A DNA stretch of 64,000 nucleotides from assembly GCF_037975245.1 (NCBI RefSeq), contig NC_092569.1:22286168-22350167 (forward strand), read 5' to 3'. Position numbers and translations under genes: made by a program. The first letter of the stretch is position 1, and every line of letters starts with the position of its first letter. This stretch comes from Apostichopus japonicus (taxonomy: Eukaryota > Echinodermata > Holothuroidea > Aspidochirotida > Stichopodidae). Positions 1 through 64,000 of the stretch are shown here, one piece after another. A model generated the notes under the pieces. That model worked only from the letters and a program-made list of their open reading frames with translations, was not told the DNA's origin and searched no databases.

Positions 1-1099
1 GTACTTACGGAGACTATATGTGCAATGCATTCACTGGTGTTGCCTTTGTCCAATCGATGCAACTAAATTGTGTACTTACGGAGACTATATGTGCAATGCA
101 TTCACTGGTGTTGCCTTTGTCCAATCGATGCAAACTAAATTGTGTACTTACGGAGACTATATGTGCAATGCATTCACTGGTGTTGCCTTTGTCCAATTGA
201 TGCAACTAAATTGTGTACTTACGGGGACTATATGTGCAATGCATTCACTGGTGTTGCCTTTGTCCAATTGATGCAACTAAATTGTGTACTTACGGAGACT
301 ATATGTGCAATGCATTCACTGGTGTTGCCTTTGTCCAATCGATGCAACTAAATTGTGTACTTACGGAGACTATATGTGCAATGCATTCACTGGTGTTGCC
401 TTTGTCCAATCGATGCAACTAAATTGTGTACTTACGGAGACTATATGTGCAATGCATTCACTGGTGTTGCCTTTGTCCAATCGATGCAACTAAATTGTGT
501 ACTTACGGAGACTATATGTGCAATGCATTCACTGGTGTTGCCTTTGCCCAATCGATGCAACTAAATTGTGTACTTACGGAGACTATATGTGCAATGCATT
601 CACTGGTGTTGCCTTTGTCCAATCGATGCAACTAAATTGTGTACTTACGGAGACTATATGTGCAATGCATTCACTGGTGTTGCCTTTGCCCAATCGATGC
701 AACTAAATTGTGTACTTACGGAGACTATATGTGCAATGCATTCACTGGTGTTGCCTTTGTCCAATCGATGCAACTAAATTGTGTACTTACGGAGACTATA
801 TGTGCAATGCATTCACTGGTGTTGCCTTTGTCCAATCGATGCAAACTAAATTGTGTACTTACGGAGACTATATGTGCAATGCATTCACTGGTGTTGCCTT
901 TGTCCAATCGATGCAAACTAAATTGTGTACTTACGGAGACTATATGTGCAATGCATTCACTGGTGTTGCCTTTGTCCAATCGATGCAACTAAATTGTGTA
1001 CTTACGGAGACTATATGTGCAATGCATTCACTGGTGTTGCCTTTGTCCAATCGATGCAACTAAATTGTGTACTTACGGAGACTATATGTGCAATGCATT
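1..1099 (-). repeat. 71-bp minisatellite made from a VPS28 exon end and splice donor (main block)
   Basis: About 15 full units plus a 30-bp partial, nearly identical, mostly 71 bp; a few are 72 bp because of one extra A. On the minus strand each unit is 41 bp of VPS28 exon 5 sequence (coding [14 protein letters not shown]) followed by GTAAGTACAC and 20 further intronic bases. Every unit therefore carries a consensus donor but no acceptor. Variants are single-base (for example TTTGCCC for TTTGTCC). The 72-bp units keep the frame open, so short repetitive ORFs appear in several frames; these are not genes. The array continues off the left edge, so its length is unknown. Confidence 0.95.
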
Positions 1100-1694
1100 T
1101 GTAAGTTTAGGGGTTTTCTGTACTGGCGTGCCCTCCCAAAAGTATGATGACTCAGGGGAGAGAAGTTGTAAAGATAACGCAGGAACAAAAGATTAACGGT
1201 AACTTGAAGGATGTAATAACAATTAACTGGAACAACGGTATACTTGAATAGTTTAACAACAATTAATTAGAACAACGATATACTTGAATAGTTTAACAAC
1301 CATTAACTAGGACAACGGCTTACTGGAATCATTTAATAACTTAAACAACTAACTATAAAATATAATTTACTTACAAGCTCACTTCCCACATACAGTATAA
1401 CTCAAACGTACTCACAAGTGTTGGCCGGTCAACCATGCATCCTTATTCTCTGCCTCATTCATTCGCTCTCCCAAACATTTTCAAATACAAGAAAGTTCTC
1501 TCACACCACACGCACACACTCACACAAGTTACACGCACGCAACACAATCAGCGCGCCGCGCCCGATACATTTAAAAACCTCCGTACGTAATTAAGCAGCG
1601 ATGCATCGATACAAGCGCACCATAGCCTAACGCTACACTATATACATGTACGCCCACACAAGAATACGCCTATCGTATTAATCGCTCATTTACA
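1100..1694 (-). repeat. LTR copy 1 (3' LTR)
   Basis: A 595-bp LTR. Its outer end abuts satellite sequence at GCATT. The inner end is preceded on the minus strand by the polypurine tract. A further remnant of LTR end plus polypurine tract lies at 1749-1779, which indicates that the 3' end was duplicated. Inside the LTR is a degenerate approximately 42-bp triplet around TATACTTGAATAGTTTAACA. Confidence 0.9.
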
Positions 1695-2152
1695 CTCTTT
1701 CCACCTGAAACGCAGACTTCTTCTGAAGTCTAAAAAATAGTCAATCTTTATTAATCGCTCATTTACACTCTTTCCACCTGAAACACAGACTAAACATAGT
1801 CACATTCCTCACTACCTAGAAGGTGGTAGGTACTTATGCCTAGACTTAGACAGCCAGTTTGACTCAAAGTCCTTCTCTCTCAAACGGAGCTCGAGTCCGT
1901 AACAATTGTAGTAATCGAGATCAGCCACTTCTTATCAAACTCCACCTAAAAGGACTACTTAAAATAAAAAAATTCAAAATTTCATAAATAACCACAACAC
2001 CGCATGCGTCGTGTATGGGCGCACACATATGAACAGCTCTTCAGGTCTATGGCAAATCTGCATCGATGCATCAGAAAATAATCCTATATATATAATTTGT
2101 AATTTGTCTTGAAAATTGTCACACATTCTGAATAAACTAATCAATGAGCTAA

Positions 2153-3069
2153 TTAAACCCACCCCAGGTCAAAGACAGTGGTGTCCGTACCGATTGCATT
2201 AGTTCCAAAACGAGGCGGTGGAACTCCTTTATTACCCCTTTCGGATCTTCTTATTTGAGTAGAATTTGTTATATTCTCAACCGCATTTTCTTGTGGCTTT
2301 TTCTCTTCGATCTTCTTGATTGGCCTCCTCCAAGTATATAGTGGATGCATGACTTCTTCTTTTTCTTTTTCTTTCAGGTCGGGGACGTTTAATTTTCTAT
2401 CATCATCCGGTTTCATGTCTTCCTGGAAGGTGCACAATTTCAGCTCGTTTCTGTGGATTACTCGTTCCTTTCCTTTTCCATTCTCAGGAAGTATCGCATA
2501 TACTGGTATGTCCGGGTTAGGTTGCTTTGCTACGATGTAGACATCCTCCTCCCACTTATCTTGGATTTTGCATCTCCCCCTGACTTTCCTGTTTCTAACC
2601 AAGACTCGTTCTCCCGGGATAAGCAGATGCGTTCTCAGTCTTTGGTTGACTGCTTTCTTCTGTCTCTGTGCCGCTCTGTCCAGATTATCCCTGACATGGT
2701 TGAAGGCACTTACGTATTTCCTGTGATGTTCTTGGACCCAACTGTCATATGCTCCAGCAGTTGGTATTGGCTGTTTTTCATCACTTCCTTTTATCATAAA
2801 ATCCACAGGTAGACGAGCATGCCTACCAAACATCAGAAAGAATGGAGTATAACCAGTTGAAGCATGGACAGTGTTATTGTAGGCATGGATGACTTCTGGA
2901 AGATGCTCCGGCCATTTCTGTTTTTGTTCTGGTGGCAGGGTTCCTAGTAAGTTGAGAAGCGTTCTGTTCATCCTTTCGCACTGGCCATTACCGGCAGGGT
3001 GATAGGGTGTAGTGTGACATTTCTTGATACCATACATAGAACAAAGTTCTTGTATAGGACAGTTGTTAA
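2153..3069 (-). pseudogene. Retrotransposon integrase, C-terminal half
   Basis: The reading frame is open from the LTR junction at 3069 to a stop at about 2153. It begins inside the catalytic core, so its first methionine (3037) is not a real start. Recognisable are GIKKCHTTPYHP, then GNGQCERMNRTLL holding the catalytic glutamate of the DDE triad, the YNNTVHASTGYTPFFLMFGR segment typical of Ty3/gypsy integrases, and a GPY/F-like C-terminal module (KWEEDVYIV). The zinc-binding N-terminus and the two catalytic aspartates are missing, replaced by LTR copy 2. It cannot act alone. Confidence 0.9.
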
Positions 3070-3664
3070 TGTAAGTTTAGGGGTTTTCTGTACTGGCGTG
3101 CCCTCCCAAAAGTATGATGACTCAGGGGAGAGAAGTTGTAAAGATAACGCAGGAACAAAAGATTAACGGTAACTTGAAGGATGTAATAACAATTAACTGG
3201 AACAACGGTATACTTGAATAGTTTAACAACAATTAATTAGAACAACGATATACTTGAATAGTTTAACAACCATTAACTAGGACAACGGCTTACTGGAATC
3301 ATTTAATAACTTAACCAACTAACTATAAAATATAATTTACTTACAAGCTCACTTCCCACATACAGTATAACTCAAACGTACTCACAAGTGTTGGCCGGTC
3401 AACCATGCATCCTTATTCTCTGCCTCATTCATTCGCTCTCCCAAACATTTTCAAACACAAGAAAGTTCTCTCACACCACACGCACACACTCACACAAGTT
3501 ACACGCACGCAACACAATCAGCGCGCCGCGCCCGATACATTTAAAAACCTCCGTACGCAATTAAGCAGCGATGCATCGATACAAGCGCACCATAGCCTAA
3601 CGCTACACTATATACATGTACGCCCACACAAGAATACGCCTATCGTATTAATCGCTCATTTACA
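3070..3664 (-). repeat. LTR copy 2 (internal, joined to the truncated integrase)
   Basis: A 595-bp LTR with a polypurine tract on its inner side (3665-3676). Its outer end abuts the middle of the integrase core at GTTAAT, with no target duplication matching the far side of the right LTR. The junction therefore looks like template switching or recombination and not an independent insertion. Confidence 0.88.
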
Positions 3665-3848
3665 CTCTTTCCACCTGAAACGCAGACTTCTCCTGAAGTC
3701 TAAAATAATTTAATACGATATTGAAATAAAATCTTGAATAAAATTCGCTAACAACTTTACTTGTTTACTTTTCTTTTAACTAAAATTACGTACGTGCCTC
3801 TGCGAAATCTTTAAAACTAAGCCAGTACTCCAACACTTCTGACACCAA
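3665..3848 (-). mobile_element. 184-bp internal region of an LTR-LTR mini-element
   Basis: Between LTR copies 3 and 2 only 184 bp remain, with a primer-binding site at one end and a polypurine tract at the other, and no coding capacity. Copies 3 and 2 together with this core have the layout of a non-autonomous deletion derivative (TRIM/SMART-like in organisation, though the LTRs are longer than usual). The short inverted repeat AGACTTC...GAAGTCT lies beside the polypurine tract. Confidence 0.7.
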
Positions 3849-4443
3849 TGTAAGTTTAGGGGTTTTCTGTACTGGCGTGCCCTCCCAAAAGTATGATGAC
3901 TCAGGGGAGAGAAGTTGTAAAGATAACGCAGGAACAAAAGATTAACGGTAACTTGAAGGATGTAATAACAATTAACTGGAACAACGGTATACTTGAATAG
4001 TTTAACAACAATTAATTAGAACAACGATATACTTGAATAGTTTAACAACCATTAACTAGGACAACGGCTTACTGGAATCATTTAATAACTTAACCAACTA
4101 ACTATAAAATATAATTTACTTACAAGCTCACTTCCCACATACAGTATAACTCAAACGTACTCACAAGTGTTGGCCGGTCAACCATGCATCCTTATTCTCT
4201 GCCTCATTCATTCGCTCTCCCAAACATTTTCAAATACAAGAAAGTTCTCTCACACCACACGCACACACTCACACAAGTTACACGCACGCAACACAATCAG
4301 CGCGCCGCGCCCGATACATTTAAAAACCTCCGTACGTAATTAAGCAGCGATGCATCGATACAAGCGCACCATAGCCTAACGCTACACTATATACATGTAC
4401 GCCCACACAAGAATACGCCTATCGTATTAATCGCTCATTTACA
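3849..4443 (-). repeat. LTR copy 3 (5' LTR)
   Basis: A 595-bp LTR followed on the minus strand by the primer-binding-site-like sequence at 3848-3834. The end in satellite DNA is TTACA followed by CTTTCACTGG. It differs from copy 1 at about one position by eye. Confidence 0.9.
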
Positions 4444-4567
4444 CTTTCACTGGTGTTGCCTTTGTTCAATCGACGCAAACTAAATTGTGTACTTACGGAG
4501 ACTATATGTGCAATGCATTCACTGGTGTTGCCTTTGCCCAATCGATGCAACTAAATTGTGTACTTAC
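4444..4567 (-). repeat. 71-bp minisatellite, head of the array next to VPS28 exon 5
   Basis: A partial unit, one full unit and the start of intron 5 lie between the LTR retrotransposon (ends 4443) and the authentic exon 5. They belong to the same array as 1-1099. The unit next to the retrotransposon is the most diverged (TTTGTTCAATCGACG). Removing 1100-4443 and one 4-bp flank rejoins the repeat sequence GCATTCACTGG, so the block was split by insertion. Confidence 0.93.
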
Positions 4568-4669
4568 CGAGACTATATGTGCAATGCATTCACTGGTGTT
4601 GCCTTTGTCATCCTTGATCGTAATAGGTCTGTCTTCTTTGATACGCTCAATGGCGGCAGAACAACTCAT
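4568..4669 (-). CDS. VPS28: VPS28 exon 5, parent of the 71-bp satellite
   Basis: This exon reads [15 protein letters not shown] then [19 protein letters not shown] in phase 0 and ends at TCG before the donor GTAAGT. Its last 41 nt plus the first 30 nt of the intron are the 71-bp unit that is tandemly repeated downstream (4567-4444 and 1099-1). The true exon differs from the repeat units at its last base (TCG here, TCC in the units), and upstream it has GATGACAAAGG where the units have GATTGGACAAAGG. So this is the authentic copy, at the upstream end of the array in the direction of transcription. Confidence 0.9.
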
Positions 4670-7600
4670 CTGAGAACATTAAATACAACCAAAGAGAAAA
4701 AGAAGATATTTAATTCTGTTGATATTTTCCTCTAAAAGTTGCAAGTCACATCTTGTGTACTGTTATATACAGGGTCACAACCATTATTTTGTACTGGGTG
4801 TGGGGTGGGAGGGGGGAGCTTAGATGTTTTGTCATCCAGGGGATGGGATGCAGACTAAGATTGGCTAATGGCCATTAAGTATGTTGTCTCACATGTTTCT
4901 TTCGAACTCTGACTTTGTTGAGTATTATTTATCTACATCTTTGTCAAGAAAGACGACTGGTGGCAAGGACCTTTGCGGCATACACAATTTAACAGCAATT
5001 GTTGTATTCGAGAACCATGGAGCCTCTTTTTACACGAACCTCTTTTGCTTTCAGACTATTTGGAGAGATGTGATGCATCTATCCCAGCAAATTAGATAAA
5101 AATGTGTCATTGTTTTCTGAGCTACTGTGGATTCCAAGGTGTCCCGAAAGATCTGTGTAAAATTCAAAACCTACCCAGTACCCAACAGCAAATATTAGCA
5201 GAACATCGATTAAAGTTGATGGGTCATGTTTACCTCAGCCAATCCTTATTGCAGAAAGACATAAATTCTGGACCGCCACAAACGGTGAGAACAAATATAG
5301 ATATACTAAACACTGTTATACTGAAAAATATTAGTGCTTATTGCACACTTGGGTCATTCTTAATTCACCATGTTATAGCTGAAATAAACACCAAAATGGC
5401 AACAAAACACACCAAAAACGAGAAAAAAACAATGCGTGTACTATCGATGGCTGACCTAACTTTTGACAAGGCTGGGAGCAAATGTCTGGTAGAGGAAATG
5501 ACATCTATTGCTACCATTGAACTAAGTTATTAGTACTAGGACATTGTACAGACTATACATAACATGAACTTTCCCTCAGGACCCATGAATGGCAGAGGCT
5601 CTAACAAATGTTTTAACATCTTCCCAAGCCTACCTACATCCTGTCAACCCTACCCCACATACTGACGACCCACTATTAAAAATCAAAGACAGGGTATTCC
5701 CATGGCTGGTAATGACCTGTTTAATTCTCCTACCCTACCCCACATCCTGACCCACTATTAAAAATCAAAGACAGGGTATTCCCATGGCTGGATAATGACC
5801 TGTTAAATTCTCCTACCAACCCTACCCCCCATCTTGACCCATTATTAAAAATCAAAGACAGGGCATTCCCGTGGCTGGATAATGACCTGTTGAATTCTCC
5901 TGCCAACCCTATCCTGCATCTTGAAGACCCACTCTTATAGCAGCTTTTTGCATTTTGTCATCCTTTTCCCACCCATTTGACATGTCCATCGAGTTTTTTC
6001 ATGTATTCATCACAAAACAGCAAACTAAGATATTGGCCAAGTATTTTCCTTGTCTGGAGCGTTAATTGGCGAGTAATTAAGGACTTCTGCAGGTAATGAG
6101 TAAAGTGTCATCCCACACATGGTTCTCCTTTAGCAAGATGGAACTTCCTTACCTTGTATTTTTTCACAAAGTCTTCCACTGTATGTATTTGTTCACTCTG
6201 TACTAGTTTGAAGGCTGCTTTGTATTGGACTAGCAACTTGGAGCAAGCTGCAGTATATCTGGAAAAACAAAATAGAAGAAACGATGGAACACATGCAAAT
6301 GTAGATAATGCCCAAATCCCCCCTCTTCTTCTCCTCCCCCCTCTCTTTCTCCTCCCCCCTCTGGTTCTCCTCCCCCTTTCATTCTCCTCCCCCTTCTGGT
6401 TCTCCCCCTTTGGTTCTCCTCCCCCCTCTGGTTCTCCTCCCACCTCTGGTTCTCCTCCCCCCCTCTGGTTCTCCTCCCCTCTTGTTCTCCTCTCCCCTCT
6501 CTTTCTCCTCCCCCCTCTCATTTTCCTCCCCCCTCTGGTTCTCCCCCTCTGGTTCTCCTCCCCCCTCTGGTTCTCCTCCCACTCTCGTTCTCCTCCCCCC
6601 TCTCATTCTCCTCCCCCCTCTTGTTCTCCTCCCCCCTCTCCTTCTCCTGGCCCTCTGCGGATGTACACTGTACTTCCACAAATTTCATAAATTACTGATA
6701 TATGCATACAGTATATAAATCTTTGCTCTTGAAATCCCTTTCAGATACAATGAAGCAATTCCCTGATCTGAGATTATTTACATTATTTACTGTGATGGTT
6801 CAGTTTACAAACTACTGTTCTACTTAAGTTAATACTAGTATACACATAATACACTCAGGAAGGACCATGCAAAAGGCATACATGTACACATAACACAGTT
6901 TAATACCATGCACATTAATTACGACCTCCTTTCATGTGTTTGAAAGTCACATCGCATCAAGCTGATTGTCAGACAAACTGCAACATTTCTCTGACGGCAT
7001 TGATTCTTCATTCTCTGAATTATTAAGTAGTTTATTTTAGTAGAAAAAAGGGATCAGGAGGGACACTCAAGTCCCCATCAGGACCTTATAGGAGAGAAAA
7101 AAAACTGAAGCTCTAGTGTCGTGATTTTCAAGAGATGTGACCGCCTATAATAAGGAACACTCTTTAAGGAACTAATCATCCTAGTAGCCCTCCACTGGAC
7201 CTTTTCAATTACTTCCTTATCCTTAGCAAAATATGGGTTACAAGCCTGCACAGCATACTCCAGCTGAGGCCTAACCAACTGATTATAAAGCCTAAGTAAG
7301 TTGTCCTCTTTCAGAAAACTGACGTTCCGCTTGATCATACCTAAAATCCTATTAACCCTTTAAGCAGCTCAAGACAAAGTTTAGAAGGTTGCAGAGATGA
7401 GTCAATGTAGATACCAATGTGGAAGAATGAGAATAAGATGAGAGAAAGGACTTGCAAATTTTGTTTGAAGGGAAAATACAGCAAATGCCGCGCTTGTTGT
7501 TAGAATACATACTCTTTGGGTGTTAAAGCATCTCTTATGTAAGCTTTTTCCAACCACTGCAGCGTGTTCAAGACTGCAAATAATTCAGCCATATTGTCAT

Positions 7601-9671
7601 ACTTCTCACGTTCTCTCACATTCCGGAAGAGTTTGACTTCCTGTAAAACAAATATAAATCAACAAAAATCTGATTAATGAAACATGAAGTATATAGGCCT
7701 ACAACCTGTCTGCTTCAAATCAAGTTTTTTATATGATTACTGATTGTCGAATATTAAACTGCATGCCAAGAGTCAGTCTTTAATGTATGCAAGACCTTCT
7801 CCATACACTGAGCACTGAAGTATTTTATGTAACCTACCCAGCAACACAACTAAAGTTTACAAGGTCTATACAGTAGCACATGGTTTGAAGTTTACTTATG
7901 GGAGAAAAGCATACTAATTTGAAACTACAGGCTCTGACCCCCCCCCCCCCCCGGCATATATTGATGTGAACATATAATACAGTATAACACCATTAAAAGC
8001 ATTCATTTGGCACGGATTTTCCTCAAAGTTTGTTTGGAAAAACAATGTTTCCTTAAAAAATTTACAATATGCTCTAAACTATTTTCAAATATAGAAACTA
8101 TAGACTGTAGTGCAATAAGGTAATGAATTCCCCTTCATGAAGTAGCAGCCCCCACCCTCCAACCCCATCAGTTGTGCCCTAAACACAAAGGAGATCAGTA
8201 TTATGTTTTTGCCCAATAGGCAATAATTTCCTATTTTCCATAAACCGCAAGGGTCCCAAAGGTTGTACACGACTACACGTATGTCAAGATGTTTTCATAG
8301 TCTTCTGAGGTAACAAGAAAGCATTAATAGGTAATTTGGAGAAGTCTGATGAATTGTGGAATATCATATTAAAGCACCAAATACTCCTTCATTTCCACTA
8401 GATGCCTATATATAAAAAAATAGGAAGGAAAGAGAAGAGTTAATGTGAGGAAGAATAACGTAATTTTCACTAACCTCAAACAGTTCTGGTCGGTTTGCAG
8501 GATCTGAAATTTAAAATGTGGAAAAAGAATTTATTCTTGGTCATTCACTACCAAAACTGTTGTCTAAACTTCTACCTTTGCACCATCCTCTAGAGATAGT
8601 TGTATGGTGGTGAATGGTAACTTTTGAGTGTACCCTCAATTCATATATTATTATGTTATAATACATATGTAGTTGTACTGATAGCCACTGTAGTTACTAT
8701 GATTGTAAGTCAATTTGTGACCACTTCATCGATCACACTTTTAATCTATACAGCCATAACAGAAATAGCCAAATTGGCACAATGAAACATCATACTTTTA
8801 TTTTGAGACACTTTCTTGAATTATTCCACTCATTTTATGGAATTATTCAGTAAACCTCAATGCACATGAAAAGTTGTGGAATTTGTTTTTCCATTAATTA
8901 GGAAGGTGAATAATAAGTTACATTGGCCAGATATACACTTCTTCATAGCTCCCAACTCTTGAGAAGGTAAATGCTGGTCCATGCCACGAATTGCTGTCCT
9001 TTTGAATTTTTATGGAATCCTGGTGATGCCTACATGTAAAATGGTGGCACTTAGAAAGGCTTTTGTCACCCAAAATTTTGTGAGAAATATGCATTTTTTT
9101 GTGTGTAACAGCAATAAATTGATTAGTAGATGATGAATCATTCTTTCCTGTGGCATGAAAATGTTCGCTGCTAGCCCCAATGAAAAGAAATATAGGCTAA
9201 TTTGAGGTTCAAATGATACTGTATAGGAGGTTTTATACTCTATTATGCTAAATGCTAAAGAAATGATGGTTGCCAAGTCAAAATTTGATGCATTTTTTTT
9301 TAAGTATACTTGCAAAATTACAATGCGGGTTTTTCGGACGCTTTCGCGGGTCAGCGTGTTAGACTGCGGGTCCAACCCGCGAATTGCGGGTCAGTTGGGA
9401 GCTCTGCTACTTTCTCTTCTATCAGTTGCACAGAAATAAAACGATAAGCTTACAAGTTAAAGTACCCACTATTTATACCGGTTCCACGACTAGGCTATAA
9501 TATGGCTACATCCGACAATTTCGTAGCAGTTACAGTAACACAGCATCATCACATTCGCATCCTCATGTAGAATTTCACATGAAATGCTTATTTGGAAATG
9601 TAAGAAAACATTATTAGCTATTGAAGTTACTTACTTGTAGGTGTTTGATTCTGGGCGACTCCGGAGAACAT
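4568..9671 (-). CDS. VPS28: VPS28, ESCRT-I subunit (N-terminal 134 residues; 3' exons off the left edge)
   Basis: VPS28 is a core subunit of ESCRT-I, which sorts ubiquitinated cargo into multivesicular bodies. Five coding exons are seen on the minus strand: 9671-9635, 8503-8475, 7640-7513, 6258-6153 and 4669-4568. Their lengths (37, 29, 128, 106, 102 nt) keep one frame, with acceptor CAG at introns 1-4 and donors GTAAGT, GTTAGT, GTATGT, GTAAGG, GTAAGT. Diagnostic stretches are NRPELFE then EVKLF (exons 2-3), [14 protein letters not shown] (exon 3), [16 protein letters not shown] (exon 4) and [18 protein letters not shown] (exon 5), all matching the VPS28 N-terminal core that binds TSG101 and VPS37. 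Start chosen at the ATG giving MFSGVAQNQ, which matches the family's short N-terminus. About 85 residues, including the C-terminal four-helix domain that contacts ESCRT-II, should lie beyond position 1. Intron 5 is filled by a minisatellite and a retrotransposon. Recognition is secure; expression is not shown. Confidence 0.93.
4670..6152 (-). other. VPS28 intron 4
   Basis: This holds two open frames on the opposite strand (4881-5099 and 5102-5533, 72 and 143 codons) that resemble no family I recognise and have no splice or codon support. It also contains the approximately 90-bp tandem repeat at 5640-5935. No exon of VPS28 appears to be missing here, because exons 4 and 5 join in phase 0. Confidence 0.6.
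5640..5935. repeat. Approximately 90-bp tandem repeat, three copies
   Basis: Three imperfect copies built around CACTATTAAAAATCAAAG and GGTATTCCCATGGCTGG. Length changes between copies break any reading frame, so it is treated as a non-coding minisatellite. Confidence 0.75.
6310..6655. repeat. Pyrimidine/purine minisatellite in VPS28 intron 3
   Basis: Plus strand consists of repeats of CTCCTCCCCCCTCTGGTT with length variants. On the VPS28-sense strand this is GGGG/GGAGGAG-rich and begins about 50 nt upstream of the exon 4 acceptor (6259-6261). Strand asymmetry of this kind can form triplex DNA or RNA G-quadruplexes. Long proline/serine-rich or arginine/glycine-rich frames here are by-products of the repeat. 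Confidence 0.85.
7060..7360 (-). mobile_element. CR1-like LINE fragment (RT C-terminal end) in VPS28 intron 3
   Basis: The frame 7338-7078 contains [18 protein letters not shown] and [12 protein letters not shown], the conserved post-RT block of CR1/BovB-like non-LTR retrotransposons. It is short, with no catalytic motifs, and lies in the same strand as VPS28. Degenerate fragment. Confidence 0.8.
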
Positions 9672-10282
9672 GGCGAATGTTTGTGTCTCCTAACTTGCAA
9701 AATAATATTCGAACTATCAGCGTACTGTAAATCTGTACGTACGTAGGAACAATTGAGTATGTATTGAAATGACTCGGGGTTGTATTTTAGTGCATGACGC
9801 ACTAAACTATACTGCACTGCGCACAACCCAAGATCAAAACACTCCAGTACGTATTTATATATGGAACGCCAAAAAGGTATTAGGTGGCGCTACTACTCTA
9901 AACAGGATAAGTTTACAAGTTTATTACAACTCTGAGTCACCTCCAATGAGGTATATGAGTACAGATTATGCGAATATATAACAATCATGAAGCAAGATGG
10001 CTACAACAGGAAAGAACTAATGAAAAATTCAAAGGCAAGAAAAGTGGAAAGGTTATAATCGTGGCGCCAGCCATAAATGAAGAAAAGAAAAAAGATTTTA
10101 AAAAGCAAGGAAAGTGTATAATGGACGGAAGATGCAGATCCTCTATTGGAGATGCTACTACCCTAAACTCGAGGTGCTACTACCCTAAGCAGAAGGTGCT
10201 ACTACTCCTAAGAGACGATGCTGTTGTAAAAGCTGCCGCTACTACTCTAAATAGGCGATGCTACTATGCTACTACTACAGGC
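9672..10282. other. Upstream of VPS28: intergenic, promoter region not resolved
   Basis: The VPS28 promoter should lie just above 9671 on the minus strand. I see no TATA box or recognised factor site. From 9880 there is a degenerate short repeat around GCTACTACTCTAAA (about six loose copies to 10275). No gene seen. Confidence 0.5.
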
Positions 10283-10480
10283 AAGCCGTAAATAAGAAAT
10301 GAATGTGTAGCAAGTGGTATGACAGATATATAGTAAATAAATAAATAAAGAATAACACACCAGAAAAATTCCACTTCACGACCGGTTTCCTCCTTTTGGT
10401 ACTCATCAGGCGAAGGTAGGAATCGAACCCCGGATCTTGCGTCACGAACCGAAGTCCATACCACTCGACCACAGTGATTC
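10283..10480 (-). mobile_element. tRNA-derived SINE, copy 1
   Basis: On the minus strand the head TGTGGTCGAGTGGTATGG resembles a box A and GGGGTTCGATTCC a box B, with tRNA-like spacing. A conserved body follows containing GAGTACCAAAAGGAGGAAAC, and a terminal part ending CTTATTTACGGCTT. The cloverleaf is degenerate, so this is a SINE and not a tRNA gene. Confidence 0.75.
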
Positions 10481-10625
10481 TACTGGTGTGTGAATGCGTG
10501 TAAATTGGCTTTGTATAACTGTCATTCAGGGCGTTTTACCCAAGTGTTATGATTGTACAGAGTACACCCCTGGTGCTTTGAATCTGACAATTTTACACAG
10601 AATAACCACTCTTTATAGGTAAGCC

Positions 10626-10774
10626 AAGCCGTAAATAAGAAATGAATGTGTAGCAAGTGGTATGATACAGTAAATAAATAAGGAATAACACACCAGAAAA
10701 AAACTCCACTTCACGACCGGTTTCGTCCTTTTGGTACTCATCAGGCGAAGGTAGGAATCGAACCTCGGATCTTG
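10626..10774 (-). mobile_element. tRNA-derived SINE, copy 2 (5'-truncated)
   Basis: Same body and 3' end as the copy at 10283-10480, but it stops at GATCCGAGG, before the box A. That is the usual 5' truncation of retroposed copies. It shares the GGTTCGATTCC box B. Confidence 0.72.
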
Positions 10775-11400
10775 ATCATTTACTATAAAATTAAATTCAA
10801 TGATTTAATGAAAATAGTTTTATTAAAATGACCCCCTCCCATCGACCATGATATGATTTCTTCTTCTTGCCCCTATTCAATGAAACCTGAAACAAGGGTA
10901 TAACAGAATTGCAACTGATTAATTTCGTCTTTTTGGTCTTAAACATTCAGAATTTGTTATGCGGCTTTATCCTGTTCATTGCAATTGGATACTATTTCCC
11001 GCTCCCAAGTTACCTTGCTGGAAAAACAACCGTTTAGCGAAAGATTAAGTATGCATGCTATGAAAAACATATCACATATCCTGTGTGACGTTAGGCAGAC
11101 GTAACAAATACAAAGCATGGAGTGTCCTTCTCCGACGGAGCGATTGTTTTTTCGCTGCATAGGAAATCACCCTGATGAAATGGAGTAACATCCGTGTTGC
11201 TTTCTTATTTCGAGGCACAATATCATCTCCATGGAAACGTTGTCAATTAGTCAGTCTCCATCTGCCATTACATTATACATTTAGCTTGTTTAAGCAGTTG
11301 AACCATTTCGTGCTTCCAACATTAACGTCTTTAAAGTCAGAAGGAACGAAAGGTGGTGTCGATTAGAAGACTTCTATCTTTAGAAGGGATGAATTGAAGT
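10775..11400. other. No feature recognised
   Basis: Unique-looking sequence directly upstream of the lectin start codon; it should contain that gene's promoter and 5' UTR, but I see no clear motif. Confidence 0.4.
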
Positions 11401-25344
<13,944 letters not shown>

Positions 25345-25374
25345 AACATGAATCATATTCACATACGATGTTAT

Positions 25375-25424
<50 letters not shown>

Positions 25425-28400
25425 TATATTATACATATGGATCATGGCGATCACGTTTAGTTTTTCTTTTCTCTCCACCCCCCCCCCCCCATTTCTGCAA
25501 GTCGATCCTACAAGTGTTATACGGATCAATGAGTAATTAAATGGTCACGTGATGAATCAATATTGATTTGTCCGGATGATGGGAGGGGGCGGGGTGGTGT
25601 ATAGAAAAGGCAGTAAAACATGTCAAAATAGTGATAATTATACATAGCCCTTAATTAATACTTAAAAGTAAATAACAGAATAGTTTATTACCATGTTTTG
25701 TCAATTTTTCATGTCAAATATAGCATATGGACAATGTCCATCATATTGTAATATATTGATATTTATTTACTTGTTTTGCATATTGTGGTTAGTACGAATT
25801 TAGTATAATTACCAAGGTACCCTGTGTGTACATTGTGTTGATAATGGTCTCGAGAGTGATCAGAGGATGTATTGTAGCTTCATCAATTTACAATCTTCGT
25901 TTTAGACTTCATTGCTTAATTGCTAAGTTTGGTAAAATTTCTAGAAACGGACTACCAAATCGGAAAAACAAAATGCCTCCATCTTCTTATATGTTATAGG
26001 ATCACAGTCCTCTATAGGTTCTAACAATTTGCTGGATTATACTATACTGTCTGGAGGTTTCCCCAATCAAATGAAATGATGTAATATCCAACAAGAAGGC
26101 GCAAAAAGCAGAATAACAACGGGAACAATATCTATATATAGCAGTTTACCAACAACATTTAAGATAACATACGGTAATCTATCAAAATTGTACTTGAAAT
26201 ATAAAGGCTGGTGGAAAAATATCATAAAAATAAAATTAGGAGGGGTAAGTCAATTATCGTTATCAGGCGAATCGGATACAAAAAATAAATGTAGTATAGA
26301 GAATAATAGAAATTAAAGACAAAACTATATATATAACGTTTTAGACTTTAAGTTCCATCTGTTAGAAAATACGGTTAATATGTATGCACATGCACTATTT
26401 TAAATCACTGCAATAATAATCTACATGTTGTATATATACGCAAATGTTTGAAACTACTTATTTGTTTTGGCAGTTTTTAATATCTTATCACGGTTTTCCC
26501 TTCAGCCCTTTACTTAAATGAGAATAAGTACGGTATGTTTATTCCCCTCATCATCCATTGACTTAACTCTGTTTAAAATTGTGCTTCTGGAACATGGGCA
26601 AGGGGGGGGGGGTGGATATAGGGTCTTTGATCGCCTTTCTACTCCTTTCTTTGGCATCACATTTTTACTAGTCCTATTCTCTTCTGAACTCCCGTAAACA
26701 TAAATTATTTCGTTTATCCTTTCTTCTGGTGCTCACATGTACAGCAATGACAGCATACTATGTTATTCCAGTTAAGTAAACCATGCTTGGGAACCGTAGG
26801 GGTGGGGGGAGGGGGTTTGTAGATACCATGAGAAGGTTCCCCCTTCTTGACAGAGATGCGACTAAAACTTCAGATTGGTGTAAAACAAATCCAATGGAAT
26901 CGTTATATTTTATTATTTTGGAGAGTCAAATAGCCAAGAAATGGACGTGTTATCTATTGGCTTTTCTGTATGATTATATTTTGTTTTCGTTTTGCTTTGA
27001 GCCATGACATTTTGACCGTGTGTGAATAAGATTTTGTCCACTATTTACTTCACTAAACTCATTCGCGGTTGCAAAGTTCGTAACATACTGGTTGACTATA
27101 GCTCTTTGAAGCCGTCAATGTCGTATAGTAACATTAAAGTCTGCATATAAACATCAGAGGTAGCAAGCACAATTCTGTTCTTCGTTAACCGGTAAATTAC
27201 AAAGTTAACAAAAAGAACTAAGCGGTTATCCTTCAAAATTGAACCACTTTTGCAAGGTGTCTGGGGATGGGTTAGGTGGTGTAGCAAGGCGTGGTGTAGT
27301 AATGTAAATGGGCCCCTGAGGAGCATGGTTTGGGCTTGGGTGAGCATCTTTAGCTCAGCTAAAAGCATTCAGCTGAGCTACAGCGATCGAATTTCTGTCA
27401 CTTTTTGCCACTGTGTTTGAATGACTGCCAATCAGTCACTTCCATTCCCTTTGGCTTAAATTATATATGAAGGTCACTTGAAGGTCACGAGGGGTCATTT
27501 TTTGAAAACTTAGATATGCTCCTCCTCCACAGCGTTTGTCCAAATATGCTGAAATGTTGTGGATATATCGTTTGATTGGTGGTGAACCAAATTTGTTTTT
27601 GGCACAATAGTTTTGTCGTCATGTGAGGGCCTAAAACAGGGTATTCTGTAGAGTTTCAGTTATGATGAAATGTAGGCCACACATGGTATGCAATGATCAT
27701 GAAATTGGCATTTCAACTTTTTAGTATACTCATGACCAGTATGCGTTTGATGTTAGTAGCGAAAATTTTTCCATCATAATTTTCCCGTCATTTGTTGGGG
27801 AATAATTCCACCTGTGGAAATATTTACTTGTTTTTCAGGCTTGCTATGTAGTTCTATGTCATTCTCTGTAAAAGGACTTCTTGCATCTTTTGTGTGGAAT
27901 AAACTATATTGTCGGAGCTGAATCTTTAACGTTTCTCTGTGGTACGTCGTTTTAAACAAGTTGCATGTCCTTCTATTATTGTATGGGTAAAATTTTAGTG
28001 AGCAATTTTTGGGTCAACCAATTCAAATGTAGTATCAACAACATTTTAGCAGATATAGCAGAGGAATACTTTTTATAATTTGGTTCTATTATTGTATGAA
28101 TGTTAACTTCGAAGTGCAGATACTTTTGGTCTTTTTTTGACAATGGGGCATAACTTATCCCTAGTAATAAGTGCAACGATCTATAACATAAAACAAGTTC
28201 GTGACAGTTTTCCACTTTGAAGGATGCAGCGTTCTAACGTCGTAACAAACTATGTCTGTTAAGAAGGAGCATAATGCAAGGAACTGAAAGGAGATGGGAG
28301 GATATGAAATGACACCGTTATCCCACCTATGTGCTATATTCTTCCCACAAAACAATGGATGAACTGCTCAGAAATATATTTCCAATGAAAAAAAAAATCA

Positions 28401-29200
28401 AATAGAAAATAAGCTGAGCTTCTGCAGCGTTGTTGATCGTGTTTGTTAGTCCGGCACCTCTAGTCTCTCGGATATATATGGCACGCTTCTCGGCCTTATG
28501 GCTAAGATCATGTGTAGTAACTGTTCCCTTTCGAGGAGAATGGTGATGCACACCTGACGATGATCACACGGTCCCGATGCAAGGAGACTGGGATTGAGGG
28601 ATGTTTAGGGATGTTTCATTTTGTATTATTGATGTTGCCTGGATTTAGATCAGCAGATTACCATTTTTGGTCATTTGGTCAATTAACAATATTGCTATCC
28701 GAGTTGGCCAGTAATTTCCCGCACATGTGACTGATAAAGCCACTTGCAACCTGTGGAAGATCGAAGGTGGTGTGCAGTAGATCGATCTTGAGACCGATTA
28801 ACCTTTTTTTGAGACTGACTGCATTGACTGGCCGAACAATGTATTAAAACTTAACCTCCTCTCACCCCCACCCCCCAAAAAGAGAAGAAAGGTTTTTGGA
28901 ATATCATGTCTGAGAGTCCAAGGGCCGCGATGCCCCCCGGCAGCTGCCGCGATTCGGCGACTCTTTATTCTCTCGTAGCGAGTTGGGGAGGTCAGCTGTG
29001 AAATATTTCAAAGTTGTTTCTATGCTTTATTTACTATATATGTATGAGATTCCTGTTTCACGGCAACGTTTAACATTAAAAGGTTAAAAAATGATACATT
29101 TACCAAAATTCTTCTTTAGATTTGTTATCTACAGAAGGAGGCAATCTACCTTAAAGAATAATGATAAACTTCACTTGGGGAAATTCCCCTAACTTATATT
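25345..29200. other. Intergenic region between the lectin and RAE1
   Basis: No coding segment recognised on either strand. It contains an (AT)n tract at 25378-25420, homopolymer C and G runs (25480, 26603) and ordinary AT-rich sequence. The lectin 3' UTR and poly(A) site must lie in the first part, but no site stands out. Confidence 0.5.
25378..25420. repeat. (AT)n microsatellite after the lectin stop
   Basis: About 43 bp of AT starting 34 bp after the lectin stop codon, probably in its 3' UTR. Confidence 0.95.
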
Positions 29201-29210
29201 GCGCATGCGC
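29201..29210. promoter_or_regulatory. NRF1-type palindrome, probable RAE1 promoter
   Basis: GCGCATGCGC is the perfect binding palindrome of NRF1, common in promoters of housekeeping genes. It lies about 125 bp upstream of a clean donor (GTAAGT at 29338) and in the only GC-richer stretch before RAE1. The distance to the RAE1 start codon (4.2 kb) requires a 5' UTR intron. Confidence 0.45.
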
Positions 29211-29219
29211 CTACTTGAT

Positions 29220-29337
29220 ACTCCCGCGCCGTGTACAATACTTGATGTCTATTCATCCCTGCACTGCGCTCAGAACTTGACTGGGATAGTGGTCATAACT
29301 GATGATATTTATGCCACAAATTATCAGTTGCTGAAAT
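29220..29337 (+). other. Possible RAE1 5' non-coding exon
   Basis: It would end at GCTGAAAT before GTAAGT and join an acceptor near 33345 (AATCGCAG) ahead of the ATG at 33384. The start is a guess from the upstream NRF1 motif. Only splice consensus and position support it. Confidence 0.3.
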
Positions 29338-30940
29338 GTAAGTTCGGGGCTAGCTCTTACTAAATGCAACTAAAGTATTTTAGGCATACTCATAGCTGAT
29401 TAGACTTCTGTCTGTAAGTGTGTAACATCAACAGTTAGGCCTACTGACATTGTTGCCTTTCATTTGCTGTGTAACGTTTTCGTTAAAATGTAATTTAGCA
29501 TGCATTAGGCCTATGCCATATGTATGGATCCACTAGTACTAGTAGTAGTTAAGCGAATTTTCCATTGCCTTCTCTGTCAAAACCGTAACGCAGTGGAAAT
29601 AAATAAATTTATCCTTCATTAAGCATCACGAGTGCATATAAAAAGAGAAAATGATAATAACATTACATGGCAGCTCGAAAAAATTAAAAAGGGAAACGAA
29701 AAATATGACTCGATTGGGAATTTGGAGTTACAGTAGGCTTGCAAGTCGCAGCAGCAGATACCTCAGCAGAAATTGAATATAGGCCTAGATAAAACAAATC
29801 AAAATTGAAACTGCGAAATTTGCCACGAGTCAATGCTATTCTGAATCTGAATGGGTTAAGTCGGAAAAAATCCTACTAGAGGACATAAATGCCAACGGAG
29901 CGCTACAAAGTATGAGTAAGAGTTATAAGTTATTAGATAACAAAACATGAGTTAGTTAGCTTGTCTTATTCATAATATTTGTTGTGTTTATTTAGATATT
30001 TAATATATATTTGTATATTTTCGTGGTGGTGTTCTATTCTTACAGTTATAACAAGAGATAGGCTAGGCCTATGCTATGTAGGCCTAAGTAAATACTGTAC
30101 TTAGCTGAACCTCATCGGTATTTGCGAACTAGGCTATATCGCGACCATTTTGTGACAAAATTATTGCTGTATTAGCCAAAAATATCGTATGTTCACATTC
30201 CTGTCAAATCACATTAAGTATTTTGTAAATTCCTTAAGCTCAGATGGTATTTTTTTTTCATTTACAGAGACCATGTATGTGGTGTCATCTCTCAGAGAAA
30301 ATTTAACAACCCTAGTAAATAATGAGCTACATTCCGTTATCTTCAGCCCATTACTATGTTAGCGCCCCTTTAACTTAGTGTTCTGTCTTAGCACAGGCTA
30401 AGAAGATGCCTATCATGCAAATTTAACGTGTAACTTATTCAATACTTTTGGGGGAGAAAATTAAGTAGCCTGCGGTTGGATTTGAAGTTTCATACATCAT
30501 TTTAATTTCAAGTAAAGCTTACTAGAGTTGGACTTGGTTTACACTTGGACTCTGACTTTCAGCAATGTTTTTGCTTTTCTTTGTACAGAGTTTGATTGAA
30601 ATTTCAGGAATTGTTATGTCAATTATTTTGTGTGTTGTTACAGAGAAGTATTTCTTCCTGATTGACTGAGATTTTGGTCAAGAGAAATTGTCGATTCGCA
30701 TCGTCTACTGTATGCACTTGCAATATCTGCTGTGCTATGGTAGACTAACTAGAACTACTAATTGGTTGTAGTAGAGGCATAGGCCACCTGTAGTCCCTAG
30801 GCCTAACTACGAAAAGCCTACTGTAGGCCTGCATTGTTAAGTACTGTAAGTTGTGTAAAGCCTAGGCTAGAATACCATCAGGGTGATGCAAATTTACAGT
30901 AATGATAGTGCCCAACCTTAGGTTAATCTAGGCTAAATAT

Positions 30941-32080
30941 CAGGCTTGGGGCGATTACATCTGAACGTAATCGATTACGATTACGATTACTTGAGAATGT
31001 ATGATTACGATTATGATTACAGCCTAAAGTTGAAGTAATCGATTACGATTACATTGTAATGTAATCGTGATTACAATCACGATTACATTGTGGTTACTTG
31101 CACAATCCTCTGCATATCTGTTTAATATAACTCTCTGCCGGGAAATAGGGCAATGAAATAGGGCAAAGTGAAGGGCATTTACAGTATATACGGACAAAAT
31201 TGTGGAAGTATATCTACAATTCCTACCAGGCATTACACATTTATGCCTTAACACGTTTAAGATGTGTAACCCATAAGTCCAGTAAAAAATACAATTTAAA
31301 TAAGTGGTTAATCAACGGTCTAGTGTGCGTTACTCACAGGATTAATGCACGATCGGGGGATAATGCAAGCGATGCACAAGGGTGGAGCGTAGCGGAGCCC
31401 GAGTGCATCCAGCGATAGCATTAACACCCGGAGTGCATTAATCATGTGAGTACCGCACGCTAGACTGTTGATTAACCCCGTTCATTCATACACTACCATT
31501 TGTGTGGGGGAAAAATCATACAACAAAACATTTTTGGTTACATATAACCAAAGATTTAGTAAAGTGATGCCCCGTAAGTTTACCAAGCGTTACTCACAGG
31601 ATTAACCACGGTCAGTTGACCTGAATGGACCAATAGGATTTAGGAATCTTTACTAAGTATGAATGAACAGACAATTAAACAGACAACCAGTTGTGTATGC
31701 AAAAGGATTGTGAACGCTGAGAGGCAGCATTGAACAGAATAATTCAGGTGATAAAAAATCCTTGAATATGGCGATCAAATCCACAGTACTTCTTAGTATA
31801 AGTTTATTGTGCTAGAGAATTCTAGAAGCAGGAACACTTCTTTGGTCACACTAAAAGCCAATAGTGAGAATTAGTTTTAATCTTTTCTACTAATTTTGCC
31901 CTTCTCATTCAAATTTCACTGTAATCATAAATGTAATACGATTACGATTACTTTGCCTTTGTAATCGATTACGATTACTTTGTAATTTTCACAAAAGTAA
32001 TCGATTACGATTACGATTACTTCAAAAATGTAATCGATTGTAATCGATTACGATTACTGATTACGATTACCCCAAGCCTG
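30941..32080. mobile_element. hAT element with TAATCGATTAC subterminal repeats
   Basis: Ends CAGGCTTGGGG and its inverse CCCCAAGCCTG are flanked by the octamer CTAAATAT (30933-30940 and 32081-32088). Both subterminal regions are dense in GATTAC/GTAATC, repeated about 25 times in total, many as the palindrome GTAATCGATTAC. The 1140-bp interior has no transposase and includes a separate approximately 170-bp palindrome (31306-31477). Non-autonomous. Confidence 0.9.
31306..31477. repeat. Approximately 170-bp imperfect palindrome inside the hAT element
   Basis: The arm GGTTAATCAACGGTCTAGTG and the segments GTTACTCACAGGATTAATGC and GGAGCGTAGCGGAGCCCGAG reappear inverted on the right side with scattered changes. 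Each arm is about 75 bp with a very short spacer, so the DNA or a transcript could fold into a long hairpin. Confidence 0.75.
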
Positions 32081-33383
32081 CTAAATATTACATTGAAGAA
32101 AATGGTCGCCTATTTTAAATGTTTTAACTGGTTATCAAATGCCTTTAGCCTAGCGTATTCATTTTCTAAAAGTCCAGTATTATGAGTAGGGGCCTACCTT
32201 TAGGCCTAGCTAGTCTAACTGCCTAACATTTTTTTGTTTGCATGGATGCATTACACTTTAGATTCAACCACATGTGATCTATTTGCTCCCAAAAATATTT
32301 TAGTCTAACCTTAAACGTAAATAAGTTAAACGAGTTAAACTCTGTTTATAAGACTAAGATGCTTATTTTGGACTCGCAAAGTGATCCATTTAATGTACTG
32401 TAGGTTCACAGTATACACGAGATCCAACAGTAGTTTTATGGTTACAGTTAATTAATGGTAGAAGTTAGAATATATCCAGCAGGCAAAACATTGAGTGTTG
32501 CCATGAAGACTTACTGTAAAAGGCAAACACATATGACACACTGTTGTATTGTATGCTATGCAATAGGTCCAAGCTACTGTATATAGTAGACCCCACACTA
32601 CTACAGTACTATTCATACATGTGTACAAATCTGTAGCCTGGGCCATATTCTATGCAAATAGAATGTTTTTACACTTTAAGCATGAATACCCTGAACAAAT
32701 GTATACTAAAATAGCATTTAGGCAGTTTCAAAATGTACAATTTACAGATTTAAGACTTTCTTAGTTAGCAGTTTTTCCATATTTTGGTATAAAATTAAAG
32801 ATTATCAGTAATTGCCTTAGAAAGTTAGTCCACTCAAAAAATGTTCAAAAGTATCTTTTATTGTATTTTGGTGGTGTTTTTACTGCTTAACTTTGTTCTT
32901 GTGTTTGTTTTACAGTAAAGCCGTGCGTGACGCAGTGAGCGTCGCTATGTACATAAAAGTATAAATATTATTATTATTAATAATATTAAAAGTACTTGCC
33001 TTGCAACTCTGATTCTTGTTATTATTCCCAGCCATTAAGGATTATTAACATAGACAATTACCCTCTCTCAGCTGCGATATAACTACTGTACATAATTTTA
33101 TAATAAAGTGGTTGTCAAAATTAGCATGGATGACTATTATCTGCCTCTTTGCTTATAAATAAGGGCAATACTGATGACATTTAACAACATGGAAAAAGGA
33201 AAACAACCTTATAAGACTGTCATAGGAAGGTTTTTTACTGTTCCTTCTGCAGAATATGTAGACTTTTGTTAGGTCTAATTCCTACGGTATTGTGCATGTT
33301 GTATTATATAACATTTCACCTTGATATCCATTAAAGAATCGCAGACATCAGGAAGTCATCTCAGAAGCTTACCATTTAGAATC

Positions 33384-36300
33384 ATGGCTTTCCAGTTTGG
33401 TGGCAGTCAACAACCCACTAGTCTGTTTGGTCAAAATCAGTCTAAGTCTAAAGATTTTGAAGTGACCTCACCCCCAGATGACAGCATTAGTGCACTAGCA
33501 TTCAGTCCAGCTACAGTTCCCCTTACATTCCTTGTGGCTGGCTCTTGGGATAACAAGGTATAGTAACATCATTTTAGAACATTTTAAAGAATTTTTAGAC
33601 TTGGTTTATGAACTCTTTTGGTTTTCGATGTATGAATAAATGATTTATATATAACAGTGGATTAAAAACAGGAAATGTAAATGAATCTAAAAACTTGTAT
33701 AAAGCATTGCAAAAGTTGGATGTAATAAGACTCTAGCATTGATTGTTTTACTACTTTAATTTGAACTGTATGATTGGATTAAAGGCACCGTGTCAAAAAG
33801 GAAAACCATGGCAGCTGCCAAATCTTTCTAAGTTACAGTAGGATGAACCAATAGCAAACGAATTAGGGGTTATCTCTGCAGTCAAGCAGCTCTTGCCTAA
33901 ATATTGCGTGACACTTTGAAGCCGAATAGACTGTAACCTACGCAGCCCAGAGCATGGTTTTCTAGCCCAGCCAGCGTGCTACATTTGATCACCTGTAGTG
34001 CCTTAATATGACAACAGATTACAGTATATATATGAAGCATGGTTTGATACAGTATATGATGCATCGCGATTATAGTAAATAACTTCATATACTGAAGCAG
34101 TTATGTATTTCATTGGTTAGGATTATTAAAACCAAATCATCTGTAGAAGGGATGAGCTTTGATTCAATATGATGCTAATAGGTACATGGGTCATTCCATG
34201 TCAAATCACCAAATCTTCATACCGGCAAACTCCACTGCCTATATAGCCATTACTGCCATATAGTCAGTACTGCCATATAGCCAGTACTGCCATATAGCCA
34301 GTACTGCCATATAGCCAGTACTGCCATGTAGCCAGTACTGCCATATAGCCAGTACTGTCATATAGCCATTACTGCCATATAGCCAGTACTGCCATATAGC
34401 CAGAACTGTCATATAGCCAGTACTGCCATATAGCCAGTACTGCCATATATAGTCAGAACTGCCATATAGCCATTACTGCCTTATAGTCAGTACTGCCATA
34501 TAGCCAGAGCTGCCATATAGCCAGAACTGTCATATAGCCAATACTGCCATATAGCCAATACTGTCATATAGCCAGTACTGCCATATAGCCAGTACTGCCA
34601 TATAGCCAGTACTGCCATATAGCCAGAACTGCCATATAGCCAGTACTGCCATATAGCCAGTACTGCCATATAGCCAGTACTGCCATATAGCCAGTACTGC
34701 CATATAGCCAGCACTGCCATATAACCAGCACTGCCATATATAGTCAGTACTGCCATATAGCCAGTACTGCCATATAGCCAGTACTGCCATATAGCCAGTA
34801 CTGCCATATAGCCAGAACTGCCATATAGCCAGTACTGCCATATAGCCAGCACTGCAATATAACCAGCACTGTCATATATAGTCAGTACTGCCATATAGCC
34901 AGTACTGCCATGTAGCCAGTACTGCCATATAGCCAGTACTGTCATACTGTATAGCCAGTACTGCCATATAGCCAGTACTGCCATATAGCCAATACTGTAA
35001 ATAGCCTGCAATTCAAACCTGTACAGTACTCAGATACTGTAGATATTAAGAATATTGCATAAATGTTGTAATGTCATTTACATTGTCAGTCAAATCAACT
35101 AAATTGCCACCAACCATTTGAACATCGATTGCAAAAGTAACCGTCTTCCCTGAATAGAGTCAGCAACATTGTAACCTGTGCTCAATTATCGATTCTGTCC
35201 TACTGTAGGTACGATGTTGGGAAGTTCAGAACAATGGGCAAACAATTCCAAAAGCAGAGCAGATGCACACCGGGCCAGTCCTGGACGTTGCCTGGCATGA
35301 TGTAAGTGTTCACCACCAAGGTGGAAATTAGTTATTTATTATATGTAGTTGGTTGACAAACTTGTAATTTGTATTATTAATCAACACTTAAATACTTAAT
35401 GTAGCTAACTTTTTAACCTTTCATAAATGATTCTGCAATTTTCAGTTTCCACCAGACTCACATAGATTACTTGAGTAGTGTTCTAGCTAGTTTTGGCAGG
35501 TTTACTGCATGATGTGATTTTCACCAAAACATTATTATACATAGATTTTTCAGTTTTGCATGTTGTCAAAGGAAGCAATACAACAGTACATTGAATTTAC
35601 AAGACACTTTTTTGGCTAATATTGTATTAATTTGCATCTCATATTTTGTCAATTACCGCATTAGCAATCAAGCGTTTCTATACGCTTGGTGATGTCTTAT
35701 ATTATATGGTGAATATTACATGTCTAGGTCATTATGATCGAACCCAAAGCATTTAGCTTCAATATTGGACGATATGCACTGATAAATGAATTATTAACTG
35801 GTTTTAATTTTCTTTGATTAAAATTAATGTGTGATCTAATGCAATTCCATAAAGTGAGTTCAGTTTTATTATTATTATATTTTATATTTTATTTTATTTC
35901 TGTTCGTTGTCAGGATGGGACCAAAGTCTTCACAGCGTCTGCAGACAAGCAAGCCAAAATGTGGGATTTAAACAGTAACCAAGCTATCCAAGTAGCCCAG
36001 GTACTACTGTGTTATAATAATACTGTACAACTGAGTAGAAGGCAGTCATTTTTAGACCAATATAATCGTTCACTACATACAGTAACAATGGTGAATTCAG
36101 GTATGGCATCCCAGAATGCTATATGCAAAAATGGTCAGATTGCTAGATACAAGTGCAAAGATATATAGCAGTGTTTGTACACAAGAACCATATGTAGTAT
36201 TTTATAAAAGAAAGATTCAGAGCTTTCGAAACTGCTTCACACAATTTGAACATTAAATTATTCCCTGGAAAGACAGCATTACAGTAGAAATGCACAGTTA

Positions 36301-39300
36301 AATCGATCTGGTAGCTTTCACTGAGTTTCCAATGGTTTTATATGTAAAGTCCATCAATATGAATACATTCCAAGTTTGATGACAAATCAGTTTACTTTCG
36401 GAATGTTACCACTTACAGTATTATGATACATGATTGGATTCCCTGGTCATCTGGTAGAGGGAACATTTAGGGGATATTGCCCTGGTCATCTGGTAGAGGG
36501 TAGAGTTAGGGGATATTGCCCTGGTCATCTGGTAGAGGGTAGAGTTAGGGGATATTGCCTTGGTCATCTGGTAAAGGGTAGAGTTAGGGGATATTGCCCT
36601 GGTCATCGGGTAGAGGGTAGAGTTAGGGGATATTGCCCTGGTCATCTGGTAAAGGGTAGAGTTAGGGGATATTGCCCTGGTCATCTGGTAGAGTTAGGGG
36701 ATATTGCCCTGGTCATCTGGTAGAGGGTAGAGTTAGGGGGTATTGCCCTGGTCATCTGGTAGAGGGTACAGTTAGGGATATTGGCCCGGTCATCTGGTAG
36801 AGGGTACAGTTAATCAATTGCAGCTTAAATCTCATTGTGCTAGAGTTCCTTCATGTGTGGTCAAATAAAATGCAATTTGTTACCTCTCTCGTTCCAGGGT
36901 TGTATTAACCAAACTCTTGAGACTATCTGCAGAGTAGCGATTTTAAAGAACTTGCAGAAAAAAATGTTAATTAAAATATGACATGATATGACATTATATG
37001 ACATAATATGACATGACAATGATTTTTGGCATTTGTTCCCTACATTTACAAGCTCTCAACTCTACAGGCTTAATTTCTAGAATGTAAACCGAAATATACA
37101 TGTCAGCAACTTAATGTAGTCTTCTGTTGTACAGGAATTCCCCAATATTATAACATTTTTGAAGATGTATGTAATCCTTGCAGCGTAAAGTTGTTATTAT
37201 TATTAAAATCTATTTTACATAACATTCTGTCTTGTTTTTTCTCTATGGTTACAGCATGACAGTCCAATCAAAGTCATCAAATGGATTAAAGCGCCCAATT
37301 ACTCCTGCGTTATGACTGGAAGCTGGGATAAAACTCTCAAGGTACAGTATAATTGTCAATCTAAACTTTAAATGAAAAATTAAACATTTACAGATTTTAT
37401 ACAGTCTTGTGAGAAGGCAAGGCCCTCTCTCTGAATTTAGAGCAATTAAACGCCGGTCAATGGTAAATTGTAACACCCACACACTCAAGTGTGCCATGTT
37501 TCCAACAGTCTCCTAAAGAATTTTGGTCCGACAACTCACACAATCTGCAATCCTTAGATTCCCCTGTCCATCGCCTGCCCATTTGACCACAATGTCGTAT
37601 CCTAACCATCTTAAAAAACTTACTGTGAGAACTAATACTGAGCTGCAGTTTGTGTGGGGAGGTGGAGATCAGGGTGGGGGTGGGAAAGTTTCAGTCATTC
37701 TTGATAACATGTGTAGGACTACAGGGGATGATTTCTCTGGCCTTTTAATAGCAAAGTTAAAAATGTGCTAGACAAGTGCAAAGATCTATATTTATCATTT
37801 TTTATACATATGGGGTGTTTCCATACATATGGCGGCCAAAGTGTGACATAGGGGTCAAATTTTCCAAACTTAATTTCTTATAATTCTATTTACCTTTTTC
37901 AGGTAAAGGCATATGTTCTCTGTTAATGAAACACCAAGCTTTTACTGAGGTATTCTTTCCATAGCAGAGCATAGTACATGAAGACCCAGCTTGCAAATTT
38001 CATGCGTAACAGAGAAACCAAATCCAAGTATCACATATAGACAAATTTGTTATAAGAGACAAAATTCAAAGCCATCAAACTTGCTACACAAAACTTGAAC
38101 ACTAAATCATTCCCTGGAATATTATTCACAATTATTGAATCACTGTCTCGATGTTACTAAGAGCACCGTGTGGGTGGAAGCAGGGCAAACTTTTTAAGAC
38201 AACCAGGTCTTACTTTTTGGTTGTCCCAACAGCAAATTTGGTTGTCCAACAACATGAAGATAAGTAGTAAAGAACCAGCAATATGTATTGTATAGGAAAG
38301 GTGGATTAGTTTGGTGAACAGAACACTGGTGGACATAGGGGTAGGAGCCCAATTTGATTTAGGGGGGCTGTAACGAATTGCCGAAAAATATAACCAACAT
38401 TTATTGCGTGCTCAGCGCATGTTCAACATGTTAATGTACATATCATATAGGTATGCATCGGTTATTACATCGCATGCAAATAGCATATATCATTTTCCGT
38501 GTTATAACCCTTCCATATTGGTTAGAATTATCCGGGAAGTCGTTACAATAATAATGATAATAATAATATAAGTTTAACCATTGCAATACACATTGCAATT
38601 TATTTTCTTTCAGTAGGTGCCCGAAAAATTCTCAGCATATTGCCCGAATTTTCACAAAAATATTTGATCGGGGGGCTGCAGCCCCCCCCCCCCGCCCTCC
38701 CGCCTCCTATGCCTATGCTGTTGGATCATAGCCCTACCACAAAGTTTTGTTTTATTTTAGTATCTCCAGTAAGCAATGGATGGTGACACCAATCTATCAT
38801 TTTACCTATTAGAGAGTTTTTACATCGTACCAAGGTTTGATGTAAAAAAATGGTCATCTGATGGACGACCTCTAAAGCTGATTTGAACAGAAATTTGGTT
38901 GTGTGGGACGACCTGACCACCTTAAAAAAATTTACCCTGTAGATAGCCTTGGAGTATTCCTAATATGCAAGTTAAAAATATACCGTTTAATTACAATCAT
39001 TTAGAAAATTCTTTGCTCCACAAAGGGATTAACTATTAATTTTGTTCACAAACCTATTAATATCTGACCATAATTTTAGATTATTACCCTGTAAATAAGA
39101 GAGCTAAATATATCATCAAATATTTCTTGATTTTAAAGAAAAATCATATTCTGAAGATGTCATTCAAATCTGTTTTTGGTATTTGTTGCATCCATCGAGT
39201 CAGTTGTATGTTGAATTCAGGACCGATATATTTTCTGTTGTGATGTGCTATTTAATTCTATAATTTTGAAAAGTACAAGAAGAGATCAAATATTTATTTT

Positions 39301-42300
39301 TTATCTACCTCATTCATCGAATATATTAACTTCCGATAAGATCCCTAGGATGTAATATTTTGCACAGTTACATGAAAGATAGTGATATGAAAGAAGTAAG
39401 TTTGGTCTGTGCCTCTGTTTAATGTCTCTCTTTTGTTTTCATATTTTATTTTGTCTCTTCTGTATTTAGTTTTGGGATACAAGACAACCCCAGCCTATGC
39501 TCTCCTTACAGCTCCCAGAGAGATGTTACTGTGCTGATGTGGTAAGGAAATATCAAATCATTACTGTACATTCAAAGGGTTATTCAGAGAGTGTATTGGT
39601 CCAAGTGGTTAAGGCACTTGGACTTTTCACCTAAGGTTTGCAGGTTCGAGTTCTGGTCAGATCATATTACAAAGTGTCCTTGGACAAGGCACTTTATCTC
39701 CATTGCCTCTCTTCACCCAGGTGTATAAGTGGGGACCTGTGAGATAAATTGTCATTTGGGTGCTGTCTAGATGCTGCTGATGTGGAGGGATTGTCTCTAT
39801 GTTTGACAGGTTAGGGTTGACTGAGGTAATATTGTGATAGAGCAACGTTACTAGTGGTGATGTCTGTGCTTTATAAATCCTCAAAAAATTTTAATCCTCA
39901 ATATGAAGATGATGGGGTGTCAGACTTATGTATGAGTACAACAGCATGAGCATGAGTACAAGTCTGTGCTTTATCAATCCTCAATATTAAGATGCGGGGG
40001 CCCTACTAAAAGTATGAGTATAACAGCATGATTACAAGTAGTGACCCCTCTTGTTTGAATATGATTAAGAGTGCAATACTCTCAGCAGAGTATGAGTACT
40101 CAGTTTATTAATCTACTGTGTTGAAGAAATTGAAAATGTTTAAATAAGATTGATAGAGGTTTTTTTGTTGGTCATTTCTTGTGTTTAACCTTTAAGCAGA
40201 CATGATGCTTGAATCCATGGATTTCCTTGCTAACTTGAAGGTCGTTCTTTTCTCTTGTTTATAGATGTACCCAATGGCAGTTGTTGGAACTGCAGACAGG
40301 AATGTAATCATCTATCAACTGGATAATCAACCATCCGAATTTAAGAGAATGGAGTCCCCATTAAAGTACCAGGTATGCTATTACTAGTAGGACAGGTGCT
40401 TCACACAGCATTCACCCAGACAGTCCACCAAAATGTCGTTCATACTGGGTTTCGTCAGGGCTATTCCATTTTGATGTAGAAGTGTTTTTGAATAATTCAA
40501 TTACCCCAAAGTACCCTGTTGGGGTGTACGTTGGGTTTCCCCAAAATATACGGTTGATAAGTGTAAGAGTAATTGAGTCCCCCCCCCCCCATTGAAGTAC
40601 CAGGTATGTTTAGTGTGATAATTAAATAGCTAGAATTACTGATCGTAGATTGGAACATCATCACTGCATGAATGCTGAATATTAATTTGTTAAGTTAAAT
40701 GTCTTCAATCCAAAGGAGAGAGATGAAATTCTGATTGATTGCTATCATCAGTGTTCAAACAGTCAGATTATATTGGCAAAGCAACGTTAAGAGAAATGAT
40801 CATATCTCAAGGACAGACTAACAAAGAGATTATGGAAAGCAATAGTTTTTGTACAAGGGTCAACTGGCCAATGAACTTCCAGCGGCTGAGTGATGGAACC
40901 AGCATTGTTAGGGCCTTCAAACAAGTGGTGCATTGGCACATTGGGAAAAACCAGCTCCTTTTGCAACTTCAAGGAAGTTAATGCCTTTGTACCGGGGCCT
41001 TTGATGCCTCGGTCCCGGTGCTGAGCTTCCTTTGATGCCTTGGTCGTCGGTTCTAAGCTGCCTTTGATGCCTCGGTCCCTGGTTCTGAGCTGTATTTGAT
41101 GCCTTGGTCCCTGGTTCTGAGCTGCATTTGATGCCTTGGTCCCTGGTTCTGAGCTGGTAGTCCCATCTGCTCCAGCTTTAGTAGGACATTTGCTTCGACA
41201 GAAGTTTCTTTTCCATAGCATAGCCAAGTGCGTTTCTGGCAAACTTTAGTAGAGAGAACATCTATCAACAAAGTAATAGTGTTAGAGAATTGGGATGTGG
41301 TGTTAGCATTTATCTGTTTACTTGTACTGATCTGTCAAGAATTCCCTTTAGTTCTAAGACTGACTCATCAATACTGTTGTTCACAGCTGAGATGTGTCTC
41401 GATATTCAAAGACATGAAGAAGAACATGCCAACTGGGTTTGCCTTAGGAAGCATCGAAGGGAGGTGTGCCATCCAGTTTGTTCAAGCGCAGAACCCGTAA
41501 GTTGCTTTGTGCTTTCAAAAACTATTGTAACCATTGCAACATGATTGATAATTACATTTTACAAATGCTACAGTATATTAACTTTTAGTACAACAATAAA
41601 AAGCGTATTAGCCACAGGGTAGCTACAATGAACTATCAGGTGTGGAATAAACCTTTGTTTACTGGTTATCAACCGGGCTACTTATCCCAAGAGATCCACG
41701 GGCCAAAGTGAGAATGGAAAAGAACAGAAAGCAAATATCAGGTTACACAATTTAATATACACGGAATTTACAATGTAAAAGCTAGTAGTGCCAGGAGTAC
41801 AGTAGGTGTCTAAGGTTACTGATTGGATTCGAGAATGAAATGCAAGTGCCCTGAACTCAGTCCCTGAATGAGGTCTGTCTAGGTGTACTATGATGATCAT
41901 GAAGGTGAAGTACTTTTTATAGTAAAGTTGATCCCCATAGAGGAGGGAATATCGTTAAAACTAGTAGTTGTGCCAGGAGTACAGTAGGTGTCTAAGGTTA
42001 CTGATTGGATTAGAGAATGAAATACAGACCTGTGCTCTAACTCAGTCGTTGAATGAAGTGTGTCTAGGTGTAGTTAGACATCCTTCGAGACCGACATGAT
42101 GGACAGAAAGACAGACATAAAAGACAAACAGACAGATAGACAGATGCACTCTAGGAGGAATATAAATTTACATAGGTAAGCAGAAATGTTTATTATAAAG
42201 TTTAAGAGAGTCTTGCATCTTACAAGTATACAAAGATTTCATAAAAATAGTATAGTTTAAAGCCTCACCATTTTAATGGTTTCTCATTGCAGTAAGGACA

Positions 42301-44475
42301 ATTTTACTTTTAAATGTCACCGCTCTAATGAGGCTTCTACTTACTACCAAGATATTTATGCGGTAAGTATTATAGGATGCGCTTTAGGCAAAAAATGAAT
42401 ATATTTTAGACTGCTAAAAAACCCACTGCTGTCATTCCAGGTTGTATTTCTATAACACTTTTCATATTTGAAATATATACTTTTAAAGTATCTGTTGAGG
42501 TTCTTTTATTAAAAGTGACTGGACTGTGTAGTCTGATACACAGGATAAATGAGAAGGAAATATAGTCTTTTATGTGCAGATATGTATACACATCAAAAAT
42601 CAACATTTACTCCAAAAGAAAATATTAATAGAGAAAACCAGAGAAATAAGATATGAATCATAATTGACAAATAAGGAGTACTGTTTTAGAAAATATATTG
42701 GAATTTTCGATAATATGAGACCCATTAACAACTATCAGTTCTACAAACATATGTAATCCGTTCTTTGCTCCTTAATCGGCTTCCTGTATAGTCATGGTTT
42801 GTTTGGTTTTAATTCCATCAATGCAACTTACACTTATCTATTGTCATACTTTCACTGTGTTACATTTTGTACTTTTCATTCGACTGCCAGGTATTGCTGA
42901 TGAAAGTCCCAGGGGGACCGAAAATTCCAATTTATTTTCTAAAACATTATGAGTCATACCTTATTTCTCTGGTTTTCTCTAATAATATATATATGTATAT
43001 AAATATATAGTGAAATTGTAGTGAGTTGGAAAATCCAGAACAGTGAAAAAAAATTCCAGCCTCCACCAGGATTCAAACCAGGGCCTCCAGCTTTATATAA
43101 ACAAATAAATATGAGCATTTTAGTGGATAGAATTTAGTATATGAATAATCAGGACTCTCATTCAAGTCCATCCATATATCCATTTGTTTGCATTTTATGT
43201 TCCCTTCTGGTTATCCTTTCTGCACTAGACCTAAAAAACACATATAGAAATATGCATCTTAGTGGATAGCAGCTAATCCTCTTGTGACAGTATTTCTCAA
43301 GAGAACCGTTTTGTACACAGATTAATATGATGGTGTGGATAGAATCAATTTTATGAATATTAAAGATCCTCACTCAAGACATCACATATATTCAAGATGA
43401 ATAATGTTTCCATTTTACATTCCTTTTTGGTTACCCTTTCGGTTTACCACCTACAAGGTGGATACGGGCTATATATAAATAAAGAATATATGTTATGTAT
43501 AATCAAACCCCTTACCCTAGTCAAGAAACCTATGGTTTCTGTTCAAGATAATAAATGTTTCCATTTTATTCTTCCCGTCAGGTGAACTCCATCGCGTTCC
43601 ACCCCGAACACGGTACCCTGGCAACGGCAGGCTCGGACGGCAAGTTCAGCTTCTGGGATAAAGATTCCAGGACTAAACTGAAAACCTCTGAACAGATGGA
43701 ACAGCCTATAACTTGTTGTAACTTTGATGCTAAAGGTCAAATATTTGCATATGCAGTTAGCTATGACTGGTCAAAGGTCAGTATCTTGTGTGTATTTTAC
43801 CTTTGGTGAAATAGCCTCCTCATCATTTTATAAGTCAGTGATGTGTCGATCAGCAACAAACATGTCAGTATAAATTACTGGATATAACATTGCACTTGTT
43901 CAGAATATGTCAACCTACTAGATGTTTACAAAAACTATTGCCCAAAAAAATTGAATGGTATGCTAATAATAATCTGCAAATTGCAAATTGGGAATATTGG
44001 AGGGAAAATAATTAAATAAGAAACTATAAACATAAAAGCTGCTGTATTCTTGCATCCTTGAATTACAACCAACCTTTTGTGATATAATGTGATCAGTCAA
44101 GAAATAACTCTGAAGTAATCTTTTTGGAGTCTGTTCTAGCACAATATGTTTCATTACATTTTATAACAAAAAGTGGTTTTTGTTTTATAAATAGTTTTTC
44201 ATCAATATTGGTAGTAGTTTTCTTTTGATTTTATGTCAATGCCTACATACCATCGAATCAATCTTGTAAATTTTAGCAAGCTGATATACTTTTGTATTTC
44301 TTTTATTTAATTTGTCTCATATTTATCACTTCAAGGATGTTTTTTAAAATTTTTTATGAATGTCTTTTCTCTTGGCTTTCAGGGACATGAATTCTTCTCT
44401 ACTCAAAAGAAAAATCAGATCTTCCTCCGAGGAAATGCTTCGGAGGATTTGAAACCGAGGAATCGAAAGAGATGA
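33384..44475 (+). CDS. RAE1: RAE1 mRNA export factor (WD40 protein)
   Basis: RAE1 (Gle2) binds the GLEBS motif of NUP98 and mRNP at the nuclear pore, and works in mRNA export and the spindle checkpoint. Ten coding exons: 33384-33557, 35209-35301, 35914-36000, 37255-37341, 39470-39541, 40265-40372, 41387-41496, 42293-42362, 43582-43776 and 44383-44475. They sum to 1089 nt, 362 residues, near the 368 of the human protein. Landmarks are [123 protein letters not shown] and YDWSKGHEF. These give seven WD40 blades. All borders are GT-AG with phase 0 except intron 7 (phase 2). No damage is seen. The N-terminus is Gly/Gln-rich ([12 protein letters not shown]), as in the family. Introns hold several minisatellites. 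Confidence 0.96.
34243..35005. repeat. 17-bp minisatellite in RAE1 intron 1
   Basis: About 44 copies of CTGCCATATAGCCAGTA with point variants (GTC, AATA) and occasional 2-4 bp insertions. Because 17 is not a multiple of 3, the minus strand stays open and gives a 174-codon repetitive frame ([11 protein letters not shown]); this is not a gene. Confidence 0.97.
36443..36812. repeat. 39-bp minisatellite in RAE1 intron 3
   Basis: About ten copies of a unit containing GGTCATCTGGTAGAGGGTAG and AGTTAGGGGATATTGCCCT. One copy is shortened to about 30 bp. 39 is a multiple of 3, so both strands show long open frames without coding meaning. Confidence 0.95.
38333..38719. mobile_element. Candidate short inverted-repeat element in RAE1 intron 4
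   Basis: ACATAGGGGTAGGAG at the left and CTCCTATGCCTATGC at the right form imperfect inverted ends. A related left end lies at 21340. No convincing target duplication and no coding content. Confidence 0.5.
39588..39905 (+). mobile_element. tRNA-derived SINE in RAE1 intron 5
   Basis: The head TTGGTCCAAGTGGTTAAGGC is box-A-like and GCAGGTTCGAGTTCTGG box-B-like. The body contains GGACAAGGCACTTTATCTCC and CTCTCTTCACCCAGGTGTAT, a core shared by many deuterostome SINEs. It ends in a degenerate A/T tail near 39890. Begins 46 bp after exon 5. Confidence 0.78.
40575..40609 (+). repeat. Duplicated 3' end of RAE1 exon 6 with donor
   Basis: GAGTCC, a 12-base C run, then ATTGAAGTACCAG followed by GTATGT closely matches the end of exon 6 (40352-40372, GAGTCCCCATTAAAGTACCAG before GTATGC). 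It lies about 230 bp downstream in intron 6. No acceptor precedes it, so it is a decoy donor and not an exon. Confidence 0.75.
40990..41165. repeat. 32-bp minisatellite in RAE1 intron 6
   Basis: Five to six copies built on TTTGATGCCTTGGTCCCTGG followed by TTCTGAGCTG. Located upstream of exon 7. Confidence 0.88.
41780..42075. repeat. Approximately 110-bp direct duplication in RAE1 intron 7
   Basis: CTAGTAG...TGCCAGGAGTACAGTAGG through TGTCTAGGTGTA occurs twice, about 190 bp apart, with moderate divergence. Tandem intronic duplication. Confidence 0.75.
42631..42979. mobile_element. MITE with long terminal inverted repeats and TA flanks (RAE1 intron 8)
   Basis: The ends GAGAAAACCAGAGAAATAAG and their inverse are flanked by TA on both sides. 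Inverted similarity extends about 60-75 bp on each side (to GGAATTTTCG), with an approximately 18-bp insertion in the left arm. TA flanks suggest Tc1/mariner. No coding capacity. Relatives are the fragment at 16480 and the core of the foldback element at 20108-20370. Confidence 0.85.
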
Positions 44476-45685
44476 GACGTTTATAATGGATCGTAATGAA
44501 ATATGAAAGATACTGAGCGATGGAATGGAGATGTTTCCATGGAGATGGAGTTGTAATGAGCATTCACACTAAAGCAACCAACAGGATCAAAGCATGTGAA
44601 AGTAACATGCAGTAAGATCTCAGCCATTTCGACTAACGGAGTCGATGTCACTCAAAAAAACATGAGCTTTTGTATTGCTATGTGACAAGAACAAATTAAA
44701 AGTAATCTGTGCTGATAGAAAGTTAGAAACTGTAACCAAGGGCAAAGAATGAGTTGTTGTTGTTGTTTTTTTTTTAGGAATGAGATTGCTATGGTTCTTT
44801 TCAGCTGCAAAATATGTGCTTCTGTTCAGTTTAGAAGGTTAATGAAATCCATCCTCACAAAGAAGTTTGTTAGATTGCATTCTAATTTTGCATATTGTCA
44901 TTTTGGCTCATCCAATTTAGAATGAGATGAATGCGAAAGTAATTATCATAATATCAAACAGGGATGTACGAGACAGCGGTGTTCAATTTCATTCAGATTC
45001 TGTTGGAATGGAGGTACTTATGATTTACATGTAAATTCAACCAAGGAAGACACTCTGTAAATGTAACATACTTGAACTTCTAAGAAGAAATGAAAACTGA
45101 ATGAATGTGTAGGCTGACATTCATAATCTACTTTTATTTGTATGATCAAGGAAAAATATTAAAACAAACTTAGTATTATGTCACCTCAATATTCTAGCAA
45201 ATATTAGCAGCCATTAGTAAAAATTGAAGACATCAAATTTGCTATAAACCAGAAGATAATGTTAAAATGCAGAAACATTTATGTGAGTTGAGAAAACAAG
45301 TTTGAAACAAACAATATGTTTGGTTTTAATATCTATTTGTAGGTGATTGCATAATATGTTTTTTGTGTTAGTTAAGGGAATATTTCTCAACCTCCTTGTT
45401 TGTTTTCTCTCTCTTCTTGGAAAGATTGATTAAATCACGGTGTTACTGCAGGAGTAATTGCCTGCTCTTTCCCGTTACAGAGGTTAATAAGATTTACAGG
45501 TGGCTTATATCAAGTTCTGGTGCGTTTCTAAAATATATTCTTTCTAAAATGTGGTCGTCATGTGAAGGCCAGCTATTGCAGAATTATATATTTGAGGAAA
45601 GTTGAACTTGTGATGTTCTGTTCTTTATTCACAACTTTTCTCTGACTCAAATTATTATGTACAATATAAACTTGAATGCAACTTC

Positions 45686-45691
45686 AATAAA
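45686..45691 (+). promoter_or_regulatory. Candidate RAE1 poly(A) signal
   Basis: AATAAA lies 1.2 kb after the RAE1 stop, just before the 61-bp repeat array begins. The UTR in between has no other exact AATAAA that I noticed. This would be the canonical cleavage signal if transcription runs that far. Confidence 0.4.
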
Positions 45692-45739
45692 TCGTCAGGC
45701 TCAAAGTCAAATTCCACCGCATCAAGTGTATCAAGGATC

Positions 45740-48700
45740 TTATGATTCAGTCAGTGGACATCCATCTGTCAGGGGTGTAGTCAGTATTAACCCCAGGGTC
45801 TTAGCATTGAGTCAGTGGACATCTATCTACCAGGGATGCAATCAGAATTAACCCCAGGGTCTTAGCATTGAGTCAGTTGACATCTGTCTACCAGGGATGC
45901 AATCAGAATTAACCCCAGGGTCTTAGCATTGAGTCAGTTGACATCTATCTACCAGGGATGCAATCAGAATTAACCCCAGGGTCTTAGCATTGAGTCATTT
46001 GACATCTGTCAACCAGGGATGCAATCAGAATTAACCCCAGGGTCTTAGCATTGAGTCAGTTGACATCTATCTACCAGGGATGCAATCAGAATTAACCCCA
46101 GGGTCTTAGCATTGAGTCAGTTGACATCCATCTACCAGGGATGCAATCAGAATTAACCCCAGGGTCTTAGCATTGAGTCAGTTGACATCTATCTACCAGG
46201 GATGCAATCAGAATTAACCCCAGGGTCTTAGCATTGAGTCAGTTGACATCCATCTACCAGGGATGCAATCAGAATTAACCCCAGGGTCTTAGCATTGAGT
46301 CATTTGACATCTATCTACCAGGGATGCAATCAGAATTAACCCCAGGGTCTTAGCATTGAGTCAGTTGACATCCATCTGTCAGGTGTGTAGTCAGAATTTA
46401 CCCCAGGGTCTTAGCATTGAGTCAGTTGACATCTATCTACCAGGGATGCAATCAGAATTAACCCCAGGGTCTTAGCATTGAGTCAGTGGACATCCACTGG
46501 TCAGGGGTGTAGTCAGTATTAACCCCAGGGTCTTAGCATTGAGTCAGTTGACATCCATCTTTCAGGTGTGTAGTCAGAATTTACCCCAGGGTCTTAGCAT
46601 TCAGTCAGTGGACATCCATCTTTCAGGTGTGTAGTCAGTATTAACCCCAGGGTCTTAGCATTGAGTTAGTGGACATCTACCTGTCAGGTGTGTAGTCAGA
46701 ATTTACCCCAGGGTCTTAGCATTCAGTCAGTTGACATCCATCTTTCAGGTGTGTAGTCAGAATTTACCGCAAGGTCTTAGCATTGAGTCAGTGGACATGC
46801 ACTTGTCAGGGGTTTAGTCAGAATTTACCGCAAGGTCTTAGCATTGAGTCAGTTGACATCCGTCTGTCAGGGGTGTAGTCAGAATTAACCCCAGGGTCTT
46901 AGCATTGAGTCAGTTGACATCTATCTACCAGGGATGCAATCAGAATTAACCCCAGGGTCTTAGCATTGAGTCAGTTGACATCTATCTACCAGGGATGCAA
47001 TCAGAATTAACCCCAGGGTCTTAGCATTGAGTCAGTTGACATCTATCTACCAGGGATGCAATCAGAATTAACCCCAGGGTCTTAGCATTGAGTCAGTTGA
47101 CATCCATCTTTCAGGTGTGTAGTCAGAATTAACCCCAGGGTCTTAGCATTGAGTCAGTTGACATCCATCTGTCAGGGGTGTAGTCAGTATTAACCCCAGG
47201 GTCTTAGCATTGAGTCAGTTGACATCTATCTACCAGGGATGCAATCAGAATTAACCCCAGGGTCTTAGCATTGAGTCAGTTGACATCTATCTACCAGGGA
47301 TGCAATCAGAATTAACCCCAGGGTCTTAGCATTGAGTCAGTTGACATCCATCTTTCAGGTGTGTAGTCAGAATTAACCCCAGGGTCTTAGCATTGAGTCA
47401 GTTGACATCCATCTGTCAGGGGTGTAGTCAGTATTAACCCCAGGGTCTTAGCATTGAGTCAGTTGACATCTATCTACCAGGGATGCAATCAGAATTAACC
47501 CCAGGGTCTTAGCATTGAGTCAGTTGACATCTATCTACCAGGGATGCAATCAGAATTAACCCCAGGGTCTTAGCATTGAGTCAGTTGACATCTGTCTACC
47601 AGGGATGCAATCAGAATTAACCCCAGGGTCTTAGCATTGAGTCAGTTGACATCTGTCTACCAGGGATGCAATCAGAATTAACCCCAGGGTCTTAGCATTG
47701 AGTCAGTTGACATCTGTCTACCAGGGATGCAATCAGAATTAACCCCAGGGTCTTAGCATTGAGTCATTTGACATCTGTCAACCAGGGATGCAATCAGAAT
47801 TAACCCCAGGGTCTTAGCATTGAGTCAGTTGACATCCATCTACCAGGGATGCAATCAGAATTAACCCCAGGGTCTTAGCATTGAGTCAGTTGACATCTAT
47901 CTACCAGGGATGCAATCAGAATTAACCCCAGGGTCTTAGCATTGAGTCATTTGACATCTATCTACCAGGGATGCAATCAGAATTAACCCCAGGGTCTTAG
48001 CATTGAGTCAGTTGACATCTATCTACCAGGGATGCAATCAGAATTAACCCCAGGGTCTTAGCATTGAGTCAGTGGACATCTATCTACCAGGGATGCAATC
48101 AGAATTAACCCCAGGGTCTTAGCATTGAGTCAGTGGACATCTATCTACCAGGGATGCAATCAGAATTTACCCCAGGGTCTTAGCATTGAGTCAGTTGACA
48201 TCTATCTACCAGGGATGCAATCAGAATTAACCCCAGGGTCTTAGCATTGAGTCAGTTGACATCCATCTGTCAGGTGTGTAGTCAGAATTAACCCCAGGGT
48301 CTTAGCATTGAGTCATTTGACATCTATCTACCAGGGATGCAATCAGAATTAACCCCAGGGTCTTAGCATTGAGTCAGTTGACATCTATCTACCAGGGATG
48401 CAATCAGAATTAACCCCAGGGTCTTAGAATTGAGTCAGTGGACATCTATCTACCAGGGATGCAATCAGAATTAACCCCAGGGTCTTAGCATTGAGTCAGT
48501 TGACATCTATCTACCAGGGATGCAATCAGAATTAACCCCAGGGTCTTAGCATTGAGTCAGTTGACATCCATCTACCAGGGATGCAATCAGAATTAACCCC
48601 AGGGTCTTAGCATTGAGTCAGTTGACATCTATCTACCAGGGATGCAATCAGAATTAACCCCAGGGTCTTAGCATTGAGTCAGTTGACATCTATCTACCAG

Positions 48701-48788
48701 GGATGCAATCAGAATTAACCCCAGGGTCTTAGCATTGAGTCAGTTGACATCTATCTACCAGGGATGCAATCAGAATTAACCCCAGGGT
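45740..48788. repeat. 61-bp satellite array downstream of RAE1
   Basis: About 50 tandem copies of a 61-bp unit with CCCAGGGTCTTAGCATTGAG. Two main variants alternate: one with CTACCAGGGATGCAATCAG and one with TTTCAGGTGTGTAGTCAG or GTCAGGGGTGTAGTCAG. Some stretches show a higher-order period of four units (for example the TTTCAGGTGTG variant at 47110 and again 244 bp later). Non-coding, and not a CRISPR array because no spacers are present. Confidence 0.97.
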
Positions 48789-49660
48789 AGTGTTCAGTCA
48801 GCAATCCATGATTCTCTCTAAGTTGCAGTCATCTGTCAGGGGTGTAGGTAAATGACTTTAATATCAGCATATCTTTCTTCACACAGATGTTTTTCAGAAC
48901 TATATATCTGCTCGAATGCTCCGACCGTCCAAATTATTCCGAAACATTGAAGAGAGTTAAATGATGACAGGAATTGATGAGAGTGTTAGCGCGCGCGTGC
49001 GTGTGGGCAGGACGGGGGGGGGGGGTGGGGTGGGGGTTATACTGGCATTAGGGTACAAGCATCGTTACCATCACAGTAAACAGGTCGTCAGTATTGCAAC
49101 CAAATATGCTATAAAGTCAAAATAATGGTCACCCATGGTCAAACTTCAAATCATATTGCTGCCCACACTATTTATTGTCTAATATAGCGGTAAGACCATT
49201 AAATAATGAGAATGCCTTGTGGGGAAATAGCTTCCTGAAATATACTCTTAATTATCAAAGTATCCTAAACCGTGGTTCTACATATACTAATTATTCTTAT
49301 AGGTATAAATAAGCCTACTAACCTTGAAGTTCTTACATCTGTAAGTTCTTAGCAAACCCATTGCACATTTTTATGTGACCATGAATGCCTATCAAAGTTC
49401 ACCTTTGTTTCTCTTTTTCTTACTTTGTTGTTGTTGTTACTTTTACTTTTTTTTCCACACTAAACTTGGATGCATATGTACAAGTAACTCATCTTTATAA
49501 GAATTATGGGTCGGTAAGCTTTACAACTCCTTGTGCTGACAGTTGAAACCGTACCGGACACAATTCAAGCTCAAAGACAAGCAACCTTGTTTGCCACATA
49601 TCCTTGCTGCTTACAAGCCAAAAGATTTTTTCTAAACTAATTGAATTCACCGAGCACCCG
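48789..49660. other. No gene recognised
   Basis: Unique AT-rich sequence with a GCGCGC/GTGTG and poly-G patch at 48990-49035. Confidence 0.5.
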
Positions 49661-50919
49661 TATGGCAAGCCATTTTATTTTTTATTCAGTATTTATTGAT
49701 ATCAACAATTATTTCATGATATCAACAATTATTTCATGATATCACGAATTATTTCATGATATCAACAATTATTTCATGATATCAACAATTATTTCATGAT
49801 ATCACGAATTATTTCATGATATCTGAAATTGTTTTAATGATATGTACGTCATATTTGATGATATCATTAATTGGTGCAAGGAAATTATTGATATCATTAT
49901 TTTATTTGATGATATCATAATTAAACTTTCTGATATCAAGAATTGAATTTGTGATATCTTAAAATAGATGAACTATTATAGATATCAATAATTCAGTTCA
50001 AGATATCATAAATTCAATTTCAGATATCTGTATTTAAATTAATGATATCAAAAAGTATGACGTACATATCACGAATTCGGCCATATTTAATGATATCATA
50101 AATTCGAATTTTTGATATCATAAATTCCAATTAATGATATCATCAAATATGACGTACATATCACGAATTCGGCCATATTTAATGATATCATCAATTGCGC
50201 CCTCAGTTTGAGCGCCTGGGATTATGTGGCGGGAAGTACAGTGCAGTGCAGTGCGGTTAGTGCATTATATTCTGTTTAGAACTGATTGAGCTTCAATCCC
50301 CGAGCAGTTTTACGTATTGAGCCTACCGTATAACTAATGTAATGTATACTGCACTGCAGTAGACCCATACCAACTACCACCAGCTTAGTTCCATAAGGCC
50401 TATGTACGGATGAGTTACTGAGACTACGCCATATAACCAGACATATCGCAGCCATATTTAATGATATCATTTAATATGGCCGAATTCTTGATATGTACGT
50501 CATAATTGTTGATATCATTAAATCGAATTAGTGAAATGTACATATCATTAATTCGAATTAGTGATATCAGTAAATATGACGTCATATTTGATGATATCAC
50601 TAATTCGAATTAATGATATGTACATATCACTAATTCGAATTAATGATATGTACATATCACCAATTCGAATTAGTGATATGTACATATCACAAATACATTT
50701 AAAGATATCTTTAAATCATTTCTTGATATCACTAATTCATTTAATGATATCATTAAATAAATTATTGATATCAAGAAATGAACTGAATTAATGATATCAT
50801 TAATTGATTTAATGATATCGACAATTCGAATTCTTGATATCAACAATTGATTTAATGATATCATCAAATAATTAAAGATATCATTAAATATTGAATAAAA
50901 AGTAAAACGGCTTGCCATA
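49661..50919. mobile_element. Foldback element made of GATATC-centred repeats
   Basis: Ends TATGGCAAGCC and GGCTTGCCATA are flanked by CACCCG on both sides (49655-49660 and 50920-50925). Inverted similarity continues inward through TTTTTATTCA and ATTTATTGATATC. Both arms consist of degenerate approximately 21-bp units centred on the palindrome GATATC (about 35-40 occurrences in all), with interspersed ATTCGAATTA, ATGTACGTCAT and GGCCATATTTAATGATATC. A 230-bp non-repetitive core (50220-50455) sits between them. No transposase seen. Confidence 0.85.
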
Positions 50920-50948
50920 CACCCGCACGCTATTTACATAGGAGTGTT

Positions 50949-52398
50949 CAGGGGCGTATCCAGGATTTTCCACTAGGGGGGGGGGGCGTCAGGCATGAAT
51001 GATCGCCGTCCTGGGGGATGGGTCTAAGGGGAGGGGTGGACAATTTTTGCTTTCGAAGAAGGGCTGAAATGCAAAATGGTGCCATATGTGATCCATTTTT
51101 CGACCTTAATAATAAGCAACATTTCCAGTAAAAATGGACACAAAATGCACAATTTAGTATGGCTGCCATGTCACTTAGTGATTGCCAAGTTTCACCATCA
51201 AAGCCTTTAAGAAATTTATGAATTTTACTTTGGTTTATGAATGATTTACAACATGAAGTTTGGCAACAATAGCAAAATGGTCTGACTGTACAGTGGTTGC
51301 ATTACTGCTAAATTTGACTGAAATTGATGCAGAGATAATTACTTCTCTTCCATTGGGTTAAGAAATGTCATCCTTCGTGGATGCTTGCGACTGTAGATGT
51401 TGACAATTTCATCATAGTCCAAGGCAATGTCCTTATGGAAATACAACAGGATCGAGGCATTGAGGCGGTCTTCTAACATGGTACTGCGAAGCTTCGTCTT
51501 GACTTCTGCTTGCTCATTTTTTCAAATGTTCACCATCATCTTTGTTGAACGTTAAATTAAACAGTCGAATAAACGTGGCTTGATAAACGGTTGAAACTTC
51601 GAACCGGAACGGAACCACTCACCAGCGCATCGTGCATAAAGGTGACTGACTGATTTCTTTCCCTACAAAGATGGGGGCATTGAGTAATAAACCGCTGCAG
51701 TTTAGGTTTAGCCACATTCTGAAAAAAAAAATCTGTGACATTATAGGTATTCTTTTAATGTCAATTATCAAAAAATAATTTAACGTATTTAACTATTATA
51801 TGGAAAAAATGTACAAAAATTGTTTAAGTATGACTTAAATATTTATAACATAGGCATAATGAATGCTTTTATCTGCAAGATATTTAAAATCTTGTGTTCA
51901 GTGTTGTTTGCAAAAAGAGAGGTTTTGACGCGAGCGGTCGTTGCCTAAAAATTAAATACTATAATACTATAATAACGATTAGTAATTTGAAAATCGAGGT
52001 CAAGAAAAATTGTACACAAAAAATTTGAGGCATAAAAGGTCAGCAGAAATAAATTTCGTGAATGGACAAGTCAAAATTTTTGCCTCGATAGAGTAACCTC
52101 ACGTGTTATGCACGGAGCTATTATGGGCTTCCCTGAGGCAGCCCAGAGGCCTTATACACGCCCTGTGCTACGCGATAATACAAACACAATTACCATCTAT
52201 GTTTCTAAAACTATTATGCCGCCGAACTTCGCCAGAACCTTTTTTTGGCAAACAAAAAATAAAGCATACGGGAGGGGGGGGGGGTTGAGCGATCACCGAC
52301 ATCTCACACAAAGGTCGTCATTTTTTGCTAAACTTTTTTTTTTTGGTGACGGCCAATAGGGGGGGCGCGCCTGTTGCGCCCCCCTGGATACGCCCCTG
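50949..52398 (-). mobile_element. hAT-like element with 5-bp target duplication and transposase remnant
   Basis: Ends CAGGGGCGTATCCAGG and CCTGGATACGCCCCTG are flanked by GTGTT (50944-50948 and 52399-52403). On the minus strand at about 51520-51350 a frame reads LRSTMLEDRLNASILLYFHK then DIALDYDEIVN, which resembles the C-terminal hAT dimerisation region of transposases and their ZMYM/ZBED-like relatives. The rest is degenerate. A 5-bp duplication differs from the 8 bp of classic hAT. Confidence 0.8.
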
Positions 52399-52646
52399 GT
52401 GTTAGCTCAGTGGTTAACGCCGGTGCCTTTCAATCATAAGGTCCCCGTGTTCGAGTCACTCCAAGATTAATGTATGTCGTCCAGTTACAGAGTTGTTGAA
52501 AATTGACAATTCATAATCATGGACGATAAATAAGATTTAAGAGACTGACTTCGGTCAGCTTGCGGCTTTGATAAGCCAATGAGGCTTCTTCGCGAGTTCC
52601 TGCTTTCAGGAGGATCTAAAATACATACATACATACATACATACAT
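52399..52646 (+). mobile_element. tRNA-derived SINE with (ATAC)n tail
   Basis: GTGTTAGCTCAGTGGTTAAC is box-A-like and CGTGTTCGAGTCAC box-B-like. The body ends GCGAGTTCCTGCTTTCAGG and the tail is (ATAC)n at 52619-52646. The hAT-like element abuts its 5' end, so it inserted at or just inside the SINE head. Confidence 0.78.
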
Positions 52647-52986
52647 TATAAATGCGATACTATGAAACAGCATTTGTTTTATAATGTGATAGGATGAAAC
52701 CATACTGTAGGCCTATGTCTTCTTTTATAAGCCAAGCCATTCGTTTCACAATTTATGTAAACGTGTTACGAAGAAGAATTAGGGTAGCCTATGTTCTCTT
52801 TCACATCAGCATGTCACCAGGTTTTTAAATATATTTTACACTTCAGATATAGCCTATCAACATGAAACTGACGATTTGGATCCATTTGAAATGGCAAATA
52901 AATTTTTGGCTAGTATTGGATTCGAGAGCAGTGACATCAGGATTGCAATTCGTGTAAACCTGTAAACCATTGTATTAATCGAGGAG

Positions 52987-53236
52987 CCTCACGCTGTAAC
53001 AAAATAATAACTTTAATAATTTATTCAGTACTAAGTAGACTAGCTATAATAGCCTGCTGATGTATTCACGCCTCACGCTGTAACAAAATAATAACTTTAA
53101 TAATTTATTCAGTACTAAGTAGACTAGCTATAATAGCCTGCTGATGTATTGACGCCTCACGCTGTAACAAAATAATATCTTTAATAATTTATTCAGTACT
53201 AAGTAGACTAGCTATAATTGCCTGCTGATGTATTCA
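52987..53236. repeat. 84-bp triplication
   Basis: Three almost identical head-to-tail copies starting CCTCACGCTGTAACAAAATA and ending CTGCTGATGTATTCACG. Located 1.1 kb upstream of the first receptor exon; no ORF. Confidence 0.95.
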
Positions 53237-54352
53237 CCCTCGACAGCATGATCCAGCTATGCCCTTTAAACAGCTGAACGCAGCAAACAAGGACGTCACG
53301 TGACTTCCTTCTTATAGACGCTCGTGAATACCGCTTTATATTGGCAATGCACAACTAAAATAAATATCCCTGCGTCTTATAGCATAATGATGTTGATAAG
53401 AAATATTACCCGATGTTACACAAATGCCACGCATAAGCTGCAAAATGGCAAACGGTGCGTTTACGGACGAATGTGGATTATGATATAGGCCTAGTTAACT
53501 TTTGAACGCATTCAATTTAATCTGTTATGAATATTGTGATTGCATCACGGTTTATCTAACATGTAATTTGTGATTGATTATAAAAATGTACGGAAATATC
53601 CTGCACTGTTTCTGCTACAATTTGCGAAGCGACGATGCGTAATAAAAGTATTCTCTCGCTCCTTCCCATCGTTGAATATTCATATAAAATTTCGACAATT
53701 AAGAAATTTGTATTGTCTGACATGCATTATATTAAAATATAAAAGGTAAGCCTATACCTGAACAAAATATAGCAGTTATCGAACAGACTATATTGTCATG
53801 GGAACGAGTGTCTGCCGTGTTGCAAGTAATTCAAGTTTGTGATTCATAAGTACGTGCCTTGTGAAGATAGAACGTTCAGGTACTAATTAGATTGGATGAT
53901 TACGAATCGTATGCATCTTATAAGATAGAGAAAGGCCTTTTACGCGTATCTTATCACAAATCTAATTTGATAACAGCCTGATATGATCATCATTTGCAAT
54001 AAGTATATAACATTGCTTAAAATCACTCTACTAATTTTTTTTTTTGAATTGGAAATACGACACTGAAATGTTATCTTGGTACCAGCAAATTAACGGACAC
54101 TCTTGGCAAAGCCTGTCTACAAATCGGCCTTTCACTACTCTTTTTTTGTTTGTCTCTTAATTATTTCAATCTCATTTGCTGCTACTAACTTTGCGCCAAT
54201 CTATGGATCGCTTTCACATGGATAACACAAATGTTAAATTGTAACATTCCTCTCAACCCAGACAACGCAGAGTAGTTGCGATTTTCCAACAAAGACTGGG
54301 TGTGGCCATTTTTTCTTCACTTTCCGCTGGATTTTAAACATTCAATCCTGAC

Positions 54353-55333
54353 ATGGATGAACTTCATCAGAGCTTTATCAACGACGAGTACAACACGGTC
54401 GGGACATCAACCCCAAATCCTCCTCCTATAAACGGATCGCAATTTGCTTTTTATTTGAGCCAGTTACTTCTTCTTTTGATAAGTCTTGTGGCACATTTTC
54501 TGGCAATTATTACAATGCGAAGAGTAAAACGAGAGCGAGAAATGCTCGATGCTGCCGATGAATACATGGATGTACATACATTATTATTCAAAGCGCTTCT
54601 CAGAGTTGATTTGAGCGCCACCTTGTTTTTCTTATGCCGCGCTTTACTTGCTCCTACACCTCTCTTCTCTGATAACAGTTTCAGGTGTACGGTCGACAGC
54701 AGTAGTGGGATATTTTTCTCTCAGATGTCAGGTTTAATCAACATTCTTCTCTTTCTGGAGAGGGTCTTGTCATTAAGGACGCCATATCTTTATAGAAGAC
54801 ACGCAACGGCATTCAAAGCCAAAATAGCTGTGACTTGCATGGTTTTCTTTGGATTGTTCGTCTGTCTTCTACCCGTGTTTGGGTTCGGATCTTATCACGT
54901 TGAAATAGATGGCGGTATCCTGTGTCTCTCCCCTGGTGATGTGCACCTCTCGCAGTCCAAACATCACATTCACTTTACCATTGTATTCTTGACGGTGGGA
55001 TTTTGTATCATTCTAAGCATTGTACTGGGAAACATTGTAGTCATTTATTACGTCATCCGTCTCCGACAAGTAGCACCATTAGATTATGCAAATCAGGTCT
55101 CGATACAACCAATTGACACCGCAAATGATCACCCAGGTGTCGATGCAAACAACGACTTGAGGGATGTACCTGTCCCTAGCTTGCAGCTAAATGATGACAA
55201 GATGTCGAACGGGGGAAACCAACGTCAAAATCCGACATTGAAGCTAGCAGTTAAGTTCAGCAGAGAAGTCGGCACTGCGTTAGCTCTCATATGTGTTTCA
55301 ATCGCGTATATGATTTCTTGGATCCCGCTTTAT
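54353..55333 (+). CDS. Prostanoid-receptor-like GPCR, exon A (TM1-TM6)
   Basis: Codes 327 residues of a class A GPCR and stops in phase 0 after SWIPLY at a GTAAGT donor. TM1 about 30-55, TM2 76-98, TM3 113-137, TM4 153-175, TM5 205-232 and TM6 304-327 are clear hydrophobic segments. There is an NGS glycosylation site in the N-terminus, a TM3 cysteine (FRCTV) and an ECL2 cysteine (GGILCLSPGD). ER replaces DRY in LERVLSLRTPYLY. LLPVFGFGSY in TM4 and the intron at the end of TM6 are typical of prostanoid receptors, which signal through G proteins to cAMP or calcium. Ligand not shown. TM7 is absent; if not spliced, translation would end after VSLFIN at 55354. No TM7 exon is visible before exon B. 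Confidence 0.85.
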
Positions 55334-57709
55334 GTAAGTTTGTTTATTAACTAAGAATGTTTGTCTTTCCCTGTCATCCTTTTCAATGTATTTCATCTTT
55401 AGTTGTAAAAGATTTTCCAAAAAAAGAAGAAATGCTAGGGCCTCCACCAGCCACCCTAACCCCCACCCCACCCCAACAGCTATGATACAGAGTTTCATTG
55501 CAAGGGACTGACCGTTTTAATTCAAAATTAGGCGATTTTGTGATTCCCTCAACTCATTAGCTTTTAACTTCTCGGACATAAATGATCTAAATAGTATGCC
55601 ATATGGATATTCTCCTCATTTTCTTTCATTACCTTAAACGAGTTGGTTATATAAGCCTGCGGTACGCTATCCTAATGGATCGTGGATCGTCGGGTTGCAT
55701 GTGTTTGGCTTAAGACTATACGACTGGCCAACACTTTGCTAGTTTATAGTCGCGTCTGGTGCAGTCTGGAAAATTGAAAAATGGAGCGTTTTTTTTGACT
55801 GGCGGTCGACAACATGCGGCGGCTTACGAAAAAAAAACAAAATGCACAATGTTAATGAATGAAGCCAATCACGGGAATATAATACGTTTACATATATGAC
55901 ATGAAATGAGCAACGGCCGATGACGGAATAAATTCGTTGTGTGTCGTCAACAATTCGTCCATTGTACACTGGTCAGTTGTAAGAACATTGGGTTATCGTA
56001 AACGTGACCACTACGGTCGAGTTGAGTCAAGTCGCGTTCACTCTCGGCTGAAAACTGGCAAACTCTATATCAGCTGGCGTAGTGAGAGTACAGGTTTTTA
56101 CGCCTCAATAGAAATCTAGCCAACAACGGTGCTGTCGTGATCACTTGGGGCAGTATGAGGCCGATGTATAGCGGTATGGTTCGTCACCTGTAGAAAGTGT
56201 CCGGCCGGATCTTATTTGCTAAGGAAATAATTTTCGGCCGGACTAAATATCCTCGTTTATGCGCTCCGCAAAAGATACCATTAGATAAATGGCTCCGATT
56301 TTATTTCGCTGATCTAACATAATAAAGTCTTGTTCAGTCGGGGAGTCTACTCTTTTGTAAGTTTATATTCGAAAACCATTACACAAATAGGAAATAATTT
56401 CCCGTTGGAAATACGCGAACGTTCACCGAAGTTATTAATCGCTGAATCCCTAACAAACCCTGTATCTAATAACGTATATACCTCGTGATAGTTATCAATT
56501 AAGTCCGACCTGACCAGCCTTACAACATTTTCCGGGCGGACAATTTTGCGGGGGGACAAAATTTACTATGACGTGAGAAATCAAGTTGGTTTATTTTGTC
56601 TGGCCGGACATATTTCCCTGGTTAAAACTGTCCAGCCGGATATTATCTACAGAGGGAACTATTTATACTTACATCGGTGTAACGCACTCGACGTCTTGCA
56701 ACCACTGTCTTTTCTGATAGCCAATGACAGAGCGTATAATTGAAGGTATGTGTGATATATATTACCAACAGACAAAACAGTTTTACCTAGTTCAATGAAA
56801 AAGAAATTCAAGAAAGATAACGGAGAAAAAAGGGAAAGACACGTCACGTGACAAGTATCACGGTACGTTTTTGCAATGCATAACATCGATGCGAGCACGT
56901 CTGTAGGTATGTGTTATGCATATAGTCTGTAAAGCGATAACTAGTGTATTCACCGATAGAATAGATAAAAATAGGTAAGAGGTGAAATTGCTTTGGTCGA
57001 CGCTCAGAGATAACACTCACGACCCGTGGACACCTACGCAGAATAATACATTGATTCATGGTTATACCGTTTCTTTCAAGAAAAACAAAACTCGCGCAAA
57101 CAAAACATAACGCAAAACAAAGTATATTTGACCAAATCTGTAAAAAAGACAAAATCAATCAAAGGCAAATGGAAACTTCATGACAGTGGAAAATGTTAAA
57201 ATGAGTTTGCAAGTAGCAAAACCACATCGGTAGCGACACATTGCATTGAACATAAATTTAAATCATGGAATCAAACTGAATTTCAACATATTTATACTTG
57301 AATAATTTTTCTCCTCATTCTCTTTCTCATTCACTGATCTCTATTAAGTATTTACTAGTTGCTTATTGCCTGTCACAGTGCATACATTTATTGTTTGTCA
57401 AAGACTTAAACTCAATGAAAGATATTAACCCGCCGCGAGATTAGGTATGGTTTTACGATTATATAATTTACTTTCATGTAATTATATATGTATATGAAAT
57501 GACATAAACCTTCATCAACTTTCGATAAACATATGACGAACGTATGACGTGTATGTAAACTCACTTTCTTTTGCATTCCGTCTCTCGCACCATAAGTTTT
57601 CGTTGCCATAGCAACATGCTATATTTTACAATATGTTAATTTTTCATCTTGCAGTATATGCATCATTTTATTGAATCAACCTTCTTTTACAGCATTTCAG
57701 CTAACACAT

Positions 57710-57784
<75 letters not shown>

Positions 57785-58562
57785 TTATATATTAATTTGA
57801 TTACAATCCATTTCAGTCCGGAACCGAAGAACATGGAAGTAAGTAAATATGTCGTTCGAATGAACAAAAGACATATACATTGTTATTACATTTCACTGAC
57901 TTGTTGTTGGCGTTTCTTTTTGCTCCCGTGACATATTTTCAATCATTTCCCTTTGTTTAGGGCATATTGAGTTCTACTTTTTTCTCATTTCGTAACTTTT
58001 GCTAGGTTCAGCTATATTTCCAACTATAAAAATTTGCTAGCTTTCAGAAAGAAAGTCTTCGTCGATCTCTGCATACGTAAATAACAGAAAAGAAGGCGGC
58101 GCTTTGGTTATATTTTCATTGCATACACAACTTCTTGATAATAGAAGTGTTCAGAGGTTCCTGAATTTTATTTTTCAACCAGTCCGTTATTTATCGGTAG
58201 GCCTATTATTATGTTGGTGTACTGGAAACGCTTTAACAGGAACCGTACGTGGTGAATTCATAATTCTGAGAGAGAGATCCTACACATCCGCATCGGTGAA
58301 TGAAGTATTGTGACGTTCAGCATTCTCATGACAATATCAACACTCCTTTCTAACATTTTGTTGTTGACTTTCTGTTAATTTCTTTTGGGTATCGAAAGGC
58401 TCGGAGACGCTTTAACAGGGACTGTGCTTGCTGTACTAAAGTCTCATATTTCTGAAGTAGCCTACATGCCTCGTTTATTCATACATATATACTCCAGAAG
58501 CATCCAAAGGTATATGTAAAGAGTTTCTTTGTATCTCAACAAACGCGAAGGAAACCACGATC
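55334..58562. other. Between receptor exons A and B: no TM7 exon found
   Basis: Scanning both strands I find no segment coding an N/D-P-x-x-F/Y TM7 helix. It contains an (AT)n tract at 57714-57778 and several CCGGCCGGA-like motifs at 56200-56640. Short open frames have no family resemblance. Confidence 0.6.
57714..57778. repeat. (AT)n microsatellite
   Basis: About 65 bp of AT in the intron between receptor exons A and B. Confidence 0.95.
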
Positions 58563-59483
58563 ATGTCTTTTTTCGATGTCTTGGTTCTAATTGTAGTATA
58601 CTTATGGTTGTATGGTACTATTATCCTTGGTTTGGTGATTCATATACTTGCACTGATTGCGTCCCATTACAGTAAAAAATATTCTACCGTTGATGGCCAG
58701 TCTCCTCGTCAAACACTCCCAATATTTCTTTTCAAGTCCCTGTTAACGATTGATTTCTCTGCTCTTATTGTCTCCTTAATGCAAGGTATACTTCGTCCAA
58801 TTTTTAGGAGGTGGGAATTCTTTTGCGACGTTTCAATAGCTGCCAGCATTTATTTTTTGTGGATTTCTGGTTTCTTGAATATTTTAATGTTTCTAGATAG
58901 ATGTTTAGTTCTAATGGCTCCGTATACATACACCAACGTCGCAACCCTGGCGAAAGCTAAAATGGTAGTAACTACCTTAGTGATAGGGACATTCGGCCTG
59001 TGCTGCCTTCCGATGGTGGGCTTTGGATCTTACAAGATAAAACTGAATGGAACATATAAGTGTGTTGCCCCTGGTGATTTGCACCTGGTCGACTCGAAAA
59101 CTCAAGTCTATTTTACATGGATATTTCTGTTATTAGGGTTAGTGATAATGTGCAGTATTCTGTTAGGAAATTCAATTCTGATCTACAAAGTCCTACAATG
59201 GAGTAAATCTAAACCTGTCCTTGGTGAAGTCAATAGTTTTACCCGGTCCACGACGGATGGTCCATCAGCAGCAAGTACTAGCATCGTAAATGCCCCCGAA
59301 AGAGGGACCAAACTTCCAGAAAGTTTTCCGAAAAGTGGGGAAGACCTTGCAGTTCGTGATGACTCGAAACGAAATCCAAGGATTGTCATTGGGAGTGCTA
59401 AGAAGACTAATGAGGACCGGAGGCATATTTTCGTTCTCATTGTTGTATCTGTTGCCTACATGGTTTCATTGATTCCGTTCTAT
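58563..59483 (+). CDS. Prostanoid-receptor-like GPCR, exon B (TM1-TM6)
   Basis: Codes 307 residues paralogous to exon A and ends in phase 0 after SLIPFY at a GTAAGT donor. Shared marks include FFCDV in TM3, LDRCLVLMAPYTY (DR at the DRY position), AKAKMVVTT, LPMVGFGSY in TM4, GTYKCVAPGD in ECL2 and LLGNSILIYKVL in TM5. The N-terminus is very short, going straight into TM1 from MSFFDVLVL. The third intracellular loop is long and Ser/Thr-rich (about 215-285). Without splicing, the frame would close after VSYTHQLFVM at 59516. The family match to exon A is by motif, not alignment. It probably joins the TM7 exon at 61433. Confidence 0.85.
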
Positions 59484-61432
59484 GTAAGTTATACTCATCA
59501 GCTGTTTGTCATGTAGTGGACATTTATTGTAGCAGTGAGATTTGACATCTATCATGTGTGGTATAATATCAAGAGAATGTTTTGTGACTGTCGAAATTCA
59601 TATAAATATGCTTCACATCATACACGATCGGTGAAAGCTTTAATTTATTTTAATTTCAGTTTACTTAACTCTACATTATCCTTTCTTGTGGAAGGACAAA
59701 GTGTCCTCTATGAGTCAAAAAAAAAACAAAAAAACTCAAGTATAAGCACTAGCCACGACACTTCTTATAAAAGTAAACATTCCGAAGGGTACAAGAAATT
59801 TAAAAACAATTTTGTGAATATATAAAATAACAGAAATGTCTTTGTGTTTTAAGAGTTGGCTCCATTTCAAGATATTTGAATGTCTGGTATAATAATTTTT
59901 AAAATAAATTCTATAGTTCTGTACCAAAGAGCTCACATCGGAATCGCTTCTTCGCCAGTCTTTCCGCTGTGACTTAACTTAAAAGCCTCTCAAATTAAAT
60001 ACATCTCCGGACAAACATGGGCAGCTTAGAGTTCACACAGTGTATCTTCGGAGCTTCAATAATTGATCATGAATTCATGTAGGGTCAAAAAGAGTTTTCC
60101 TATACGTATACACGCACATTTATATTTTTCTTATAAAATGCACAAATACAAACAAACACACCCATATACCATGAAAATACATCGAGATGATGGATGGAGT
60201 TTCATTTTAAGCCGATTAACCACTTTAACCATGAATTGACAACGCTTCAAACTACAATTATTTAAATTAGTCTGGATTTCCTTTCTATATTTGATCGCAT
60301 GAATGAACCGTCAAATTGATCAAATTACTCATGTCTGTTTAAGTGATAATTCCTGATGTTGAAATAGTCTTCCGCCCATTTACCTTTTGCAGGATTTTAG
60401 ATCGCGGCACTGTGGTGACCGTATTTATTAAGTAATAGGCAATAAATCAAAAGAGAGAGAGATACAGAAAGGTTAAGAGAGAGATATAGAGGAGGAGGGA
60501 GGGGGGGGGGGGGGGGAGATCGTGACTTGCTCTTGATGGATGGCTTACTCCCTTGAAGAATGCTTTAAAAGGTATTTTTGAGGATGAGGTCACCCGAAAG
60601 TATGAAAGCATTGTACAAGGTACTGCCTATCACATGAATTAGTAGAATTATGTCACAGATTTTAAGAAGTTTAAGAAGTAAAAAGATATTCACAAATTAA
60701 TCCATCCGTTGATAGATCTATGCTATATTATCTCTGTTTTGTCAGTTGTTCGGAATGTTAATTCAGCATATGATGTAATGTATATCGGATTACGTAAAAC
60801 GGATAACGCTTTATTTAATCTGTATTTTTGCGATATGCATGAAGAATAAGGGAAATGTCACGGAAAGTGAGGTGGGGTGTATTACAACGTCAATGCAAAA
60901 TACAGCTTATGTTAATTGTTTAGTAAGTTCATATTTTATCTAAACTGCCTATTCAGTTTATCATTTCCTCCTATTGAATATACTCCACATAAAGTTAGGA
61001 AATAAAGATTCTTTCATTTGCCTATAATGTTCGTTTTTATGATTCGTTTGTATTGATTGTGTAAACGTTTGTTCAAAATAATGGTTAAAACGATGTATTT
61101 GCGATCTATGGATCGCAAGTTGAGTTTCTTTGGCAAACACTCATTTTTCTTTTGGCTCACATCCCCTAGTGTATAAATGAGGACAAGTTGTGGACGCCCG
61201 ACCAGATTATGGGTTGCATCCTATATAGGGTATGTCCTCCAAGGTATACATACGTGTGGCTCACTGCAGTGCCGGGGGAATGGTTCTTTGAATTGTGCGC
61301 ACTTCGGTGTATGGGTGTAACAAGTTGTACCAATGAGCAGGGTAAATTCATACGAGAGGACTTATATGCCTTGATCCAAAACTGCTAACCTGCATTTTCA
61401 ACTATTTCTATTGTTTGTTTTCATCTTCGTAG
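59484..61432. other. Intron between receptor exon B and the TM7 exon
   Basis: No coding segment recognised. It includes a GAGA/poly-G patch (60450-60520). 61150-61250 has weak SINE-like words (AGTGTATAAATGAGGACA) that I do not call. Confidence 0.5.
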
Positions 61433-61633
61433 ACGGAGCGACTCCTGGCCACCTTTCAAGTTCAAGTCCCATCTGGCATATTTTATCTCACCATCTGGTT
61501 ACTGGCCTTCAATCACGTGATTGATCCAATCATCTTTGTTTGGTTCAAAAGGAAGAACAGGAACGCACTGAAGACATTTTTCAAGGAACACTGCGCTTGT
61601 CGTTCCCAGGTAACCCCTGACATAGTAGAATGA
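61433..61633 (+). CDS. GPCR TM7 and C-terminal tail exon
   Basis: Preceded by TTCATCTTCGTAG and open in phase 0, the phase left by both exons A and B. It codes TERLLATFQVQVPSGI, then the helix FYLTIWLLAFNHVIDPIIF with DPIIF at the NPxxY position (prostanoid receptors have DPxxY), then VWFKRKNRNALKTFF (helix 8) and a cysteine pair HCACRSQ that could be palmitoylated. A stop follows at 61631-61633. A possible donor, CAG before GTAACC at 61610, would allow a further exon beyond it. Combined proteins would be 393 (A) or 373 (B) residues. Confidence 0.85.
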   Translation, partial: TERLLATFQVQVPSGIFYLTIWLLAFNHVIDPIIFVWFKRKNRNALKTFFKEHCACRSQVTPDIVE

Positions 61634-62854
61634 TAGATTGTCTGTACCTTTACAGTCTGTTATTGGTAGGGTGAGGGGATTGTGTTGACCCAAGGTGTGC
61701 TTTTGAGCACCCGAATCAGGCAGCCCTATACCTACTTGTTTCCAACGCATTTGACCTTAGATAGGTAAACTTAGCCGTTTTTGCACGACGACTACTGTCT
61801 CATCAATCTAACCCTGGTCACTCCCCTGCATGATCATGATGAAGAAGCGTCAGCCAAAGAAACACGGCTACCAAAAACGACAAAACATCCAAACAAATGA
61901 TAACCGCAGGATGAACAAAAACACACGCGTGTCTAAATTTTACACACAACTGTGATAACGAGGGGTGGGATGGGATGGGATATGGATGGGGTGAGATGGG
62001 ATGGGATGGGATGGGGTGTAGGAGTTGGCTCCTCATACGTATGATTAGACTTGTTTGCATCGTTGACCGTTAACAGTTGGCGTTATTAGTTAAAATATTC
62101 AAATTGCCACATATTTATGCGCATTCGAGTGTCGCAGCAGTCTGACCTAGCGCATTAGGGGAGATATTTTCCTTCTTATATAGGGAAAGGAGGAAGAGAT
62201 TAAATTGATTGGGTTCGAGTAGTATAGCCGATGAGTTGCAAAGAAGATAGACGGTGTAATGAACAAATTGACCGAAGTATAATAATATACCTTACTCATC
62301 CATCATTACAGTTTCTGAAGGGATTGGCTGATTCGTTTGCCGGTGGCTTCACATGTGCGGTATTTATGAGAACGCAAACGTACTCTGTAAATTCCACGAT
62401 TCAATGATTCGTTTTTTGGTTAAATGTTGCTTTCTTCTATGAGCCCCTTGATGTACAAACAACAGCCTGTGAACACCAGCTAATAAAATTGTATAATAAT
62501 ATATATATATACAGTATCGATGTTATTAATATATTTTGGTATTGGTGCCATTGCAATAGCATTAAGTAGTTGGTTTGTTTATCCTTCCTAGATCTACTTT
62601 ACGTTCTTGTTTATATTCCTTCTTGTTTTATATGCATGTCAGTGAAATGGGATACGAACGGAAGTTTTCTTTAAGCTGTCAATATAATCATAATTCATGA
62701 ACATGTTTTTGTCAGAAAGATTTTAAGAATCTTATTAATTTCCGTGTATATATGGAGTGTTTACACTATATAGATAAACATCTCAACTCTTTGTCCATGG
62801 TGACATCTCACAATCTCTTGCTGTCATATTCGTTTATTCTACTCTAGTGGAATA
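61634..62854. other. No gene recognised
   Basis: Downstream of the TM7 exon. It includes a GGGAT/GGGATG simple repeat (61965-62020) and AT-rich DNA. An AATAAA-type site near 62480 (CTAATAAAATTG) could end the receptor transcript, but this is uncertain. Confidence 0.45.
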
Positions 62855-63575
62855 AAGGTAATAATAATATAAATAATATGTGCTATTTATAAAGCGCTTT
62901 CCAATAAAATATCAAAGCGCTGTACAGAAATAAATACCTAAAAGATATCTAACAATACAACAAATTGCACCAGGTATCTAAAAATAGCAATACAAATAAT
63001 AAAAAAAGGAATAATTAAAACATAGTAGCAAATATTTACATTACATTACAAGTATAAAGTGTTCATATTAAACATTTAAATATATGTGTTTTCAAATCCC
63101 TCTTAAAATGATTAAGATTAGTTAAAGAACAGATATTTTCCGGAAGACTTTTCCAAATCTTGGGGCAGCTGCTGTGAAAGATCTCTCTCCGTAGAAGTTG
63201 GTCTTGGATTTAGAAGGATGGAAAAGAAAGAGTTGCGATGAGGAGCGTAAACTACGACTCGGTTCATATTTGGTGATGAGTTCCGAAATGTAGACAGAAG
63301 CCATATTATTTAGAGATTTGAAAGTGAGCAGTGTTATCTCATAATTGATACGTTGTTGTATTGGTAGCCAATGCAGTTCACGGAGGATGGGGGGTTATAT
63401 GCTCATTCCTCTTGGAACGCGTTACTAATCTGGCGGCAGAATTTTGTACTCGCTGCAACTTCGATATTTCACTTGACGGAATGCCATAAAGGAGACTGTT
63501 ACAGTAGTAAGCATTTTGTTTTTGTAACAGTGATCTGTGAACCTTCGGATTACTCTTTAACAGAGGCAACAAGAC
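62855..63575 (-). mobile_element. CR1-like LINE, 3' end with RT C-terminus
   Basis: On the minus strand: CNSLLYGIPSSEISKLQRV, QNSAARLVTRSKRNEHITP, then after a frameshift in a C-run ELHWLPIQQRINYEI, and SRSLRSSSQ...YGERSFTAAAPRFGKVFR. This is the well-conserved terminal region of CR1-type elements. The 3' UTR contains AAAGCGCTTTCC and ends with TAATAATAT-type repeats near 62860. 5'-truncated and frameshifted. Confidence 0.88.
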
Positions 63576-64000
63576 AAATATGCCAGCTACGTTCGACTTT
63601 CATAATCTCTGTTATTGCTGGTGATTAACCTCTCTCTGTATATATGAATTAATTAAATTTATACCAGTATACGATCTCGCATCCTGTCGCTTCAATGATA
63701 TTATATGAAGTTTGTCTTTACATTTAAACATAAATTACGGAGGGTGGTTGGCCACTATCTCATTACATTTTCAGTTTTAACTATACCAATTACGAACGAG
63801 CAAGCATAAATCATATTCTGCATCTCGTGTGAGATATAAGTTAAAGGATTTTTTTGCAAATTGATATTTTCACCTAGTTTTTCCTATTAAACAACAAATC
63901 AAGGTTAAATATAATTCTTATTTACTTTCGATACACATTAAAGTGATTTATATGATAACGTTCAAAGAAATTAAAACAAAAAGAAGATGGAAAGATGCCC
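63576..64000. other. No feature recognised
   Basis: AT-rich sequence to the right edge. Confidence 0.4.

Follow-up and report, generated by a model that had tools for sequence, protein, structure and literature searches.

The VPS28 gene of the echinoderm Apostichopus japonicus contains a tandem repeat with a period of 71–72 bp, each unit of which, read on the minus strand, consists of the last ~42 nt of a coding exon joined to 29–30 nt of the following intron. The unit straddles the authentic exon–intron boundary, the defining feature of the ‘mirage’ minisatellites. The array arose from the VPS28 exon, is confined to this single locus in the genome searched, differs from the exon at the base preceding each repeated donor (C rather than G at −1), holds a TAG that traps the reading frame of later donors, and was subsequently interrupted by an LTR element. 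We regard it as a mirage minisatellite in an echinoderm which is very probably neutral for splicing, the authentic donor being expected to outcompete its weaker copies. Features are given in Table 1 in coordinates of the window, the whole stretch of 64,000 nucleotides that was analysed; negative positions are window coordinates extended leftward, with position 0 included.

Table 1. Features of the VPS28 array and its host gene (slash, splice boundary).
Feature	Position	Strand	Detail
Main array part	1..1099, leftward to about −167 (position 9501 of the stretch L009)	minus	15.4 units
Ty3/Gypsy-like LTR element	1100..4443	minus	inserted within one array unit
Exon-side array piece	4448..4609	minus	about 2.3 units of 71/72 bp
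First repeat donor, C at −1	4491..4496	minus	TCC/GTAAGT
In-frame stop TAG, in first repeat	4502..4504	minus	met by any transcript using a later donor
Authentic 5′ splice site GTAAGT, G at −1	4562..4567	minus	TCG/GTAAGT
VPS28 exon 5 (provisional number, the gene's first coding exon not being located)	4568..4669	minus	102 nt, acceptor tctcag
VPS28 exon 4	6153..6258	minus	gene model
VPS28 exon 3	7513..7640	minus	gene model, genome family match
VPS28 exon 2	8475..8503	minus	gene model

The translation of exons 2–5 matched the Pfam VPS28 family (2.7e-30) and the VPS28 chain 6vme_E (2.2e-48), bearing out the original prediction that the segment provisionally numbered exon 5 is VPS28 coding sequence. 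The protein search covered the best 120 of 873 matches, proteins of about 67–214 aa, and the absence of the A. japonicus protein from this set carries no information. Exons 2–7 of the gene model are open in frame. Splicing from the authentic donor would link IVS to LFITAMDRLRL of the next exon, which begins outside the window, at −971, and continues in phase 0, and the correct VPS28 frame into that exon is obtained from the authentic donor only. VPS28, a conserved gene, is single-copy, with three family matches genome-wide, every one an exon of this gene.

The predicted tandem repetition of an exon end together with its 5′ splice site was confirmed, the array, its donors and the VPS28 identity all being found. 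Repeat detection identified the intron-side part of the array as units of 71 bp, and, at 4446–4607, a shorter exon-side piece that includes the exon's own end. A 39-nt exon core gave 17 matches in the window when ≤3 mismatches were allowed, whereas 100 shuffles gave 0.00 on average. The hexamer GTAAGT is present in all 19 repeat copies found by a donor-context pattern in the window and its left flank, where two extra donors lie at −64 and −136; with the authentic site, 20 donors follow in series in an exon/array context, at least 17 having been proposed. The proposed unit length of 71 bp holds for 13 of the 18 donor-to-donor intervals unbroken by the LTR element, the other 5 being 72 bp, as is one further interval measured with the element skipped. 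Sequence variants differ among the units: the exon-side unit carries extra changes, and there is a change common to two intron-side units and also one common to an inner pair, small numbers in each case.

Positions 1–4669 had been read as one unbroken array; instead, a large part is occupied by a Ty3/Gypsy-like element with three LTRs of 595 bp (1100–1694, 3070–3664 and 3849–4443). It is flanked by likely target-site copies, CATT (1096–1099) and CTTT (4444–4447), which differ at one base. Because the element splits an array unit, the array predates it. The element itself contributes four further GTAAGT strings, oriented like the array donors, and 18 of the 19 repeat donors are now separated from the exon by its 3.3 kb, far outside normal exon length.

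Genome-wide, all 21 matches to the repeat unit lie at C9:22286024–22290776, these counts being lower bounds with very common words skipped. The unit thus occupies one locus in the genome searched, rather than several as in a dispersed satellite family, and was not found at any VPS28-free place, which was looked for in the A. japonicus genome alone. Since the unit is seen only here, VPS28 is single-copy and the frame is right only from the authentic donor, we conclude that the exon seeded the array, in the direction originally proposed. Exact 30-mer scans of viral and prokaryotic contig collections gave no matches, an uninformative result as near records may be absent from them.

Tandem arrays in general were also surveyed in the window, L009 and 20 further stretches, together 273.9 kb (233 bp being common to the window and L009), with period ≥20, ≥2.5 copies and overlapping rows merged, so that the 2.3-copy exon-side piece was excluded. 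Only 2 of the 41 arrays carried a GTRAGT donor in ≥60% of units, and both were pieces of the VPS28 array; GTRAGT was found in none of the 14 other arrays tested within the window. The 20 stretches, from 0.3–7.34 Mb of one 37-Mb contig with unannotated exons, are a small sample that says nothing on the frequency of mirages.

Slippage between GATG-ACAAAGG in the exon and GATTGG at the intron end of the unit had been put forward as the birth event. The homology behind this proposal is not significant: 9.8% of random 26-nt pairs drawn from window positions 4671–9000 scored as high. The true intron end of the unit is GATTGGAAGAGCAAAG; the dinucleotide GA at the repeat junction is common to it and both parents, and belongs to an imperfect match of 10/12 columns with one mismatch and one gap.

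Contrary to the suggestion that each unit reproduces the last 41 nt of the exon exactly, the copies diverge from it in the base just before the donor (−1), which is G in the exon (TCG) and C in all 19 copies (TCC in 18, CCC in one). The authentic TCG/GTAAGT gave a U1 duplex of −10.7 kcal/mol and 4.8 bits. The TCC donors gave −7.1 kcal/mol and 0.5 bits, and the single CCC donor −7.1 kcal/mol and 2.1 bits. All these scores depend on the U1 sequence and base frequencies assumed. The genuine donor of VPS28 exon 3, AGA/GTATGT, lies below the repeat donors (−4.6 kcal/mol, −0.2 bits), so the latter are not too weak for use in principle. No convincing acceptor is present within the repeat unit, the pyrimidine fraction ahead of any AG being ≤0.56.

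The reading frame beyond the authentic donor was followed through the array. From all 17 later donors in the window it hits one and the same TAG (4504–4502), and it still ends there when the LTR element is skipped in silico. Because this in-frame TAG lies in the first repeat, each later-donor product is truncated. The idea that insertions of three units would stay in frame therefore fails, and tuning of VPS28 output through in-frame multi-unit isoforms is unsupported. Titration of U1 snRNP, also suggested originally, is implausible, as U1 snRNP is abundant in cells and the array offers 19 sites at a single gene.

These features are consistent with the following course of events. A tandem duplication would have taken the last ~42 nt of the VPS28 exon, its 5′ splice site and 29–30 nt of the intron, and the copy would then have grown to about 19 repeats within the intron, presumably via unequal exchange or slippage, before the LTR element inserted into the array. 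The spliceosome would pick the exon-side authentic donor, given its better U1 pairing and the normal exon length that results, and the repeats would leave with intron 5 with little or no effect. A slip to a later donor would yield a truncated mRNA, probably a target of nonsense-mediated decay. Since the copies look weaker than the true splice site, VPS28 function is probably normal.

Other readings give the repeats a function. The uniform C at −1 could be a selected mark, donor arrays being tolerated only if their copies are weakened, with the TAG making slips a brake on VPS28 that depends on array length; we consider this improbable, and the G/C difference, which may stem from a single mutation in the founder unit, is not proof of selection. 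Quite improbable, too, is a copy-number rheostat, in which some transcripts use repeat donors, hit the TAG and are degraded, so that a longer array gives less VPS28. It would draw on the 19 GTAAGT copies after the exon, the identical premature stop from every later donor and the lower score of the exon 3 donor, and also on the length instability of mirage-type minisatellites in amphioxus (PMC3087553) and the splicing changes that human exon–intron boundary repeats can cause (PMC2812944). However, G at −1 is missing from every repeat donor, all but one of these lie beyond the LTR element, and amphioxus mirages reportedly leave splicing undisturbed. Such a rheostat would be a case of unproductive splicing, unlike the in-frame isoforms proposed earlier. 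U1 also protects transcripts from premature polyadenylation (telescripting), and the repeats might recruit it at the start of intron 5 as a guard, for example against signals in the LTR element. The repeat donors can pair with U1 in the duplex computation, and on the gene's strand a scan of 1–4600 found seven AATAAA/ATTAAA hexamers at 1337–4086, all inside the sense-oriented element. Such hexamers, however, are common by chance, and since the element arrived in an array already present, protection from it cannot explain the array's origin; we judge this role highly unlikely.

An artefact of assembly, to which tandem arrays are prone, is exceedingly unlikely, since variants differ from unit to unit and recognisable target-site copies border the LTR element. 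Moreover, the genome used (671.58 Mb, 35 contigs) fits a published HiFi assembly of A. japonicus, described as 671.60 Mb in 34 scaffolds with a mean read of 14.7 kb (PMC10344927), read lengths sufficient to span the locus. Capture of a pre-existing satellite by the exon, for which no support was found, is next to untenable: the exon-derived stretch codes for conserved VPS28 residues that run on without a break into the remaining exon and gene sequence, and the genome search revealed no second location of the unit.

A mirage minisatellite seeded by VPS28 therefore remains the preferred reading, and provides an example of a conserved coding exon giving rise to a minisatellite. None of the matches listed from the open-access literature names mirages outside amphioxus, and the phenomenon appears to be carried from cephalochordates to an echinoderm. 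Furthermore, 20 near-identical serial donors, the authentic one differing at one key base, constitute a natural test of how an authentic 5′ splice site is chosen.

Satellites seeded by a coding exon–intron border had been called rarely described, which is fair, although the amphioxus literature already names the class. There, mirages are minisatellite-like tandem duplications across exon–intron boundaries with splice signals in many units, known for both 5′ and 3′ boundaries and from Adh3 (units of 10–72 bp), the globins BflGb6 and BflGb9, PGBD5 and troponin C; Adh3 data and globin RT-PCR suggest undisturbed splicing (PMC3087553, PMC3902484), and the authors point out that repeated signals could serve as cryptic sites (PMC3087553). 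The VPS28 unit likewise spans the boundary and repeats a splice signal, but differs in its echinoderm host, its 19 copies with a common −1 base change and the LTR element inside, and its splicing is deduced from the genome. Border-crossing duplications also copy splice signals in intron gain by tandem duplication, according to PMC4974935 and the amphioxus globin model (PMC3087553). The VPS28 duplication crosses the border in the same way, yet has produced no evident new intron or exon, its donors being repeated without convincing acceptors. Finally, variable internal tandem repeats at human exon–intron boundaries, within segmental duplications, can generate alternative splicing (PMC2812944); the VPS28 repeat shares their position, whereas those repeats belong to recently duplicated paralogs and VPS28 is a single-copy gene known here from genome sequence.

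The sequence at 4568–4669 on the minus strand, which translates into 34 residues, was confirmed as coding for VPS28, as the original prediction had it. Joined with the neighbouring exons, it matched the Pfam VPS28 family at 2.7e-30 and the human VPS28 chain 6vme_E at 2.2e-48. A single open frame runs through translated exons 2–6, and the frame of the last exon, translated separately, agreed by inspection with the codon split across its junction. Exon numbering is provisional because the first coding exon lies outside the gene model. A whole-genome Pfam search (671.58 Mb, 35 contigs) placed VPS28 at one locus only, with three matches, on exons 3, 6 and 7; a TAA within one of these is, by inspection, intronic, lying just beyond the exon 6 donor. 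For A. japonicus, a chromosome-level assembly has been published with a size of 671.60 Mb and 34 scaffolds, built from HiFi reads averaging 14.7 kb (PMC10344927). Two other VPS28 introns carry minisatellites with no repeated donor signals, 87 bp × 3.2 in intron 4 (5645–5924) and 70 bp × 4.7 in intron 6 (6496–6820 of L009, the stretch left of the window). In a partial VPS28 record of Cyanistes caeruleus (blue tit), a 30-residue segment (YDNMAELF...TPNE) is present twice, which may reflect a duplication in the gene model or the assembly.

Coordinates of the VPS28 exons and of the inserted element (negative values extend the window leftwards)
Feature	Position	Strand	Basis or remark
VPS28 exon	8475–8503	−	gene model; exon numbers provisional
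VPS28 exon	7513–7640	−	gene model
VPS28 exon	6153–6258	−	gene model
VPS28 exon seeding array	4568–4669	−	gene model
LTR retroelement	1100–4443	− (gene's strand)	LTRs, integrase-like frame, flanking CATT/CTTT
VPS28 exon	−1116 to −971		gene model, left of window
VPS28 last exon	−3824 to −3710		gene model, left of window

Tandem Repeats Finder reported 15.4 units of 71 bp at 1–1099 and 2.3 at 4446–4607. With up to three mismatches and no gaps, the window contains 17 matches to the exonic core (39 nt) and 13 to the intronic part (29 nt), and shuffled sequence contained none of either. The array ends on the left at about −167, in L009, beyond which single-copy intron sequence leads to the next VPS28 exons. 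The predicted row of at least 17 consensus donors was upheld, with 20 GTAAGT strings in exon or array context (one authentic, 19 in repeats), including two left of the window at −64 and −136. Thirteen of the 18 donor intervals free of the element measure 71 bp and five 72 bp, the additional base being a T within the intronic part. Few positions vary among units. The claim that each unit copies the exon end exactly held for all of the exon's 42 nt against the common unit except the final base; the exon finishes with TCG, 18 of its 19 copies with TCC and the remaining copy with CCC.

All 21 genome matches of the unit fell at the VPS28 locus. Since the search placed the unit nowhere else, and since what it shares with the exon codes for conserved protein, the array stems from the exon, in the direction first proposed. 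Slippage between similar stretches, put forward as the birth event, was not supported: the junction shares 2 bp (GA) within 10 of 12 similar columns (one mismatch, one gap), a similarity equalled by 9.8% of random pairs. The exact event cannot be read from the junction sequence.

With the LTR element left out, the array unit it splits is continuous, and the element is therefore younger than the array. Its three 595-bp LTR copies differ mutually at 1–3 positions, which suggests a recent insertion; one of the three sits within the element, and an LTR-end-like fragment ends at 1767. The flanking CATT/CTTT, with one difference, are likely target-site copies. The element frame matched the Pfam integrase weakly (4.7e-05, under Pfam's cut-off); its close relatives are named as Gypsy or Ty3 integrases, and the frame at 2153–3076 is 100% identical across 57% of its length to the A. 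japonicus protein BSL78_04269. Four further GTAAGT strings lie inside the element on the gene's strand.

Elsewhere in the window, open frames resembling non-LTR reverse-transcriptase tails occupy 11783–13968 (−), including 13276–13968; 11783–12169 (−) matched zf-RVT, and a domain search of the 12170–12814 (−) frame gave no match. An exon-like frame at 22932–23294 (+) matched EGF and fibrinogen C-terminal domains. A 61-bp array of about 50 copies (45734–48788) carries 39 acceptor-like strings on the minus strand and no GTRAGT donors. Neighbouring long frames of rhodopsin-type receptors lie at 54338–55354 and 58461–59516, the latter with a sole protein match at E ≤ 0.001 among 4691 candidates (99% identical). 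A 323–324-bp satellite, perhaps major or centromeric, nearly fills two of 20 sampled 10-kb stretches (C9:670001–680000 and C9:3630001–3640000) of the contig on which the window occupies C9:22286168–22350167.

In the gene model, the conserved join IVS-LFITAMDRLRL results from use of the exon's own donor. Pairing with U1 snRNA gave −10.7 kcal/mol for this donor against −7.1 for repeat donors, and scores on human donor frequencies were 4.8 bits for the authentic donor, 0.5 for the repeats and 2.1 for the CCC copy. Repeat donors are not to be called dead, since the exon 3 donor is weaker still (−0.2 bits, −4.6 kcal/mol). The first repeat, read in the exon's frame, encodes 21 residues and then TAG at 4504–4502, a stop common to all 17 later in-window donors at any distance modulo 3. 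With the element removed the stop persists, and the two donors left of the window share it too. The in-frame isoform envisaged for three units is thus lost, as this TAG precedes every later donor. The difference between exon and copies at donor position −1 fits tolerance of the array via weakened copies, but a single change does not by itself demonstrate selection.

Tandem repeats across exon–intron boundaries, termed 'mirages', are described in amphioxus Adh3, globins, PGBD5 and troponin C, with units of 10–72 bp in Adh3 and 150–160 bp in globins; these papers report or suggest undisturbed splicing, the globin authors think cryptic-site action of the copies possible, and somatic length instability of the Adh3 array is known via citing papers (PMC3087553, PMC3902484). 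Human internal tandem repeats at such boundaries are described as able to yield alternative splicing and new introns (PMC2812944), and a potato gene is presented as having gained an intron through duplication of this kind (PMC4974935). Among the matches listed in the open-access literature there was no echinoderm mirage, and nothing combining A. japonicus and VPS28 was found in that literature. The sea cucumber VPS28 array, which likewise spans an exon–intron boundary, is a real, clean mirage minisatellite and most probably has no effect on splicing. Its main interest lies in the new taxonomic occurrence and in the chance it offers to study, in a natural setting, how a 5′ splice site is chosen.
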